Source: an uncultured beta proteobacterium
Lineage (GTDB): Bacteria; Pseudomonadota; Gammaproteobacteria; Burkholderiales; Burkholderiaceae
Direction of reading: 5' to 3'
DNA: 64,000 nucleotides
Assembly (NCBI GenBank): GCA_903875135.1
Contig: CAIQUZ010000062.1
Span: 1 to 64,000 of the forward strand
The notes beneath the pieces were generated by a model. That model was not told where the DNA came from, did no database searches, and saw only the letters and a program-made list of their open reading frames with translations. Of this stretch, positions 1-64,000 are shown piece by piece. The translations under genes were made by a program, and so were the position numbers. The first letter of the stretch is position 1. Every line of letters starts with the position of its first letter.

Positions 1-2145
1 ATGATTGGACTGGGAACGATCTCCAATCTAGCAATGGCGCAAGCTAACACTGCTTACAATCCAAATACCATCATGAATAGTGGTGACCCTGAAGTCAACG
101 CTTGGGTCAATATCAAGCCAGATGATACGGTCGTGATTCGTATTGCGCGTTCAGAAATGGGTCAAGGAACTAGGACTGGTCTTGCCCAACTGGTTGCCGA
201 AGAACTTGAATGTGACTGGAAAAAAATCATTACTGAATCACCTACTCCAGGGCAAAGCGTTGCGCGTAAACGCGCTTGGGGTGAAATGAGTACTGGTGGT
301 AGCCGAGGTATAAGAATTTCTGAAGATTATGTGCGCCGTGGAGCTGCCGCGGCAAGAGTGATGCTGATGCAAGCAGCAGCCAATACATGGAATGTTCCTG
401 TAACTGAATTAAAAGTGGATAAAGGCATCATTACCCACACTCCATCGGGCCGTAAAACCAGCTATGGCAAAGTTGCAGAAGCTGCCGCAAGAATTGCCCC
501 TCCAGATCCAAAATCCATCACCCTGAAAGATCCGAAAACATGGAAAGTAGCGGGTAAGCCGCTCGCTCGATTAGATACTGCCAATAAAGTCAATGGTACG
601 AAGGTATTTGGCGTTGATCTGCAGTTGCCTGGTATGCTTTGCGCGACAGTCAAAGCCTGCCCAGTATTTGGTGGAAAAATTGTGAGTTACGATGAGTCAA
701 AGGTCAAAAATCTGCGGGGTGTAAAAGGCGTCGTTAAGGTCAATGACAGCACTATTGCTGTTGTTGCCGATACTTTTTGGAGAGCAAAAATAGCCCTTGA
801 AGCTTTACCCATTGTTTGGGATGAAGGAAAAGGTGCAAATACCTCTAGTACTGATATTGAAAAAATGCTACGCGATGGCCTTGAAGAAACTGGTGATTTT
901 TGGCAACGTAAAGACGGTGACGCTCCAGGAGCAATCAAAAACGCAGCGAAAAAAGTTGAGGCTGTTTATTTCACACCATATCGCTCACATGCCAATATGG
1001 AGCCAATGAATGCCACTGTTCGAATCGCTGACGATCGCGCTGAAGCTTGGGTTCCTACTCAAAATGGTGAAGCCTCTCACGCAGCATTGGCAGAAGCAAC
1101 AGGTCTTCCACTGGAAAAATGTGAAATTTATAAACTCGACCCAGGAACTGGATTAGGTCGCCGGGGAGGTACACAAGAGTATGTAAATCAAGCTGCTGCT
1201 ATTGGAAAACAATTTCCAGGTATTCCTATCAAAATGATGTGGAGTCGTGAAGAGGATATGACCCATGACTTCTACCATCCAATCGCAATGGCAAAGATGT
1301 CAGCAGGTCTGGACGCCGGTGGAAATATTACAGGCATGCATATCAAAGTTGCTGGGCAGTCCATTAATGCAACCGTCAGCCCCATGGCGATTAAAAATAA
1401 TAAGGATGTCAGACAACTCCAAGGATTTTACGCAGAACCTGGTGATGCTCAGTTAGGCTACGAATTTCCAAGCTTGCTGACAGAATATGTGATGAAAAAT
1501 ACCCATGTTCCAGTGGGTCCTTGGCGTGGTGTTAATACCAACCAAAATGGCCTCTTTATGGAATGCTTCATGGATGAGTGTGCCACGGCTGCGAATAAAG
1601 ATCCGTTGGCATTTCGGCAAGCGCTCATGCAAAAATATCCCAAGCATCTCGCCGTATTAAATGCTGCTGCGAAAAAGGCCAATTGGGGATCAACTACTGC
1701 CGCAGGCGTTCATCGTGGTATTGCACAATTTATGGGCTACGCCAGTTACTCTGCTTGTGTTGCTGAGGTTTCGGTCAAAGGCAATATCGTTCACATTTCA
1801 CGACTTGTGTTTGCCCTCAATTCTGGGCATGTGGTCAATCCATATTTAGTGCGTGAGCAAATTGAAGGTTCCGTAGTGATGGCTCTAGGCGCAATTTTCA
1901 ATCCTGAGATCACTGTTGAGAATGGACGAATTAAGCAAACAAATTTTGATTCTTACCCATTACTCAAACTCTCTTCAACGCCAAAAATTGAGTCTGTCTT
2001 AGTGCCGACAAATGATTTTTGGGGCGGTGTTGGTGAACCTACAATCTGTGTTGTCGCACCTGCAGTTATCAATGCTATTTCAAAAGCAATTGGTCGACCT
2101 CTCAGAAATTTCCCGCTACATAAAGAAAATCTCTCACTAGCTTAA
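1..2145 (+). CDS. Xanthine dehydrogenase-family molybdopterin-binding large subunit (IorB-like), 5' end cut by window
   Basis: Large molybdenum-cofactor subunit of an isoquinoline 1-oxidoreductase/aldehyde-oxidase type hydroxylase, 714 residues visible. The visible N-terminus (LAMAQA near residue 15) looks like the end of an exported leader. Family members normally begin with a twin-arginine signal about 20-30 residues earlier, so the true start probably lies before base 1. The family's catalytic glutamate is visible near residue 679 in a GVGEP motif. These enzymes work with a small 2Fe-2S subunit, presumably encoded upstream of the window. A strong terminator follows the stop codon and the next genes converge. 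The family assignment is firm. The substrate is unknown and cannot be inferred from this fragment. Confidence 0.88.
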   Translation: MIGLGTISNLAMAQANTAYNPNTIMNSGDPEVNAWVNIKPDDTVVIRIARSEMGQGTRTGLAQLVAEELECDWKKIITESPTPGQSVARKRAWGEMSTGGSRGIRISEDYVRRGAAAARVMLMQAAANTWNVPVTELKVDKGIITHTPSGRKTSYGKVAEAAARIAPPDPKSITLKDPKTWKVAGKPLARLDTANKVNGTKVFGVDLQLPGMLCATVKACPVFGGKIVSYDESKVKNLRGVKGVVKVNDSTIAVVADTFWRAKIALEALPIVWDEGKGANTSSTDIEKMLRDGLEETGDFWQRKDGDAPGAIKNAAKKVEAVYFTPYRSHANMEPMNATVRIADDRAEAWVPTQNGEASHAALAEATGLPLEKCEIYKLDPGTGLGRRGGTQEYVNQAAAIGKQFPGIPIKMMWSREEDMTHDFYHPIAMAKMSAGLDAGGNITGMHIKVAGQSINATVSPMAIKNNKDVRQLQGFYAEPGDAQLGYEFPSLLTEYVMKNTHVPVGPWRGVNTNQNGLFMECFMDECATAANKDPLAFRQALMQKYPKHLAVLNAAAKKANWGSTTAAGVHRGIAQFMGYASYSACVAEVSVKGNIVHISRLVFALNSGHVVNPYLVREQIEGSVVMALGAIFNPEITVENGRIKQTNFDSYPLLKLSSTPKIESVLVPTNDFWGGVGEPTICVVAPAVINAISKAIGRPLRNFPLHKENLSLA

Positions 2146-2165
2146 GAAAATTTTTACATTGTCAA

Positions 2166-2189
2166 GGAGCCGCGCAAGCGGCTCTTTTA
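2166..2189 (+). terminator. Rho-independent terminator after the IorB-like gene
   Basis: A perfect 7-bp GC-rich stem (GAGCCGC/GCGGCTC, 2167-2173 and 2178-2184) with a GCAA loop is followed by TTTT. The T-tract overlaps the soxA stop codon (2187-2189) of the opposite strand, so the two transcription units meet at this hairpin. Confidence 0.85.
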
Positions 2190-2951
2190 CCTTCGGATTG
2201 ATGGACCATCCCAAGGCATTCCTTCAGAGCGTTTTTTCAAAAATAACTCCAAAGCTCTTAATTCAGGACTACCAGAGGGTGGCACAAGTGCTTGAACTCC
2301 GGAATAGCAAGCCCTCAATCTTCGATCGATACTTCCAGCGGTTTGCCACGATTGTCGATAAATCGGAAAGCCCGTCACAAAAGCAGGGCTAATGACATCT
2401 GATCTTAACTGAATACCTATTTTTTGGTCATGACATTGTGTACACGCCAAATTCAATCTACCTTGACGAGTGACGTAGATTTTTGCTGCAAGATTCATTT
2501 GTTCTTGCCATGCTTCATGCTCACTCTTGGCCTTTGGTCCTTCAATGCGAATTTTCTGACCTTTTGCAGTGTCAGATAACGCAGTCGAAAGCGCTAAGAC
2601 TTCGTTACTTTCATTCGACCACTTTTGAGTAGATGTTCTGGATAAGCAAACGCCAATTTGATCCTCTAAATTCAGCAATCGCCCCTGGCTGGTTGAGTTG
2701 GATATCCATTTAGGAAATTGCACAACAGTGGTTGCTAGTGATGAGATTTTTCCATGACATTCTTGACACTTTGCTTCCCAAATTGCATGACCTTGATCAT
2801 TCCATAAACTTAATGGATTTGCCGCCTCATCTTTTCCTAAAGACATTAACTCTGGTGGCAAAAAAGTATTGCCGGATAATCGCTGCGAGTGGGCAATACT
2901 GGAGACTAGAAATAAGATCAAACCACCAATGATCACCAAACGTCTTTTCAT
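2187..2951 (-). CDS. soxA: Sulfur-oxidation diheme cytochrome c subunit SoxA
   Basis: SoxA pairs with SoxX to attach thiosulfate oxidatively to the SoxY carrier cysteine in the periplasm. The protein has 254 residues with an N-terminal signal peptide (about 1-22). It carries two heme-binding CXXCH motifs at residues 62-66 (CQECH) and 170-174 (CTQCH), so it is a diheme SoxA. C102 and C215 sit where the family has its axial cysteine ligands, the second normally a persulfide. It is the last gene of a minus-strand soxXYZA operon, and its start overlaps the soxZ stop by 4 bp. No soxB follows it, which is unusual. Identification rests on both motifs and gene order. Confidence 0.93.
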   Translation of the reverse strand: MKRRLVIIGGLILFLVSSIAHSQRLSGNTFLPPELMSLGKDEAANPLSLWNDQGHAIWEAKCQECHGKISSLATTVVQFPKWISNSTSQGRLLNLEDQIGVCLSRTSTQKWSNESNEVLALSTALSDTAKGQKIRIEGPKAKSEHEAWQEQMNLAAKIYVTRQGRLNLACTQCHDQKIGIQLRSDVISPAFVTGFPIYRQSWQTAGSIDRRLRACYSGVQALVPPSGSPELRALELFLKKRSEGMPWDGPSIRR

Positions 2952-3289
2952 GTGCTTACAAGCAATTTCTCTGCCCGTCCCTTGACTCCCTGATCATCTT
3001 CCCAATCTACAGAAATCATTGCGGCACCACTTGGAACGGTGACAAAGATGCTAAAGAGAGGGTTTGCAGCAATTCCAGTTCCAAGTTCAGCTTGCAAAAC
3101 TATCTCTTGGTTCAGACGAATTGTCACTTTATCAATAATATTTTTAGGTATACGCTCATTACCACCATCGCCTAAGCGGTACCCAGTTTCCATGGGATGT
3201 CCGATTAAAACTTTCACCTCTACTTGTTGGCCAACCATTGGAGAGCCAATAATATTGATTCGGATTGGATGAGGATTTAAAGTTGCCAT
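2948..3289 (-). CDS. soxZ: Thiosulfate oxidation carrier subunit SoxZ
   Basis: SoxZ is the beta-sandwich partner of SoxY in the SoxYZ sulfur-carrier heterodimer. The sequence shows the family's HPMETG motif followed by a YRLGDGG stretch, then the IPKNII and NPLFSIFV beta-strand signatures. I start at the ATG at 3289, just after the soxY stop. A longer TTG start at 3304 would overlap soxY and adds residues not typical of SoxZ. This gives about 113 residues, close to the usual 100-110. It lies third in soxXYZA and is translationally coupled to soxA. Confidence 0.93.
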   Translation of the reverse strand: MATLNPHPIRINIIGSPMVGQQVEVKVLIGHPMETGYRLGDGGNERIPKNIIDKVTIRLNQEIVLQAELGTGIAANPLFSIFVTVPSGAAMISVDWEDDQGVKGRAEKLLVST

Positions 3290-3290
3290 A

Positions 3291-3737
3291 TTAGGTCGCG
3301 TCAAAACATGCGTTCAGCGTTACTACCGATGGAATAACTCCACTGATTTTTGAACCATCACTCAGTTGAGCAATCACCCAAACATTTTGGCTCATCGCTA
3401 ATCGAATCCTTGTAGCCATACGATAACTCGATTTTGGATTAGGTAAGGTGACTTTAAGAACTAGCGGATTCGGATTTTCAGGAGCGATGATTTCAAACGA
3501 CTGAATCAATTTTTGCCCAGGGGCCTGAATTTGAATACTAAAGGGGATGGAGTTACCCGTATCTGCTAAGGGGGGTAAATCGAGTACAACACCTTCTTGT
3601 TTTAAATTTAAAGCTTTTAATTGCTTCTCCGATAAAGATGAAGTCTCAATAGCCATTAGACTCGGTGACAACATTGCTCCAACAAGAACTGTGATTTGCT
3701 TTAAAAAAGTTCGCTTCAAGAGAGGTTCTTTCATCAC
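3291..3737 (-). CDS. soxY: Thiosulfate oxidation carrier protein SoxY with a non-canonical C-terminus
   Basis: SoxY covalently carries the sulfur intermediate on a cysteine near its C-terminus, normally inside a GGCGG swinging arm. This 148-residue protein aligns with SoxY over its body (residues 36-135, with the NPNPLVLKV and YRMATRIRL strands). It ends NACFDAT, so the cysteine (C144) is kept but the flanking glycines are gone. The leader has LKRTFLK, a Lys-Arg variant of the twin-arginine export motif. Position between soxX and soxZ confirms identity. The altered arm may change how SoxA and SoxB reach the cysteine, or the gene may belong to a divergent SoxYZ clade. Confidence 0.9.
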   Translation of the reverse strand: MMKEPLLKRTFLKQITVLVGAMLSPSLMAIETSSLSEKQLKALNLKQEGVVLDLPPLADTGNSIPFSIQIQAPGQKLIQSFEIIAPENPNPLVLKVTLPNPKSSYRMATRIRLAMSQNVWVIAQLSDGSKISGVIPSVVTLNACFDAT

Positions 3738-3744
3738 TGGTCGA

Positions 3745-4146
3745 TTAATTTAGAGTAAGTAAAGCATCTACGACGAATTGTATTTGTTGTGGACTCAACA
3801 TGGTTTTTGATTGATTAGGAATTTTTATATCCTCTAAAGTACCATAAGGAGGCATCAATGTGTCAGAATGAATCTTACGTGCGTCCGTCACCCACTGAAT
3901 CAATTCCAATCGAGAATACTTTTTGCCTACGCCTTGCAAATTAGGTCCGAAATTTCCTTGCTTTTCAAGTTGGTTAGACCCGACTTTATCAACATAATCA
4001 ACCGTGTGGCAAGTGACACAATTACCTAATTGGCGACTATTAATAATCTCAAATCCGACCTTAGTGGCCTCAGATGTATTTTCCCCATACGCAATCGAAG
4101 TCCCGAGTAGGGATATCAACATCATTATGGTTAGATCAATTTTCAT
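3745..4146 (-). CDS. soxX: Sulfur-oxidation monoheme cytochrome c subunit SoxX
   Basis: Small cytochrome partner of SoxA. The 133-residue protein has a signal peptide of about 21 residues, one CXXCH heme site (CVTCH, residues 43-47), the family's NFGPNLQGVG motif and a probable axial methionine (M98) in TLMPPYG. It is the first gene of the soxXYZA operon, with 7 bp to soxY. Its ATG lies inside one arm of an inverted repeat (4145-4171) and no clear Shine-Dalgarno sequence precedes it. SoxX function is well supported by motif spacing and context. Confidence 0.93.
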   Translation of the reverse strand: MKIDLTIMMLISLLGTSIAYGENTSEATKVGFEIINSRQLGNCVTCHTVDYVDKVGSNQLEKQGNFGPNLQGVGKKYSRLELIQWVTDARKIHSDTLMPPYGTLEDIKIPNQSKTMLSPQQIQFVVDALLTLN

Positions 4147-4171
4147 AGGCTATTTTGAATGGTTAGCCTAT
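4145..4171 (-). promoter_or_regulatory. Inverted repeat overlapping the soxX start codon
   Basis: On the minus strand an 8-bp perfect inverted repeat (ATAGGCTA and TAGCCTAT) is separated by 11 nt, and the soxX ATG begins within the second arm. The same segment also reads as two near-identical 12-mers (CAAAATAGSCTA) 18 nt apart. It could be an operator for a Sox regulator or a 5' RNA hairpin masking the start. Function is inference. Confidence 0.45.
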
Positions 4172-4198
4172 TTTGCCATTAGTTAGAAAAAATATCTT

Positions 4199-5737
4199 TT
4201 AGGACTTCCAAGGTGCTTTTAAGTCACTTAAGCTCGCTAAAACCTTTGGCATCATCGATAAATATCCGCTTTGACGCCCCATTACCCAGGCTTGGACAAT
4301 ATCAGTATGAGGTAGATTACGAGTTGCTAAAAGAGCCTCAGCAGTTGCCAAATCATTCATCTGCCCAAGTAACTCCTGAGAGCGTGCTAAGGATTTCATG
4401 TACAAAGACATTCTTCTTTTTGGATATAAATCCATAAAGAAGTCAAATGAGTAACGCAATTTTTTCAAATCCAAGCGCAACTGATGACTTTGTTCTAGAT
4501 TACGATTTGGTACTAACACTTCCCGCATAAAACGACGATGACGCCGTTTTAAAAGCCGTGTGGCAAAAGCCTGAGTATCTTCTTCAATCATAGGCTCTGG
4601 CGTTGATTGACTTTCGAGAACCATTTTTTGACGATTTTTTACCTCAGGGTGACTGGATAAACTCATCACGGCTTCCGCAAAAGAAATTAATTTGACGGAA
4701 TACGTACGACTACCAAAACTCGCAACTGCCTTGGCATGAGCTTTTGCACGTTGCTCAACAGAAAATTTTTCTAAGGCTTCAATCTCTGCCTGATTTGGGA
4801 AAGCTCCTTTGATTAAAGGTAAAGACTCCTGCGTAAAAACATCCCAATTCCTAGCATCGCCTAACTCATTGGCTAAATCTCTCCAAGTGGTATTCCATTG
4901 GTGAACAAAAGGCATGGGTAAGACTGGTGAAAAGAGCTTAATGGCAGAACGAATCCGTCGCATGGCAACCCTTGCTTGATGAATATATTCATCGTCATCA
5001 TCACGTAAGATCCCTACATCATTGACTTGAAGATGATTTAAGCACTCTAAACAAATCCGTTCGAAACTTTGTAATGGCGTCGCTTTAGGATCGATATCTA
5101 AGGATGGTGGTTTAATTGGACTAGGGGTAATATTCTTAAATAGCTGATAACCTCTCTCAGCTTTGGATGCAGCACTAGGGTGCAACCTTACGCGACGACT
5201 AAGGACCCTGGCCAAACCAAATAAGGTGACAGGGTTACCTGCCTTTAACTCTAATTCAACTTCACTAATAGGTTCTTCAAATAACTGATTATCTCGTTTT
5301 GTAACAATCAAACCCTGATCAATTGCAATTTCAATGGTAGCCCCACGAAACACAACTTCCCATGAACGTCTCGTGAAATCTGTTGTAAAAATTGGAACTA
5401 ATTGAGGCGCCAGTAAAGTCATCTTCTGAGCAATAACAGGATCATCAATCAGCGTTTGGAAGTCAAACTGCCCCTGGACTGTTGGAGCCTCCCATTCGGA
5501 TCGACTCGATAATCCACCAGAGTTCGTGTGATTGATTTTTAAAGTTAATAATAACTTTCTCAGAATCTTGCGTTCACGAACAGCAATCCCCTGATGCATG
5601 AGAGCAAGTTCAGGAGTATCGTAATAAATATTATAAAGTTTTTGTCGCTTCCCAGTGACTTGCAGAAGTGGATGCTCTAACAGCGATGAAAGATCTTTTG
5701 CAGAAAAACTAAGTTTTAATTCGGTTTCGATAGCCAT
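4199..5737 (-). CDS. CYTH and CHAD domain protein (inorganic triphosphatase-like)
   Basis: A 512-residue two-domain protein. The N-terminal CYTH domain (about 1-205) starts with the ExExK signature (ETELK, residues 4-8) and contains paired acidic and basic strands typical of triphosphate-tunnel metalloenzymes. The C-terminal CHAD domain (about 225-505) is a histidine- and arginine-rich helical repeat (VAMRRIRSAIKLF, LKKLRYSFDFF) thought to bind polyphosphate. Bacterial CYTH-CHAD proteins such as E. coli YgiF hydrolyse inorganic triphosphate. It stands alone, 53 bp upstream of soxX on the same strand. Domain assignment is firm; the exact substrate is by family. Confidence 0.88.
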   Translation of the reverse strand: MAIETELKLSFSAKDLSSLLEHPLLQVTGKRQKLYNIYYDTPELALMHQGIAVRERKILRKLLLTLKINHTNSGGLSSRSEWEAPTVQGQFDFQTLIDDPVIAQKMTLLAPQLVPIFTTDFTRRSWEVVFRGATIEIAIDQGLIVTKRDNQLFEEPISEVELELKAGNPVTLFGLARVLSRRVRLHPSAASKAERGYQLFKNITPSPIKPPSLDIDPKATPLQSFERICLECLNHLQVNDVGILRDDDDEYIHQARVAMRRIRSAIKLFSPVLPMPFVHQWNTTWRDLANELGDARNWDVFTQESLPLIKGAFPNQAEIEALEKFSVEQRAKAHAKAVASFGSRTYSVKLISFAEAVMSLSSHPEVKNRQKMVLESQSTPEPMIEEDTQAFATRLLKRRHRRFMREVLVPNRNLEQSHQLRLDLKKLRYSFDFFMDLYPKRRMSLYMKSLARSQELLGQMNDLATAEALLATRNLPHTDIVQAWVMGRQSGYLSMMPKVLASLSDLKAPWKS

Positions 5738-5857
5738 TGCCAGTAATTTGTCCCTAAATAGTCATTAAATTAGAAAAATGCTCTTCATTTTAATCTTTTT
5801 GTAACATAAATACTATCTAGAATAAATAATTACTGCCAATTACTATTAGCCTAAAAC

Positions 5858-7636
5858 TTATTTTTTACCTAGGCCTAAAGTGTCAACCATCACCCGAAAA
5901 ACTTCAGTATTGTCCATAAACCCTCTGAATTTTTCTGCTCCCGGACCCATCGCACTTAACAAAGCATCATCCACTGTATGAACACCTACATCGCTGGCCA
6001 CCGGTAAATTACCACCAACTAAGTAAGCATCATCAAACTGATCTTTATATTTAGGATTTGCTACAAACGCTTTTCCAGAGGCATCTTTTACAGCTGGGGT
6101 AAAGGTTCCATCCAACTTTGGTCGCATCGTTTCATAGTGATCCGGGTAATTGGCATATTGGAAAACAATCCGGTTAGTAACATCAATTTTTTCCGGATAG
6201 CCCTGATCATTTGCTTTTGGATAATTCGGAAATCCAGCATCAGCATAAATACCAACCTTTTCTCTTAAGGCTCCATTCTTTGCATCATTGATAACCCCCA
6301 TAATCGAACCGCTGTGCGTATGGTCAGGGGTAACAATGACTAAAGTGTCTTTATGTTTCATTGCATAATCTTTCGCAATCTGAACTGCATTACTGAGCAT
6401 GATGGTGTCAAACGCTGCACGCTCCCAATCCAAAGGGTGATTAAATTTATCAATTAAAGCTGCTTCAACCATTAAGAAAAATCCGTCTTTATTTTTTGAT
6501 AAGACATTAATTGCTGCCTGAGTCATTTCCGTTAAATCAGGCTGATCAGGATATTCACTAACCGTATTTTTCTTTAAAAACAATCGATCTAATGCGCCAT
6601 CCATATTGTCATCGTGAAACATCCCAAATAGTTTCTTGGTATCTCCACGTTGATTTGCGGCAAGTAATTCAGTACGATTTTTGACCAATGTATAGCCATC
6701 ATTTTCAAATAAACGGAATAAATTATTATTGTCTTTTCGTTTTGACTTAGGCTCGCTTTGAGGTAAAAAGTAGGCACTACCACCACCTAAAATAACTTCG
6801 ACATTCTTTTGAAAGAGTTCATCGGCAATATACTGTTTGTCTGCCCTTCTACGAGTATGAGCAACTAGCGCAGCTGGAGTAGCATCTTCAATTTCTGCAT
6901 CAGAAACAATACCAACACTCATTTTTGTTTTACGTTTAATGATTTCAACAATCGTTTCAACTTTGGGGTGCGCAAGATTATCGCTAGAGCGTGAAGCGTA
7001 AACACCTAAAGCATTCACTGATGATTTATGCCCAGTTGCATAAGCACTCATCGAATTGGCAGAGTCAGTGATTAATGAATCTGCCCCAGAAGTTCCAATC
7101 ATGGCTGAATAAGGCATGTCATCAAAGGATAGCTTGCCCTGAAATTTACCTTGAATAATTCCTTTAGACATGATTCTTGCCGCCGTGCGGTTAGCAATGG
7201 ACATACCATCGCCAATAAATAAAATCACATTTTTAACTTTGCGAGGTCCGGTCCCATAAACATCCCACTCTACTTGGCGGGTCATACTTTGATCAGATAT
7301 TGCCCCCGCACTGAATTGGTAATTCCCCTCTTTTAAAATAGTGATATTTCTCCAAATAAGCGAACTCCCTTTGCCATTTTCATTTTGAATAAATTCTGGT
7401 TTAGTTGAGATGGTTTTAGCCATTGGCTCACCATTGAGCATGACTTTCGCATCTTCCGGATTGATGACCTTTTCATATTCGACCTTTAAGTCAAACTTTG
7501 AACCCACCAAAATACTCGCCTGATTTAAGGGATAAATCACCACGGCCTGACTTGGAAAGATAGTACAAATGAGCATTGCTATCAAAGAAAACGATATTAA
7601 TTGCTTTAAATTCATAGTTTTGTTGAATAATTTCAT
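5858..7636 (-). CDS. Secreted PhoA-family alkaline phosphatase with an N-terminal extension domain
   Basis: A 592-residue periplasmic phosphomonoesterase. After a signal peptide (about 1-31) there is an extra beta-rich domain (about 32-125) before the catalytic domain. Catalytic motifs are visible: metal site IGDGM (D143), nucleophile S192 in DSANS, metal site TPDHTHSG, and a late VHTVDD histidine. A Shine-Dalgarno-like GGGG precedes the ATG at 7636; a second in-frame ATG seven codons later is also possible. It is divergent from the phosphodiesterase-like lipoprotein gene, suggesting shared organophosphate use, but I see no clear Pho box in the 61-bp intergenic region. Confidence 0.9.
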   Translation of the reverse strand: MKLFNKTMNLKQLISFSLIAMLICTIFPSQAVVIYPLNQASILVGSKFDLKVEYEKVINPEDAKVMLNGEPMAKTISTKPEFIQNENGKGSSLIWRNITILKEGNYQFSAGAISDQSMTRQVEWDVYGTGPRKVKNVILFIGDGMSIANRTAARIMSKGIIQGKFQGKLSFDDMPYSAMIGTSGADSLITDSANSMSAYATGHKSSVNALGVYASRSSDNLAHPKVETIVEIIKRKTKMSVGIVSDAEIEDATPAALVAHTRRRADKQYIADELFQKNVEVILGGGSAYFLPQSEPKSKRKDNNNLFRLFENDGYTLVKNRTELLAANQRGDTKKLFGMFHDDNMDGALDRLFLKKNTVSEYPDQPDLTEMTQAAINVLSKNKDGFFLMVEAALIDKFNHPLDWERAAFDTIMLSNAVQIAKDYAMKHKDTLVIVTPDHTHSGSIMGVINDAKNGALREKVGIYADAGFPNYPKANDQGYPEKIDVTNRIVFQYANYPDHYETMRPKLDGTFTPAVKDASGKAFVANPKYKDQFDDAYLVGGNLPVASDVGVHTVDDALLSAMGPGAEKFRGFMDNTEVFRVMVDTLGLGKK

Positions 7637-7697
7637 TTTCTACCCCTTAAAACTGCATCTTATCCCATCATTGTGACTATTCTATAAAGTTGTATCT

Positions 7698-8945
7698 ATG
7701 CAAAAATATCTTATGAAATCTTCCTCACTTGTTCTGTTCATCCTCAGCTTATGTCTCGGGGCTTGTACCTCTCAAGCACCAATTAATTCAACCTCAGGTC
7801 GACTAAGTGACCCGAAACCTCTTACCTTATTAATTTCCATCGATGGTTTTAAGCCTGAATATCTCCAAAGAGGTATCACTCCTAATCTCCAGCAATTAGC
7901 AATCACTGGTGCGGCTGCACAAGGCATGTTACCCGTCTTTCCATCAATCACATTTCCGAACCACTTCAGTATGGTGACAGGTCTTTATCCTGATCATCAC
8001 GGTATCGTCAATAACAATATGAAAGACCCTGGAATTCGTGAACCCTTCAAATTATCATCACGTACTGCTGTGACAAACCCCGCATGGTGGACAGGAGGCG
8101 TTCCAATTTGGGTTAGCGCCCAGCAGCAGGGCCTAAGAAGCTCTACTTTGTTTTGGCCTGGAAGCGAAACCACCATCAAAGGAATACAACCGAATGATTG
8201 GCTCTATTACGATAAAAATATGAACGCATCTGCGAGAGTCTCTAAATTATTAGAATGGCTCCATCGCCCCAAAACAGAGCGGGCTGATTTTGCAACACTC
8301 TACTTTGAAGATGTGGACTCTATGGGGCATCGATATGGCCCAAATAGCAATGAAGTGAACCTCTCTCTTGTCCAAGTTGATTTAGCGATTCATCAATTAA
8401 TTATGGGATTAAAAGAGACTGGTCTTTATGATCAAACAACGCTGATTATCGTTTCCGATCACGGTATGGCAGAAGTTCCCCCCAGAAACCAAATACGCCT
8501 CAACCAGTTATTGAGCAACCTGTCTCAATATAGTGTCGAATGGCAAGGCCCACTCGCTGGAATTAACCTAAACGGTAACTCTGAAAAGCCTCTGTTGAAC
8601 GCCTTGAAACAAAGTACTCATATGAGCTGTTGGCCCAAAAAAGAAATTCCCACTCAATACCATTTTGGTACTAATCCGAGAATCCCCGATGTGGTGTGTC
8701 TTGCAGATTTAGGCTGGACAATTATTGAGGGAGCTTCACTATTTAATATTCCCGGACAACATGGATTTGACCCACAACTCAAGGAGATGCAGGGCATCTT
8801 TATTGCTTCTGGCTACCGAATTCATCAACAACGACTCAACACATTTGAGAATATTGAAGTCTATCCATTTTTATGTCACCTACTCGGCATCGTGCCGGAG
8901 AAAAATGATGCAAAAGATATATTATTCCGACAAATTGTTCAATAA
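7698..8945 (+). CDS. Ectonucleotide pyrophosphatase/phosphodiesterase-family lipoprotein
   Basis: A 415-residue member of the alkaline-phosphatase superfamily of the NPP type. It begins with a lipoprotein signal ending in LGAC (lipid-anchored C23), so it is probably membrane-tethered in the periplasm. D49 in ISIDGFKPEYL and the nucleophile T85 in SITFPNH are the expected metal and catalytic residues. Further metal ligands appear in VSDHGMAEV and in the late GQHGFD motif. NPP enzymes cleave nucleotide phosphodiester or pyrophosphate bonds. The divergent neighbour is an alkaline phosphatase, so the two could act in sequence on extracytoplasmic nucleotides. Substrate is by family. Confidence 0.88.
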   Translation: MQKYLMKSSSLVLFILSLCLGACTSQAPINSTSGRLSDPKPLTLLISIDGFKPEYLQRGITPNLQQLAITGAAAQGMLPVFPSITFPNHFSMVTGLYPDHHGIVNNNMKDPGIREPFKLSSRTAVTNPAWWTGGVPIWVSAQQQGLRSSTLFWPGSETTIKGIQPNDWLYYDKNMNASARVSKLLEWLHRPKTERADFATLYFEDVDSMGHRYGPNSNEVNLSLVQVDLAIHQLIMGLKETGLYDQTTLIIVSDHGMAEVPPRNQIRLNQLLSNLSQYSVEWQGPLAGINLNGNSEKPLLNALKQSTHMSCWPKKEIPTQYHFGTNPRIPDVVCLADLGWTIIEGASLFNIPGQHGFDPQLKEMQGIFIASGYRIHQQRLNTFENIEVYPFLCHLLGIVPEKNDAKDILFRQIVQ

Positions 8946-9038
8946 TTCATACTCAAAAAATAAAGAGAATCTGTGACAGACGAGTGAACTGTCAAATAAA
9001 TAATGTTAAATTATTGGAATTCAATATAGGGAAACAAT

Positions 9039-9917
9039 ATGTCACAAATTAATCAAGACGATGATCAAAATTATGTATTAGGTATTGTAGGAGCCATCAT
9101 TTTGGCAATCATAGTTGGTGTTGTCTCCCTTAGTATTTCCGCTTCAAATCAAATGAGTAACCCTGCAGTAGAAACAACAGGGAGTCAATATCCGATTCAA
9201 TTAGGTAACTTTGATTTTTCTGTGACAGATGGAAAAATTACTCTCTCAGGTGCGGTGGTGGATGAGTCCGCCAAAATGAGTTTACTCAAACCCGCCAAAT
9301 TATTATGGGGTGAAGACAATGTCGTGGATCAACTCAATATTGCTCCAAATGCAAAACGTTTTTGGTGGAACGCCAAGCCGTTTGACGTCCTTTCCAAACT
9401 TAAATCTGTTCCACAATTCGCTCTTCATCTCTCCAATAACGAGATTACTGGCACTGCTAAAGTTGGATCAGATAGCGCTAAAGACAGCTTGTTATCAGGT
9501 CTCAAGTCTTGGTTTACAAAAGATGTCAATAGTTCTGTGAATGTTGAAGTCGACCCCCAATACTTAGCCAATCAGATTGATCCCAATACTCTATTAAATA
9601 TTGCAGTGGAATACATAACTGGAGCCTCCGATTTACCTGAAACAGCGAAGCCACTCCTTAACCAAATCGCTGAGGTATTAAAGGATGATGGTCGTGTGAT
9701 CCACATCTACGGGCATACGGATAATGTTGGCGTTACGGAAGAAAATAAAACACTCTCGCAATTACGAGCTGAAAAGGTTAAAAATTATTTAGTCGGTCAG
9801 GGGGTGACTAAGGAAAACCTTATTACAGATGGCTTTGGAGACTCAAAACCTATCGGTGATAACTCGACTGATGCAGGTCGCACCATGAATCGTCGGATAG
9901 AGTTTTCAACTCAATAA
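9039..9917 (+). CDS. OmpA-domain envelope protein with N-terminal membrane anchor and BON-like region
   Basis: A 292-residue protein with one membrane segment (about 13-34), a region resembling BON-type repeats (about 55-155), and a C-terminal OmpA/MotB peptidoglycan-binding domain (about 185-292). The latter has the YGHTDNVG motif and the terminal GRTMNRRIEF signature. Such proteins tie the inner membrane or periplasm to the cell wall. It is a single-gene unit, closed by a terminator. This is not an OmpA porin because no N-terminal barrel is present. Confidence 0.88.
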   Translation: MSQINQDDDQNYVLGIVGAIILAIIVGVVSLSISASNQMSNPAVETTGSQYPIQLGNFDFSVTDGKITLSGAVVDESAKMSLLKPAKLLWGEDNVVDQLNIAPNAKRFWWNAKPFDVLSKLKSVPQFALHLSNNEITGTAKVGSDSAKDSLLSGLKSWFTKDVNSSVNVEVDPQYLANQIDPNTLLNIAVEYITGASDLPETAKPLLNQIAEVLKDDGRVIHIYGHTDNVGVTEENKTLSQLRAEKVKNYLVGQGVTKENLITDGFGDSKPIGDNSTDAGRTMNRRIEFSTQ

Positions 9918-9924
9918 ACCTTTT

Positions 9925-9949
9925 GGCAGAGACTTTCTCTGCCGTTTTT
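9925..9949 (+). terminator. Terminator after the OmpA-domain gene
   Basis: An 8-bp perfect stem (GGCAGAGA/TCTCTGCC, 9925-9932 and 9936-9943) with a 3-nt loop is followed by GTTTTT, eight bases after the stop codon. Confidence 0.88.
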
Positions 9950-9999
9950 ATTGCTTTAAGGATGGGTGCATTAAAATCTCCCTTTAAGGAAACTTATCA

Positions 10000-10620
10000 A
10001 TGCCCTATCAATATCACTCTTATGAACCGAATAAAGGTCATGGTTTACCTCATGATCCCTTTAACGCCATTGTTGGCCCAAGACCGATTGGTTGGATTGC
10101 GAGCCAAAGCAAAGATGGAATTCTTAATCTTGCACCTTATAGTTTTTTTAATGCTTTTAATTACATTCCACCGATGGTGGGATTTTCTAGTACTGGTTTA
10201 AAAGATTCTGTTACCAATATCGAACAAACAAAAGAGTTTACTTGGAATTTGGTAACTTATGATCTGGCGCAGCAAATGAATGCCACCTGCGCTGCCGTTC
10301 CGCCGGATGTCAATGAATTCGAGCTCGGCGGATTAACGCCGCTCCCATCCTCCATCGTTCAAGCACCAAGAGTGGCGCAAAGTAAGGTTTCTTTTGAGTG
10401 TAAGTTATCACAGATCATTCAACTACAAACTGCCGCTGGCGAAAAGATTAATACCTGGTTAACTTTAGGCGAAGTTGTGGCTATCCATATTGCAAAAGAT
10501 CTTTTAAAAGATGGAGTATATCAAACTGCTGAAGCAGACCATATTCTTCGTGGAGGAGGCCCTGGTGATTATTTCAGGATTGGGCCACAACAATTATTTA
10601 AAATGTCACGGCCCAAATAA
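10000..10620 (+). CDS. Flavin reductase-like FMN-binding protein
   Basis: A 206-residue cytoplasmic protein of the flavin-reductase-like domain family (split-barrel FMN fold). Signature stretches are GPRPIGWIAS, LAPYSFFNAF and the central NLVTYDLAQQMN. The family supplies reduced flavin to monooxygenases or has other oxidoreductase roles. No monooxygenase partner is adjacent; it faces the Tim44-domain gene with only a few bases between. Assignment to the family is clear, role unknown. Confidence 0.87.
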   Translation: MPYQYHSYEPNKGHGLPHDPFNAIVGPRPIGWIASQSKDGILNLAPYSFFNAFNYIPPMVGFSSTGLKDSVTNIEQTKEFTWNLVTYDLAQQMNATCAAVPPDVNEFELGGLTPLPSSIVQAPRVAQSKVSFECKLSQIIQLQTAAGEKINTWLTLGEVVAIHIAKDLLKDGVYQTAEADHILRGGGPGDYFRIGPQQLFKMSRPK

Positions 10621-10626
10621 GCTCAA

Positions 10627-11604
10627 TTAATTAATTTGCTGTATTCCGCAGAGTAACCAACCAGTATTGCCAGCTATCGGCTTAGTCCAGTTCCATACCT
10701 CAGTCAAGTCTTCCACAGGGCCGTTAACTTCTTCACGGATAGAGCCTGTGAAACGAACACTAGCGAGATACTCATTGTTTTCTTCTTCAACGGCTAATAA
10801 ATCTGCAGCTAAAGTCAACACTTGCGTACTACTAATAGCGGTCGTTCGAGCCAACATATCTTTGCGAAGAAGATCAAATAATTCTGGTGTTGTGTATTCT
10901 TTTAATACATTTAAATTCTGCTGATCAGAGGCTTCTTGTAATTGTAAGAACAAGGTTTTAGCATTTTCTAAAAAAGTATCTTTATCAGTAAAAGCCTGTG
11001 GCGTTAAAGCTGCGTGAATCGGAGACTTCAGTGCATTATCTGAGACCTCTGGAATGAGAGGTAATTGTTGAGACGACGCCATATTTGTTGCTGTTGGGAC
11101 TGGAGTTGAACTCGCATAAGTTTGACTTTCCTGGGCCGCTGTCGCGTTCCATGGAGCAGCCCCAGCAGGACTAGGCGTCATCATGGAATTCATACTTTTT
11201 CCAGCAAATTTTCTAAATAGCCAAAGCCCTAAGAAAACCAAAGCACCAATCATTAAGATATTTGAGAACATCGAAGCAACACCCTCTCCCATTCCCATAT
11301 GGGAAAACAAATAACTCAAGCCAATACCGGCGGCAATGCCTCCTAAAATACCGCCCATCCCGCCAAATCGACTAGGTGTTGGAGCGGGAGCAGCAACACC
11401 TGGAGGTGTTGTAGGTTTAGGCGCAGCGTTCACCGGTGGAGCTACAGGCTTCGGGGGGAGTGCATTTTGATTACGCGTCACGGTATTCGACTGTCGGCCA
11501 ATACTAGATCCTCCACCCATGCGCTTGGCATCGGCTTCATTTGAAGCAACTAATAAAATGCTGAGCATCATCAACAATACTGTCTTCATAATCATCAATC
11601 TCAT
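10627..11604 (-). CDS. Tim44-domain membrane protein
   Basis: A 325-residue envelope protein. A Shine-Dalgarno GGAG six bases before 11604 supports the start. It has a signal or anchor segment (about 5-25), a low-complexity Pro/Ala-rich linker (about 35-80), a glycine-rich hydrophobic segment (about 83-105), a second membrane segment (about 112-132), and a C-terminal Tim44-like domain (about 195-325, with LFLQLQEASDQQNL and TEVWNWTKP). Proteins with this layout are widespread in betaproteobacteria, and their function is not well established. It is a single gene, divergent from mtgA. Confidence 0.85.
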   Translation of the reverse strand: MRLMIMKTVLLMMLSILLVASNEADAKRMGGGSSIGRQSNTVTRNQNALPPKPVAPPVNAAPKPTTPPGVAAPAPTPSRFGGMGGILGGIAAGIGLSYLFSHMGMGEGVASMFSNILMIGALVFLGLWLFRKFAGKSMNSMMTPSPAGAAPWNATAAQESQTYASSTPVPTATNMASSQQLPLIPEVSDNALKSPIHAALTPQAFTDKDTFLENAKTLFLQLQEASDQQNLNVLKEYTTPELFDLLRKDMLARTTAISSTQVLTLAADLLAVEEENNEYLASVRFTGSIREEVNGPVEDLTEVWNWTKPIAGNTGWLLCGIQQIN

Positions 11605-11779
11605 GAATTCTCCAAGTTATTAATTACGATAGTTCAATTAGATACCAAATCGGATAATTTGTCATCTTAATAACCATATTCGAGATATAGACTTTTTGAC
11701 TTTCTTGATGAGTATCCATAAAACTTGTGATTATTCGTATTACACTTGAGCTCTATAAAAAATAAAGCGTGCTAAACCA

Positions 11780-12454
11780 TTGAAAAAAATCATTAAATAT
11801 CTATTGCTTGCGTTTGTGTTACTGCAATTGTATTTTTTTGTACAGGTAGTCTGGCTCAGTAATATCAATCCCAAAAGTAGTGCTTTCATGTCAGCAGAAA
11901 AAACGCGCTTACAAAAAGCCAATCCTTATTTCCAACTTCAGTACCGTTGGAAAGATTACAGAAATATTTCCATCCACATTAAACAAGCAGTCATTGCTTC
12001 AGAAGATGCTAACTTTACTCAACACGACGGGGTGGATTGGGACGCTCTCGAAAGAGCAGCTAAAGAAAATATGACTCACGGTAAGGTCAAGCGAGGCGGC
12101 TCAACGATAACGATGCAACTCAGTAAAAATATTTTTCTATCTGCGCACCAAAGTTACATACGAAAAGCCCAAGAAATGATTATTACGGGCATGATAGAAC
12201 TTGTAATGAGTAAGCGTCGGATTCTCGAACTCTATCTGAATGTTGCAGAATGGGGTATTGGGGTATTCGGCATTGAATCAGCTGCCCAACATTATTTTGG
12301 AGTTACTGCCTCACAATTGACGCGAGAACAAGCCGCTTGGCTAGCAGCGATCCTACCAGCACCAAGAAGGTTTGATCAAATGCGCAACTCAACATGGGCG
12401 GAACAAAAGGAGAATATTTTGCTACAACGCATGCCCATGGTGAAAGTTCCCTAG
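11780..12454 (+). CDS. mtgA: Monofunctional biosynthetic peptidoglycan transglycosylase MtgA
   Basis: A family GT51 glycosyltransferase that polymerises lipid II into glycan strands at the inner membrane. It has 224 residues, with one N-terminal membrane anchor (about 4-26) and the GT51 motifs in order: ASEDANF with catalytic E75, RGGSTITMQLSKN, and ELYLNVAEWG. The start chosen is a TTG at 11780, the only start giving the full membrane anchor in frame; no strong ribosome binding site is visible. No penicillin-binding transpeptidase domain follows, so it is the monofunctional type. Confidence 0.92.
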   Translation: MKKIIKYLLLAFVLLQLYFFVQVVWLSNINPKSSAFMSAEKTRLQKANPYFQLQYRWKDYRNISIHIKQAVIASEDANFTQHDGVDWDALERAAKENMTHGKVKRGGSTITMQLSKNIFLSAHQSYIRKAQEMIITGMIELVMSKRRILELYLNVAEWGIGVFGIESAAQHYFGVTASQLTREQAAWLAAILPAPRRFDQMRNSTWAEQKENILLQRMPMVKVP

Positions 12455-12466
12455 TAAATTGCTTAT

Positions 12467-13477
12467 TTATCCAAGATAAATGGGCTTAGGTTGGCTATAA
12501 AAACTCTCCAGAACATGATACGGAATCTGAAAGTTCTTTTCCTGAAAACTCGCGTGAGCAATACCCTGCATCACTGAAAAATGTTTATCGGGATGCGGTA
12601 ATTTTGCAAAAAATTCTAATACGTCACTAAACGCAGCAATGCCGTCATACTGACCACGCATGATGAGAATAGGTAAATTTAATTTCTCCGGATCAACTAA
12701 AGGTAAGTTCGCTGACATGTCTAGATAAGTTCCAGTTGGCATAGAGTCATCTAGAGCCGTTACAGCATCAGCAAAAGCTGTCACTACCTTAGGATCTGCG
12801 GTTCCTGGGTGGTCTCTAGTAAAGACACTTTCAATCATGGCATGATTGACTGGCCTGCGATTAGAAGATTGCCAAAGCGCTAAACGTTTTTTTCTCTCCG
12901 CTAAAGTTGGGCTATCTTTGCCTGTCCAAACAAATGCATCAAGCGCTAACCGACTTATTCTGCCTGGGTTATTTTGTGCATATACCGCGGCCTTTAAGCC
13001 CCCAGAAGAAACGCCATAAGCATAGATAGATTTTTCGCCAGTGATACGCGTTATTTCATCTACAACACTTGTCAAATCATCTGCGCCATTAGCAACATTA
13101 AAATTAATATTTCGCGATTTATCAGAACGACCATAACCTTCATTATCGGCACACCAAGTGTCATATCCAAGGCTGGAAAAATAATTCATCACTGACATCT
13201 CCGGTGCTCCTGGAATATCCAGATCAAATGTTGGAGTACCTGCCATGGAAGAGCCATGAACAAATAAAATGATCCCTTTATAGTTTTTTAAATTGGCATT
13301 CTTTCTCCATAAATGAATCTTGACCTGTCCACCATCAACTGGTTTATTGACCCAATAGGTTTTACCCACAACATTTTTATAGGAATTATTTTTTTGCGCT
13401 TGTGCAATTGGGCTAATCAACACCCCACCGATGAGCCCTGACAGTAGTAAAACTTTTCTTCTAAGTTCTGAATGCAT
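12467..13477 (-). CDS. Secreted alpha/beta-fold hydrolase
   Basis: A 336-residue hydrolase with a signal peptide (about 1-27). The fold shows the oxyanion motif VHGSS, a nucleophile elbow GVSSG with S157, a probable acid in RGQYDG and a catalytic histidine in GIAHASF. GAGG lies upstream of the start as GAGGATC, a fair ribosome binding site. It is alone on the minus strand, convergent with mtgA and divergent from the first Bug gene. The substrate (ester, lactone or amide) cannot be told from sequence. Confidence 0.87.
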   Translation of the reverse strand: MHSELRRKVLLLSGLIGGVLISPIAQAQKNNSYKNVVGKTYWVNKPVDGGQVKIHLWRKNANLKNYKGIILFVHGSSMAGTPTFDLDIPGAPEMSVMNYFSSLGYDTWCADNEGYGRSDKSRNINFNVANGADDLTSVVDEITRITGEKSIYAYGVSSGGLKAAVYAQNNPGRISRLALDAFVWTGKDSPTLAERKKRLALWQSSNRRPVNHAMIESVFTRDHPGTADPKVVTAFADAVTALDDSMPTGTYLDMSANLPLVDPEKLNLPILIMRGQYDGIAAFSDVLEFFAKLPHPDKHFSVMQGIAHASFQEKNFQIPYHVLESFYSQPKPIYLG

Positions 13478-13710
13478 GATTGATCCTCTATGTTTTCATC
13501 AATTTTTATAGTCTTATTGATAGAGACGCCCAAAAACGTAAACTCTCTTACATTACAGGACCTCTGTCAATGAGTCACCCAATGGTTTAAGGCCTGTTAT
13601 TTAGCCGTTTCATTACGCCTATTTAACAACATGTTAATCTAACTTAGCTTTTATCTTAAAAAAATACCTTCTTTCATGTTTACAACGCAACGAATTTAAA
13701 GAGATCTACT

Positions 13711-14682
13711 ATGAATAAACAGGGCCTAAAATTACTCCTCCTTCTATTCCTAGCGGTATTGAGCTCACTGAGCCTTGGACAAGCTTACCCCAATAAACCG
13801 GTAACCATTGTTGTTACATATGCCCCGGGTGGGCTTGGCGATATGCTAGCTAGACAATTAGCCGATCAATTAACCCAACGTACAAAACAATCTTTTATCG
13901 TCGAAAATAAGCCTGGGGCTACAGGTGCATTGGGCTCACGCTATGTGGCAAAATCGAAAGCTGATGGTTACACACTTCTTCTCGGACAAACCGGTGAAAT
14001 GGTGATCAATACACTTGTTTCAAAAGATTTAGGCTATGACCCCTATCTGGACTTTAAGGCTGTCGCTTTGATTGGTGAAGTTCCTTTAACCTTAGTAGCC
14101 CCGCTGAGTGCACCTTATAACTCTTTGCCCGAATTAATACAATACGCAAAGTCACAACCCAACAAATTAACCTACGCCTCTTCTGGAACTGCAACTCCAG
14201 GCCACTTGGCAGCAGCAAGCTTGTGCCAACTGGTAGGCGTTAATATGACCCACGCGCCCTATAAAGGAGCAGGTCAAGCAATGACAGATATTTTAGGAGC
14301 GCATGTAGATATGTTTTTTGCAAGCACCCCTTCCGTTGTCCAATTTATTGAAGGTAAAAAGGTCAAAGCTCTAGCCATATCATCCCCAAAACGAACAAAT
14401 GTTTTTCCTCAACTACATACAGTCTCAGAAGATATTGGTAAAGACTTTAGTTTTACCCTATGGGGCGGCATCTTTGCACCGACAGAGACTCCTGACCCGA
14501 TCTTGCAATCTTTGAATATCATGATTAATTCTATTTTGGCAGATCCTAGCTTCAAAAAACAATTAGAAAATGAAGGTATTAATATCAGACAAAATAGTCG
14601 AGAGGAATTTTCACAATTTCATCGATCCGAATTATCGAATTACAAAAAAAGTACTCAATCCATTAATTTAAAAAGCGAGTAA
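13711..14682 (+). CDS. Bug/TctC-family periplasmic solute-binding protein 1
   Basis: A 323-residue extracytoplasmic binding protein of the tripartite tricarboxylate transporter (TctC/Bug) family, with a signal peptide ending near residue 25 (LGQA). The ligand loop reads YAPGGLGDMLAR and the ADGYTLL motif is present. It lies 6 bp before an IDH-like dehydrogenase, suggesting co-transcription and a hydroxyacid ligand. No TctA or TctB gene is near, so it is an orphan binding protein, like most Bug proteins in Bordetella and relatives. Confidence 0.93.
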   Translation: MNKQGLKLLLLLFLAVLSSLSLGQAYPNKPVTIVVTYAPGGLGDMLARQLADQLTQRTKQSFIVENKPGATGALGSRYVAKSKADGYTLLLGQTGEMVINTLVSKDLGYDPYLDFKAVALIGEVPLTLVAPLSAPYNSLPELIQYAKSQPNKLTYASSGTATPGHLAAASLCQLVGVNMTHAPYKGAGQAMTDILGAHVDMFFASTPSVVQFIEGKKVKALAISSPKRTNVFPQLHTVSEDIGKDFSFTLWGGIFAPTETPDPILQSLNIMINSILADPSFKKQLENEGINIRQNSREEFSQFHRSELSNYKKSTQSINLKSE

Positions 14683-14688
14683 TAGTAG

Positions 14689-15750
14689 ATGAAAATCGTA
14701 ATGATTCCTGGTGATGGTATTGGTCCAGAAACAATGACTGTCTGTAGTGATGTTTTAACAACCATTTCTGAAAAATTAGACCTTCATCTTGAACTGATTC
14801 ATGAAATCGCCGGTCACGATAGTTTAAAAAAATATGGATCCACAGTTACTGAGCAATTATTAGCGACGGTAAAAGCCGCTGATGGATTAATACTAGGTCC
14901 AATGGCTACCTATGATTTCAAAGATGAAACAAAAGGTGAAATTAATCCATCAAAATTTTTTCGTAAGAAATTAGATCTCTATGCCAATATTCGCCCAGCA
15001 AGAACTTACCCAAAAGTCCCCACTAAAATGAACCCTTTTGATTTAGTAGTGGTTCGTGAGAATACCGAAGGATTTTATGCCGATCGAAATGTTGAATCCG
15101 GTAATAGCGAAATCTTAGTTACACCTGATGTAGGTATTTCTTTAAGACGTATTACACGAGAGTGCTGCATACGTATTGCAAAGTCTGCCTTTGAATTGGC
15201 AATGACCAGAAAAAAACATGTCACACTAGTTCATAAAGCAAATGTATTGAAAATTACCGATGGTCTATTTTTAGATTGCTGTGCTGAAGTTGCAAAATCT
15301 TATCCCGAAGTTACCGTAGATGATCACATCGTTGATGCCATGATGGCCCACGTCGTCAGAAACCCTGAACGGTTTGACACCATCGTCACAACCAATATGT
15401 TTGGTGATATCTTATCTGATCTTACCGCAGAGTTATCCGGTAGCCTTGGCTTAGGAGGCTCTTTAAATGCGGGGGATCATTACGCAATGGGTCAAGCTGC
15501 GCATGGCTCTGCACCAGATATCGCTGGTCAAGATATCGCCAATCCTTTTTCGATCATTACATCTGCCAGCATGCTGTTAAATTGGCTTGGACAAAAATAT
15601 CAACAACCTAATTATCTGCAGGCCGCAAAATACATTGCCCGAGCCACAGAGCAAGCGATAGACGCTTTAGAGGTAACAAGAGATATTGGTGGTCAACTTG
15701 GTACAAAAGCAACGGGAGATTGTTTTGTTCGTCGGCTACGAACTATGTAG
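14689..15750 (+). CDS. Isocitrate/isopropylmalate dehydrogenase-family oxidoreductase
   Basis: A 353-residue beta-decarboxylating dehydrogenase. Family motifs are IPGDGIGPE at the N-terminus, the substrate-binding NIRPARTYP and VVRENTEGFY, and the metal-binding TTNMFGDILSDL with a late HGSAPDIAGQDIANP. Family members oxidise and decarboxylate malate-type acids such as isocitrate, 3-isopropylmalate or tartrate with NAD(P). The neighbour is a Bug solute-binding protein rather than leucine or TCA-cycle genes, so a catabolic role on an imported hydroxyacid, as in tartrate dehydrogenases, is the better guess. It converges with the UbiD gene. Confidence 0.9.
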   Translation: MKIVMIPGDGIGPETMTVCSDVLTTISEKLDLHLELIHEIAGHDSLKKYGSTVTEQLLATVKAADGLILGPMATYDFKDETKGEINPSKFFRKKLDLYANIRPARTYPKVPTKMNPFDLVVVRENTEGFYADRNVESGNSEILVTPDVGISLRRITRECCIRIAKSAFELAMTRKKHVTLVHKANVLKITDGLFLDCCAEVAKSYPEVTVDDHIVDAMMAHVVRNPERFDTIVTTNMFGDILSDLTAELSGSLGLGGSLNAGDHYAMGQAAHGSAPDIAGQDIANPFSIITSASMLLNWLGQKYQQPNYLQAAKYIARATEQAIDALEVTRDIGGQLGTKATGDCFVRRLRTM

Positions 15751-15767
15751 TTAAGTCCTTAAACGTA

Positions 15768-17420
15768 TCACTGTTTACGAGGAACAGGGCTATTGGGTAT
15801 GGCGTTCTCATCTCTGCGAGATACATAGTCAGCATCACGCTCCATCCAAAGACCCTTTGTCGCTTGCAATGCATTGCCATCCCACTCCTCAGACCAATCC
15901 CCTAGGTCGTATCCAAACCAAGGAGATTCCGGCCTTAGCTCTGGCAAACCTAATTTTTCCCATAAGACTTTGGCATTTTCCATATATTCTTTTTTGGGTA
16001 ATGCAAGAGGTGGCATCGGATATTTCATCGTTGCATCAATCAACATCGCTGAATCAATCTCAGGGGTATATTCACTTCTAGGGCCATGACCCATTTCACG
16101 ATAACGAATGATTTGAATATCGTTTGCAGGGTCGCATCGATACGACATCGCCCATAAGACTGCATCAATATTATTGGGATCAATATCCTCATCAATGGCA
16201 ATCACGTATTTACCAATCGCTGCTTGAAGAGTCATTGTTCCATTTAAAGCTCGCCAAACTTCAGTCTTGGTTGATCCTTTGAAAAACTGCAAAAAGACTA
16301 CTTTTCTGAGGTTCGTTAAAGCTTCATGTAATACGACCTTTTTAATTCCTTTAATCGACAAACGATTTTTTAAATGAGATAAATACAGTGGCTCATAGGC
16401 TAATTTTTTAATCACGCTGGATTCACTAGGCGTCACTTGTGAAATAATCGACATAATAGTTGCTTTTTTTCGCCGAGTAATTGCTGTTACAGTCACTGCT
16501 GTATTGAAGTCTTCTAAAGCTACATAACCATGTGACTCACCAAAGGGTCCTTCAGGCTCTAAAAATGCGGTATCAACAAACCCTTCAATAACCACTTCTG
16601 ATTCAGCTGGAACAAGGATATCCACCGTATGACCCTTTACCGCTCGAATCGGAACTCCAGCTAATCCTCCGGCAACAGATAATTCATCGAGACCAATAGG
16701 TAGTTTTTGAGGCCCTTGAAAATTCACAAAAGGTGGACAGCCAATGACAATAGCGACTGGCATTTTTTCTCCACGAGCTTTATATTTTTTCCAGTGCTCC
16801 AAACCACCCGCGCGTAGATTGGCGAGCATCATCATTCCAAGACGGGTTGATGATTTGATTTGACCCCGATAAGTACCCATATTCTGAATGCCCGTATCTG
16901 GATCTCGCGTCGTGACGCACGCAGCCGTAATATAAGGTGCGGCGTCAAAGCCGGGAGTTGAAATTGGAAATGGTATCGACTCTAACCCATTACCAGCGCC
17001 TTCTAAATCTTTTCCTTGAATAATCATTTCATGGCATGGCGCTTCTTTGCTATCGACTATCACTGGCGCAATAGGGTGTGCAATGGCATGTTCCCAAGCA
17101 GGGCCTATATCATCAAAGGTCGGCACATTCATACCAATCCGATAAATCTCTGGATTTGCTGCTAAAGCACCAACCACAACATCAATGTCATAACGATGAC
17201 CGTGACTATCAACAACATTCGTAAATAAAAAAGCTTTTCTTTTATCCTCGGGGATTCCGCCACGGAATTGCCAACGTACTAGTGGATGAAGTTCAGTATC
17301 TTTATTAACCGGCTCCGAAATACGACACAATAAACCCGCTTGATCTAGGCGTTCGATGTGCTGACCTAAATCAACATATCCATATTGCGGGGTATCTACA
17401 CTTTTCTTATCGAGTCTCAT
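15768..17420 (-). CDS. UbiD-family prenylated-FMN decarboxylase
   Basis: A 550-residue member of the UbiD/Fdc family of reversible non-oxidative decarboxylases of aromatic or unsaturated acids. The catalytic set matches that of fungal Fdc1: R185 in NMGTYRG, then E290 and E295 in EPEGPFGE. The cofactor, prenylated FMN, requires UbiX, which is not in the window. It is the last gene of a six-gene operon with a Rieske oxygenase, a crotonase and two Bug proteins, pointing to breakdown of an aromatic acid. It is longer than UbiD itself (about 490), so a catabolic paralogue rather than the ubiquinone enzyme. Confidence 0.9.
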   Translation of the reverse strand: MRLDKKSVDTPQYGYVDLGQHIERLDQAGLLCRISEPVNKDTELHPLVRWQFRGGIPEDKRKAFLFTNVVDSHGHRYDIDVVVGALAANPEIYRIGMNVPTFDDIGPAWEHAIAHPIAPVIVDSKEAPCHEMIIQGKDLEGAGNGLESIPFPISTPGFDAAPYITAACVTTRDPDTGIQNMGTYRGQIKSSTRLGMMMLANLRAGGLEHWKKYKARGEKMPVAIVIGCPPFVNFQGPQKLPIGLDELSVAGGLAGVPIRAVKGHTVDILVPAESEVVIEGFVDTAFLEPEGPFGESHGYVALEDFNTAVTVTAITRRKKATIMSIISQVTPSESSVIKKLAYEPLYLSHLKNRLSIKGIKKVVLHEALTNLRKVVFLQFFKGSTKTEVWRALNGTMTLQAAIGKYVIAIDEDIDPNNIDAVLWAMSYRCDPANDIQIIRYREMGHGPRSEYTPEIDSAMLIDATMKYPMPPLALPKKEYMENAKVLWEKLGLPELRPESPWFGYDLGDWSEEWDGNALQATKGLWMERDADYVSRRDENAIPNSPVPRKQ

Positions 17421-17441
17421 TAATTACTTTCTTGGATTAAA

Positions 17442-18401
17442 TTATTCTGGCTGAATGTTGGCCTTGGTGTAAACCTCTTTATTGCGTTTAAATTCTTGAC
17501 TGATATGTTTCGCAGTATCCTCAGGCGATACCCAAGTTGCAACTACACCTAACTCTAATAATCTTTTTTGCAAGTCTGCATCTTGACTCACTTGTTTAAT
17601 TTGCCCACTGATTTTATTCAAGATGCTGTCAGGGACACCTTTTGGCCCCCAAAATCCATATGCATTTTCTAATTCAAATCCGGACATGCCCGCTTCAGCT
17701 GTTGTCGGCACCTCAGAGGCCCCAATAAAACGCTGTTTTGAAGTTACGGCTAATGCTCGCAACTTTCCAGATTTAATAAAAGGCATCACAGCGAGTGGTG
17801 TAACCGTCATTAGATTGACATGCCCGCCTGCTAAATCTGCCACAGCAGGCCCAGTCCCACGATAATTAATCGTTGGCACAGAAACCCCAGCACGGGATTT
17901 AAAAATTTCAGCGCCAAGCTGTGGTGAAGATCCAGCGCCAGAGATGGCGAAATTAAATCGTTTAGGATCTGCTTTTATTTCTTCAACCAACTGCGTCAAA
18001 TTTATCGACTTCACTAACTCAGCATTCACCACAAAGATGAGTGGCGCTTTCGCTACTAAAGAAATGGGCGTAAAGTCTTTGATGGCATCATAAGGAACCG
18101 ACTTGATCACGAGAGACGCCATTGAATGGACATCGGCACTAAACAACAAAGTGGTTCCATCTGGCTTGGCCTTAGCTACTTGAGCAGCACCAATCACCCC
18201 ACTACCACCACTCACATTCTCGACAATCCAATTCTCATTATATTTTTCACTGATATATTTACTATAAACCCGTGCAATATTATCGACATTGCCACCAGGC
18301 GCGTAAGGCACAATAACTTTAATAACATTATTCTGTGCACTGGCAAACTGAACAAAGAAAAGAGATCCTAAAATAAGGATAAAGCTCTGGATTTTTTTCA
18401 T
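17442..18401 (-). CDS. Bug/TctC-family periplasmic solute-binding protein 2
   Basis: A 319-residue protein with a signal peptide (about 1-22, FASAQ). The ligand loop is YAPGGNVDNIAR. The usual DGYTLL reads DGTTLL here, with the conserved Tyr replaced by Thr. It sits 2 bp after the crotonase gene and 21 bp before UbiD, inside the aromatic-type operon, so its ligand is probably the substrate or a product of that pathway. No membrane subunits are nearby. Confidence 0.92.
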   Translation of the reverse strand: MKKIQSFILILGSLFFVQFASAQNNVIKVIVPYAPGGNVDNIARVYSKYISEKYNENWIVENVSGGSGVIGAAQVAKAKPDGTTLLFSADVHSMASLVIKSVPYDAIKDFTPISLVAKAPLIFVVNAELVKSINLTQLVEEIKADPKRFNFAISGAGSSPQLGAEIFKSRAGVSVPTINYRGTGPAVADLAGGHVNLMTVTPLAVMPFIKSGKLRALAVTSKQRFIGASEVPTTAEAGMSGFELENAYGFWGPKGVPDSILNKISGQIKQVSQDADLQKRLLELGVVATWVSPEDTAKHISQEFKRNKEVYTKANIQPE

Positions 18402-18403
18402 CG

Positions 18404-19132
18404 CTATTTAGAACTTAGCACCAATGCCAAAGAGTTCTTACCATAATTTGCAGCTTGTCCAAACTCCTGTAAGCGAGTATTGGCTAAAAAGTCTTTAACG
18501 GTGGCAAGTGCAGGAATAGACCTTGCGCGTAATTGAGTCAATAAAGCATCTTGCGCCTGAATCAAGTCAGGCGCGGCAACAACTTCACTCACCAATCCAA
18601 TATCACAAGCTCTTTGTGCAGATATATGCGCATTTGTGTAAACCAACCAGCTCAACGCTTTTAATCCTACCCGATCCATCACTGTTGCCATGGCTAAAGT
18701 GGGAGGCATGTCTGTTAATAATTCCGGGAAGGAAAATTTAGCATCATGCGCCGCAATAGTTATGTCGGCAGAACCTGCCAAAGCAGCACCAAATCCATGA
18801 GCCTCGCCTTGAACGATCGCCACTACTGGAACTTGTATAGCACGAATCGCACTATAGACCTTCGTAATTGGACCCATCATTTTTTCTCGAAGCTGTATAG
18901 GTGAAGGAGGAGTATCAGTAGATTTTTTACCACCATCACGCCCTTGACAAAAATGATCGCCATTCGCATTAATGACAACCGCTTTAAGCGCAGTGTGCGC
19001 TGCTGCCTGTTCAAATAAATTACCCAAAATCGTAACAACACTTTGCGGAATTTTATTACCAGTCTCTGGCATGTTTAAAGTAATAAAAAAGACATCATTA
19101 TCTATTGTTGATAAAACGGTGGATGTTTCCAT
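18404..19132 (-). CDS. Enoyl-CoA hydratase/isomerase (crotonase) family protein
   Basis: A 242-residue crotonase-fold protein. The oxyanion-hole segments are NANGDHFCQGRDGG and QGEAHGFGAALAGSADITIAA. It lacks an obvious Glu pair for classical hydratase chemistry at the second segment, so isomerase, hydrolase or ring-cleaving activity is possible. It follows the Rieske beta subunit by 31 bp and precedes a Bug gene by 2 bp. Its presence implies a CoA-thioester step, yet no CoA ligase is in the operon. Confidence 0.87.
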   Translation of the reverse strand: METSTVLSTIDNDVFFITLNMPETGNKIPQSVVTILGNLFEQAAAHTALKAVVINANGDHFCQGRDGGKKSTDTPPSPIQLREKMMGPITKVYSAIRAIQVPVVAIVQGEAHGFGAALAGSADITIAAHDAKFSFPELLTDMPPTLAMATVMDRVGLKALSWLVYTNAHISAQRACDIGLVSEVVAAPDLIQAQDALLTQLRARSIPALATVKDFLANTRLQEFGQAANYGKNSLALVLSSK

Positions 19133-19163
19133 TGTTATTTATTCCTTAAAATAATTTCTCAAT

Positions 19164-19661
19164 TTAAACTGGATAAACTAAGGTTGTTGGCAATAGAATC
19201 GAGTCATAAACACAGACTCTTTCTCTAAATTTATAAACCCCGTCTTCGCTCACGATTTGATCTAAATAGCGCCCAGATAAAAGAATTTGAGTCTTGAAAT
19301 CAACTACGGTCTCAACAACTAATACATTTGCTTGAGCGTGAATCACTGCATCATCAATGCGATCAATCTTCACTCCTGAAACCACATGGCGAAAATATCT
19401 TGGCCGATACAATGTTGAATCTCTTAGTGCTAATACGCGATCTCGCAACATACCAATACTCTCACTATGCCAAACGGCAATTGGCATATTTAATTCATGA
19501 TTCTCTCGAGAAATAATCCGATATAAACACGGATTGGCAAAAAAAGTTAACCATTGACTTAAATCATCTTGATCCAACGCCAACGAATAGTCATTGTATA
19601 AATTTTGTATCTGATCTTTTAAGATCATCTGGTCTAATAGCATTTGTGATGTTGAACTCAT
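19164..19661 (-). CDS. Aromatic ring-hydroxylating oxygenase beta subunit
   Basis: Small structural subunit (165 residues) of a Rieske non-heme iron oxygenase, of the SnoaL-like cone fold. Recognisable features are the N-terminal YNDYSLALDQDDLSQWLTFF helix, the YRPRYFRHVVSGV segment and a C-terminal FRERVCVYDS strand. Its length fits salicylate-5-hydroxylase or anthranilate-type beta subunits (about 160). The start codon overlaps the alpha-subunit stop by 4 bp (ATGA), showing translational coupling. Confidence 0.88.
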   Translation of the reverse strand: MSSTSQMLLDQMILKDQIQNLYNDYSLALDQDDLSQWLTFFANPCLYRIISRENHELNMPIAVWHSESIGMLRDRVLALRDSTLYRPRYFRHVVSGVKIDRIDDAVIHAQANVLVVETVVDFKTQILLSGRYLDQIVSEDGVYKFRERVCVYDSILLPTTLVYPV

Positions 19662-20914
19662 AAGCCCATCACCTTCTTATAGTGCTGATAAAAACCTCGA
19701 ATCGCCACTTCAGTAATCATATGGTCAGTATCCTTAATATCTCGACCACCCATTTCTAGAACAGCTTGATGATTATCATACGGAAACATACCGGTTTGTG
19801 ACATGGCCAATACTTCACTATCGTCCGCAGAGACTAAGCCCGCTGGGCCCATTAAATTGGCCTGTCGGACACGCCGAAGAACCATTTCCTCTGTGTCATC
19901 AGCGTAACCAAAAAACGTCCAATGTAATTCAAAGACCCCAGGGCTTCTAGGAACTAATTGTCTCATTGCTAGGGTATTCGATTGTTGCTGAACAATAATA
20001 TTGGGAAATAATGTCAACATCACGACACTGTTATTGCCGACAAATTCTTTCACTACATCAAGAAGATTAGGATCTTCTAAAGTAAAGTTACTTCTTAAAT
20101 TATTTTTCATTTCATGAGCAGCTTCAGCAGTAGCTTGTCCTGCACGTCGGCTAATTAATGCGCTATGACGTCCAGTATCATCCATTTCTACAGCAGACTC
20201 TTGATCCATCCGAAACAAGCCAAAGGTCATTAAAAATACATGTAAAACGCTCGCATGATAAGGGTCTTTAATGTTCTCAAACATCAGCTTCCAATTACAA
20301 TCAATGCTCTGTCTTTCATAACCTAGTACGCGTAATTTCCTACCATCAAAGACCCTGTCAAAATAACCTAACATGTTAGGGCCAAGATAATCTTCAAATG
20401 GCTCAACAAGGTGGTCAAAGCTTGCAAAGACTACGCCATTTCTAACATGAGACTTAAGTGATTGGACAGCATGTTTGCTGAGGTCAAAATCGTCTGGCAT
20501 GCCGCCCTGCTTCTTATATCCACGACGAAAAGGAATGCCCACAAGCTTACCTTTTAAATCATAATTCCACTGGTGATATGGACAAGTAAAACTCTCCGCA
20601 TTACCACGCGCTTCTTTACAAAATGCCACACCTCGATGAGCACAACTATTAGCAATGACATTAATGGAGCCATCTTTGTCGCGCACCACAATGACAGGAC
20701 GGTCACCAACAGAAGTCTTCACAAAGTCGCCAGGGTTTGGGATTTCAACCTCTAATGCAACGTAGTTCCATGAAGGTCCGCCAAAAATTTTTTCTTGCTC
20801 ACGCCGATAGATTTCTTCATCGGTATATACCCAAAATGGAACCCTTGTTGGTCCCACATCAGGCCACACATATTCTGAACTAATGTGTGACATCGTTTGA
20901 CTTGCATCATTCAC
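19658..20914 (-). CDS. Rieske [2Fe-2S] aromatic ring-hydroxylating oxygenase alpha subunit
   Basis: Catalytic subunit (418 residues). The Rieske centre ligands are C91 and H93 (SCAHRG) and C111 and H114 (TCPYHQW). The mononuclear iron ligands H220 and H225 and bridging D217 are in DPYHASVLH. The N-terminus (FWVYTDEEIY, EIPNPGDF) resembles salicylate 5-hydroxylase (NagG) and anthranilate-oxygenase alpha subunits; this subgroup call is from memory. No ferredoxin or reductase gene is in the operon, so electrons must come from proteins encoded elsewhere. UbiD and crotonase genes downstream suggest a path in which hydroxylation, CoA chemistry and decarboxylation are combined. Confidence 0.91.
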   Translation of the reverse strand: MNDASQTMSHISSEYVWPDVGPTRVPFWVYTDEEIYRREQEKIFGGPSWNYVALEVEIPNPGDFVKTSVGDRPVIVVRDKDGSINVIANSCAHRGVAFCKEARGNAESFTCPYHQWNYDLKGKLVGIPFRRGYKKQGGMPDDFDLSKHAVQSLKSHVRNGVVFASFDHLVEPFEDYLGPNMLGYFDRVFDGRKLRVLGYERQSIDCNWKLMFENIKDPYHASVLHVFLMTFGLFRMDQESAVEMDDTGRHSALISRRAGQATAEAAHEMKNNLRSNFTLEDPNLLDVVKEFVGNNSVVMLTLFPNIIVQQQSNTLAMRQLVPRSPGVFELHWTFFGYADDTEEMVLRRVRQANLMGPAGLVSADDSEVLAMSQTGMFPYDNHQAVLEMGGRDIKDTDHMITEVAIRGFYQHYKKVMGL

Positions 20915-20928
20915 AAATAAATCTCCAA

Positions 20929-21900
20929 TTACTTAGGTGTTATTCCAGCTTTTTTAGCCGTGTTTTTTAAAGATTCCGCATCCATATCCAAAGCTTTTTT
21001 AAATGCTTCTGAACCTTGCCCGATTGGCTCAACACCAATTAATGCGAGTTTCTGTATGATATCCGTTTCTTTCATAATCTCAGCAAATTCAGCATTTAAT
21101 TTATCCATCGCTATTTGCGGAGTGCCTGGCTTCCCAATGACCCCGAGTAAAAAAGCGTAATCAAAATCTTTTAGTCCTTGCCCCATCGGTTTAATATTAG
21201 GAGCTAAAGGAGAAACGTTTGCACTTGCGGAGGCTAAGACTCGAATCCGATCTGTCGCGACAAACCCCGATAACGAGGGCATGGCGGCTAGAACACAATC
21301 CACTTGCCCTGCAACAACTGCAGGAACTGACTGTCCTGTACCTTTATAAGGCACATGAAGGAGCTTAATACCAAATGATATTTGCATGGCTTCAATGGTT
21401 AAATGGTGTAATGAACCCTCACCAGAAGAACCGCAACTAATTTCCCCAGGCTTTGATTTGGCTAAACCAATAAATTCATCGAGGCTTTTAGCAGGAACAT
21501 TCGTGTTAACCGCTAAAAAGAATGGTGCTTTAGCAATATATGAGATGGGTAAAAAATCTTTCTTTACGTCATATGGAACTTTACTAAAAACCAACGGCGT
21601 AATAGAGAGCATGGCGCTGTCTGAAAAAATAAACGTGTATCCATCAGCAGGAAGACCGAGTAAGGCCTGTCCAGCAACAATACCACCTCCACCTGGCAAA
21701 TTATCAATAATGACCGGCTGCCCAATGCGGTCAGACAATCGTTGTCCGACTCTGCGAATAACGGAATCTGGGAGACCGCCAACGGCATAGGGGACAATAA
21801 ACTTAATGCCCCGCGTGGGATATGTATCAGCAGCTAGAGTCAAGCTACTAAAAAGACTCCATAGTGATAATGCAAGAACCACAATCGCTCTGAATGGCAT
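20929..21900 (-). CDS. Bug/TctC-family periplasmic solute-binding protein 3
   Basis: A 323-residue protein, signal peptide about 1-23 (TLAA). The ligand loop is YAVGGLPDSVIRR: the usual APGG proline is replaced by valine. The ADGYTF motif is kept. It is the first gene of the six-gene Rieske-UbiD operon, 14 bp before the alpha subunit, so it is likely the uptake receptor for the pathway's starting compound. It is only distantly similar to the second Bug protein of the same operon. Confidence 0.92.
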   Translation of the reverse strand: MPFRAIVVLALSLWSLFSSLTLAADTYPTRGIKFIVPYAVGGLPDSVIRRVGQRLSDRIGQPVIIDNLPGGGGIVAGQALLGLPADGYTFIFSDSAMLSITPLVFSKVPYDVKKDFLPISYIAKAPFFLAVNTNVPAKSLDEFIGLAKSKPGEISCGSSGEGSLHHLTIEAMQISFGIKLLHVPYKGTGQSVPAVVAGQVDCVLAAMPSLSGFVATDRIRVLASASANVSPLAPNIKPMGQGLKDFDYAFLLGVIGKPGTPQIAMDKLNAEFAEIMKETDIIQKLALIGVEPIGQGSEAFKKALDMDAESLKNTAKKAGITPK

Positions 21901-21982
21901 GAATGTCTCCTAATATTTATTTTGTCTAGAATACATCAATTAAGGCCTATTTCCAATGAGCGGATTCCCTATAGAAAGTCCA

Positions 21983-22201
21983 TTAGATCTTATCTTCTCG
22001 TATATGATCTAGAAGACTTCTTAGTTGATTATGGTCAATGGTGAACATCAGCTCGAGCAATTCCCCTAACTCGCCTTTAGGAAATCCTTCCCTGGCAAAC
22101 CAAGCTAAATAATGTCCAGGTAGATCTGCGAGTTTTCGACCTGCATATTTTCCAAATGGCATTTCCCATTCAATGAGCTTAATTAAAGATTCGGGTTGCA
22201 A
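21983..22201 (-). CDS. DUF3820 small protein
   Basis: A 72-residue protein of the DUF3820 family, with the hallmark MPFGKYAGRKLADLPGHY and AWFAREGFPKGELGELL. The start is a TTG at 22201: the family's usual N-terminus (M-x-PE-x-L) is encoded upstream of the first internal ATG, and no in-frame ATG precedes it. Function unknown; some members were described as quorum-sensing-regulated virulence factors in pseudomonads. Divergent from the DUF1653 gene with 44 bp between starts. Confidence 0.85.
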   Translation of the reverse strand: MQPESLIKLIEWEMPFGKYAGRKLADLPGHYLAWFAREGFPKGELGELLELMFTIDHNQLRSLLDHIREDKI

Positions 22202-22245
22202 GATGATGTTTATTTAATGTTAATATGCGTTGAAGGAGTAATTAG

Positions 22246-22455
22246 ATGAATCAAGACTTAACAAAATTCTATCCTGGACAGCAACTAAAGCACGTCAAAA
22301 CTGGCGGGTTATATAAGATTTTACACTTAGCAAAAATTGAAGCCACACTCGAAGATGTTTATGTTTATGAAGCTCTGAAAAATCAAACCGTTTGGATTCG
22401 TCCAAAAGCAGAAATGCAAGATGGCCGATTTATTCCAGATCATTCAGTCACCTAA
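22246..22455 (+). CDS. DUF1653 small protein
   Basis: A 69-residue protein of the DUF1653 family. The short beta-barrel pattern FYPGQQLKHVKTGGLYKIL followed by VYVYEAL and VWIRPKAEM is typical. Function is not established. It is followed 15 bp later by a VOC-family gene on the same strand, possibly co-transcribed. Confidence 0.85.
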   Translation: MNQDLTKFYPGQQLKHVKTGGLYKILHLAKIEATLEDVYVYEALKNQTVWIRPKAEMQDGRFIPDHSVT

Positions 22456-22470
22456 AAAATAGGGATTTTT

Positions 22471-22959
22471 ATGCCACTCAAATTTATGGAACATATTTTA
22501 ATTCTAACTCACGATCCAGAAGGAACTCGTGACTGGTTTTGTGATAATTTAGGTTTTGTCAGTGGCTATCATCCAGAGTTTGGCTTTCCTGTTTATTGGC
22601 TCTACATTGGTGAACAAGATGTTGTTCACATCGGCAAAGCAAAATTCTCTGACCATCAAAATACTTATCTTAGCACCCCACAAGATGATGTTAAACAAGA
22701 TTACTCAGGTGGAGGAAATCTAGGTTCTGGTAGGATTGATCATGTCTGTTTTAACTGTAGTGGAATGCTCGAATTTATCGATCGATTACAGAAAAATGGA
22801 GTTGATTTTAGCGAGCGCAAGGCCCACAACTCAGACCTATATCAGCTCTTTATGCGTGAACCTATCAATGGAATTAAAGTAGAACTGAACTTTTCTGCGG
22901 AAGAAGCCATCAAAGCAGGTCGCAACCCCAGCTGGACTGATGTTGGAGCAACTAATTAA
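22471..22959 (+). CDS. VOC-family (glyoxalase/dioxygenase superfamily) protein
   Basis: A 162-residue single-domain vicinal-oxygen-chelate protein with two beta-alpha-beta-beta-beta repeats. The first contains MEHILILTHD (candidate metal His8), the second RIDHVCFNC and a late INGIKVELNF with a candidate metal Glu. The pattern suits a metal-dependent isomerase, lyase or dioxygenase on a small acid. The stop overlaps the end of the convergent ModA-like gene by 4 bp. Substrate unknown. Confidence 0.85.
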   Translation: MPLKFMEHILILTHDPEGTRDWFCDNLGFVSGYHPEFGFPVYWLYIGEQDVVHIGKAKFSDHQNTYLSTPQDDVKQDYSGGGNLGSGRIDHVCFNCSGMLEFIDRLQKNGVDFSERKAHNSDLYQLFMREPINGIKVELNFSAEEAIKAGRNPSWTDVGATN

Positions 22960-23708
22960 TCGATACCAGTTCGTCTAAAGACCTCTTTGACTTTAGGACT
23001 TTGTAAATAATTAATCAATTGTTGCGTCTCTGTGGGATGACTTGATGTTTTCATGACTGCCCCAGAATACTCAGTAAAATTTTGATAAGCATCTGGAAGA
23101 GGGCCTGCATACTTCACGCCTTTGGAGGCATTTAATTTAATCTCCGCAATGGCACCAAAACCAATTTCGTTACCCAAGCCACGAATCACCCTTTGGATCA
23201 CATCGTCACCGTTCACAAAACGTTCTGTCTTTTTTTCCAATGTATCTGCAATGCCTATTTTCTGAAACAACTGATCAATATACAAGCCTGTAGAAGCTTT
23301 GTTATAAATGAGTCTATCGGCCTTTAAAACACTTTCTTTAAAGTTCTGAGGATTATTCATGAGTGGCTCAGGAGCATCTTGACGTATCATCACTCCCACG
23401 CCACCTTTGCCTAATAAAGCCATGGTTCCTTCAACTAACTTGATCTGATTTTCTGGTTGCTTCATTAATTTAGTTGCAGTCAACATCAAATCCCCTGAGG
23501 CATTGTCAGTTAATTTTTTTTGTAATTGCGGTGCTGTTCCATACTCAATATTTAAGCGGTGTCCAGAGCTCTGCTCAAAATCTTTGGCAAGCTCATGAAA
23601 AGCGGCTTCAAAAGGGCCACCACTGTACACCTTTAATTCTGCACCCTGAGCAAATCCCACCAAAGCCATGAAACAAATTGCGCTGTAATCGAGCATTTTT
23701 TTTAACAT
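22956..23708 (-). CDS. ModA-like periplasmic substrate-binding protein
   Basis: An extracellular solute-binding protein of the molybdate-binding (ModA) type, about 250 residues from the ATG at 23708. That start lies one base after the cupin stop and gives a clean signal peptide (MLKKMLDY to FAQGA). Visible features are LKVYSGGPFEAAF, IEYGTAPQLQKKL and DLMLTATK. No ModB or ModC gene is nearby and it is coupled to a cupin gene, so it may bind an organic ligand or act as a sensor rather than import molybdate. Confidence 0.85.
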   Translation of the reverse strand: MLKKMLDYSAICFMALVGFAQGAELKVYSGGPFEAAFHELAKDFEQSSGHRLNIEYGTAPQLQKKLTDNASGDLMLTATKLMKQPENQIKLVEGTMALLGKGGVGVMIRQDAPEPLMNNPQNFKESVLKADRLIYNKASTGLYIDQLFQKIGIADTLEKKTERFVNGDDVIQRVIRGLGNEIGFGAIAEIKLNASKGVKYAGPLPDAYQNFTEYSGAVMKTSSHPTETQQLINYLQSPKVKEVFRRTGID

Positions 23709-23709
23709 G

Positions 23710-24282
23710 TTAGAAATTCCTCGCAATATCAGGATCAAACTTCCCATCAATCAATACAAATAACATCTTACATGGCTTACCCGAGCGATTAGCCCAAGCG
23801 TGATTCGTGCCTCTCTCAACTAAAAAATCACCAGTTTTCATGAGTCGTTCTTCTTTATCTAAAACGAGATATATTTCTCCCTCAAGCACCAATGCATAAT
23901 CCACCGTCTCTGTTCGATGCATTAAGGGATGTCCGCCGGTTCGGTAGGTCGATGCCTTATCTGTGCCCATGGCACCAAATGCTGTCTTAGCACCTTCTCC
24001 ATCTAATTTTTTAAGCCAATCACCTTCTGGTCCGAACTCAATAATTCGGACAACGCTTCCATTTTTAGGAGGTTCTAATTGAAGTGGTGCGCTCGTTGGA
24101 TCAGCCCCGTTATTGATCTGCGCTGGAGTTTCATGCGTAAGCCACAAATTCGTTAAATAATAACCCTCTCGCTTTGGATTCGTATGCACAGAAGGTGCTG
24201 GTCCATCTTCTGTAACAATAGCATTCCCCTGTGCATCATGCCCAGTAACAATGCGCCTAACATACCCTTTTGGATGTTCCAT
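23710..24282 (-). CDS. Cupin-domain protein
   Basis: A 190-residue cytoplasmic cupin. The C-terminal barrel (about 105-175) carries the metal motif region HPLMHRTETVDYALVLEGE and the second motif GDFLVERGTNHAW. The chosen ATG at 24282 has AGAGAGG upstream; a TTG immediately before it is less likely. Members of this group occur in catabolic clusters of Burkholderiales. It is translationally close to the ModA-like gene (1 nt gap) and divergent from a DHDPS-family gene, so the three may form one small pathway. Confidence 0.86.
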   Translation of the reverse strand: MEHPKGYVRRIVTGHDAQGNAIVTEDGPAPSVHTNPKREGYYLTNLWLTHETPAQINNGADPTSAPLQLEPPKNGSVVRIIEFGPEGDWLKKLDGEGAKTAFGAMGTDKASTYRTGGHPLMHRTETVDYALVLEGEIYLVLDKEERLMKTGDFLVERGTNHAWANRSGKPCKMLFVLIDGKFDPDIARNF

Positions 24283-24408
24283 CAATGCCTCTCTTTTTCA
24301 AATAATGTACAAGTTCACTTTAATCGTTTTGTTAGTGTATTTCAGATTTTAGAATACACCAGCAAACACTTACAGTAAAATTGAATAAATTAAATATTAG
24401 GAGATTAA

Positions 24409-25329
24409 ATGTACATTCCACATGGTGTTATTCCAGCGGTTCTTTTGCCATTTTTTGATGATTTTTCGATTGATGAAGCAAGTTATCGCTCACACTTAAG
24501 AGATGTCTGTAGCACTCCTGGTATTTCAGCAATTACCACAAACGCTCATGCTTCAGAGGTGGCTTCCTGTACTTTTGAAGAACAAACGCGTGTTTTAGAT
24601 ATTACCCTCGATGAAGTTGGATCAACAACCCCTATAGTTTGTGGTGTATACACCGAAGGAAGCCTTGAAGCACAGCGTATCGCTAAAATGGCCACCACTC
24701 ACGGAGCATCAGCACTGCTTGTATTTCCACCAGCCATTTACTCATTTGGTCAACGTCCAGAAATGGCCGTCGAGCATTTTAAGCGGATTGCAGATGCTTC
24801 CGACCTACCCCTCATATTATTTCAATATCCTCTCGCTGGTGGTCAAGGCTATCCAACGAGTACCCTTTTAAGAATCCTTGATGAAGTTCCAAGTATTCGA
24901 GCCATTAAGGACTGGTCAGCGAATCCACAATTACATGAACGTCAAATTCGTTTATTACAAAGTAGAACCCCAATAGTCAATGTTTTAACTACCCATAGCT
25001 CATGGTTGATGAGCTCCATTGTATTAGGTTGTAATGGTCTTCTATCAGGAAGTGGTTCAGTTATTGCGCCTTTACAAGCCTCTCTCTTTGAAGCACTGCA
25101 AGCAAAAGATCTCATAAAAGCACAAGCTGTGAATGAACGAATTTACCAGATGACGGAAGTGTTTTATACAGAACCCTGGGTAGACATGCATAACCGTATG
25201 AAGGAAGCCCTAGTTTTATTGGGCAAATTACCTCGTGCAGTAGTTAGACCACCCTTGATGAAAATTTCTTCATCAGAAATTGAGCGAATAAAACAGGCCT
25301 TAGTCAAGGCAGAGCTATTAAAGGCCTAA
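24409..25329 (+). CDS. Dihydrodipicolinate synthase-family class I aldolase/lyase
   Basis: A 306-residue TIM-barrel aldolase. The Schiff-base lysine is K167 in AIKDWSANP and the catalytic tyrosine Y140 in FQYPLAGG. The usual GTTGE carboxylate motif is changed to TTNAHASE, so the substrate differs from pyruvate plus aspartate semialdehyde. A strong ribosome binding site (AGGAG) precedes the ATG. Divergent from the cupin/ModA pair and convergent with the histidine kinase gene. It likely cleaves a 2-keto acid or related compound in catabolism rather than making lysine. Confidence 0.89.
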   Translation: MYIPHGVIPAVLLPFFDDFSIDEASYRSHLRDVCSTPGISAITTNAHASEVASCTFEEQTRVLDITLDEVGSTTPIVCGVYTEGSLEAQRIAKMATTHGASALLVFPPAIYSFGQRPEMAVEHFKRIADASDLPLILFQYPLAGGQGYPTSTLLRILDEVPSIRAIKDWSANPQLHERQIRLLQSRTPIVNVLTTHSSWLMSSIVLGCNGLLSGSGSVIAPLQASLFEALQAKDLIKAQAVNERIYQMTEVFYTEPWVDMHNRMKEALVLLGKLPRAVVRPPLMKISSSEIERIKQALVKAELLKA

Positions 25330-25344
25330 CTCGAAAAAATATTT

Positions 25345-27936
25345 TTAAGAATCAAGAATGCCTTGGCGATCAACTTCATCTATTAATTTTTTAAAAGAAT
25401 GATCGATGAGTTCAACATCTTGAATGTTCAAGCTTTCACCATTTCTCAGTTGATCGTCAAAGGCGTTTAACGAACTCTCTAATTGCTCACCGCCAACTTG
25501 ACCAATAAGCCCCTTCATTGTGTGAACAATGTTTTTTGTTTCAATAAGATTTCCTTCTTGAATACTCTCAAATAAATGGTCGATAAACTTTGGCATTTCT
25601 TTTATTGCGGATTGAATAATTTTTTTGCTTAATTGAACATTTCCATTTAGTCGACTCAACATCTTTTGTTGATTAAAAATCAGTAAATTTTCTTTCTCCG
25701 GCACTAACAAAGGTGCTTCAATTTTAGATAAGCTATTGCGCAATAAATACGTCTTTAAAACTATTTCTAGTTGCAAAATTTCAATCGGCTTCGGAATTGC
25801 TTCGTCCATGCCATGACTGATGAATTTTATACGATCCGATTCATAAAGAAAAGCGGTGACAGCAACAATGGGCACTCTCTTGGAGTGATGCATAGATTCA
25901 ATTTTTCGGATCTCAGTTGTCGCCTCTAAGCCATCCATTATTGGCATGCTAATATCCATGAGTATCAAATCAATGTCAGGATTATTTACCAATACATCCA
26001 AGGCAATTTGACCATTGTCTGCAATCAGAATCTGCAGATGAGGACTTAAGCTTTTAATCATTTCAGATAGTACCAACTGATTTGTCGCATTATCTTCGGC
26101 AATTAATACCTTGCCCGCATATTGAAAATGCGCTATGTTCGCTTCTGATATGGTGGATGAGACACGATCCGTTGATGTGCCGACTTCTAAAATTTCTACC
26201 TGAATCCTAAACCAAAAAGTAGAACCTTTCCCCTCTTCAGATTCCACCCCATAAGAACCATTCATCGCATCAATGATGCTTCCTACAATCGATAGACCCA
26301 AACCAGTTCCAGTTTGATACACGCTTGATTCAGACTTCAACTGTGAAAATGCTTTAAACAACAGAGGTATATCCTCTTTTTTAATCCCAATACCCGTGTC
26401 AATGATTTCAAATTCTAAATTCGCTGAGTGATCATTTCGAGAAATTTCTCTCGCATTGATCCTCACCTGGCCTTCATCCGTAAACTTTATGGCATTCATG
26501 GTTAAGTTCGACAAGATTTGTTTTAGTCTGATCGGATCTGTTAAGTAGAGCAGTCCTTCAGGCCCCTGCCAATTAAATGAGATCTGAATATTTTTATTGA
26601 AAGCTAATTGTGAATAAAGGGCGGTTGTTTCATCTAAAATTTGAGAAGGATTAATTGCCGTATTTGCAAACTCAATCTTACCTGCTTCAATTTTAGAAAA
26701 ATCTAAAATATCATTCAGTAAGGTTTGTAAAACCTTACCTGAATTAATGATGATTTTAAGATGCTGATCTTTTTCCTCTGCCGCTATTTTTTTATCCAAT
26801 AATAATTGCGACATGCCTAAAATTCCATTTAAGGGAGTCCGAATCTCATGGCTTATCGTCGCAATGAACTTTGATTTTGCGATGTTGGCATTTTCCGATA
26901 GCGTCGTTAATTCTTGTAAATGTTGATAGCCATCCTCTCTCATTTGGATTGCCTTCATAAAAAACCGCATGCCTATGGAGATAGCAATAAGGCTAACAAT
27001 AATGAATCCTACAATGACTATAAAAACTTTATACCAAGTTTCTAAAACCACGTCAATCGGAACTGTAATCAATGAAATTAATGGATATCTAGAGATGACT
27101 CTAACGGATGACATTCTTTTCGGACCGGGTCCACCAGCCATTCTTATTGAATTGATAATAGTAATTCCATTATCTTTATGTTGGTTTTCTATAACCTCGT
27201 ATGCCGCCCCTGTTAGATTTTGTTTACCCATAATTTCATCCTTAAACGGGTAACGCGCTAAATAGGAGTAGTCATTTCTCAGTAAGACAATGGAGATATC
27301 TTTACCCAAATTGACGGCCAGTTTTTCATAAAAATTCAGTAAATAATCAACAGAAAAACCGACTAATATCAGCCCTAAAAACTCACCTTTTTTATCCCGT
27401 ACACTTTTAGTTACATAAAAAGTCCATTTTCCGTTTCCTTTATTTCGAACGGGTGTACTGATGTATATTTTTAATTGAGGATTTTTTAAGTGCGCTTGAA
27501 AATAATCTCTTTCAGATAAATTAATTCCTGTAACAGGATACGACCTACTAAAGTTAATGTTATCTCCATTATTGGCAATCAGTGATACAACATCAATTTG
27601 ATCTAAGCCATTTTTCCGATCTTGCAACATTGTAAAAGAAGATGGGGATGATAATTTCCTCCTAAAATCAGCTTCATCTTTAATATCTAATTGCTCTATA
27701 TGATCGTTGACAGTCTCTAATATAATGTGCGCCGAATCTACTGCCTGCTCAGTCTGCAAGGAGAGTATTAAAGAGAGATTATCTAATTGCTTGATCCATG
27801 CATTAGTTTGACCAACTCGAACTCCATAAATTGCTACCCCCCCTAAAATCACTATCACCAACATTGAGCAAAGGCCGGTTAAAAGCACGCTCTTAACCGT
27901 TTGATTAATTTTTACAGGGAATAAAGCAAATTTCAT
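25345..27936 (-). CDS. Hybrid sensor histidine kinase (Cache, HisKA, HATPase, receiver, Hpt)
   Basis: An 863-residue membrane sensor of a multistep phosphorelay. In order: membrane helix about 15-38; periplasmic double-Cache sensor about 40-295; membrane helix about 302-325; HisKA with phospho-accepting H363 (SHEIRTP); ATPase domain about 465-580 with N481, DTGIGI and GTGLGLSIV boxes; receiver domain about 608-730 with D661; C-terminal Hpt domain about 755-860 with H805 in VHTMKG. No partner response regulator with an output domain is adjacent. Cache domains often sense small organic acids, which suits the surroundings, but the ligand is unknown. Confidence 0.92.
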   Translation of the reverse strand: MKFALFPVKINQTVKSVLLTGLCSMLVIVILGGVAIYGVRVGQTNAWIKQLDNLSLILSLQTEQAVDSAHIILETVNDHIEQLDIKDEADFRRKLSSPSSFTMLQDRKNGLDQIDVVSLIANNGDNINFSRSYPVTGINLSERDYFQAHLKNPQLKIYISTPVRNKGNGKWTFYVTKSVRDKKGEFLGLILVGFSVDYLLNFYEKLAVNLGKDISIVLLRNDYSYLARYPFKDEIMGKQNLTGAAYEVIENQHKDNGITIINSIRMAGGPGPKRMSSVRVISRYPLISLITVPIDVVLETWYKVFIVIVGFIIVSLIAISIGMRFFMKAIQMREDGYQHLQELTTLSENANIAKSKFIATISHEIRTPLNGILGMSQLLLDKKIAAEEKDQHLKIIINSGKVLQTLLNDILDFSKIEAGKIEFANTAINPSQILDETTALYSQLAFNKNIQISFNWQGPEGLLYLTDPIRLKQILSNLTMNAIKFTDEGQVRINAREISRNDHSANLEFEIIDTGIGIKKEDIPLLFKAFSQLKSESSVYQTGTGLGLSIVGSIIDAMNGSYGVESEEGKGSTFWFRIQVEILEVGTSTDRVSSTISEANIAHFQYAGKVLIAEDNATNQLVLSEMIKSLSPHLQILIADNGQIALDVLVNNPDIDLILMDISMPIMDGLEATTEIRKIESMHHSKRVPIVAVTAFLYESDRIKFISHGMDEAIPKPIEILQLEIVLKTYLLRNSLSKIEAPLLVPEKENLLIFNQQKMLSRLNGNVQLSKKIIQSAIKEMPKFIDHLFESIQEGNLIETKNIVHTMKGLIGQVGGEQLESSLNAFDDQLRNGESLNIQDVELIDHSFKKLIDEVDRQGILDS

Positions 27937-28051
27937 TTCATGGACACATTGAGTGAGATGAAAGAACTATATCTGAACTAATTGAAATTAGTAAATAAAT
28001 TTTAGTTCATAAATTTATACTAATTTTGAATTTAATAATCTCGCAAATTAG

Positions 28052-28522
28052 TTACTGAGGCATGGCGCCCGGAGGTGATGGCGGTGGTGAATATGCCGAA
28101 GTGGGATTTGTATTAATCACCTTCCAAGGCTCCGCACAACTTGGCACATTCGGATAAAAGTTATTTACGGACTCACAAAAGTACCAAACAGACTGGCTTG
28201 GCATTGTTGGAGGTGCTGTTTGAATAGTTCCAACCGGTGGTTGAGCTTGGATATAAACAGGTGGCGCCTGAATCACTTGAGGCTGCTGATAATAGATATT
28301 TGAGGGATATGGTACGTATGGTGAATATGGCGCATATGGTTGATAGTAGTAGGGCCTACCAAAATGTGACCCAATCACAGCACCACCGACTAAACCAGTA
28401 CTAAAACCCCACCCCCATCCACCATGCCGAAAACGATCAGCATGCGCAATAGTTACAACGCCAACTCCCGAAAAAATCAACAGTGCACTTGCAATGAACT
28501 TTACCAATCGTTGCGCCATCAT
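28052..28522 (-). CDS. Pro/Tyr-rich secreted protein of unknown function
   Basis: A 156-residue exported protein with a signal peptide (about 1-28), a Gly/Trp stretch (HGGWGWGFSTGLVGG), a long Pro/Tyr/Gln-rich spacer (about 55-108), and a C-terminal motif YFCESVNNFYPNVPSC with a following EPWKVI. Proteins with this two-cysteine YFC...YP...C...W ending are common in betaproteobacteria and probably sit in the outer envelope. No function is known. A strong GGGGG ribosome binding site precedes the start. Confidence 0.78.
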   Translation of the reverse strand: MMAQRLVKFIASALLIFSGVGVVTIAHADRFRHGGWGWGFSTGLVGGAVIGSHFGRPYYYQPYAPYSPYVPYPSNIYYQQPQVIQAPPVYIQAQPPVGTIQTAPPTMPSQSVWYFCESVNNFYPNVPSCAEPWKVINTNPTSAYSPPPSPPGAMPQ

Positions 28523-28654
28523 GAACCCCCAATCTAGTGATACAACCTGAAAACAATGTCATGCTGAACTCTAATGTTTTCAATCTTTATATCTAACCTT
28601 AACGTTAATTTTGTTATAAAGTTGACAACGGGTTTTTACTTGAATTCAACATAT

Positions 28655-29638
28655 TTAGTCTACTTTTATATTTGCCGTTTTCACAATCACTTTATATCTA
28701 GCCAAATCAGTTTTTAATTGACTTCCGAACCGCTCTGGTGTGTCAGGTGTAGCAAGTACCCCCATATTATTTAATCGCTCTTTAGCCTCGGGGGTCGATA
28801 AAATTTCATTCAAAGATTTATTGAGCTTCTCAATGATTGCTTTTGGAGTTTTAGCTGGAGCTAATATGCCTACCCATGAACTTACTTCAAAGTTATCAAT
28901 ACCACTTTCCATAAAAGTAGGAACCGTTGGCATCGATGGGGCCCGTTTAGCACTTGATACCGCAATAGCGTTTAATTTGCCCGCATTAACATATTGGTTC
29001 GCTCCTGCAACGGCGGTATATACCAAGGGTATCGTGCCACCCAAAACATCAATGATTGCCTGACCTCCACCCTTATAGGGAATATGGGTTAAATTGGCAC
29101 CTGTGCGTTGTTTGAGTAACTCTCCTGCAATGTGGGGCGTCCCACCGGTTCCTGAGGTTCCATACGATAAACCATTGGGTTCTTTTTTAGAGATGGCAAT
29201 GACTTCACTTAAAGTTTTACCCGGAAAATTAGTATTCGCAACCAATATTAATATAGCATCACCAATTTTTCCTACTGGCGAAAAATCCTTCATCGTATCA
29301 AAGCCTACTTTAGAAAAAACATTGGGATTAATCACCATCGTTCCATCAAAAGCCAATAACAAGGTATAACCATCCGGGTCCGCCTGCGCCACCAATGCCG
29401 TGCCAATATTCCCGGAGGCTCCTGGATGATTCTCAACAACAACAGATTGTCCTAATTTTTGAGTCAGCTGCTCAGCAATATATCGACCACTCGTATCCGT
29501 AATCCCAGCGGGTACAAAAGGAATAATCAAACGGATGGGCTTAATAGGATAGGTCTGTGCATCACTGTGTTGCATTCCCAGAGTGAAGACCATCATGCCC
29601 AACATAATAAATTTAATCATGTTTTGATTCAGTTTCAT
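28655..29638 (-). CDS. Bug/TctC-family periplasmic solute-binding protein 4
   Basis: About 327 residues from the ATG at 29638, which has GGGGA just upstream; a longer reading frame from 29695 would overlap the preceding gene and lacks a signal at its start. Signal peptide about 1-27 (SDAQT). The ligand loop reads FVPAGITDTSGR, so the near-invariant PGG is PAG. It closely resembles Bug 6 (31553-32527), with shared stretches such as PHIAGELLKQ and VPTFxESG. Last gene of a minus-strand set with an isocitrate-lyase-family enzyme and two other Bug genes. Confidence 0.92.
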   Translation of the reverse strand: MKLNQNMIKFIMLGMMVFTLGMQHSDAQTYPIKPIRLIIPFVPAGITDTSGRYIAEQLTQKLGQSVVVENHPGASGNIGTALVAQADPDGYTLLLAFDGTMVINPNVFSKVGFDTMKDFSPVGKIGDAILILVANTNFPGKTLSEVIAISKKEPNGLSYGTSGTGGTPHIAGELLKQRTGANLTHIPYKGGGQAIIDVLGGTIPLVYTAVAGANQYVNAGKLNAIAVSSAKRAPSMPTVPTFMESGIDNFEVSSWVGILAPAKTPKAIIEKLNKSLNEILSTPEAKERLNNMGVLATPDTPERFGSQLKTDLARYKVIVKTANIKVD

Positions 29639-29648
29639 ACTTTCCCCT

Positions 29649-30530
29649 TCATTCAACTTCGACGTATTTTTTTTCAAATTCCCAAACATCCTCAAAACCC
29701 ATCAGCTTTGACAATTCCGTAAAATCATAGAGCTGCGAAGATATCTCATTGGAAGACCCTTTTTCAGCAAAAGTACTGTAAACCGCATGCATGGCTTTCA
29801 CACTAGCTAGTAGCGCAGTGACTGGAAAAATGGCTACTTTATAACCTAATGACTCTAGTTGTTCTTTTGGTAATACAGGAGTCTTCCCCGTATCCACCAT
29901 ATTCGCTAGGACAGGTAAATCAAAATGACTACCGATGCGTTTCATCTCATCAATCGACTCAGGTGACTCAATAAACAAAATATCTGCCCCAGCGTTGGCG
30001 TAGGCCTCACCCCGCCTCAAGGCCTCATCAATTCCTAAACTTGTTCTAGCATCAGTTCTAGCAATGATTAAAAAGTTTTCATCTATCCGACTATCCCTTG
30101 CAACCTGTATTTTACGAACCATGTCTTGGGTTGATATGACTCTTCGACTTGGTGTATGGCCACATTTTTTGGGGAACTCTTGGTCTTCTAATTGAATGGC
30201 AGCAGCTCCCGCCTGTTCATATCCCCGCATGGTATGGCGAATATTTAAAAGGCCACCATAACCCGTATCACCATCTGCAATTAATGGCGTCTTCGCCATT
30301 TGTGCCATTTGCCCCACTCGATCAACCATTTGTGAAAAACTGGCTAAACCCGCATCTGGTAAGCCCAGTAAAGAGGCAACAGTACCGTAACCGGTCATAT
30401 ATAGCGCATCAAAACCAAAGGTGTCTGCCAAACGGAGTGAAACCATTTCATTCACACCTGGGGCCACAATCATTCCGGGTTGACGTAAACGGTCTTTGAG
30501 TATTTTTCTTCTTTGTGTAAATTGCGTCAT
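29649..30530 (-). CDS. Isocitrate lyase/PEP mutase-family lyase
   Basis: A 293-residue TIM-barrel lyase. The catalytic-loop motif KKCGH (residues 121-125) with C123 as probable acid, and the metal-binding DGDTGYG (D86, D88), put it with methylisocitrate lyase, 2,3-dimethylmalate lyase and oxaloacetate-decarboxylase relatives. It is shorter than true isocitrate lyase. It is flanked by Bug genes at 9-10 bp spacing on both sides. A substituted malate or citrate delivered by these receptors is a plausible substrate; this is inference. Confidence 0.9.
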   Translation of the reverse strand: MTQFTQRRKILKDRLRQPGMIVAPGVNEMVSLRLADTFGFDALYMTGYGTVASLLGLPDAGLASFSQMVDRVGQMAQMAKTPLIADGDTGYGGLLNIRHTMRGYEQAGAAAIQLEDQEFPKKCGHTPSRRVISTQDMVRKIQVARDSRIDENFLIIARTDARTSLGIDEALRRGEAYANAGADILFIESPESIDEMKRIGSHFDLPVLANMVDTGKTPVLPKEQLESLGYKVAIFPVTALLASVKAMHAVYSTFAEKGSSNEISSQLYDFTELSKLMGFEDVWEFEKKYVEVE

Positions 30531-30539
30531 GCTCTTCCT

Positions 30540-31520
30540 TTAATCTACTTTGACATGGTTTTTGGCGACTAATGGAACCCAACGATTAATCTCATCCAAT
30601 AAAAAAGCTTGTTGATCGGCGGCAGGAATACTGAGTACTCGCCCCCCATCTTTTTCAACCAAAGCAACAAACTCTGGATCCTTATTCACTTGAATTAATG
30701 CTTGGCGTAATTTGGCAACAACGGCAGGAGGTGTACCCGCCGGAGCAAATATACCAAACCAACTTTCACCTGTAAATTTAGTTAAGCCAGTTTCATTGAT
30801 CGTCGGTAATTGAGGAAAAACAGCTAATCTTTTTTCGCTGGAAACAGCAACACCTTTTAATTTACCCGCCTGAATATAACCCTTGCAAGCTGAAACATTA
30901 TCAAAGATAAGATCGAGACGACCCGCCATCATTTCTTGATATGCTTGTGGGGCACCTTTAAATGGTACATGGATTAAATCGAGGCCTAAGCTATTGAATA
31001 AGATAGCGCCCCAGACATGTTGAAGTGTTCCAATCCCAGCAGATCCAAAAGAATATTGACCAGGCTTATCCTTCATTAACTTCACCAGGTCTGCCAAATT
31101 ATTGACAGGTAAATCAGCTCTCGTCGCCAAGACAAAACCATACGAGGAAATATATCCTAAAGGGATGAAGTCTTTAGCAGGATCGTAGGAGAGATTTTTA
31201 ATCAGGGCTTTATTCATCACCATGTTAAATAAACCACCAACTAATAAGGTATAGCCATCCGCTGGCGCCTTGGCAACAAATTCAGTCCCAATCAAGGACC
31301 CAGCTCCAGCTTTATTCTCTACAAAGACTCCTTGCGGAAATAAATCACTGAGTTTCTGCGCCACCTTACGGCCAATAATGTCGGTGCCACCACCCGGCGC
31401 AATCGGGACAATTAATTTAATCGGATGATTGGGAAAATCAGCATCCTGAGCCCAAGTGACTTGCCCCACTAAAAAAGCGAAACTAACAACGACTACTTTT
31501 AGTAAAAAGAATCTCTTCAT
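30540..31520 (-). CDS. Bug/TctC-family periplasmic solute-binding protein 5
   Basis: A 326-residue protein, signal peptide about 1-24 (VTWAQD). The ligand loop is PIAPGGGTDIIGR, close to the family norm, and ADGYTLL is kept. Located 9 bp upstream of the isocitrate-lyase-family gene and 32 bp downstream of Bug 6, so three Bug proteins and one lyase are likely on one transcript. It is clearly different in sequence from the other two, implying a different ligand or receptor role. Confidence 0.92.
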   Translation of the reverse strand: MKRFFLLKVVVVSFAFLVGQVTWAQDADFPNHPIKLIVPIAPGGGTDIIGRKVAQKLSDLFPQGVFVENKAGAGSLIGTEFVAKAPADGYTLLVGGLFNMVMNKALIKNLSYDPAKDFIPLGYISSYGFVLATRADLPVNNLADLVKLMKDKPGQYSFGSAGIGTLQHVWGAILFNSLGLDLIHVPFKGAPQAYQEMMAGRLDLIFDNVSACKGYIQAGKLKGVAVSSEKRLAVFPQLPTINETGLTKFTGESWFGIFAPAGTPPAVVAKLRQALIQVNKDPEFVALVEKDGGRVLSIPAADQQAFLLDEINRWVPLVAKNHVKVD

Positions 31521-31552
31521 TACACTTTGCTCCAGTATGTATTTTTAATCAA

Positions 31553-32527
31553 TTATGGTGCTTTTATACCTGCAGTTTTGACAATCTTTTCATATAGATT
31601 CAAATCGAACTTCAGTTCCTCAGCAAAACGCTCAGGAGTGGTGGGAGTTGTCAAAATGCCTAATGCCCCAAACTTTTCTTTAGCTTGCTCAGAATTCAAA
31701 ATCTCATTCAGTGCTTGATTGATTCTGATGATAACCGGCTTTGGAGTTTTAGCCGGAGCTAATAAACCAATCCAAGACATCACCGCAATCTCTGGATAAC
31801 CACTTTCAATAAATGTAGGCACATTGGGTAAACTCGGTACCCTCGATTTGGCAGAAATAGCAATGGGTCTTAATTGACCACTCTCAACATATTGAGTAGC
31901 TCCTGCTAAATTAGTAAATGCAAGTGGCACATCACCCCCGATCAGCCCAATGATGGCTTGCCCACCACTTTTATAAGGAATGGATACTAAATTTGCGCCA
32001 GTCTTTTGTTTGAGTAACTCCCCCGCTATATGCGGTGTAACGCCAATACCCGATGTAGCATAAGACAAACCCTTAGGATCTTTCAAAGATAATGCAATCA
32101 CTTCTTTAACCGTTTTGGCAGGAACGCTAGGATTCGCCAGCAAAATTAAAGCAGCATCTCCAATCTTCCCAATCGGAGCAAAATCTTTTAAGGTATTAAA
32201 AGGAATTTTTTCGAAAATATGTGGGTTGATGACCAAAGTACCGTCGAAGCCCACAAGTAATGTGTAACCATCCGGTTCAGCATTGGCAACAAAACTAGCA
32301 CCTATATTGCCAGATGCACCAGACTTATTTTCAGCATACACCTCAACCCCTAATTTTTGCGCTAATTGTTGAGCTATATACCTTCCCCCAATATCAGTCA
32401 CACCCCCTGGCGCAAATGGAATAATTAAATGAATGGGCTTATCCGGAAAGTCTTTCGCTTGGATAACACCAACAAAAATAGCCCCTAAAAACAGCAAGCT
32501 TCTAAAGCAAGATAAATTCATACTCAA
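31553..32527 (-). CDS. Bug/TctC-family periplasmic solute-binding protein 6
   Basis: A 324-residue protein with a signal peptide (about 1-24) and ligand loop FAPGGVTDIGGR. The start may be the TTG at 32527, which has GGAG six bases upstream, or the ATG two codons later. It is a close paralogue of Bug 4 over its whole length. First gene of the Bug-Bug-lyase-Bug set and divergent from Bug 7, 49 bp away, so the short intergenic region must hold both promoters. Confidence 0.91.
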   Translation of the reverse strand: MSMNLSCFRSLLFLGAIFVGVIQAKDFPDKPIHLIIPFAPGGVTDIGGRYIAQQLAQKLGVEVYAENKSGASGNIGASFVANAEPDGYTLLVGFDGTLVINPHIFEKIPFNTLKDFAPIGKIGDAALILLANPSVPAKTVKEVIALSLKDPKGLSYATSGIGVTPHIAGELLKQKTGANLVSIPYKSGGQAIIGLIGGDVPLAFTNLAGATQYVESGQLRPIAISAKSRVPSLPNVPTFIESGYPEIAVMSWIGLLAPAKTPKPVIIRINQALNEILNSEQAKEKFGALGILTTPTTPERFAEELKFDLNLYEKIVKTAGIKAP

Positions 32528-32576
32528 TTCAATCTCCAGCGTTTATAGTTATATACATTAACATCTAACCAGACTA

Positions 32577-33557
32577 ATGATGACCACTAGAAATAAAGCG
32601 TTTCAATCTATTTTATTGCTTCTCTGTATTGTCTCTCAATCTACCCTAAAAGCAGATGAATATCCGAATAAGCCCGTGCGTGTCATTGTTCCTTTTGCCA
32701 CCGGCGGGGGTGCAGACATCGTAGCCAGACTGGTTTTTCAAAAACTATCGGCCAAGTTGGGACAATCGTTCATCATTGACAATCGTGGCAGTGCAGGTGG
32801 CATCATTGGTACAGATGCTGTTGCCAAATCGGCCCCAGATGGGTATACCCTACTGTTAGGCCAAACTGGGCCCAATGCAATTAATCCATCTTTATTTCCG
32901 CAAGTTCCTTACGATCCAGAAAAAGACTTTAGCCCCATCATTCAACTCACTAGCTACCCCTATGTGATTGCCATGAATCAGCAAATACCCGCTAAAAATT
33001 TAACTGAGTTTATTCAACTCGTTAAAAATCATCCTGATCAATATTCCTTTAGTACTGCAGGCAAAGGAAGCTCCGCTCAATTGGCAGCTGAGCTCTTCAT
33101 GAAGGCCACCCAAACGAAAATGATACATGCCCCCTATAAAGGTGCAGGGCCAGCATTGATGGACGCGATCGGTGGAGTGGTGAGTATTACATTTGGCGAT
33201 GCTGGCTCCAGTATTCCTATGGTGCAAGCAAATCGGATTAAGGGGCTTGCCGTAACCAGTAAAAATCGATCAAAGTTATTACCCAACGTTCCTACCGTCG
33301 CTGAATCTGGGTACCCTGGCTATGAGGCTGTTGCTTGGCATGGTGTATTAGCTCCCGCAAAAACTCCACCAAACATCATTAACCTTCTCAACAAAGAACT
33401 CAAGGAAGTGCTAAAAGATTCTGAGGTGAAAGAACGGCTCTTAAGCGATGGACTGGAAATTGTTGGAGGAAGTCCTAAAGAATTCGGTGACTACCTCCAC
33501 GTAGAAGTTATTCAATGGAAAAAAATCATTCAAGACGCGCAAATTAAACTGGATTAA
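32577..33557 (+). CDS. Bug/TctC-family periplasmic solute-binding protein 7
   Basis: A 326-residue protein, signal peptide about 1-26. The ligand loop reads FATGGGADIVAR, with Thr in place of the usual Pro. The protein otherwise follows the family (DGYTLLLGQTG, GKGSSAQLAAEL). The gene tail overlaps the convergent MmgE/PrpD gene by 14 bp. Two ATG codons in a row open the frame; the first is used here. Confidence 0.92.
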   Translation: MMTTRNKAFQSILLLLCIVSQSTLKADEYPNKPVRVIVPFATGGGADIVARLVFQKLSAKLGQSFIIDNRGSAGGIIGTDAVAKSAPDGYTLLLGQTGPNAINPSLFPQVPYDPEKDFSPIIQLTSYPYVIAMNQQIPAKNLTEFIQLVKNHPDQYSFSTAGKGSSAQLAAELFMKATQTKMIHAPYKGAGPALMDAIGGVVSITFGDAGSSIPMVQANRIKGLAVTSKNRSKLLPNVPTVAESGYPGYEAVAWHGVLAPAKTPPNIINLLNKELKEVLKDSEVKERLLSDGLEIVGGSPKEFGDYLHVEVIQWKKIIQDAQIKLD

Positions 33558-34893
33558 TGGGCATCCACCGAATGATTTGACTGACATCAGAGATCTTTTC
33601 TAAGTTCCAAATACCATCGAATAATTGATCGGTTGGCATCTCCAATTGATGTAATGCGAGTTGATTAACGAACTTATTCTCAAGATCCTTATCGGATAAA
33701 GGCCGTGCTAAAGAACCTTTTGCTGCATCGATCACCACTGAAAATGATTGATCCGTCGTGATGAAGTTGATTTTTACACCCTCAACAGGAGTCTGAGAAT
33801 CTTCAACAAATTCAATCTTGGAATAAAAAGACTGTATTTGATGATGTTGAACCATGTGGTCACTAAACTCTTTGATGCCCGCTTGACCAAAATGGAGCGC
33901 GACCGCAACAGCATGTTGTCCACTCACCTGCGATTGTCTTCCTGTCTGAATATGTGGTCGATCCGTCCGTTGCTTGAGCAGTGGATTCCCCACAATCTGA
34001 ATTTTTTGGATAGACCCTAGAAAATCTGGGTGACTCGACCGCTCGTGATACACCTGTAAACAGGCTTCAATCACTGGATTCAAAACAACACCGCATGGGA
34101 ATGGCTTATACGTATTATTCAACAATTCCCAATGGACGCCTAAGCGATCAATGATCAATTGACCTTGTGCCTCTTGACCAAAGACGTTTAAAAATCCCCT
34201 TTCACCCTCTAAAGGTTCCATTGGTCCATCAAAGTCATTGGCCGCTAACAATGCCGATAAAAGACCGTTTTTGGCAGCATTACCAACACTCATACTCTTA
34301 GACATGGTGCCTAAATTTTCGACTAGGCCACAAGCCTGCGTAGCGGCATTGCCAATGGCCCATAATAATTGTTGCTGATTGAGTTGGAGAAGTTTACCCG
34401 AACCAATCGCAGCACCAATGACGCCACAAGTAGAAGTGATGTGCCACCCACGACTATAGTGAAATGGTGAAATCGCTTGACCTAGACGACACTCAAACTC
34501 CATGCCAAGGATTGCCGATAATAACAAATCTTGACCGCTAACTATTTGTTGTTCCGACAATGCCAATAATGGAGAAATAACTGGTGCTGTAGGATGTATG
34601 ATTGTTGGCAGATGAGTGTCATCAAAATCAAATACATTGGCAGCCATGGCGTTTAAGCTACAGGCTTGTAAAACGTCCAGTTTTTCTTGAAAACCAAATA
34701 TCGTCGATTGTGGCTTACCAGAGTATGTGCGAAATAATTTGAAAGCCTTCGATATTGCAGGATCGTTATAAGCGGCGATACATACCGCAAAATAGTTCAG
34801 GATAGAACGCTTCGTCTCATGAATGACATTTTCAGACAAATCCTTAAATTGACATAGATTCGTGAAACGAGCCAGCTCTTTAGAAATCTGCAT
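33544..34893 (-). CDS. MmgE/PrpD-family protein
   Basis: A 449-residue member of the 2-methylcitrate dehydratase/cis-aconitate decarboxylase/iminodisuccinate epimerase fold family. Typical signatures are ANVFDFDDTHL near residue 85, GWHITSTCGVIGAA and a KPFPCGVVLNPVIE segment. Family enzymes dehydrate or decarboxylate tricarboxylic acids. No prpB or prpC genes accompany it, and Burkholderiales often place such genes beside Bug genes, as here. It is divergent from the dehydrogenase-lactonase-Bug operon, so a link to that pathway is possible. Confidence 0.88.
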   Translation of the reverse strand: MQISKELARFTNLCQFKDLSENVIHETKRSILNYFAVCIAAYNDPAISKAFKLFRTYSGKPQSTIFGFQEKLDVLQACSLNAMAANVFDFDDTHLPTIIHPTAPVISPLLALSEQQIVSGQDLLLSAILGMEFECRLGQAISPFHYSRGWHITSTCGVIGAAIGSGKLLQLNQQQLLWAIGNAATQACGLVENLGTMSKSMSVGNAAKNGLLSALLAANDFDGPMEPLEGERGFLNVFGQEAQGQLIIDRLGVHWELLNNTYKPFPCGVVLNPVIEACLQVYHERSSHPDFLGSIQKIQIVGNPLLKQRTDRPHIQTGRQSQVSGQHAVAVALHFGQAGIKEFSDHMVQHHQIQSFYSKIEFVEDSQTPVEGVKINFITTDQSFSVVIDAAKGSLARPLSDKDLENKFVNQLALHQLEMPTDQLFDGIWNLEKISDVSQIIRWMPINPV

Positions 34894-35004
34894 ACAACAA
34901 GTCTTTCTCTATATAAGTGGTGTATATTTCTAATTAAGAATAACCGAAAAAAATTTATTCGAAAGAATAAATCCGACGTCTCCAACAATGTATAGGAATC
35001 AGTA

Positions 35005-35898
35005 ATGAATCAACCCATAATTGGCATGATTGGATTAGGCATGATGGGTACCCCTATGGCTAATAATCTTTTAAAAGCAAATTACATCATCCATGGATTT
35101 GATCTTCATCTCGGTGCTAAAGAAAAACTGAGTCACTTCGCTAATTTTCATTGGCAATCTAGCGCGAAAGAAGTCGCACTCTCTTCTGATGTCATTATCC
35201 TAATGTTGCCTGATAGCAAAATTATTGACGAACTACTTTGGGGTCAGCTACAGGACGGCATTGTTTTTGATTGCAAACCCCACACCCTATTCTTGGATAT
35301 GAGTTCATCGAATCCGTCTAACTCAAAAAACAATGCTGAAAAACTAAAAGCCTTAGGTCACGAATTTATCGATGCCCCAGTTTCTGGAGGTGTGAAAAGA
35401 GCAATTGACGGTTCTTTAGCCATCATGGTCGGTGGGGAAAAGACCAGTGTCGAAAACATGATGCCTATTTTACAAGCCATGGGTAAAACAATCATCCATG
35501 TTGGCAGTAGCGGTGCTGGTCACGCGGTCAAAGCACTGAATAATTATGTTTCGGCGTCTGGTCTTTTAGCAGTCAGCGAAGCTCTTGTTGCTGCGCAGGC
35601 TTTTGGTATAGACCCTCATCTCGCAAATCAAGTCTTTAATGCTTCAACCGGAAAAAACAATACTACCGATGTCAAAGTTGAAAACTTTATGCTCTCAGGA
35701 ACATTTAATTCAGGTTTCGCCATAGCACTCATGCGAAAAGATATTCAAACGGCCAAAGACTTCATCGATGATATGAAAACGTCAGGGGGTTTTGCTAGCA
35801 CCTGTCTAGAACATTGGTCAGCAGCAGAACAAGGTCTTGAGAAAGGTGCGGATCATACAGCGATGTTTAAATTTGTCAAAAATCAACCAAAGGAATAA
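35005..35898 (+). CDS. 3-hydroxyisobutyrate dehydrogenase-family NAD(P)-dependent oxidoreductase
   Basis: A 297-residue beta-hydroxyacid dehydrogenase. The nucleotide-binding motif GLGMMG (from G10) opens a Rossmann domain. The substrate motif DAPVSGGVKRA is at about 123-133 and the catalytic lysine is K176 in GHAVKALNN. Family substrates include 3-hydroxyisobutyrate, tartronate semialdehyde, 6-phosphogluconate and 2-(hydroxymethyl)glutarate. It is the first gene of a three-gene operon with a lactonase-like protein (3 bp gap) and a Bug protein, which suggests lactone opening followed by hydroxyacid oxidation. Confidence 0.9.
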   Translation: MNQPIIGMIGLGMMGTPMANNLLKANYIIHGFDLHLGAKEKLSHFANFHWQSSAKEVALSSDVIILMLPDSKIIDELLWGQLQDGIVFDCKPHTLFLDMSSSNPSNSKNNAEKLKALGHEFIDAPVSGGVKRAIDGSLAIMVGGEKTSVENMMPILQAMGKTIIHVGSSGAGHAVKALNNYVSASGLLAVSEALVAAQAFGIDPHLANQVFNASTGKNNTTDVKVENFMLSGTFNSGFAIALMRKDIQTAKDFIDDMKTSGGFASTCLEHWSAAEQGLEKGADHTAMFKFVKNQPKE

Positions 35899-35901
35899 AT
35901 C

Positions 35902-36699
35902 ATGATTCTGAAGGCCTGGAATGTTTTCGCAATGCGCTATGCAACCGTCAAGAGAAGACGCATCGAGAATTTTATTGTCCATGACCTGCATGACGCCGCA
36001 ACTCATATGGATTATTACGTATGGTTTATCACGGACGGCAGAGAAACCATTCTAGTGGATACAGGATTCGATCAAAAAGCTGCAAATGAACGAAAAAGAA
36101 CCTTGTTGCGATGCCCTATCGACTCTTTAAAAGAAGCAGGTATCCCCCTTCAAGACATAAATAACACCATCATTACCCACGCGCATTATGATCATGCCGG
36201 AAATATCGAAAAATTAAAGAAAACCAACTTCCATATCCAAGAGCGTGAAATGTCATACGCCACGGGCAAAGATATGCGCCATGCATTTTGTCGCCATTCC
36301 TACGACCCTCATAATGTCTGCGAACTGATTTATGCTAACTATGAGGATAGAGTGGCATTTCATGATGGTGTCTACGAACTCAGATCGGGAATCCAAGTAC
36401 ATTGGGTCGGCGGTCATACGAGAGGTCTTCAGATTGTCCGAGTTCATACCAAGCGGGGATGGATCGTTTTAGCATCTGATGCGGCACATTATTTAGAAAA
36501 TCTGGTCAACCGTTCACCCTTTCCTATTGTTAGCGATACCATTGATATGCTCAACGCCTACGAACTGATTGAACGGTTAGCAGAATCACAACAGCATATC
36601 ATTCCCGGCCATGACCCATTAGTGATGTCTAGCTATCTTCCTGCCGGTCCAGAACATCTTGAAATCGTATCGCTGACTGATCCAATCAAAAAATCATGA
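35902..36699 (+). CDS. Metallo-beta-lactamase-fold hydrolase, AHL-lactonase-like
   Basis: A 265-residue dinuclear-metal hydrolase. The HxHxDH motif is THAHYDH (H93, H95, D97, H98), with further ligands in GGHTRGLQ, ASDAAH and PGHDP. The architecture matches the N-acyl-homoserine-lactonase family. In this setting, between a hydroxyacid dehydrogenase and a Bug gene, a catabolic lactone is more likely than a quorum-sensing signal, but quorum quenching cannot be excluded. The stop overlaps the Bug 8 start by 4 bp. Confidence 0.88.
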   Translation: MILKAWNVFAMRYATVKRRRIENFIVHDLHDAATHMDYYVWFITDGRETILVDTGFDQKAANERKRTLLRCPIDSLKEAGIPLQDINNTIITHAHYDHAGNIEKLKKTNFHIQEREMSYATGKDMRHAFCRHSYDPHNVCELIYANYEDRVAFHDGVYELRSGIQVHWVGGHTRGLQIVRVHTKRGWIVLASDAAHYLENLVNRSPFPIVSDTIDMLNAYELIERLAESQQHIIPGHDPLVMSSYLPAGPEHLEIVSLTDPIKKS

Positions 36700-37673
36700 A
36701 AAAAATCCAAGCTTTACTCATCAGCCTCATTTTGAGTTTGTTGACGTCCAATAGTTGGGGACAAAACACATTTCCAAACAAGCCAGTCCACATCATTATT
36801 CCATTTCCGCCAGGTGGCTCTACTGACGTTTTAGGTCGCCTGTTAGGTGCATCAATGTCCAACAATCTTGGGCAAACTATCGTTATCGAAAATACTGGGG
36901 GGGCTGGAGGTACAATCGGTGCGGCAAAAGTGGCGCGCGCTCCAGGTGATGGCTATACTCTTCTTTTTCATAATATGGCCCATGCTAGTGCCCCTGCACT
37001 GTATAGTAAATTATCCTATAGTCCCGTCAGTGATTTTGAAGCTATCGGTATCGTCACAGAGGTCCCAATGATTCTCGTTGCTCGAAAAAACTTTCCGGCC
37101 AATCGATTTTCTGAAGTGTTGTCAATGGCCAAAGCAAATGGTAATTCATTGAATTTTGCCAATGCCGGCGTAGGCGCCACCTCCCAACTTTGCGAAGCTT
37201 TACTAAAAAGCACGACGAATAGTCAGTGGACTAGCGTTCCTTATAAAGGAACAGGACCTGCACTGAATGATATTTTAGGTGGCCAAGTAGATTTTATTTG
37301 TGACCAACCCGCGAGTACGATTTCTCATATTAAAGCCGGCAACTTAAAACCCATTGCCGTTGCCACAAAAAATCGCTTAAAAATACTTCCCCAAGTTCCC
37401 ACGTTTTCAGAATCAGGGGTACCCGGCTTTGAACTGACAGTTTGGCATGGTTTATATGCTCCCAAAGGAACGCCCAAGGATGTTACAGAACGACTAGCGC
37501 TTAGCTTACGTGAAGCACTGAAAGATCCTATTTTAATCGAGCGCTTTCAAGAAATGAGCGCTTCAATTGCCACACCAGCCCAAGCTAACCCAGAAGCGTT
37601 ACAAAGCTTTTTAAAAGCAGATGTGGAGCGTTGGAAAATGGCGTTAAAAGCTGCTGGCATCCAGCCAGAGTAA
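36696..37673 (+). CDS. Bug/TctC-family periplasmic solute-binding protein 8
   Basis: A 325-residue protein, signal peptide about 1-22 (NSWGQ). The ligand loop is FPPGGSTDVLGR. The common ADGYTLL is altered to GDGYTLL. Third gene of the dehydrogenase-lactonase-Bug operon, started by an ATGA overlap. Convergent with a cupin gene with no spacer between the two stop codons. Confidence 0.92.
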   Translation: MKKIQALLISLILSLLTSNSWGQNTFPNKPVHIIIPFPPGGSTDVLGRLLGASMSNNLGQTIVIENTGGAGGTIGAAKVARAPGDGYTLLFHNMAHASAPALYSKLSYSPVSDFEAIGIVTEVPMILVARKNFPANRFSEVLSMAKANGNSLNFANAGVGATSQLCEALLKSTTNSQWTSVPYKGTGPALNDILGGQVDFICDQPASTISHIKAGNLKPIAVATKNRLKILPQVPTFSESGVPGFELTVWHGLYAPKGTPKDVTERLALSLREALKDPILIERFQEMSASIATPAQANPEALQSFLKADVERWKMALKAAGIQPE

Positions 37674-38066
37674 TTACTGGCCTAAATTGTATTTCTCACC
37701 TGTGAAAAAATTATTGGGGCTCATAAACATCGATAAAAAGGTGGCTCCATGTGGAGCAACGGCAACATGTTTTGTTCCGCCTGGTCGCCAAACATAACTG
37801 CCCGGATAGGCTTTCCCTTCTTCATCCTCAAGACTACCCTCCAGCATATACGTCTGCTCTAAACCAGTGTGTTCATGAAAAGGAACAATCGCGCCAGGCT
37901 CCATCTGAAATAAGACGGTCGACATGCCTGATTTTTTGTCGGCATAAAGCACCTTCATCTTGATTCCAGTAAAAGGTGTTGCCGCCCACTCCATTTTGCT
38001 AGGATCGATATAGTGCGATCGCAACTCTTCAGATATCTCAGATAGTCCGGCTATATGATTAGTCAT
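37674..38066 (-). CDS. Small cupin protein, ChrR-like
   Basis: A 130-residue single-barrel cupin. Metal-binding motif 1 is IVPFHEHTGLEQTYMLEGS and motif 2 includes GSYVWRPGGTKHVA. It resembles the cupin half of ChrR anti-sigma factors but has no anti-sigma domain. Such proteins include acetylacetone-cleaving-type dioxygenases. It precedes Bug 9 in reverse order on the same strand: Bug 9 (39100-38138) then cupin, 71 bp apart, possibly one transcript. Confidence 0.86.
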   Translation of the reverse strand: MTNHIAGLSEISEELRSHYIDPSKMEWAATPFTGIKMKVLYADKKSGMSTVLFQMEPGAIVPFHEHTGLEQTYMLEGSLEDEEGKAYPGSYVWRPGGTKHVAVAPHGATFLSMFMSPNNFFTGEKYNLGQ

Positions 38067-38137
38067 TTTTCCTCCATTGATTTAAATATAATTTACCATT
38101 AATTCTTTGGTGAAAAGGATTTCATCCTTCTACCAAG

Positions 38138-39100
38138 CTAGTCTAGGGAAATCTTTTTATCACGAATGATTTTTCCCCACTCTTGAAATTGCGTCTGAAT
38201 GAATTGATTCGCATCATTTGGCCCGCCCTGGAATTGTTCTCCGCCAAGACTGATCACTCTCTCTTTCATTTCTGGAAGCTGCATCACAGCAGCAACTGCA
38301 TCACTCAGCTTCTTGACAATGACTTCCGGTGTTCCAGATGGTACAAAGATCGCATTCCATTCATAAACCTCATAAGCAGCAACTCCCGCTTCTTCCATGG
38401 TGGGAACACTAGGGAATAAATTGACTCTTTTTTTACTCGTGACAGCTAAGGCGTTGAGCTTTTTTGCTTCTACGTAAGGCTTACTCGAAGCAACACTACC
38501 AAAGAAAATAGGCACTTGTCCAGCCATCACATCATTTAACGCTGCCGCCCCACCTTTATAAGGGACACCAACCATTTGAACATCGGCTTTAATTTCAAAC
38601 ATCACTCCCGCAAGATGCTGGGCAGAACCATTACCTGATGTGGCATAAGCGATTTCATCGGGTTTGGTTTTTGCTAACGCCACTAACTCCTTCACGCTTT
38701 TTGGAGCAAAGTTCGGATTCGTTAATAAAACATTAGGATACAAAGCTAGCAATGCCAATACTTTAAAATCCTTATTGGAGTCATAAGGTAGTTTCTTAAA
38801 TAGTGATGGATTTACGGCAAATGAAGAAGCATCGAGCATTAATGTATAGCCATCCGGATTACTCTTTGCAACATAATTCGCCGCAATCTGGCCAGTTGCT
38901 CCAGGTTTGTTTTCAACAATGACTGTCGTGCTAAGCAACTTCCCTAAGGGAACTGAAATACTTCGTGCCATCATGTCCGCAGTTCCTCCTGGCGGATAAG
39001 TCACGACGATAGTAATCGGTCTGCTAGGCCATGATTGTGCATTAGCGATGGAACAAAGCGGCACCAATACAAGGGTGAGTGCAAGTCGAAATAGCTTCAT
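38138..39100 (-). CDS. Bug/TctC-family periplasmic solute-binding protein 9
   Basis: A 320-residue protein, signal peptide about 1-21 (SIANAQ). The ligand loop is YPPGGTADMMAR and the DGYTLML motif is present. Likely co-transcribed with the downstream cupin gene, which would pair one receptor with one small metal-dependent enzyme. Divergent from the patatin gene. Confidence 0.92.
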   Translation of the reverse strand: MKLFRLALTLVLVPLCSIANAQSWPSRPITIVVTYPPGGTADMMARSISVPLGKLLSTTVIVENKPGATGQIAANYVAKSNPDGYTLMLDASSFAVNPSLFKKLPYDSNKDFKVLALLALYPNVLLTNPNFAPKSVKELVALAKTKPDEIAYATSGNGSAQHLAGVMFEIKADVQMVGVPYKGGAAALNDVMAGQVPIFFGSVASSKPYVEAKKLNALAVTSKKRVNLFPSVPTMEEAGVAAYEVYEWNAIFVPSGTPEVIVKKLSDAVAAVMQLPEMKERVISLGGEQFQGGPNDANQFIQTQFQEWGKIIRDKKISLD

Positions 39101-39199
39101 AAAAATGTGTTGGTGATGAATAAATAAACATCTATAAAAAATATAATTAGGTTATCCTAAAGCCTTGTTCACTTACGTTCTACCTAGTTCAAACCCTAT

Positions 39200-40309
39200 A
39201 TGCCAAAAATTAAAACTAATCCCTCTGGCGTCGCCATTCCTAGCTCATTTAAAAAAGTACTCGTTTTACAAGGTGGTGGGGCTTTAGGGGCATATCAACT
39301 CGGTGTTTATAAAGCAATTCATGATAAAAATATAGCGCTCGATTGGGTGATTGGAACCTCCATTGGGGCTATTAATGGTGGCATTATTGCAGGCAATCCC
39401 CCTGAAAGTAGGTTCCAAAAATTACTGGAATTTTGGAAAATTGTTCAAAACCAGTCTATGCAGACTTTTGAAAATAACAAATCACTCTTCAATCTCTACA
39501 CAATGACATATGGGGTCAAAGGTTTTTTTTCACCAACATTCTTAAACTGGTTTGATGTCAATAAAAAAGTAGATATCGAAAATGCTTCGTATTATTCGAC
39601 AAAAGCCTTAAAAGACACTCTAAGTAAATTGATTGATTTTGATTATTTAAACTCAAAAAAGGTCCGTCTCTCAGTGGGTGCAGTTAGCGCAATCACAGGC
39701 GAAATGCGTTACTTTGATAGTGTAAAAGAAGAGTTAACACTAGAACATATCATGGCATCTAGCGCACTTCCACCAGCATTCCCAGCAGTAAAGATTGAGG
39801 GAGAACCTTTCTGGGATGGTGGTATTTACTCAAATACACCCATTGAGGCAGTTCTCGAAGATTATCCTAGAGATAACTCATTAATATTCTCAGTCCAATT
39901 ATGGAATCCCCTTAGTAAGGAACCGAGCTCCATTCAAGAAGTGCTCACGAAACAAAAAGATATTCAGTTCGCTAGTCGTGACCGTTTATTAGAAAATGTC
40001 AAAAAAACACATCGTTTACGACATATCTTGCGACGCTTGACAGAGCACATTCCCGAGTCGCAAAAAAAACTCCCTGAAGTTCAAGAGCTGATGTCTTGGG
40101 GTTGTGACACCGTCATGCATATCATTTATTTAACTATAGACCGCATCGAAGGTGAGGACCAGATGAAAGACATTGACTTCACTTCTGAAGGAATATCAAA
40201 AAGATCTTTAATCGGGTTTCAGGAAGCAACACGCGCTATAAATTCAGAAATTTGGAATGAGCCACATGACCCCAATGAAGGCATTTTGATTCATGCTCAA
40301 TTTCGTTAA
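39200..40309 (+). CDS. Patatin-like phospholipase
   Basis: A 369-residue lipid acyl hydrolase. The oxyanion loop QGGGALGAYQ is at residues 24-33, the nucleophile S54 lies in GTSIG, and the catalytic aspartate is in WDGGIYSNTP near residue 211. No signal peptide is visible. The C-terminal 130 residues form a charged helical tail seen in proteobacterial patatins that act on membrane lipids. Single gene, converging on the liv operon. Confidence 0.9.
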   Translation: MPKIKTNPSGVAIPSSFKKVLVLQGGGALGAYQLGVYKAIHDKNIALDWVIGTSIGAINGGIIAGNPPESRFQKLLEFWKIVQNQSMQTFENNKSLFNLYTMTYGVKGFFSPTFLNWFDVNKKVDIENASYYSTKALKDTLSKLIDFDYLNSKKVRLSVGAVSAITGEMRYFDSVKEELTLEHIMASSALPPAFPAVKIEGEPFWDGGIYSNTPIEAVLEDYPRDNSLIFSVQLWNPLSKEPSSIQEVLTKQKDIQFASRDRLLENVKKTHRLRHILRRLTEHIPESQKKLPEVQELMSWGCDTVMHIIYLTIDRIEGEDQMKDIDFTSEGISKRSLIGFQEATRAINSEIWNEPHDPNEGILIHAQFR

Positions 40310-40313
40310 CTCG

Positions 40314-41021
40314 CTAATTTGCAGCAATCAACTTAGCGAGTTGCTCTGGTTGACTCAATAAATCTTGGCTCAATCCTTGAAAAGTGACTTGACCACGATT
40401 TAATACAATGACCTGATTGGTCACTTGTAATGCCAATTTGGCGGATTGCTCTACCAAAATAACGGTTAAATCCTCTTGAGTAATTAGTTTTTTAAAAACT
40501 TCCATTAACATCTGAACAATTACTGGTGCTAACCCTTCCAAGGGTTCGTCTAGCAACAAGAGTTTAGGGTCACTAATCAAGGCCCTACCAACCGCTAACA
40601 TCTGCTGCTCCCCTCCCGATAATTGATTGCCCATATTACTTCTTCTCTCGGCAAGTCTTGGAAAAAGCTCATAAACACGCTCTAAAGGCCAGCGTCCTGG
40701 ACGTGCGGCAACAAGCATATTCTCCTCAACACTTAAGGAGGGAAAAATATCTCTTGTTTGTGGGACATAAGCAATACCTAACCTAGATCGATCATAAACC
40801 GGCAAACGCTCAATCGATTGACCAAATAATTGAATACTTCCAGAATGTAAAGTGGCATGGCCCATGATCGTCGACATCAACGTCGTCTTACCCACGCCAT
40901 TACGCCCTAATACCGCCAGTGAAGTTTTAGCTGGTATTTCTAAAGCAATATTTTCTAATATATTGAGCTCTCCATATCCAGCATGAATCCCTTCTAATCG
41001 AAGAGCGATTGGATTACTCAT
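40314..41021 (-). CDS. livF: Branched-chain amino acid-type ABC transporter ATPase LivF
   Basis: A 235-residue ATPase. Walker A is GRNGVGKTT, the signature motif LSGGEQQ and Walker B LLLLDEP are all intact. The YVPQTRDIFPSL segment is typical of LivF. Last gene of livKHMGF, overlapping livG by 8 bp. The ligand set of HAAT-family transporters is wide (amino acids, amides, aromatic acids), so leucine transport is not implied. Confidence 0.9.
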   Translation of the reverse strand: MSNPIALRLEGIHAGYGELNILENIALEIPAKTSLAVLGRNGVGKTTLMSTIMGHATLHSGSIQLFGQSIERLPVYDRSRLGIAYVPQTRDIFPSLSVEENMLVAARPGRWPLERVYELFPRLAERRSNMGNQLSGGEQQMLAVGRALISDPKLLLLDEPLEGLAPVIVQMLMEVFKKLITQEDLTVILVEQSAKLALQVTNQVIVLNRGQVTFQGLSQDLLSQPEQLAKLIAAN

Positions 41022-41763
41022 CTGACTCTCCTAAGTAGACTTGATGAACCCGTGGATCATTGGCAATTTGGTCTGGTGTGCCTTCACATAAAACAGCCCC
41101 TTGAACCAATACAGTTATCCTTTTAGCAAACTGAAACACTAAATCCATATCGTGTTCAATCATCAAAATGGCAATGTCATTTGGTAACGCATCTAGTGCT
41201 TGTAAGATACGCCCCGACTCCATCGATGGAACTCCCGCGGCAGGCTCGTCTAATAAAAGTACCCTGGGTCGCAAACCTAGAGATATGGCAATCTCAACTA
41301 AGCGTTGTTTACCATAAGGAAGTTGACTCACTATTTTTGAAGCGTCATCAACAATACCCAGTAAAGATAAAATCTCTAACGCTTCCTCCTGAATATTTTT
41401 AAACCGACTAGCCGTCTTCCACATATGTTGGGAAACACCTAATCGCTCCGAGATCCCAAGAGCAACATTATCCAACACAGTCATCTTATTAAATAAAGAG
41501 TTGATCTGAAACGTTCTCCCTAACCCCTTTTTTACACGCTGACTTTCGTTGAGATCGGTCACTTTCTCACCAGCTAATAATACGGATCCAGATGAAGGCG
41601 TTAATCTTCCCGTGAGTAAATTCACAAAGGTGGTCTTACCAGCACCATTGGGACCAATGAGGGCATGTCTTGCCCCCGGCTCTAGAACAAAGTTAATTTG
41701 ATCGGCAACGGTTAAGGCACCAAAACTTTTTGACAGTTCAAGAGTTTGTAAGGCGGGGGTCAT
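41014..41763 (-). CDS. livG: Branched-chain amino acid-type ABC transporter ATPase LivG
   Basis: A 249-residue ATPase with Walker A GPNGAGKTT, the LivG-type GRTFQINSLF, and Walker B VLLLDEPAAG. The signature motif is replaced by SQLPYGKQR, as is normal for LivG proteins. It overlaps livM by 4 bp (ATGA), so the operon is tightly coupled. Confidence 0.9.
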   Translation of the reverse strand: MTPALQTLELSKSFGALTVADQINFVLEPGARHALIGPNGAGKTTFVNLLTGRLTPSSGSVLLAGEKVTDLNESQRVKKGLGRTFQINSLFNKMTVLDNVALGISERLGVSQHMWKTASRFKNIQEEALEILSLLGIVDDASKIVSQLPYGKQRLVEIAISLGLRPRVLLLDEPAAGVPSMESGRILQALDALPNDIAILMIEHDMDLVFQFAKRITVLVQGAVLCEGTPDQIANDPRVHQVYLGESDE

Positions 41764-42734
41764 TTGAGTACCCTGCGCTTTGTAAAGACTTTATCTAACA
41801 TACCCAGTACGCCTCCTTTGGCATATAAAACCACCATCAGCAACATGAGTCCAATTCCTAAATTCCAATATTCCGGGAATTTTTTAGCTAAAAAATCTTG
41901 TGCGATTAAAAATATACACGGTCCAATAAATGCACCATACATGCGTCCAACGCCCCCCAAAATCAACATGACTAAAATCTCTCCTGAAGGCTCAAAACCA
42001 ATCACATTCAATCCCACAAATTGATTTGTTTGGGTAATTAAAGCCCCAGCAATCCCGGCAACCATGGCTGCCAAAGTGTATGCCTTTAATAAGTAAGACA
42101 TGACAGGTACGCCAATAGCCTGCATCCTTTGCTTATTCTCTTTAATCCCTGCCAGAGTAATTCCGAAGGGAGAGTAAATAATCCGTCGAATAATAATCCA
42201 AAAAATAAACAGCATTATCAAACACCAGATATAGGCCGTTTTATTTAAAAAATCGAATTTAAATAATCCTAAAACAGGGCCGATGGTCACACCGGTTAAT
42301 CCATCAGCACCGCCAGTAATCAATGTCGCTTTATTAGCTACCTCATAACATAAAGAAGCAATGGCTAAAGTTAACATCAGTTGTGTGAGTTTTTGCGTCC
42401 GTAGAATAACTAAGCCTGTAGAAAAGCCTAATAACGCGCAAACCATGGCACTACAAATGATCAAGACGATTGGATCTGTGATTCCAAGCTTAGCCGACAA
42501 AATACCGCAGGTGTAAGCACCAACGCCAAAAAAAGCAGCATGACCTAAAGTCACGACTCCTGCATAACCAGTAATTAAATCAAGGGATAAAGCAAATAGA
42601 ATAAAGGTTAAAATCTGTGCACCAAGGGATAAATACTCGGGCAAAAGAAAAAATACCGCCACAGCAAATATCCATGGCAAGATTTCGGTTTTACGAATAC
42701 GTGAATCCGACTGAAATCCGATGATGTTCATCAT
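41760..42734 (-). CDS. livM: Branched-chain amino acid-type ABC transporter permease LivM
   Basis: About 324 residues with eight or more hydrophobic segments. The LivM-type signature TLGHAAFFGVGAY is at about residue 65 and EPSGEILVMLILGG lies near 255. I use the ATG at 42734, whose first bases overlap the livH stop as ATGA; an upstream start at 42767 would overlap livH by 37 bp. It forms the membrane channel with LivH. Confidence 0.89.
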   Translation of the reverse strand: MMNIIGFQSDSRIRKTEILPWIFAVAVFFLLPEYLSLGAQILTFILFALSLDLITGYAGVVTLGHAAFFGVGAYTCGILSAKLGITDPIVLIICSAMVCALLGFSTGLVILRTQKLTQLMLTLAIASLCYEVANKATLITGGADGLTGVTIGPVLGLFKFDFLNKTAYIWCLIMLFIFWIIIRRIIYSPFGITLAGIKENKQRMQAIGVPVMSYLLKAYTLAAMVAGIAGALITQTNQFVGLNVIGFEPSGEILVMLILGGVGRMYGAFIGPCIFLIAQDFLAKKFPEYWNLGIGLMLLMVVLYAKGGVLGMLDKVFTKRRVLK

Positions 42735-43606
42735 GCACGTTTTCCAAGCAAGCCCATCGGACGCCATAACAAAATACCAATCGTCACGATATAGATAAAA
42801 AATGCCCCAAACTCAGGAAGCCAATATTTACAGCCCGTATCAAGTACCCCGATCAGTAAGGCCGCAACAAATGGTCCTTTTAGACTACCTAGGCCTCCCA
42901 CTGAGACCACAATCAAAAAGAAGACTAATTGCTCTAATGGATACGTCGGTTGAATGGCGATAATTTCAGCGCCGAGTGCGCCGCCTAAACCAGCGAGACC
43001 ACTGCCAACTGCAAAGGTAACACTAAAGAGTAGTTTTGTATTGATTCCAATCGACTGCGCCATCGCTCGATGATCAACTGTTGCCCTGACCATCGCACCC
43101 CATTTAGTATTTTCAAAGCCAAACCACAAGATACCAATTAAAAGAGAACTAAAGATAATAATAAAAACTCGGTATGCCGGAAAGTCTCTTCCTAAAAACG
43201 TCATCTGATCTTTTAAATAATCCGGTAACAGAACCGGTAGCTGCAAGGTACCGAAAACAATACGGGCGATGGCGATCGATATAAAAATAAGGGCAATACT
43301 AAAAAGAACTTGTTCAAGTTCGGAAGACCCATAAATATGTTTATAAAGTAATCGATCAAGAAATACGCTGGCAAAGGCTACCAAGAAGAACGCCAACCCT
43401 AAAGCCAAGGGAAACGGAATATGGAACTTGGCTAAAGCGGTGACTAGTATATAGCCACCGCTCATTGCAAATACGCCATGTGCTAGATTAACCACCCCCA
43501 TCATGCCCATCGTAATAGACAGTCCAACAGAAATCACATATAGCACCATTCCATAAGCAACTCCGTAAAACAAGACGCTAATGACTGAGGATAAAAATGC
43601 ATCCAT
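42731..43606 (-). CDS. livH: Branched-chain amino acid-type ABC transporter permease LivH
   Basis: A 291-residue inner-membrane permease. The N-terminal signature GLSITMGMMGVVNLAHG and the C-terminal VVSVGGLGSLKGPF match LivH. Second gene of the operon, 42 bp after the binding-protein gene. Hydrophobic segments fill almost the whole protein. Confidence 0.9.
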   Translation of the reverse strand: MDAFLSSVISVLFYGVAYGMVLYVISVGLSITMGMMGVVNLAHGVFAMSGGYILVTALAKFHIPFPLALGLAFFLVAFASVFLDRLLYKHIYGSSELEQVLFSIALIFISIAIARIVFGTLQLPVLLPDYLKDQMTFLGRDFPAYRVFIIIFSSLLIGILWFGFENTKWGAMVRATVDHRAMAQSIGINTKLLFSVTFAVGSGLAGLGGALGAEIIAIQPTYPLEQLVFFLIVVSVGGLGSLKGPFVAALLIGVLDTGCKYWLPEFGAFFIYIVTIGILLWRPMGLLGKRA

Positions 43607-43648
43607 CGTCAGGTCAATACGAGATTTCGAAAAAAACTAAAAAAATCA

Positions 43649-44842
43649 TTATTTCTTTTTATCTGCTTCTTTCATTGGGTCTTTAATCCCCGTACTAATC
43701 GTTTCAATCTCAACGTTAGCTAACTTACCACCAACCTTACGAACTTCACGTAAGTACTCTGGGTTAATCACATCTCTTGTTTCTGAGTCAATAGACACCT
43801 CGCCCCTAGGACTTGTTGAGCTTTTCCACTTCTTTAACAATTCCATTGTTTTATCAGAATCAATCTTGCCATTCTGTTCACGAATTGTATAAAAAATAGC
43901 ATCCATGGCATCCCATGCACCGACGGCCATAAATCCTGGCTCTAAATTTTCACCATACTCTTTTTTGTACGCCGCAACAAAGGCTTTATTACTCGGGCGA
44001 TTTGAATTTGCCGAATAGTGGTGAACTGTAACGACACCAAGAGCAACATCACCCATGCCCTGTAACTCTTCATCCGTCACAATATCCCCAGTACCAATAA
44101 ATTTAACCCCAGCTTTAGCAAGGCCTAAGTCAGCATAAGCTTTCATCATCCCTGTTGCTGCTTTACCCGCAGGATTAAAGCCAAAAATGACATCCGGCTT
44201 AGCATCCTTAATTCGTTGAATAAATGGCGTAAAATCAGGGTTGGCTAATGGGATTCTTACCGTTCCAACAATCTCTCCACCGCCCTCCTTAAATCCTTTA
44301 ATAAATCCCTCCTCAGCTTCATGCCCAGGAGCAAAATCACTAACCGCAGTATATGCATGCTTGTATTTCTTTGCGGCCCACTGACCTAAAGGATAGGCAG
44401 ATTGCCAAAGCGTGAATGATGTTCGCGCCATGTAGGGAGCGTTATTCATTACGCGAGCGGCGGCAGCATTCATACTAATATAGGGAACTTTTGCCTCAGT
44501 CGTTAAAGGCGCAATGGCAGCCATGTTTGGTGACCATACAAAACCTGTCAAATAATTGACCTTATCACGCACAATCAACTCCTGAGCAACACGTTTGGCT
44601 ACATCAGGATTTGGTCCAGTGTCATCACGTGTAATGATCTCTACTTTGACACCAGGTGGCAGCTTGTCGCCATTGAGCTTCATATAGAGCTTGACACCCT
44701 TATCGAGTTGATCACCCTGTGCAGCTCCAGGACCACTGTACGTAGACATAAAACCAATCTTAACTGTCTGAGCTTGTGCAAGACTAAGTAAGGAAATTAA
44801 CAAAACGATTAATCCAGCTTTAATTGACTGATTAAATTTCAT
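43649..44842 (-). CDS. Liv-type ABC transporter substrate-binding protein
   Basis: A 397-residue periplasmic receptor of the type I amino-acid/amide-binding family, with a signal peptide about 1-24 (LAQAQ). Features include IGFMSTYSGPGAAQG and the ligand-pocket stretch ISMNAAAARVMNNAPYM. GGAG lies 8 bases upstream of the ATG. First gene of livKHMGF. Relatives in Burkholderiales bind aromatic acids as often as branched-chain amino acids, so the ligand is open. Confidence 0.9.
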   Translation of the reverse strand: MKFNQSIKAGLIVLLISLLSLAQAQTVKIGFMSTYSGPGAAQGDQLDKGVKLYMKLNGDKLPPGVKVEIITRDDTGPNPDVAKRVAQELIVRDKVNYLTGFVWSPNMAAIAPLTTEAKVPYISMNAAAARVMNNAPYMARTSFTLWQSAYPLGQWAAKKYKHAYTAVSDFAPGHEAEEGFIKGFKEGGGEIVGTVRIPLANPDFTPFIQRIKDAKPDVIFGFNPAGKAATGMMKAYADLGLAKAGVKFIGTGDIVTDEELQGMGDVALGVVTVHHYSANSNRPSNKAFVAAYKKEYGENLEPGFMAVGAWDAMDAIFYTIREQNGKIDSDKTMELLKKWKSSTSPRGEVSIDSETRDVINPEYLREVRKVGGKLANVEIETISTGIKDPMKEADKKK

Positions 44843-44995
44843 ATGAGCTCCAATTTTTGGTAATAAGGTTATTATTTTTTAGCACGATTTGCAACCGAAA
44901 GAATACCATGAGTACCTTACAAGATGGTCGTTTTATAGGATAAGCCCCTAGGTTTTTTATGCAAAGTACATTTAATTGGAAATCTAGCCTTGTTC

Positions 44996-45931
44996 TTAAA
45001 AGCTCACAGCCATGCCAATCGAATAACCATTCACATCTGGTGCAAATTGATATCGAAACATCAACCGTGCACGAGTAACGAAAATATCATAATTTTTAAG
45101 GTCTAACTCAAGCCCAGTTCCGACAGATGATAAAAAATTAAAGCCTAAAGCACCGCGGTTATCCCCTAAATACTGTGTATGCGCGAATTCAAGAACGCCT
45201 CGTATCGTGTTGCCTAGAGCTGTAAACCCAGTTGGCACCCTACGACGTGACCAAAGCCCCAAACTTTGAGAGCTTGAATGCCCCTCAACATCATGCGATG
45301 AATCAAAACTGGTTAACTCAATATTGGTGTAACGAATTTCGAATTGATGTTCTCGCTCTGGCGTGAAGTCTTCATAGATCAACATGGCAGAACCACCTAG
45401 ACCATAAGCATTTAGTCGACCATTATTTAAAAAATCAAGGTTGTAGCCTGTTTTGTTGGCAATGATTCGAGAAGCAATGGATATATCACTCTCAACATGA
45501 CCCAAACTGAAGTTAAAAATGGGCCTCAATTTATAGTGGTCAGAGATTTTAAAGTCCCATCCTAGCCCTCCAGTCCCAGAGATACTATTCCAATGAACAG
45601 GAAGGCTAACTGGGGTATTAGAGGCAATCACAAATGTGGGGTCGTAGCGATTAGCTGCTATCGTGCCTTCAAAGTACAACGGAAATTCATCACTTAAAAT
45701 TCCTCCACCACCAAGTGAAGTCATCTGCAAAGATGGATTACCCACACCCTTATCATTTAAAGATAAAGAACCTGTTGTGACATCAGGCGTTAATGAGTAG
45801 CTTATGACCGTTAAAAAAGCATTTGCTCTAGCTTGCACAAAGCCATCAACAAGACTGTCCGCCCAAACGTGAGGTAAAAATAGCCCTTCCAAGATCAACA
45901 AGAAAAAAAAATATTTAAATCGCAAACTCAC
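44996..45931 (-). CDS. Outer-membrane beta-barrel protein, possible solitary autotransporter barrel
   Basis: A 311-residue exported protein with a signal peptide (about 1-24, HVWAD). After it come repeated amphipathic strands such as HQFEIRYTNIELTSF and RARLMFRYQFAP, ending in an aromatic residue (MAVSF), the usual barrel-assembly signal. The pattern resembles the solitary autotransporter barrel family; this is from memory. The start is a GTG at 45931. It sits between two Liv-type binding-protein genes on the same strand, and could be a porin for their ligands. Confidence 0.72.
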   Translation of the reverse strand: MSLRFKYFFFLLILEGLFLPHVWADSLVDGFVQARANAFLTVISYSLTPDVTTGSLSLNDKGVGNPSLQMTSLGGGGILSDEFPLYFEGTIAANRYDPTFVIASNTPVSLPVHWNSISGTGGLGWDFKISDHYKLRPIFNFSLGHVESDISIASRIIANKTGYNLDFLNNGRLNAYGLGGSAMLIYEDFTPEREHQFEIRYTNIELTSFDSSHDVEGHSSSQSLGLWSRRRVPTGFTALGNTIRGVLEFAHTQYLGDNRGALGFNFLSSVGTGLELDLKNYDIFVTRARLMFRYQFAPDVNGYSIGMAVSF

Positions 45932-46056
45932 ACCATTGACTCATTAAAATGAAATATGAATGAAAATCCTTATAGATTACAAAGGATGTAAGTCAATGAT
46001 TTTAATATAAGATCAAGGCAGATGCATTTGTATATCAACCCTATCGAATGCCAAAA

Positions 46057-46080
46057 AAAACCTGAACGAATTCAGGTTTT
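46057..46080 (-). terminator. Bidirectional terminator after the second Liv-type binding protein
   Basis: A 10-bp perfect stem (AAAACCTGAA/TTCAGGTTTT) with a CGAA loop, flanked by an A-run on one side and T-run on the other, lies 25 bp past the stop of the gene at 46105-47385 on the minus strand. Confidence 0.85.
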
Positions 46081-46104
46081 TGAGTGGCAACTTGAGTAAG
46101 GTAT

Positions 46105-47385
46105 TTATTTTTTACCTTGAGTCCCATCAAAAGGTGCAATGATGTCGCCAGATCTAAACTTGGCGGGCGCTAAGATAATTGACTTACCGGCTTTTTTAAA
46201 CTGCTCAGTATCATTACCTTCAATATTACGGTATTGAACATATAAAGCCCTTGGCGTAGCCCACTCACCATTTGCGCCAAATTTAATTTCTCCAGCAACG
46301 GTTTGAAAAGTAGTTGCATGAGTGTAATCAATCAATTTCTGTTGATCTAAACTTTGAGTTTTTTCAACGGCCTCACCTACAATTTGCATCATGGCATAGG
46401 CAAAAGGCGGGATGTAAAATCCAAGTGAATCAACGCCTTCCTTCACTGCGAGAGCTTGATAACGCTCTAAAAACTTTTCAACACCTGGGAACTTAATGGT
46501 CGGCTCTGGTACATACATCTCAAAACCAACGACATTATTCAATAACGGCCCCAACTGCTTTTTAACAGCAGCAAAAGCTGTCCCAATCATAGGGCCACCA
46601 AAGACCTGTGTTTTTAATCCAACCTCGTAGGCTGCGCGAACCATTCCGACCGTGTCTGGTGGATAGGAATTCACCATCACAATATCAGGCTTAGTTGCTG
46701 CGATCGCACGCATAATAGGAGCGTAGTCTGTCGTTGTTGGAGGGTAAGTATTGTCATAGACAACCTTTAACCCTAAACGCTTCGCATTTTTCCTGCCCCC
46801 ATCCATCGCAACTGCTGGATATTCTGCATCACCCCCAACAATAGCAATAGTTTTTGGTTTAGGATTCGCTAACATCGCGGCTTCTAAAAAAGTCCCCGTA
46901 TTATCTACCGCAGGATTAGGACCATTCGGTTGCATTTGGAAATACCCTGAGTAGTTAAAACGAGCATTTGGATCCAAACCAAATAAACAGACGTAATATA
47001 GCTTACGTTGCATAATCATGGGTAATGGAGGAACCTGCATGTTGGTTCCATAACTCCCCAGAATTAAATCGACTTTATCGGTATCTAATAATTTCGAATA
47101 AAACCCCGTGACCAGGGATGGATTAGTTTGGTCATCGTAATAAACAAACTCTACTTGACGGCCCAATAAACCACCTTTGGCATTAACATCATCTTTCCAA
47201 AGTTGCATCGTTAACAAAGCAGCTTTGCCGTTTGCGGCTAAACCACCGGTCAAGGGCATCGTAAAGCCAATCTTAATCGGGGGCTTTGATTGGGCAAGCA
47301 CCTGAGGGGGACTCAGTAGCGAAAGGCTAGTTATCCCAAGAACAATAAGTTTTAGAACAGAACGTCTGAATAAATGGTTACCCAT
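46105..47385 (-). CDS. Liv-type ABC transporter substrate-binding protein, orphan
   Basis: A 426-residue receptor of the amino-acid/amide-binding family. The leader has an FRRSVLKL sequence resembling a twin-arginine signal, cut near LAQS (residue 32). The binding domain contains IGFTMPLTGGLAANGKAA and GSYGTNMQVPPLPMIM. It has its own ribosome binding site (GGAG) and terminator and no permease genes, so it may share the nearby LivHMGF complex. It is only distantly similar to the operon's own receptor. Confidence 0.88.
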   Translation of the reverse strand: MGNHLFRRSVLKLIVLGITSLSLLSPPQVLAQSKPPIKIGFTMPLTGGLAANGKAALLTMQLWKDDVNAKGGLLGRQVEFVYYDDQTNPSLVTGFYSKLLDTDKVDLILGSYGTNMQVPPLPMIMQRKLYYVCLFGLDPNARFNYSGYFQMQPNGPNPAVDNTGTFLEAAMLANPKPKTIAIVGGDAEYPAVAMDGGRKNAKRLGLKVVYDNTYPPTTTDYAPIMRAIAATKPDIVMVNSYPPDTVGMVRAAYEVGLKTQVFGGPMIGTAFAAVKKQLGPLLNNVVGFEMYVPEPTIKFPGVEKFLERYQALAVKEGVDSLGFYIPPFAYAMMQIVGEAVEKTQSLDQQKLIDYTHATTFQTVAGEIKFGANGEWATPRALYVQYRNIEGNDTEQFKKAGKSIILAPAKFRSGDIIAPFDGTQGKK

Positions 47386-47504
47386 AATGGTAATGTCTCC
47401 ACAATGATGATTGAACCCCTAAACTAACTTGTCTAAAAAAAAGTTGCTACTAGCGAATTCCCTATTAAGGCACACCCTTACTTTTGGGTAAATTCATGAA
47501 CCTG

Positions 47505-48407
47505 TCAAATACTCGGAAAGTCATAAAGAGACGCGGGATTGTCCGTAAGAATCTTTTGGATCAATTGCGGGGTTTGAGCCCAGTGAGCTAAACGATTTAA
47601 GGCATGCCCATCATTAATCAAGTGAAAAGGCTCAATCTCCTCTTTAGATCTCTTTTTGCCGTAATGCGCCCCTGAGTGCGGCCAGTCACTTCCCCAAACC
47701 ATGCGGTTGGTATTTGCCTCTATTAACATTCGGGCCAATTGAGCCACCAAAGCGGAATCTGGGTCATCAGATACCCTTTGCGGCGCTGATAACTTCATCC
47801 AAACATTGCCTTCTTTGAGCATTTTCAGTAATTGCAATACCTTCGGTTGTTCAAGTCCATCTAGAACTGGAACTCGAGCAAAATGGTCAAGCACCACGGG
47901 AACTTCACAACTCATCATATCTTTAGCAAGTTCCGTCACCATGTGAAGGCTAGAAAAAATTTGAATATGCCAACCAAATGGCTGAATTAACTTTGCCGTC
48001 ATTTGTAATTTATTTCGGGCAAATTCAGGATCTGCAACACCAGCAGTTTCCAGATTCAGTCTTGCCCCACGAAAACCGATTTGATGCAATTTCTCTAGAT
48101 CTGGAAAAGTGATCGTTGTTTCATCAATCACGGCAACCCCGCGCGCGTTAGTGCCGATCTTTGCAATCGCATCACTTGAGCGACGATTATCTGGCCCATA
48201 GGGGCTTGGATGCACAATCACTGTCCTTTGAATCCCTAAGGATAGATGCAAATCCCGTAGTTGTTCGATCGTAGAATCATCTGGTGTATAAGTTCGTTCC
48301 GTCCAATAAGGATATTGTTCTACAGGTCCAAAAATATGGGTATGGCAATCACAAGCGCCGACCGGTAGCTGGAATTGGATTTTTTCTTGCAAAGTAGCGG
48401 ACAACAT
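47505..48407 (-). CDS. Amidohydrolase-superfamily TIM-barrel hydrolase, PDC-hydrolase-like (module A)
   Basis: A 300-residue member of the amidohydrolase_2 family. The metal motif is DCHTHIFGP (H22, H24). A histidine in VVLDHFARVP and an aspartate in VWGSDWPHSG complete the expected site. The family includes 2-pyrone-4,6-dicarboxylate lactonase (LigI) and sulfomuconolactone hydrolase, which open lactone rings. Divergent from the class II aldolase gene, with 71 bp between starts. A similar enzyme is encoded at 52114-53001. Substrate is inference. Confidence 0.88.
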   Translation of the reverse strand: MLSATLQEKIQFQLPVGACDCHTHIFGPVEQYPYWTERTYTPDDSTIEQLRDLHLSLGIQRTVIVHPSPYGPDNRRSSDAIAKIGTNARGVAVIDETTITFPDLEKLHQIGFRGARLNLETAGVADPEFARNKLQMTAKLIQPFGWHIQIFSSLHMVTELAKDMMSCEVPVVLDHFARVPVLDGLEQPKVLQLLKMLKEGNVWMKLSAPQRVSDDPDSALVAQLARMLIEANTNRMVWGSDWPHSGAHYGKKRSKEEIEPFHLINDGHALNRLAHWAQTPQLIQKILTDNPASLYDFPSI

Positions 48408-48478
48408 AAGTTCCTTAAAATAGTTAATATCGATTGATAGTAATATTAATGTATATAAAAAAATAATTGAGGAGATTC

Positions 48479-49267
48479 ATGAATTACCAAACTAATTTCC
48501 CAACCCTTCAAGGCATAGTAAGCCCAGAAGAGTGGCAAGCAAGGGTTGAACTTGCAGCATGCTATCGATTAATCGATGCCTATGAAATGACAGATCTTAT
48601 TTATAACCATATCACCGCTAAAATTCCTGGTACAGATCATCTACTGATTAATTTATATGGCTTACTGTATAAAGAAATCACTGCCTCGAGCTTGGTCAAA
48701 ATCGATCTGACAGGCAAGATTCTTTACAAACCAGATACCGACTACGGAATTAACTTATCTGGGTATGTGATTCACGGTGCCATCCATGAAGCAAGGCCAG
48801 ATGTAGGTTGTGTCATTCACACCCACACAAGAGCAGGGATGGCGATATCAGTGATGGAATGCGGACTGTTACCCATCACCCAAACCTCGATGCGGTTTGT
48901 TGACCACCTTGGTTATCATGGCTATGAAGGCCCTGCTATTGATCTGGACGAGCGTCAGCGTTTAGCGGCTGACTTAGGTCCACACAATGCCATGATTTTT
49001 AAAAATCATGGCCTGTTAAGCTGCGGCCCTAGCGTTCAGGAAGCCTTTAATACCATGTATCAACTAGAGCTATCTTGCCGAGCTCAAGTTGATGCGATGG
49101 CAGGAAATACAAAATTAGTGATTCCTGATCAAGCGGTGCTAGATAAAACCGCCAACCTTTATCAACCAGGCACCAGAAGACCTTACGGAGTATTAGAGTG
49201 GCCAGCAATGGTGCGTCTTCTTGAGGCGCAGTCAAAAACTTCCGGTTATCCACGGTTTGATGCTTAA
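48479..49267 (+). CDS. Class II aldolase/adducin-family protein (module A)
   Basis: About 262 residues. The ATG at 48479 has GAGGAG just upstream; a TTG at 48467 is less likely. Metal-binding CVIHTHTRAG and the later NHGLLSCG give the usual zinc histidines. Members cleave or decarboxylate hydroxy-keto acids, often after phosphorylation. It is clearly related to the protein at 54015-54800, sharing EEWQARV.LAACYRLI and LELSCRAQ. It is followed by a Bug gene and an SDR gene on the same strand. Confidence 0.89.
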   Translation: MNYQTNFPTLQGIVSPEEWQARVELAACYRLIDAYEMTDLIYNHITAKIPGTDHLLINLYGLLYKEITASSLVKIDLTGKILYKPDTDYGINLSGYVIHGAIHEARPDVGCVIHTHTRAGMAISVMECGLLPITQTSMRFVDHLGYHGYEGPAIDLDERQRLAADLGPHNAMIFKNHGLLSCGPSVQEAFNTMYQLELSCRAQVDAMAGNTKLVIPDQAVLDKTANLYQPGTRRPYGVLEWPAMVRLLEAQSKTSGYPRFDA

Positions 49268-49289
49268 ATAAAAACAGAAAACAGAGCCA

Positions 49290-50267
49290 ATGAAAAAAAA
49301 TAATCTCTTACCCATCCTCTTTTTCTGTATAACTTTTTTCTGTAAACTTGCCACAGCAGAATCTGTAGCAGACTATCCGAGTAAGCCGATACACATTATC
49401 GTACCAGTCGCAGCTGGTGGGAATGTGGATATTGTGGCAAGAACCCTTGGAAATGAAATGTCCAAAATCTTAGGACAAACTGTCATTATTGAGAACAAAC
49501 CAAGTTCCGCATCGATTGTTGGAACACAATACGTCGCTAAAGCAGCCCCAGATGGCTATACCTTACTGGCACATTCCAGTACATTTTTTGCAGCTCCTCT
49601 CATTTCAACAAATGCTGGTTATGACCCCGTCAAAGACTTTGCTCCTATATCTCTCACCTGTAAGGTGGCGATGTTTGTCCTCGTTCACCCCAATATTCCT
49701 GCAAAAAACATTCAAGAATTTATTCAATTAGTCAAAGCCGATCCCGGCATGGCTGCTGCCAGTAGCGGTAACGGCTCCACAGGACATATGGCTACCGAAG
49801 TATTTGCCAATCGTGCAGGGATTAAATTTACCAACATCTTTTATAAAGGTAATGCGCAAGCCATGATTGATGTATTTAGCGGCCAAGTACCGATGATGTT
49901 TGACCAAATCAGTACCGGCACTCAGAATGCTAAAAGTGGCAAACTCCGGGCGCTGGCAATTACTAGCTTAGATAGATCATCACTAATGCCTGAAGTCCCA
50001 ACCCTTGCGGAATCAGGATTTCCTGGTTATGAAGATGTTACCTTGAATTTACTGGTAGCACCAGCAGGTACACCCAAAGAAATTATTCAAAAACTCCACT
50101 CTGCTGTCGTGAAAGCACTGAATCAAATTGAATTAAAAAATCGCTTTGCAGAAAAAGGGATTGATTTAGTCACTAGCTCTACGCCAGAAGATTTGGGAAA
50201 TATAATCAAATCAGAAGTATCTCGCTTACAAAAAGTAGCGAAAGCGGCAGGAATTAAACCCGATTAA
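49290..50267 (+). CDS. Bug/TctC-family periplasmic solute-binding protein 10
   Basis: A 325-residue protein, signal peptide about 1-23 (LATAE). The ligand loop is VAAGGNVDIVAR. The GGNVDIVAR core is identical to that of Bug 11 in the facing module. Where most family members carry an ENKPGA.G stretch, this one reads ENKPSSAS, losing two glycines. Lies 22 bp after the aldolase gene and 20 bp before the SDR gene. Confidence 0.92.
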   Translation: MKKNNLLPILFFCITFFCKLATAESVADYPSKPIHIIVPVAAGGNVDIVARTLGNEMSKILGQTVIIENKPSSASIVGTQYVAKAAPDGYTLLAHSSTFFAAPLISTNAGYDPVKDFAPISLTCKVAMFVLVHPNIPAKNIQEFIQLVKADPGMAAASSGNGSTGHMATEVFANRAGIKFTNIFYKGNAQAMIDVFSGQVPMMFDQISTGTQNAKSGKLRALAITSLDRSSLMPEVPTLAESGFPGYEDVTLNLLVAPAGTPKEIIQKLHSAVVKALNQIELKNRFAEKGIDLVTSSTPEDLGNIIKSEVSRLQKVAKAAGIKPD

Positions 50268-50287
50268 TGTTGAGATTAAAATAGCTT

Positions 50288-51142
50288 ATGTTGAACCTAA
50301 ACCAGAAAAATATTTTGATTACAGGGGCTAGTTCTGGGATCGGTAAAGTGACCGCCATTGAATTAGCAAAAATGGGCGCGAATGTATTTTTAGCCGGGAG
50401 ATCGAAAGATAAGCATGAAGCCGTCATCAGAGAACTTCATGCAGTTAACCCACACGGCAATTTCACATATCTACCCCTTGAACTTGCTAATTTAGACTCT
50501 GTTCGGACTTGTGCGCAGCAATTTTTAGATTTGAATCAGCCATTACATATTTTGATCAATAACGCTGGTGTATACGGTGAAAAAGGAATTACACAACAAG
50601 GATTTGAGATGCATTTTGGCGTTAATCATCTCGGTCATTTTTTATTAACACTGTTACTCTTAGATCTGATTAAAGCTTCTGCCCCTTCGCGAATTCTCAA
50701 TATAGCCAGCGGCGCTCATCGATACGCGACCCAGTGGGATTGGAATGCATTACAAATGTCAACAAAATCCATGACAACGATGACAGAGTATGGCGTATCA
50801 AAACTATCCAATATATTATTTACTACTGAACTTGCCGAGCAATTGAAAGATAATGGAGTGTTATGTTTGGCTATTCATCCAGGCATTGTAAAAACCGATA
50901 TTTGGCGACACCTTCCTGGCGCTGCACAATCACTCATGAATATTGCCCCCATACTAACACCCTCAGAAGGTGCAAAAAATACCTTATATGGCGTCACTGA
51001 ATGTCCTGCCTTAGAGCATGGGCAATTCTTAACGAATTGCCAACGAGAAATACCATCCCCACTCGGGCAGGACCGGTTATTAGCAAAAGAACTTTGGCAA
51101 CGAAGTCTGGAGTGGACGGGCTTAAACACTACTTCGGTCTAA
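50288..51142 (+). CDS. Short-chain dehydrogenase/reductase
   Basis: A 284-residue NAD(P)-dependent oxidoreductase. The nucleotide motif is ITGASSGIG (G13-G19), followed by LINNAG and the catalytic YGVSK near residue 164. The long C-terminal half resembles retinol-dehydrogenase-like SDRs. Last gene of the aldolase-Bug-SDR run, overlapping the convergent hydroxyacid dehydrogenase gene by 14 bp. Confidence 0.9.
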   Translation: MLNLNQKNILITGASSGIGKVTAIELAKMGANVFLAGRSKDKHEAVIRELHAVNPHGNFTYLPLELANLDSVRTCAQQFLDLNQPLHILINNAGVYGEKGITQQGFEMHFGVNHLGHFLLTLLLLDLIKASAPSRILNIASGAHRYATQWDWNALQMSTKSMTTMTEYGVSKLSNILFTTELAEQLKDNGVLCLAIHPGIVKTDIWRHLPGAAQSLMNIAPILTPSEGAKNTLYGVTECPALEHGQFLTNCQREIPSPLGQDRLLAKELWQRSLEWTGLNTTSV

Positions 51143-52100
51143 CAATCCAATCGCTCTCATCAAGAGCTAGCCCATTTTCAAATAAAGCAATATTTTTAAG
51201 CCCATGCCGTATGACACTGGTGACAGCTTCTTTAACACTACCGCCTGCGTGTGGAGTAACTACAATGTTGTCTAATGCAAATAAAGGGTTATTCATATCA
51301 GGGGGCTCATGATCAAAGACATCAAGTCCTGCCCCCAAAATTTGGTGATGCATAAGTGCATGAACCAAATCACCTTCATGAATTAATTCCCCACGCGCAG
51401 TGTTGACAAGAATGGCGGAGGGCTTCATTTGGGAAAGTGTTTTTTGGTTCACAATATGATGAGTTTGTGCATTGAATGGTGCATGTAAGCTAAGCACATC
51501 ACTTTGCGCAAACAAAGTATCTTGATCTACATACACAGTATGATATTGAAGTTCATCCTCTTTGGAGGCACGCTGGCGACTATAGTAAATAACTTTTACA
51601 TTAAAGCCCGATAATTGGCTTGCCACCTTTTTGGCGATATTGCCAAAGCCAAATAATCCAACTGTTTTATCTGCCAACTGCAAGCAACTTGTTTTTAGCT
51701 CGGCATTCACCCATTGACCAGCCAAGAATGCCCTTTGTGCATACGTAAGTCTTCGCAAGGTGGCAAGCATTAACAAAATAGTATGCTCTGCAACCTGCCC
51801 CGCGTTTGCCCCATTGGTAATGGCAACTGGGATTCCCCTCAATCGCGCCGCCTCAATGTTGATTTTATCGACGCCAATTCCCCACTTTTGTATCATTTTT
51901 AATTGAGTAGCTGCTCCCATGAGCTCATCATCAAGCCATGTGGCTCCGATAAAAACATAATCAGCACCTTGCAATACCTCGCGATGGGTATCTTTATCAT
52001 TTTTTTGTGCAAACTCGATTTCAAAACCAGCAGGTAAACAGCTGATCATTTCCTGCTGCAGTGCTGGCAACGCCGGGGTTAAAAAAGCAATTTTTGGCAT
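51129..52100 (-). CDS. D-2-hydroxyacid dehydrogenase family protein
   Basis: A 323-residue NAD-dependent dehydrogenase. The coenzyme motif is GLFGFGNIAKKVA. The catalytic triad is visible as Arg in NTARGEL, Glu in FDHEPP and His in VTPHAGG. Substrates in the family include glycerate, glyoxylate, phosphoglycerate and other 2-oxo acids. Downstream of amidohydrolase B by 13 bp, at the end of the minus-strand module B. Confidence 0.9.
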   Translation of the reverse strand: MPKIAFLTPALPALQQEMISCLPAGFEIEFAQKNDKDTHREVLQGADYVFIGATWLDDELMGAATQLKMIQKWGIGVDKINIEAARLRGIPVAITNGANAGQVAEHTILLMLATLRRLTYAQRAFLAGQWVNAELKTSCLQLADKTVGLFGFGNIAKKVASQLSGFNVKVIYYSRQRASKEDELQYHTVYVDQDTLFAQSDVLSLHAPFNAQTHHIVNQKTLSQMKPSAILVNTARGELIHEGDLVHALMHHQILGAGLDVFDHEPPDMNNPLFALDNIVVTPHAGGSVKEAVTSVIRHGLKNIALFENGLALDESDWIVRPK

Positions 52101-52113
52101 AAGGTCGGATGAA

Positions 52114-53001
52114 TTAAAAGTTGTATAGCTGAGCCGGATTTTTGACTAAGACTTGCTCTCGGTCTTTTTCATTTGGTAACCAGCGCAATAATAAATTCGT
52201 CAAATCGCCATCATCTGGAACGGCTGTTTTCTCAAAATAATTGATATGCGGCCAATCACTACCCCATACAATGCGTTCCAAATTGGCCTTGATAAGTGCT
52301 CCAGCAAACCCATCAACATCGTCATAATGATGTTGATGGGCACGAATTCGATCTGCGCCTGAGATCTTAACCCAAGCTGAACCATCACTGACCATCCTAC
52401 ATAAATACTGGAAACCTGGATGATGGATACCATGCACAGTATCCATACGCCCCATATGATCAATCACCAAAGGTAAACTTAACTTGATGAGCTTTGGCGC
52501 TAACTCTTGCAGATCAGGAGCATGCACCCAAATTTGAGCATGCCAACCTCTTGCTAGCATTCTTGGCGCGATCGCTTCTAATACCTCTAGACCAACACCA
52601 TTTCGATAAACAGCCTGACCATTCTTTCGCAATAAATTAAATCGGATACCACGAACACCTAAAGCATGCCAATGGTCCAGTTCCCCATCTGTGACATCGT
52701 TGTTGCACACGACGACACCACGAAAAATTGTCGGAAATGTCTGCAAAGCCTCTAATAGGCCCCCATTGTTTGTTCCACAAACACTGGCTGTCACAAGCAC
52801 CCCTCTGGAAAATCCGATTCTTTGTAGATGCGCTAAAAAATCATGAGCTGAATACTCCCCTGGGGTATAACTTCGATCTTCACTTAATGGGTACTTTGAA
52901 AAAGGGCCAAACACATGCACGTGACTATCACAGGCCAAGGATGGTGGCGAAAATAAAATCGGCTGAACAGACGATTTAGCAGGCAGACAAATTTTACTCA
53001 T
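52114..53001 (-). CDS. Amidohydrolase-superfamily TIM-barrel hydrolase, PDC-hydrolase-like (module B)
   Basis: A 295-residue member of the same family as the product of 47505-48407. Metal motif CDSHVHVFGP (H27, H29), LVIDHMGRMD, and IVWGSDWPHIN are all conserved. The shared N-terminal layout (a short lead, the HxH motif, then YP...RSYTPGEYS) and C-terminal NPAxLYxF show paralogy. It lies 3 bp after the Bug 11 stop, within Bug, amidohydrolase and dehydrogenase genes on the minus strand. Confidence 0.88.
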   Translation of the reverse strand: MSKICLPAKSSVQPILFSPPSLACDSHVHVFGPFSKYPLSEDRSYTPGEYSAHDFLAHLQRIGFSRGVLVTASVCGTNNGGLLEALQTFPTIFRGVVVCNNDVTDGELDHWHALGVRGIRFNLLRKNGQAVYRNGVGLEVLEAIAPRMLARGWHAQIWVHAPDLQELAPKLIKLSLPLVIDHMGRMDTVHGIHHPGFQYLCRMVSDGSAWVKISGADRIRAHQHHYDDVDGFAGALIKANLERIVWGSDWPHINYFEKTAVPDDGDLTNLLLRWLPNEKDREQVLVKNPAQLYNF

Positions 53002-53004
53002 GCC

Positions 53005-53976
53005 TTACTCAGCCTTTAATTTGCCAGCTTGTGCTAGTTTTTGAGAGTTTAGTGACTCTTGATTTAATAACGCTCCCCATTCTTGAGGTGTAGATGATTT
53101 CGCAATACTACCCACACCAGTGAGCCGTATTTTATAAGCCGGATCATTCACCGCTTTGATTAAAGCCATATTTAATACTTTAATGATTTCAGGTGATGTT
53201 CCTGGGGGAGCCAATAAACCAGAGGTGGTATTTGCTTCAAGCTCAACTCGAGTAGATTCTAAAAATGTAGGTGTATTTGGAATCGAACTATCTCGATCTT
53301 TTGACAAAACTGCAAGTAACTTTAACTTTCCAGAATCAACAAAGCCTTTAGAACTCGATAATTGATCAATCATAAAGTCTAATTGCCCGCCCATCAAATC
53401 CGTCAACGCAGGGGTTGATCCTTTGTAGGGAATCACATTAAATTCAGCTCGCATCACGTCTTCGATCCTTAATACGGTTATATGGTTCGACGTTCCCAAA
53501 CCTGAGTGTCCTACAGAAATTCGACCAGGCTCTTTTTTGGCTAGGGTGATCAAGCTACTTGTGTCAGGGAAACGTTGATCATCTGCACGTACCACAATCA
53601 CTAATGGTGAAATCGCCGCCAATCCAACCGGTTGAAAATTTGATGGTTTATAAGGGGGATTTTTCATCATGTACGGCAACACGGATATGGTGTTTGTTGT
53701 AGCGAGTAATAAGGTATAACCATCAGGCTCGGCTCTAGAGACAAAAGCTGACCCAATTGAACCGCCGGCTCCAGCTCGGTTATCCACCAAGATGGATTGT
53801 CCTAAAACGTTACTCAAACTTTGAGCCACTGCTCTAGCCACAATATCCACGTTACCGCCAGGAGCAAACGGCGCAACGATTGTCAAAGGCTTATTAGGAA
53901 AACTTTGGGCACTTGCCAAAGTACATGCCGCCATCCACCCCAAAAAAGTAAGCCATTTCTTGATTAATTGAACCAT
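53005..53976 (-). CDS. Bug/TctC-family periplasmic solute-binding protein 11
   Basis: A 323-residue protein, signal peptide about 1-23 (LASAQ). The ligand loop is FAPGGNVDIVAR. The overall sequence is only moderately similar to Bug 10 despite the same loop core. Lies 38 bp downstream of aldolase B and 3 bp upstream of amidohydrolase B, in a four-gene minus-strand unit. Confidence 0.92.
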   Translation of the reverse strand: MVQLIKKWLTFLGWMAACTLASAQSFPNKPLTIVAPFAPGGNVDIVARAVAQSLSNVLGQSILVDNRAGAGGSIGSAFVSRAEPDGYTLLLATTNTISVLPYMMKNPPYKPSNFQPVGLAAISPLVIVVRADDQRFPDTSSLITLAKKEPGRISVGHSGLGTSNHITVLRIEDVMRAEFNVIPYKGSTPALTDLMGGQLDFMIDQLSSSKGFVDSGKLKLLAVLSKDRDSSIPNTPTFLESTRVELEANTTSGLLAPPGTSPEIIKVLNMALIKAVNDPAYKIRLTGVGSIAKSSTPQEWGALLNQESLNSQKLAQAGKLKAE

Positions 53977-54014
53977 ATTGCCTCCTCATTATTTTTTTAG
54001 TGTGAGACCAAACT

Positions 54015-54800
54015 CTATCCTCTAAAGCTAGAATCTAAACGATCCATCATTCTTAATAAAGCTGGCCATTCCATGACGCCATAAGGACGCCTGACTTGTG
54101 GCTGATAATTCATATATGTTTCATGCAACACTTGTTCAGAAACCTCTTGTAAAGGTGAATGACATGACATGGCTGCGATTTGTGCCCGACAAGAGAGTTC
54201 TAAACGATGCATCCAATTAAAGGCTTCACCAACTGTTCTTCCTACTGTTAGCAGGCCATGATTGCGAAGTATTAAAGCTTCAGCACTCCCTAAGTCTTTG
54301 ACTAACACTTCTTGCTCCGCCAAGTCTAAAACAACTCCCATATAGTCATGATAGGCAATTTTTAAAAATCGCATGGAAGTTTGATTGAGGGGTCGCAATC
54401 CACACTTTAAAGATGAAACAGCCATACCCGCGTATGTGTGAGTGTGAATGACACAAGCCACCTCTGGTCTGGCATGATGAATTGCACTGTGCAAAATATA
54501 ACCAGGCTGATTGAATCCATAGTTCAATTCACCAAAATCCGGTTTGAATAATATTTCACCATCATGAGTAATTTTGATAAAACAAGAGGCTGTCATTTCT
54601 TCATACATCATCCCGTAAGGATTGATGAGGAAAGCGTCTTCTTCTCCGGGCACACGTAGCGTAATATGATTCGCAATCATATCGGACATTCCATAGTGCG
54701 CAATTAACCGATAGCAGGCTGCCAGATCAACTCTGGCTTGCCACTCTTCTGAGCTAATCATATTCTTGAGTGACTTTAGTAATAACGGTCCGGAATTCAT
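54015..54800 (-). CDS. Class II aldolase/adducin-family protein (module B)
   Basis: About 261 residues from the ATG at 54800; the open frame extends upstream to a GTG at 54881, but the module A paralogue supports the shorter start. Metal site CVIHTHTYAG and RNHGLLTVG are intact. By eye about half of the residues match the protein of 48479-49267. First gene of module B. No strong ribosome binding site is visible. Confidence 0.87.
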   Translation of the reverse strand: MNSGPLLLKSLKNMISSEEWQARVDLAACYRLIAHYGMSDMIANHITLRVPGEEDAFLINPYGMMYEEMTASCFIKITHDGEILFKPDFGELNYGFNQPGYILHSAIHHARPEVACVIHTHTYAGMAVSSLKCGLRPLNQTSMRFLKIAYHDYMGVVLDLAEQEVLVKDLGSAEALILRNHGLLTVGRTVGEAFNWMHRLELSCRAQIAAMSCHSPLQEVSEQVLHETYMNYQPQVRRPYGVMEWPALLRMMDRLDSSFRG

Positions 54801-55086
54801 GATATTTTTTCGTAAAAGTGTTTTGTTGGAGTAGATAAAGTTTATACGCTTTATTGATGTGAGCAAGAATCTCTGATCCACCTCAAAGGATACCTCGCCC
54901 GTCTCATTAAATATAGCTCTAACGGGATACGTCTTTCTGATTTAAAAAGATATATTTTTCAATCACTTATCTAAGAACCTCGTTCTATCTAAACTTTCCC
55001 CAGGAATCGAAAATGGGCTAGACTATTTAAAAAAGATATAAGATCGTATTATTCAACTGATAAAACAAAATAATGAGACATAAAAT

Positions 55087-56061
55087 ATGAAATGCAAAAT
55101 AGCATTGTTACTTTTTCTATGGGTACAAAGCGGTATATCTTTGGCTCAGCCAGCAAATTGGACCCCCTCCAAACCCGTCCGATTAATTGTTCCTCAAGTA
55201 GCAGGTGGCGGCGCAGATGCTATCGGTAGAACAATCGGACAAGCATTATCTGATAACTTAGGTCAACCCGTCATCGTGGATAACCGCCCAGGAACCAATG
55301 GTGGTGTGGGTGTCGATAATCTTTTAAATTCCCCAGCTGATGGGTATAACTTAATCCTAGTGTATACCTCATTGATGGCGATTAATCCGGCTGTTTATGA
55401 AAAAATAAGCTATAGCCCAATGAGGGACTTGAAGCCCTTAGGTGCTGTTTGTGAAGTCCCGCTCGTCATGATTGCGAGTTCAAAAGTTCCAGCCAACAAT
55501 ATGAGGGAACTCATCAATTCATTAAAGGGTGATCCCCAAAGTATCTTCGGTGCATCTAGTGGAAATGGATCTTTTTCTCATATGATGATCGAAATTATGA
55601 ATACGAAGATTGGTGTCAAGATGACGCATATCCCCTTTAAAGGTGAAGGTCCCGCTGTCGCCCATGTACTCAGCGGTCAAGACTCTATTATCTATATCGG
55701 GACGCCAGCTATTATTTTGTCGCAAGTGCAAGCCGGTAAATTAAAGGCGTTGGGAGTCACCACGTCCCATAGAATGCGTCAAATACCCAACGTGCCTACC
55801 TTCGCTGAAGGTGGCATCACAGACTTTAACGAAAGCTTTTGGTATGGTCTTGCGGCATCTGCTAATACCCCATCACATATTGTCGAGGCTTATAGCAAAG
55901 TGGTTTCAGAAATTTCTCGCTCCGAATCTTTGCAAACTTCCTTAGGGAAGATGGGTTGTGATCCATTGCCATTAAATGCTAATGAGTTCTCCGATAAAGT
56001 ACGTAATGATATGAAAAAATATTCCGCAATTGCAAAAGCTGTCAATATGAAAGTCGACTAA
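55087..56061 (+). CDS. Bug/TctC-family periplasmic solute-binding protein 12
   Basis: A 324-residue protein, signal peptide about 1-20 (SLAQ). The ligand loop is QVAGGGADAIGR, the most divergent of the thirteen at the proline position. The DGY motif is followed by NLILVYTSL rather than TLL. Followed after 1 bp by a VOC gene and then an FAH gene, so it probably belongs to a ring-cleavage or hydrolysis pathway. Confidence 0.91.
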   Translation: MKCKIALLLFLWVQSGISLAQPANWTPSKPVRLIVPQVAGGGADAIGRTIGQALSDNLGQPVIVDNRPGTNGGVGVDNLLNSPADGYNLILVYTSLMAINPAVYEKISYSPMRDLKPLGAVCEVPLVMIASSKVPANNMRELINSLKGDPQSIFGASSGNGSFSHMMIEIMNTKIGVKMTHIPFKGEGPAVAHVLSGQDSIIYIGTPAIILSQVQAGKLKALGVTTSHRMRQIPNVPTFAEGGITDFNESFWYGLAASANTPSHIVEAYSKVVSEISRSESLQTSLGKMGCDPLPLNANEFSDKVRNDMKKYSAIAKAVNMKVD

Positions 56062-56062
56062 T

Positions 56063-56611
56063 ATGGCTAAAATTCCTCAAATCAAACACCTCGGACTGTA
56101 CGTCGATCATCTCGATGTGATGGAGCAGTTTTATACCTCTGTCTTTGATCTCATCGTGACAGATCGTGGTCAAGTACCCCGCTTAGGCAATCGTAATATT
56201 GTCTTCTTGAGTGGTACCGATGATGCTCATCACCAATTAGTTCTGATTGACGGTAAAGATCCGAAGAGTGGACCAAGTGTTGTTTTTCAAATGTCTTTCT
56301 TTGTCGATGAACTCAACGATTTACGTCGTGTTGAAAAAAGACTCATCGCAAACAACATTACAAGCATTACCCCCATTACACATGGTAATGCTTGGTCGAT
56401 TTACTCACATGATCCAGAGGGAAATGGTTTAGAAATCTACATGGATACTCCATGGCACGTATCTCAACCTCATGGCAAACCATTCGATTTGTCGCAAACT
56501 GATGAGCAAATTTATGACTATACTCAAGCACTCATTCAGGAACACCCAAGCTTTAGTAGCCAAGAAGATTGGCGCAACCAGATGTTTTCTAAAATCAATA
56601 CAATCAATTAA
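56063..56611 (+). CDS. VOC-family protein resembling extradiol ring-cleavage dioxygenases
   Basis: A 182-residue vicinal-oxygen-chelate protein. Candidate iron ligands are a His in IKHLGLYVDH, a His in HHQLVLID and a Glu in GNGLEIYMDTPW, the same His-His-Glu arrangement as catechol 2,3-dioxygenases. The DTPW and QPHGKPFDL ending also resembles that group. It is much shorter than two-module extradiol enzymes (about 290-300), so it has only one module. Placed between a Bug gene and an FAH-family hydrolase gene. Ring-cleavage activity is inference. Confidence 0.85.
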   Translation: MAKIPQIKHLGLYVDHLDVMEQFYTSVFDLIVTDRGQVPRLGNRNIVFLSGTDDAHHQLVLIDGKDPKSGPSVVFQMSFFVDELNDLRRVEKRLIANNITSITPITHGNAWSIYSHDPEGNGLEIYMDTPWHVSQPHGKPFDLSQTDEQIYDYTQALIQEHPSFSSQEDWRNQMFSKINTIN

Positions 56612-56649
56612 TCATCAACCACTTCTTTTTTTAACGATAAGGAACACCA

Positions 56650-57537
56650 ATGAAGTTAGTCTCTTTTTTACATGCAGGACAAGTCCATTACGGCGCAGTT
56701 AAGGGCAAAAAAGTTGTCGACCTCAGCGCTAGACTAGGTGGACTCTACCCAAATATTATTCAATTTATTGCCGGCGATGGACAGTCGGTTGCCCAATCGG
56801 TGATCAATGAATCCGCCGGTGATTTTGACTACGATAGTTTGCATCTTCTATCCGTCATTCCAAACCCTGGGAAAACTTTTTGTGTTGGTCTGAACTATCA
56901 TGACCACGTCGATGAAGCGAACCGTGCTATTGGTAATCGTAAGGCACCTGACCGGGCAATGATTTTTGCACGTTGGCCAGAATCATTAACCGGTCACAAA
57001 CAACCGATTTTGCGCCCAAAAGTTTCTCAAATGCTGGACTGGGAAGCGGAACTCCTCGTCGTTATTGGTAAGCCAACTGGACGCTACGTAACAAAAGATA
57101 AAGCACTGAGTTATATCTTTGGCTATGCTTGTCTGAATGAAGCTTGCCTGAGGGATTATCAACGTCACTCTAGCCAAATTAACCCCGGTAAGAATTTTGA
57201 GAAGACAGGTGCTAATGGTCCATGGTTAGTCACGGCAGATGAAATTCCCGATCCAATGAATCTGAATATCGAAATGCGACTCAATGGCCAGGTGATGCAA
57301 AAAGCCAATACAGCGAACATGATTCACTCTATTCAAGCAACGATTGAGTACATCACAGAATGGACTACTTTACAACCTGGTGATTTGATTGCCACAGGAA
57401 CTATGGGTGGTGTAGGTTTTGCTAGAACTCCACCGATTTTCATGAAACCGGGAGATATTGCTGAAATCGAGATTGAAAAAATCGGTATATTAAGTAACCA
57501 TATCGAGGACGAACCTACCAATTTAGGGCCTCGCTAA
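56650..57537 (+). CDS. Fumarylacetoacetate hydrolase-family protein
   Basis: A 295-residue FAH-fold hydrolase, isomerase or decarboxylase. An N-terminal domain (about 1-75) precedes the catalytic core, which has FCVGLNYHDHVDEA, the metal-binding DWEAELLVVIG and the late GDLIATGTMGGVG. Family members act on dioxo acids from aromatic ring cleavage, or on acylpyruvates and oxaloacetate. The upstream VOC gene, 38 bp away, fits a meta-cleavage order. Followed by a palindromic hairpin, convergent with Bug 13. Confidence 0.9.
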   Translation: MKLVSFLHAGQVHYGAVKGKKVVDLSARLGGLYPNIIQFIAGDGQSVAQSVINESAGDFDYDSLHLLSVIPNPGKTFCVGLNYHDHVDEANRAIGNRKAPDRAMIFARWPESLTGHKQPILRPKVSQMLDWEAELLVVIGKPTGRYVTKDKALSYIFGYACLNEACLRDYQRHSSQINPGKNFEKTGANGPWLVTADEIPDPMNLNIEMRLNGQVMQKANTANMIHSIQATIEYITEWTTLQPGDLIATGTMGGVGFARTPPIFMKPGDIAEIEIEKIGILSNHIEDEPTNLGPR

Positions 57538-57553
57538 TCAGTTGTATTGCTAA

Positions 57554-57578
57554 ATAAAGGGTCATGGTGACCCTTTAT
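57554..57578. terminator. Palindromic hairpin between convergent genes
   Basis: An 11-bp perfect inverted repeat (ATAAAGGGTCA/TGACCCTTTAT) with a TGG loop lies between the FAH and Bug 13 stop codons. There is no T-tract directly after it, but flanking A/T bases in the stem could serve both strands. Probably a bidirectional terminator. Confidence 0.6.
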
Positions 57579-57600
57579 AAGCTTCTTTAGTGAAACCGAA

Positions 57601-58584
57601 TTAATCTAATTTAGCGCCAGATGCTTTTACAACAGCAGCCCAACGCTTAATGTCTGCTGTAACGAATTTACCGAAGGAATCACCAACCATATTGGGGGTT
57701 TCTGAACCATTATTCATCCAAATCTCCATTAGCTCGGGAGAATTCATCGCTTTAGTCACTTCGGCTTCCATTTTTTCTACGATCTCTTGCGGAGTCCCTT
57801 TTGGCGCCCATAATCCATACCAAGTACTAACAACGTAACCAGGCACTCCCGCCTCTCTAGCTGTCGGCACGTTCGGGAAGGCAGGGACACGTTTCTCAGC
57901 AGCAACCGCCAGGGCTTTTATTTTTCCACTTTTAATATGCTGTGATGATGATCCCAGACCATCAAACATCATATCTACCTGACCAGCAATTAAATCGGCT
58001 AATGCAGGACCTGCGCCACGATAGGGAATGTGCGTGATAAAGGTTTTGGTTTGCATCTTAAACAGTTCACCTGCTAAATGGTGCGAACTGCCATTACCAG
58101 CACTGCCATAGTTATACTTGCCTGGATTTTTTTTAAGCAAATCAATCATTCCTTTTAGATCATTTGCCGCCACCTTCGGATTGATAACAATCACCTGTGG
58201 TGGAGAAGCAACTAACATCATGGGAATAAAGCTTGTTTCAATGTCATAGTCAAGCTTCGGATAAATGGAGGGTGCAATAGCATGGTGCGCAGCCCCCATA
58301 AAAAATGTATATCCATCTGGGTTCGATTTAGCTGCAATATTTGCTCCAAGAGTACCGCCAGCGCCGCCACGGTTATCAATAATAATTTGTTTACCAAGAT
58401 TTTTTGTTAATTGCGCAGATAAGGGTCTTGCAAATGCATCTGTTCCCCCACCGGCAGGAAATGGCACAATAATTGTGATGGGTTTGGAAGGCCAATTATC
58501 AGCCATTGATATTATGGCAAAACAACTGAATAATATGTAAATGAGTTGCTGTAAAATGCTTTTTGTAATTTGATGAGTTTTCAA
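57601..58584 (-). CDS. Bug/TctC-family periplasmic solute-binding protein 13
   Basis: A 327-residue protein. The start is a TTG at 58584 with AGGAG six bases before it, so a non-ATG start is well supported. Signal peptide about 1-28 (IISMAD). The ligand loop is FPAGGGTDAFAR and PDGYTFF is present. Single gene, convergent with the VOC-FAH unit and followed upstream by a 352-bp non-coding stretch. Confidence 0.92.
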   Translation of the reverse strand: MKTHQITKSILQQLIYILFSCFAIISMADNWPSKPITIIVPFPAGGGTDAFARPLSAQLTKNLGKQIIIDNRGGAGGTLGANIAAKSNPDGYTFFMGAAHHAIAPSIYPKLDYDIETSFIPMMLVASPPQVIVINPKVAANDLKGMIDLLKKNPGKYNYGSAGNGSSHHLAGELFKMQTKTFITHIPYRGAGPALADLIAGQVDMMFDGLGSSSQHIKSGKIKALAVAAEKRVPAFPNVPTAREAGVPGYVVSTWYGLWAPKGTPQEIVEKMEAEVTKAMNSPELMEIWMNNGSETPNMVGDSFGKFVTADIKRWAAVVKASGAKLD

Positions 58585-58936
58585 AATTATCTCCTGATTT
58601 ATACTTTTAAAGGATTTTAACTACAAATCTCGAGTAAATGACTTCGCCATTCATAAAACGTTAACAATTATCCTATATTTTCAGCCAATCAGAAAATAAT
58701 TGATTAACAAGACGATCCAAGTGCAGTAATCCCCTAAAAGACATCATTTGGAGTTCATGGTTATTGATCTACATGATAATTCTCGACAGATCTATTTTGA
58801 ATGTTTTCCCAGGGAGATCCTTTGAGTTAGATAATGTAGTCATGCGCAAGTCGATCTTTTGAGACGCAGCATCTCTCATTAAAAGCGCTCAGTTTAATGA
58901 GCCTATGACTATTCATTGCAGGGATTTAAGTCAATA
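58585..58936. other. 352-bp intergenic stretch without a recognisable gene
   Basis: The longest gene-free stretch apart from the transposon relic. It contains the ribosome binding site and presumably the promoter of Bug 13 at its left end. A 9-bp perfect hairpin (58875-58901) lies at its right end, just downstream of the XRE gene. A 22-codon frame (ATG at 58757, preceded by GGAG) is open but has no known relatives that I recognise. No tRNA or obvious repeat is visible. Confidence 0.6.
58875..58901. terminator. Hairpin downstream of the XRE regulator gene
   Basis: A 9-bp perfect stem (CTCATTAAA/TTTAATGAG) with a 9-nt loop lies about 35 bp past the XRE stop codon on its transcript. It lacks a run of T after the stem, so it may be a weak terminator or an RNA structure element. 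Confidence 0.4.
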
Positions 58937-59170
58937 CTATTTATCTTTATCGATTAAAGACTTAAGGGGGATTTTTAAAGAAATAGTCAATGCAATTAAC
59001 ACGGATAACGAGGGATTGGCTAAACCGCGCTCTAATTGACTCACATAAGTCCGATCAATCTGCGCTTGATGCGCTAATTGTTGCTGAGACATAGCAAGCT
59101 CAACTCTGCGATATTTAATTTTTTTCGCTAGTTGGTTAATAGTCTTTTTATAGGCTGAATGATGTTGCAC
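58937..59170 (-). CDS. Small XRE-family helix-turn-helix regulator
   Basis: A 77-residue DNA-binding protein consisting of one Cro/CI-type domain (about 9-70). The recognition helices read MSQQQLAHQAQIDRTYVSQ and LERGLANPSLSVLIALT. The start is a GTG at 59170. No ligand-binding domain is present. It is the only dedicated transcription-factor gene I find in the window. It is divergent from amt, so local regulation is possible. Confidence 0.87.
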   Translation of the reverse strand: MQHHSAYKKTINQLAKKIKYRRVELAMSQQQLAHQAQIDRTYVSQLERGLANPSLSVLIALTISLKIPLKSLIDKDK

Positions 59171-59469
59171 AGAAGTCGGTCAAAAATTTAATAAAAACAA
59201 GCTAGTATGAGTAAGTTTTATATTAAAGACCATTCTTAACCAAGCAATATCTATGCGCTATATGTTGGTGCAAAATATGGTAAATATCCCCAAATATGAT
59301 CATCTGACCACAGCCCTAGGCTTGAAAAAAATGTTTCAAATGCGCTACCCAAGAAGCTCTTTCTATCTAGTTTCTTGCTAGAACAAAGATGATAAGGTCC
59401 GTGATTTTGTAGACTATAATCATCAAAATTAATCATTTAAATACTGATAAATCTATCAGTGGGGACCGT
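59171..59469. other. 299-bp divergent intergenic region between XRE and amt genes
   Basis: Contains the upstream regions of the XRE gene and amt. I looked for sigma-54 (GG/GC at -24/-12) and NtrC-type sites and saw no convincing match. A short minus-strand frame (59251-59436) has no recognisable homology or start signal. A hairpin next to the amt ribosome binding site is listed separately. Confidence 0.55.
59443..59460 (+). promoter_or_regulatory. Hairpin abutting the amt ribosome binding site
   Basis: A 7-bp perfect inverted repeat (ACTGATA/TATCAGT, loop AATC) ends directly before GGGGA, the probable Shine-Dalgarno sequence of amt (ATG at 59470). It may be an operator or may shape the 5' untranslated RNA. 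Function is inference. Confidence 0.4.
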
Positions 59470-60672
59470 ATGAACGATATAAAAATGGCTGTAGATGCTC
59501 TCTTTATTATGCTCGGAGCCACAATGGTCCTTGCGATGCACGCAGGATTTGCCTTCTTAGAACTCGGCACCGTCAGAGAAAAAAATCAAGTCAATGCACT
59601 CGTCAAAATACTTTTAGATTTTGCTATTTCTACCATCGCCTATTTTTTCATTGGGTATAGCATCGCCTACGGAATTGGTTTTTGGGACTCCGCTGAAGTT
59701 TTATCGCAAAAAAGCGGTTTCGAACTAGTTAAATTTTTCTTCCTTTTAACTTTTGCGGCAGCAGTCCCCGCAATTGTTTCCGGAGGTATTGCTGAGCGTG
59801 CAAAATTTAATCCACAACTGATCGCTTCTTTTGTTTTAGTTGGGTTCTTGTACCCATTTTTTGAAGGTATTACCTGGAACAACCACTACGGTATTCAAAC
59901 CTGGATTAAAGAATTCTCTGGTGCTGAATTTCATGATTTCGCTGGCTCTGTAGTAGTTCACGCTGTCGGGGGTTGGATTGCACTTCCTGCGATCTTATTA
60001 ATGGGCGCTCGATATGGTCGCTATGGTAAAGATGGGAAGGTTTCAGCACACCCTCCTTCAAGTATTCCATTTTTAGCATTAGGCTCCTGGACATTAGCAG
60101 TAGGCTGGTTTGGGTTTAATGTCATGAGTGCACAAACTATCGAAAAAATGAGTGGACTAGTAGCTATGAACTCTTTGATGGCCATGGTGGGTGGGACTCT
60201 AGCAGCTTGGTGGGTTGGTAGAAATGATCCTGGCTTTACCTATAATGGTCCGCTTGCAGGTCTTGTAGCGGTATGCGCAGGATCTGATTTAATGCACCCT
60301 ATCGGCGCCTTAGTCGTTGGCCTCATTGCGGGAGGCATGTTTGTTAAAGTGTTCACCTTAGAACAAAATCGTTGGGGCATTGACGATGTGCTAGGAGTGT
60401 GGCCACTGCACGGGCTCTGCGGCGTTTGGGGTGGAATAGCGGCCGGCATCTTTGGGCAAAAAGCACTTGGGGGAATGGGGGGCGTCTCATTCCTTGGCCA
60501 ACTCATCGGTACAAGCCTTGGAGTGGTGATCGCCCTTGTGGGAAGTTTTATCGTTTACGGAGTTCTGAAAAAGACTCTTGGCTTAAAACTAACGCCCGAA
60601 GAAGAACACCAAGGTGCAGACTTAAGTATTCACCAAATTACTGCAACGCCTAGACGAGAAACCAACTGGTAA
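59470..60672 (+). CDS. amt: Ammonium transporter, Amt family
   Basis: A 400-residue inner-membrane protein with about eleven hydrophobic helices. The twin pore histidines are present as H164 (DFAGSVVVHAVGG) and H314 (GVWPLHGLCGVWGG), matching H168 and H318 of E. coli AmtB, and D157 precedes the first. The N-terminal signature reads HAGFAFLELGTVREKN in place of the usual GGLVR.KN, which marks a distinct Amt clade. No signal peptide and no glnK gene are nearby, unlike classical amtB loci. GGGGA precedes the start. Confidence 0.92.
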   Translation: MNDIKMAVDALFIMLGATMVLAMHAGFAFLELGTVREKNQVNALVKILLDFAISTIAYFFIGYSIAYGIGFWDSAEVLSQKSGFELVKFFFLLTFAAAVPAIVSGGIAERAKFNPQLIASFVLVGFLYPFFEGITWNNHYGIQTWIKEFSGAEFHDFAGSVVVHAVGGWIALPAILLMGARYGRYGKDGKVSAHPPSSIPFLALGSWTLAVGWFGFNVMSAQTIEKMSGLVAMNSLMAMVGGTLAAWWVGRNDPGFTYNGPLAGLVAVCAGSDLMHPIGALVVGLIAGGMFVKVFTLEQNRWGIDDVLGVWPLHGLCGVWGGIAAGIFGQKALGGMGGVSFLGQLIGTSLGVVIALVGSFIVYGVLKKTLGLKLTPEEEHQGADLSIHQITATPRRETNW

Positions 60673-60697
60673 TCTTCGCTCTGATACAACTACCAAG

Positions 60698-61012
60698 TTA
60701 ATCCTTAGGTGGTATGGCGTGCACTAAGGTTAAGAATTCCAAGGTAGTCCCAGCACGTCGGTTTTCCGAAAGTTGTTGATATTCAGGTTCTGCATACCAA
60801 GCATTAGCCTGGGTCGCTGATGGGAACTTTAAAATAACGACTCTTCCAGGTCTTGGATTCATCCCCTCGAAATGGGTAGGTGCATCATCGTAAGTCAACA
60901 ACTCACCACCAAACTTTTTTAAAATAGGGAAAAATCCTTTTTCGTACTGACGATATTTTGAAGCATCTTCTATCGTAATATTTGCAATAACATAAACTGA
61001 GGTGTCGCTCAT
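60698..61012 (-). CDS. DUF1330 protein
   Basis: A 104-residue ferredoxin-like (dimeric alpha-beta barrel) protein with the DUF1330 layout: YVIANITIEDASKYRQY at the N-terminus, then LLTYDDAP, RVVILKFPSATQANAWY and PEYQQLSENR. Function is not established. It has its own ribosome binding site (AGGAG) and lies 40 bp after the GST gene on the same strand, so co-transcription is likely. Confidence 0.88.
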   Translation of the reverse strand: MSDTSVYVIANITIEDASKYRQYEKGFFPILKKFGGELLTYDDAPTHFEGMNPRPGRVVILKFPSATQANAWYAEPEYQQLSENRRAGTTLEFLTLVHAIPPKD

Positions 61013-61052
61013 CTTGTCTCCTAATTGAATCGATCAATTCGATAAATTATCT

Positions 61053-61706
61053 TTATCGAGATCCCTTAATTCTAGCAATTAATAACTCCGCATTGGCCTT
61101 ACGATCAGCGTTCACTTTGCTCATGTAAGGTCGTTTTCCCACTCGATTCATATATTTTTGAATCGGTAAGTCAGCAAAGATATCCTCACCATAGATTGTT
61201 TTCGTGACATTACCAATCAACGGGAAATGCACGAGCGCTGCACAATCAGCAAAACTCATTTGCTGACTAACTAAATAAGGTTGATCAAATTGAACCATCT
61301 TAGAAAATGAAATAATGCTCCTGTCCAATTGCTTTTTTGCCTTATCTTTTGTTTCATCAGATACTTTTCCACCAAATAACGCTTCAGGAAAAAGAGTTCT
61401 AGCTACTAGCTCGATATAGAGTTCAAAATGAAGAATAACCTCTCTCACTTTGGCACGCTCATAAGGATCCGTTGGTAGCAAAGATTGTTGAGGATATTGT
61501 TCCTCTAGATACTCTAAAATCACATTCGATTCTGAAATGGGACCCTGATTTGTTATTAAATAAGGTACTTTTCCCAGAGGGCTGAAATTTTTATCAATCG
61601 CACCTGCCCAAACTAGCTCCTCTTCAAATGCAACTTCTTTTTCCAACAACGCTATTTTGACTTTATTGTAATAATTACTTGCTGCAAATCCGCATAGTTT
61701 TAGCAT
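61053..61706 (-). CDS. Glutathione S-transferase-family protein
   Basis: A 217-residue cytosolic protein. The thioredoxin-fold domain (about 1-78) includes GFAASNYYNKVKIALLEK, a cis-proline turn in LGKVPYL, and the glutathione-binding ISESNVILEYLE. An all-helical domain (about 85-210) follows, with the FADCAALVHFPLIG N-capping region. Reaction unknown; GSTs in catabolic regions can detoxify or isomerise intermediates. The relic transposon ends about 70 bp upstream of the start on the same strand. Confidence 0.9.
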   Translation of the reverse strand: MLKLCGFAASNYYNKVKIALLEKEVAFEEELVWAGAIDKNFSPLGKVPYLITNQGPISESNVILEYLEEQYPQQSLLPTDPYERAKVREVILHFELYIELVARTLFPEALFGGKVSDETKDKAKKQLDRSIISFSKMVQFDQPYLVSQQMSFADCAALVHFPLIGNVTKTIYGEDIFADLPIQKYMNRVGKRPYMSKVNADRKANAELLIARIKGSR

Positions 61707-61782
61707 TGAATATCTCCATGGTTATTTATGATATTTATTATATTTCTACATAATCTCACATTTAACATGAACGTATTGACAT

Positions 61783-61810
61783 CCTCCCCGCCGAAAAGGA
61801 CGGGGATTCC
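61783..61810 (-). repeat. Right-end hairpin of the tnpB element (omega-RNA 3' end region)
   Basis: On the plus strand CCCCGCC and GGACGGGG enclose a GAAAA loop (stem arms 61786-61792 and 61798-61805). In IS200/IS605 elements this hairpin marks the right end and the 3' part of the guide RNA scaffold. The structure looks intact although tnpB is broken. Confidence 0.65.
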
Positions 61811-62583
61811 TAACGCTAGACGTTCATGTCCGAACGCAAGAATATTGAGAGCGCCATTGATGTCCCTGTCGTGAACAGATCCACAATGACACTTCCAACT
61901 TCTCTTATTCAGATCAGCTCTAACTTTCGGACTATTGTCGGAGATTTCTCCGCAAATCGAACAAATTTGGCCTCAATACGCTTCATTTACTTCCTCAAAT
62001 ATCACGCCAGCCTGACGGCTTTTATATTCCAACATGGTTTTGAGTGATGACCAGCCGGCGTCTAGCGTTGACTTTGCCATTTTTGTTTTTACTAATTTAT
62101 TGCTTGATACATTCCCGACAAATATTGCACCGTATTCTTGGGTGAGCATAGTACTAAATTGATGTAACTCATCCTTGCGGCGATTTTTATTCTTCGCATG
62201 AATATTTTTTACCTCTAGTTTCTTATTCGCGCGTTGAGCAACTGCCAAGGCATCTTCTAACTTACGGTAGTTTCTACTGATTGTTGTGCTCCTTTAGACT
62301 TTCTCCATCGCAATTTTACTTTTCTGAATTGTTTTCTACGTGTTACAAATTCCTCATTAACCGCTTGGACTGATTGGCTATGCAAACTCAAGCCCTCTTT
62401 TGTTGCACCAGTAGTCTATTGATTTAAATCGTAAGCCGAAAAGAATTTGCCTGTTTTTTTGGTATGAGTATAGGACAAGTCATTAACGAAATTCCATACG
62501 AAATTAACTTCCTTACTTTGAGAAAGCAGGAATTTTGCGTGCTTATCTTTAACGCGTAATGAAAGGGTTTTCGTCATCGCCAT
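61783..62583 (-). pseudogene. tnpB: tnpB (RNA-guided nuclease) pseudogene with stops and an internal deletion
   Basis: Reading the minus strand from the ATG at 62583 gives a TnpB N-terminus (MTKTLSLRVKDKHAKFLL, NFVWNFVNDLSY). A TAG interrupts it after FFSAYDLNQ, then the frame continues (KEGLSLHSQSVQAVNEEFV, FRKVKLRWRKSKG). A deletion with a frame change follows and removes the region that normally holds the first catalytic Asp. The frame resumes with NYRKLEDALAVAQRANKK and IHAKNKNRRKDELHQFST. A TGA after EEVNEAY then interrupts just before the zinc ribbon (CSICG, CHCG) and the last Asp motif HDRDINGALNI. The nuclease is clearly dead. Confidence 0.85.
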
Positions 62584-62719
62584 ATACTGTATATTTTAAT
62601 AGTGCTAGACTAAAGCAGCAACCATTACATCATGTTACGCCACTTATCCCCCAGCTAAAGCAAGGGGCTTTGTGACGCTTTTGGATAAAAGTTATACAAC
62701 ATTCCTAGCCCATTAAGAC

Positions 62720-63367
62720 TTAAGGTCTTGTAGAGTTCAATGAACTAATATACGTTGCAACTGCAAGCATATCTATTTTAGTCAGTTGGTGGGTAACTTC
62801 TTTCATCGCATCACCCCGAGGACGTGAGTTAGTATTCTTAAAAATCTCTATTTGTTTTTCAAGATAGTCGGCATGCTGGCCTGCAATTCTGGGGATGGGG
62901 CCATTACCGGCGCCTTCTGGTCCATGGCAAGCTGAACATGGGACGACACCGGCAGTTGCAATGCCCTCTTTAAAAATCACCTCTCCACGCTGCTTTAATT
63001 GAAGATTCGTAGAAAATTGACCGACCATCGGTGTTTGGTTTGAAAAGTAGTGCGCTAATTCATCAACTTGCTTCACTGATAATTTAGAAAAACCCCACAT
63101 ATACTCCTTACCCATACGATCTTCTCGCTGATGCCCTTTAAAATCCGCTAGTTGACCTAATAAATAATCTTTTTGCTGACCGGCTAGCTTTGGAAACTGT
63201 GGAGATATCGACTGTCCTGTAACTCCATGACAAGCTGAACATACTTGCTCTGCCAAAACTTTTCCAGACAAATTTGTATCAGCATAATTTCGGTTACGGT
63301 CCTCATTGGCACAGGAGGCTATCTGGAGAACAAATGCTATCAATAACGGTGTCTTGATCATTTTCAT
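62720..63367 (-). CDS. Diheme c4-like cytochrome c, probable lipoprotein
   Basis: About 215 residues from the ATG at 63367. That start overlaps the end of the preceding barrel gene by a few bases and gives a lipoprotein signal ending in QIASC. Two heme motifs (both CSACHG) lie in tandem c4-like domains, each followed by the typical PxLAGQQxDYL or PRIAGQHADYL and FKxxxR pattern. Probable axial methionines are seen in each half. Cytochromes of this kind pass electrons to terminal oxidases or receive them from dehydrogenases. Likely co-transcribed with the barrel gene upstream. Confidence 0.88.
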   Translation of the reverse strand: MKMIKTPLLIAFVLQIASCANEDRNRNYADTNLSGKVLAEQVCSACHGVTGQSISPQFPKLAGQQKDYLLGQLADFKGHQREDRMGKEYMWGFSKLSVKQVDELAHYFSNQTPMVGQFSTNLQLKQRGEVIFKEGIATAGVVPCSACHGPEGAGNGPIPRIAGQHADYLEKQIEIFKNTNSRPRGDAMKEVTHQLTKIDMLAVATYISSLNSTRP

Positions 63368-63368
63368 T

Positions 63369-64000
63369 TTAGTAAGCCGCCCATAAGTATAGGAATAGTG
63401 TGTTGTTATCCGTTGCATTGCGTTGATTACCGGCGTTATCTAAAAAGTTGTTGCCACCTAAATATTGTGTGAAATAACTGTATTGGAGTCCGATACGAAT
63501 GTTTTGAACAGGCGTGTAATAGATTTCCGGAATCCACATCGTTGAATTGGGAACACTACTAGCACTACTTCCGTAAGGCGCAATCGATGAGCTATTCGTA
63601 TTGATTGCATATGCAGGGTCCGCTGTTCCATAGATGCTCCGATATGCCAAGCTTGCACCATATTTAGCTTGATAGGTATAACTGACTTTGGCCATCACCG
63701 AATTTAACGTAATTGCATTAGGATTTGCGTATCCAAGTGCCCCAGATTGAGTCTGATCATCTATCGATTCGTTAATATATCGAAAATGAGCAGTCACTGT
63801 ATGTGGAGATAACAAATACTGGTACTGTGCATCGACACCCCGATCAAAGTAATTGGTTGTTCCAGTTCCATAAGAAGGAAAACTATTTCCATCTAAGGGT
63901 GTGATGTTAGCTTTCATCATAAATGCCCCAACCATGATGTTATTAGCGCGCCATTCATCGGTATAAGCCACCCTTAAATATGGTGCTAATCCATCAACAT
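63369..64000 (-). CDS. Outer-membrane beta-barrel protein, N-terminal part outside the window
   Basis: The C-terminal 210 residues of a larger protein; the frame is open to the window edge. Alternating amphipathic strands (HTVTAHFRYINES, SVMAKVSYTYQAKY, IRIGLQYSYFTQYLGG) and a terminal aromatic pair (WAAY) are typical of outer-membrane barrels. The YTPVQNIRIGLQY ending resembles barrels found next to c-type cytochromes. The downstream cytochrome gene suggests a metal-reduction or metal-oxidation type porin-cytochrome pair, but this needs the missing part. Confidence 0.75.
   Translation of the reverse strand, partial: VDGLAPYLRVAYTDEWRANNIMVGAFMMKANITPLDGNSFPSYGTGTTNYFDRGVDAQYQYLLSPHTVTAHFRYINESIDDQTQSGALGYANPNAITLNSVMAKVSYTYQAKYGASLAYRSIYGTADPAYAINTNSSSIAPYGSSASSVPNSTMWIPEIYYTPVQNIRIGLQYSYFTQYLGGNNFLDNAGNQRNATDNNTLFLYLWAAY

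Follow-up and report, generated by a model that had tools for sequence, protein, structure and literature searches.

The tcu operon of Salmonella comprises tcuR, tcuA, tcuB and tcuC. Within the class II aldolase fold, NovR and TqaM are Fe(II) enzymes that remove carbon oxidatively, and the adducins, which share a branch with the proteins described below, are structural proteins. In LigI, His31, His33, His180 and Asp248 are hydrolytic residues, and Arg130 and Tyr156 belong to the same site; Asp248 is the residue altered in PDB entries 4dia and 4di8. Published work describes pyruvic oxime dioxygenase (POD) as an Fe(II) enzyme that lacks Glu73 and Tyr113 of FucA (PMC11841055, PMC5216522), with Glu164 in the place of Glu73 (PMC11841055), and a cluster with a POD homologue in Alcaligenes that also includes a TctC (PMC8629993). 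In lumichrome (riboflavin) catabolism, LumW, LumY and LumX are reported to open a pyrone, hydrate it and cleave it by a retro-aldol reaction to pyruvate and acetoacetate (PMC12746152). Among the papers matched in our literature search, none described the gene set reported here, in agreement with the original prediction, which did not recognise a described pathway in it.

The window is a stretch of 64,000 nucleotides from an uncultured beta proteobacterium of the family Burkholderiaceae. All eight open reading frames predicted between 47505 and 54800 are present on the strands claimed, and their families were assigned with Pfam and NCBIfam:

47505..48407, minus strand: AMH-A, Amidohydro_2 amidohydrolase of the LigI-like branch, putative lactonase (Pfam PF04909)
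48408..48481, no strand: divergent gap between AMH-A and ALD-A, 74 bp if the ATG of ALD-A is at 48482; candidate bidirectional promoter region (ORF coordinates)
48482..49267, plus strand: ALD-A, adducin-type class II aldolase-fold protein (PRK07044; NF005451)
49290..50267, plus strand: BUG-A, TctC-type periplasmic receptor (PF03401)
50288..51142, plus strand: SDR oxidoreductase (PF00106)
51129..52100, minus strand: D-2-hydroxyacid dehydrogenase, D2HDH (PF02826/PF00389)
52114..53001, minus strand: AMH-B, amidohydrolase of the LigI-like branch, putative lactonase (PF04909)
53005..53976, minus strand: BUG-B, TctC-type receptor, partner of AMH-B (PF03401)
54015..54800, minus strand: ALD-B, adducin-type class II aldolase-fold protein (PRK07044; NF005451)

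A TTG at 48467 is an alternative start of ALD-A. The genes form two modules that face each other, module A (AMH-A, ALD-A, BUG-A and SDR) and module B (ALD-B, BUG-B, AMH-B and D2HDH). A scan of genome contigs yielded four near relatives. The facing layout is repeated in all three whose contigs span it (L037, L039 and L040); in the fourth, L038, the contig stops inside the layout.

Conservation of the modules and the tcu link

Module B is conserved as a unit. Across a sample of 299 genomes of the family, with G000 excluded from orthologue counts, all 14 AMH-B orthologues sit 1.1–1.3 kb from an ALD-B orthologue; each of them has E < 1e-115, and the next AMH match has 8e-72. The order and orientation of AMH-B, BUG-B and ALD-B are maintained across genera, and all fetched loci with an AMH-B orthologue have a BUG-B relative next to it. 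The order tcuA-tcuB-ALD-B-[BUG-B-AMH-B]-BUG-D2HDH was found in 10/10 fetched Cupriavidus AMH-B loci and also in L081, and four loci (L101, L102, L103 and L088, the last identical to L100) carry the same tcu-linked operon without the bracketed pair. TcuA scores 779 bits against an NCBIfam cut-off of 369 (L049) and TcuB 705 against 524 (L100). In Variovorax, the order is tcuA-tcuB-ALD-D2HDH-MmgE (Pfam MmgE_PrpD), and the tcuAB link is also seen in Comamonas relatives. Given the Cupriavidus gene order and the four loci without the bracketed pair, the core of module B appears to extend the tricarballylate operon in an uncharacterised way, the Bug receptor and amidohydrolase forming a removable cartridge. 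Both the tcuAB link and the behaviour of BUG-B and AMH-B as a unit of gain and loss go beyond the original prediction.

At the window locus itself, tcuA-tcuB is absent; in the window's genus, tcuA lies elsewhere in the genome (4/4 genomes tested). In genome G261, there is a second tcuAB, which lacks an ALD. An order-wide sample gave three further AMH-B orthologues; two of them are accompanied by a BUG-B relative, with no ALD in the fetched 16 kb. Locus counts were taken from the tblastn table; simple ORF calling puts wrong labels on some antisense frames of high GC content. In L059, a neighbouring chemotaxis-receptor gene reached no model's cut-off and was left aside.

Module A is less conserved than module B. 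Outside the near relatives, it is repeated at one locus only (L043). No AMH lies within 3 kb of a same-genus relative of ALD-A in G235 (75%), and five fetched AMH-A relatives (40–45% identity) have no ALD neighbours. Co-location in other genomes, on which the original prediction had staked itself, was found for module B; the case for module A is weak. The SDR occurs in the window and in L037 and is missing from the interval in L039 and L040 (2/3 near relatives), and we therefore rejected it as a member of module A. The recurrent partner of these ALDs is a D-2-hydroxyacid dehydrogenase, so the proposal of two parallel routes with different dehydrogenases is not supported. We also considered a whole-module duplication as the origin of the pair; it may have occurred but finds no support, since BUG-A and BUG-B take separate positions in a quick tree and the nearest kin of AMH-A include ALD-free loci (L089–L093).

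The window D2HDH (PF00389, 66.2 bits, gathering score 24.6; PF02826, 196.4 bits, gathering score 25.1) is not orthologous to the D2HDH found at the same place in other module-B loci (97/97 split, 28–36% identical), and the D2HDH partners of ALDs are drawn from different subfamilies in the tree. NAD enzymes of this type typically carry an acidic residue in the dinucleotide loop; the window enzyme has YYSRQR, without that residue, which suggests NADPH-driven reduction in vivo.

BUG-A and BUG-B score 228.3 and 194.4 bits on PF03401 (gathering score 27). Both carry the loop core GGNVDIVAR, as originally noted, and a pattern search did not find it in the other 11 Bugs of the window (no loop was detected in 1 of the 13). 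The shared loop does not make the two receptors close kin, since they are 35% identical, no closer than to other window Bugs, and occupy separate places in the Bug tree, where BUG-A groups with Bugs of L037, L039, L040 and L043.

Residues of the aldolase-fold proteins and amidohydrolases

ALD-A and ALD-B are 54% identical by alignment, close to the half estimated by eye, and score 314.8 and 310.3 bits on NF005451 (cut-off 207). Both keep the metal histidines His92, His94 and His155 (FucA equivalents), and the equivalent of FucA His77 is kept in the aligned ALDs. The catalytic residues Glu73 and Tyr113 of FucA, however, are replaced by Gly and Gln in 7/7 aligned ALDs, these two included, which leaves the predicted aldol splitting unproven. 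ALD-A has a Glu directly before the Gly of its Y-x-G stretch and ALD-B a Met; in ALD-B-like rows, this alternative Glu position is mostly occupied by Met, Gln, Arg or Trp, L063 with its Glu being an exception. Since ALD-B lacks a Glu at this possibly catalytic position, the two proteins may catalyse different reactions. For both, "class II aldolase" is a fold label that conveys a predicted activity only. Among PDB sequences, 3ocr, adducins and 4xxf rank first, followed by TqaM and NovR, before FucA. The nearest structure, 3ocr, has no function in its name; 4xxf likewise lacks Glu73 and Tyr113, yet it was deposited as a fuculose-1-phosphate aldolase.

An AMH or D2HDH lies within 3 kb of the ALD in 35/37 rows with the C-terminal motif RRP(Y/F)G..EW, compared with 5/20 rows whose ALD lacks the motif (Fisher p 8e-8, for rows that share ancestry and a motif picked after alignment). 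For these counts, the duplicate CH34 locus L100 was dropped and L104–L108, fetched for their AMH-B, were left out; L101–L103 had been fetched as ALD matches without AMH-B. The backbone of the ALD tree is not resolved, and the motif-bearing proteins are grouped here by motif and need not be one clade.

AMH-A and AMH-B are 35% identical and both belong to PF04909, in line with the shared motifs and ends noted originally. LigI (4d8l) is the top PDB match of both, and both keep LigI residues His31, His33, Tyr49, Arg124, His180, Arg217 and Asp248. At the positions of Arg130 and Tyr156, AMH-A has Ala and Phe and AMH-B has Lys and Trp. Both fall below every NCBIfam cut-off; the sole model matched, NF042924 (4-sulfomuconolactone hydrolase), has a cut-off of 500 bits, and they score 187.8 and 219.2. 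Since the genome's own LigI scores 215, this model does not discriminate. With no cut-off reached, we infer the putative lactonase activity from residues only, and a LigI-like lactonase role is plausible. The order of clades in the AMH tree, from which 2ffi and one distant row (L061) were dropped, is not resolved. Distant AMH relatives adjoin isocitrate/isopropylmalate-type dehydrogenases.

Proposed function and alternatives

We propose, with a probability of about 0.5, that the modules are two uptake and catabolism cassettes for small hydroxylated or lactonised C4–C6 (poly)carboxylic acids. The Bug receptor would bind the acid or lactone and pass it to a tripartite tricarboxylate transporter, for which the draft genome has one TctA match against 114 TctC matches. 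The LigI-like amidohydrolase, judging by its kept hydrolytic residues, would open the lactone to a hydroxy acid, and D2HDH, judging by its family, would interconvert the 2-hydroxy and 2-oxo forms. The ALD metalloenzyme would then break the 2-oxo acid at a C–C bond; its mechanism would be Fe(II)-dependent or in some other way unlike that of FucA. The analysis computed gene families, residue states, the conservation of gene order and the tcuA-tcuB link in Cupriavidus; substrate and reactions are putative. A fuller version, tentative as a whole, is that the tcu-linked ALDs form an uncharacterised aldolase-fold group, probably Fe(II)-dependent, that acts with D2HDH on 2-oxo polycarboxylates, that ALD-A (Glu) and ALD-B (Met/Gln) differ in chemistry, and that [BUG-B-AMH-B] is a plug-in widening the operon to the lactone form.

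Alternatively, two parallel routes could each join lactone opening to a true Zn(II) retro-aldol reaction that splits a hydroxy-2-oxo acid. This would fit the family labels, the three metal histidines with the His77 equivalent, and the deposited name of 4xxf, and the Glu-Gly of ALD-A resembles the reported Glu164-Gly165 of POD (PMC11841055). We nevertheless consider it unlikely, since all seven aligned ALDs have Gly and Gln in place of Glu73 and Tyr113, the ALD-B-like rows mostly lack the alternative Glu (L063 excepted) and the SDR is not conserved. Another possibility, which we regard as doubtful, is that D2HDH produces the 2-oxo acid by oxidation of a D-2-hydroxy acid and that the ALD, as a non-haem Fe(II) oxygenase, then takes carbon from it oxidatively. 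The functionless name of 3ocr, the structural role of the adducins and the NADPH-driven reduction suggested by YYSRQR count against an oxygenase; TqaM and NovR, nearer than FucA once 3ocr, adducins and 4xxf are passed, argue for it, as does the related Fe(II) precedent of POD, with the same reported loss of Glu73 and Tyr113 (PMC11841055, PMC5216522).

The match of both AMHs to 4d8l would also suit 2-pyrone-4,6-dicarboxylate lactonases of the protocatechuate 4,5-cleavage (lig) route. That route is already encoded by a separate cluster on contig C91. The cluster comprises LigK (402 bits, cut-off 304.5), the beta subunit of a class III extradiol dioxygenase, Pfam LigA and a LigI, which keeps Arg130 and Tyr156 and forms a 100/99 pair with 4d8l in the tree. 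Arg130 is missing in AMH-A and AMH-B, and neither has lig neighbours; we rejected this pathway for the modules and regard it as highly improbable. Chance neighbourhood, with no common pathway, is improbable too. The 2.7-Mb draft genome has 114 TctC matches, so a Bug lies near many genes; the SDR and some partners vary, and module A is poorly kept beyond the near relatives. For module B, chance is contradicted by the constant order and orientation of AMH-B, BUG-B and ALD-B across genera; together with the facing layout in near relatives, this indicates that the arrangement is more than chance. From the original interpretation, a plausible lactonase-like AMH and co-location carry over into the cassette reading, and the parallel routes, the aldol step and the pyrone route do not.

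Comparison with described systems

Through the tcu link, a class II aldolase/adducin subfamily that is common yet has no assigned function gains a concrete and testable context, an operon of the tricarballylate type found in Cupriavidus and in its laboratory strain C. metallidurans CH34. The results also caution against reading ALD-type genes as aldolases. The receptor and hydrolase cartridge offers a handle for matching orphan Bug receptors to substrates, an open problem in Bug-rich bacteria.

LumW-LumY-LumX is a comparable sequence of pyrone opening, hydration and retro-aldol cleavage, but it works with different enzymes, a cobalt hydrolase and a cupin hydratase (PMC12746152), and there is no sign of flavin catabolism at this locus. 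Like POD (as reported) and TqaM (as aligned here), the ALDs lack Glu73 and Tyr113 of FucA, but their similarity to POD, NovR and TqaM is distant and their AMH and D2HDH neighbours differ. FucA shares the fold family and the three metal histidines with the ALDs and differs from them at Glu73 and Tyr113. The 4-sulfomuconolactone hydrolase model is the only one in NCBIfam that the AMHs match, far under its cut-off. With LigI (cog3618), the AMHs share the fold family and seven residues; unlike it, they lack Arg130, are changed at Tyr156 and stand apart from lig genes in a genome that has its own LigI. The Salmonella tcu operon has no ALD, D2HDH, AMH or Bug, and the two gene sets are unlinked in the window's genus, whereas in Cupriavidus and Variovorax tcuA-tcuB, both above their NCBIfam cut-offs, precede the ALD-D2HDH core.

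Gene content of the locus and conservation of module B

ORF calling fills positions 47505–54800 with eight ORFs, which Pfam and NCBIfam assign to the families of the original prediction: Amidohydro_2, Aldolase_II and TctC/Bug (two each), a short-chain dehydrogenase (SDR) and a D-2-hydroxyacid dehydrogenase (D2HDH). Both aldolase-fold proteins (ALD-A and ALD-B) belong to subfamily PRK07044, above the NCBIfam cut-off, and the estimate that they are about half identical agrees with the measured 54%; the amidohydrolases AMH-A and AMH-B share 35% identity. The divergent AMH-A and ALD-A genes are separated by a gap of 74 bp, and the SDR and D2HDH genes lie tail-to-tail with a 14-bp overlap. The window represents 64 kb of a 69-kb contig from G000, a 2.7-Mb draft genome (92.8% complete; same-genus genomes, 1.2–2.9 Mb), and the four nearest relatives found are all MAGs.

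Downstream of module B, window 55087–57537 holds Bug, glyoxalase-family and FAH-family genes, the last 2,4-didehydro-3-deoxy-L-rhamnonate hydrolase-like with a score below the cut-off; in near relative L039, Bug and glyoxalase genes also follow module B. A UbiD-type decarboxylase (15768–17420) and Rieske ring-hydroxylating subunits (alpha, 19658–20914; beta, 19164–19661) lie in a stretch of the window with several Bugs. The window has 13 Bugs and the draft genome 114 TctC/Bug matches, a few of them fragments, with only one TctA match; at first look, Bug candidates ranged from 4 to 169 across 61 genus genomes.

Among 299 family genomes, G000 included, AMH-B has 14 matches outside G000 at E < 1e-115, the next match being at 8e-72. 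An ALD match lies 1.1–1.3 kb away in all 14, so that the co-location in other genomes on which the original prediction depended is seen for module B. Twelve of these loci were fetched (all but those of G079 and G249), and BUG-B stands between ALD-B and AMH-B in every one. All 10 Cupriavidus loci among the 12 have the tricarballylate utilisation genes tcuA-tcuB directly upstream and Bug-D2HDH downstream, the arrangement also seen in L081 (C. campinensis). Four further distinct Cupriavidus loci (L088, identical to L100; L101; L102; L103) read tcuA-tcuB-ALD-Bug-D2HDH, without BUG-B and AMH-B. Among the proteins tested, TcuA of L049, L083 and L084 and TcuB of L084 and L100 pass curated cut-offs. 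The order is tcuA-tcuB-ALD-D2HDH-MmgE in Variovorax RA8, and in Comamonas antarctica ALD-Bug-D2HDH is close to tcuA-tcuB.

In G235 and G111, genomes of the window's own genus, the genes run MmgE-ALD-B-BUG-B-AMH-B-D2HDH, the next being a family III CoA transferase gene (Pfam on G235 genes), and these loci have no tcu genes. G000 has one above-cut-off tcuA, on a different contig from the window; tcuA is also single in each of G111, G235 and G253, and in none of these four genomes does an ALD lie beside it. In Cupriavidus genome G261, tcuAB occurs a second time, there with no ALD. An order-level sample of 399 genomes yielded three further AMH-B orthologues; since a BUG-B relative (43–44%) adjoins all three and ALD-B only one, BUG-B/AMH-B is the tightest pair, and the core that it joins is ALD/D2HDH(/Bug).

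Conservation of module A and the proposed pathway

ALD-A, AMH-A and BUG-A occur together in all three near relatives covering them (L037, L039, L040) and, outside these, recur at one Cupriavidus locus, L043 (AMH-A, 47%; BUG-A, 47%). The SDR is found only in the window and L037, being absent from L039 and L040. An ALD-A relative in G235 (75%) has a divergent D2HDH instead and no AMH within 3 kb. None of the other 14 family-sample AMH-A matches (36–45%) is near an ALD among the ALD matches listed, and the five of these loci that were fetched (L089–L093) show no ALD; four of the five, L092 being the exception, have an isocitrate/isopropylmalate-dehydrogenase-family gene nearby (Pfam on L090 and L093). 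Because the AMH tree does not settle clade order, a duplication as the source of modules A and B is only tentatively disfavoured.

AMH paralogues near isocitrate/isopropylmalate-dehydrogenase-family genes (L076, L089, L090, L091, L093) represent another recurrent hydroxy-acid combination; a Bug accompanies them in L076, L089 and L090, and L090 has a cupin as well. In L094, L095 and L092, an AMH paralogue has an MFS transporter as its partner and no ALD; this MFS type (aromatic-acid/sialate-like, below cut-off) also joins ALD-AMH in L044, L045, L057 and L082.

In the proposed pathway, a Bug receptor would capture the substrate for uptake by tripartite tricarboxylate transport (TTT), a lactone would be opened, 2-hydroxy and 2-oxo forms would be interconverted and the ALD would cleave a C–C bond. 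The tcu and MmgE links, together with the TTT receptors, point to C4–C6 di- or tricarboxylates as candidate substrates. No description of this gene set was found among the papers listed by searches of open-licence literature.

The dehydrogenase partner

A split with 97/97 support in the D2HDH tree separates the window protein and three near-relative orthologues from the D2HDHs located after AMH-B or Bug in the other module-B loci, with 28–36% identity across it. G235 and G111 have a second D2HDH, located upstream of MmgE; in the tree it lies on a long branch, on the same side of the split as the window protein. Since position and enzyme class are constant and the lineage differs, a D2HDH activity may well be needed at module-B loci. 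Near other ALDs (L041, L068, L087), still different D2HDH types occur. The D2HDH loop YYSRQR has no acidic residue. As a rule of thumb, a dinucleotide loop of this kind favours NADP(H), which is thus the probable preference of this enzyme.

Of 37 rows for ALDs with a C-terminal RRP(Y/F)G..EW motif, 35 have an AMH or D2HDH within 3 kb (exceptions, L047 and L050), as do 5 of 20 rows for ALDs without it (Fisher p 8e-8). We take this association among loci picked by ALD matches as descriptive, because the rows are related by descent and the motif was selected once the alignment had been seen. L087, on Klebsiella pneumoniae plasmid pKP121-2, carries the run MFS, ALD relative, GhrA-type reductase, Zn-dependent hydrolase, RraA, MFS and RidA, flanked on either side by transposases.

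Active sites compared with LigI, FucA and pyruvic oxime dioxygenase

Residues H31, H33, Y49, R124, H180, R217 and D248 of the 2-pyrone-4,6-dicarboxylate lactonase LigI (4d8l) are kept in AMH-A and AMH-B; it is at D248 that entries 4dia and 4di8 differ. AMH-A has Ala in place of Arg130 and Phe in place of Tyr156, and AMH-B has Lys and Trp, respectively (Trp156 in 17/17 AMH-B orthologue rows). G000's own LigI keeps all nine compared residues and belongs to a cluster of protocatechuate 4,5-cleavage genes with a Bug on contig C91 (L078:1149–9192):

LigK (family model, 402 bits versus 304.5)
Class III extradiol dioxygenase beta subunit (family model, 503.6 versus 317)
LigA subunit (Pfam)
LigI (tree)
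LigC-, LigJ- and PobA-like ORFs (named by eye; Pfam GFO_IDH_MocA, Amidohydro_2 and FAD_binding_3)

Because Arg130 and Tyr156 are changed, while the true LigI sits in its own lig cluster, AMH-A and AMH-B are putative hydrolases of the LigI branch with a different ligand.

Alignment with the classic class II aldolase FucA of E. coli reveals that all seven ALDs aligned, as well as 3ocr, 4xxf and TqaM, keep the three metal-binding His residues, with Gly replacing Glu73 and Gln replacing Tyr113; 4xxf lacks both FucA residues under the deposited name fuculose-1-phosphate aldolase. In a profile search, TqaM and NovR are closer to the ALDs than is FucA. ALD-A carries a Glu-Gly pair, and the position of its Glu is occupied by Met in ALD-B, by Gln, Arg or Trp in ALD-B relatives and by Glu in L063; L050, L057 and L082 are closer to ALD-A in the tree, yet have Gln. 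Two papers on the Fe(II) enzyme pyruvic oxime dioxygenase (POD) report that Glu73 and Tyr113 of FucA are lost there too, with Glu164, immediately before a conserved Gly, and Tyr233′ at the lost positions (PMC11841055, PMC5216522). Loss of the two FucA residues is common to the ALDs and POD, and the Glu-Gly of ALD-A is a plausible counterpart of Glu164-Gly of POD.
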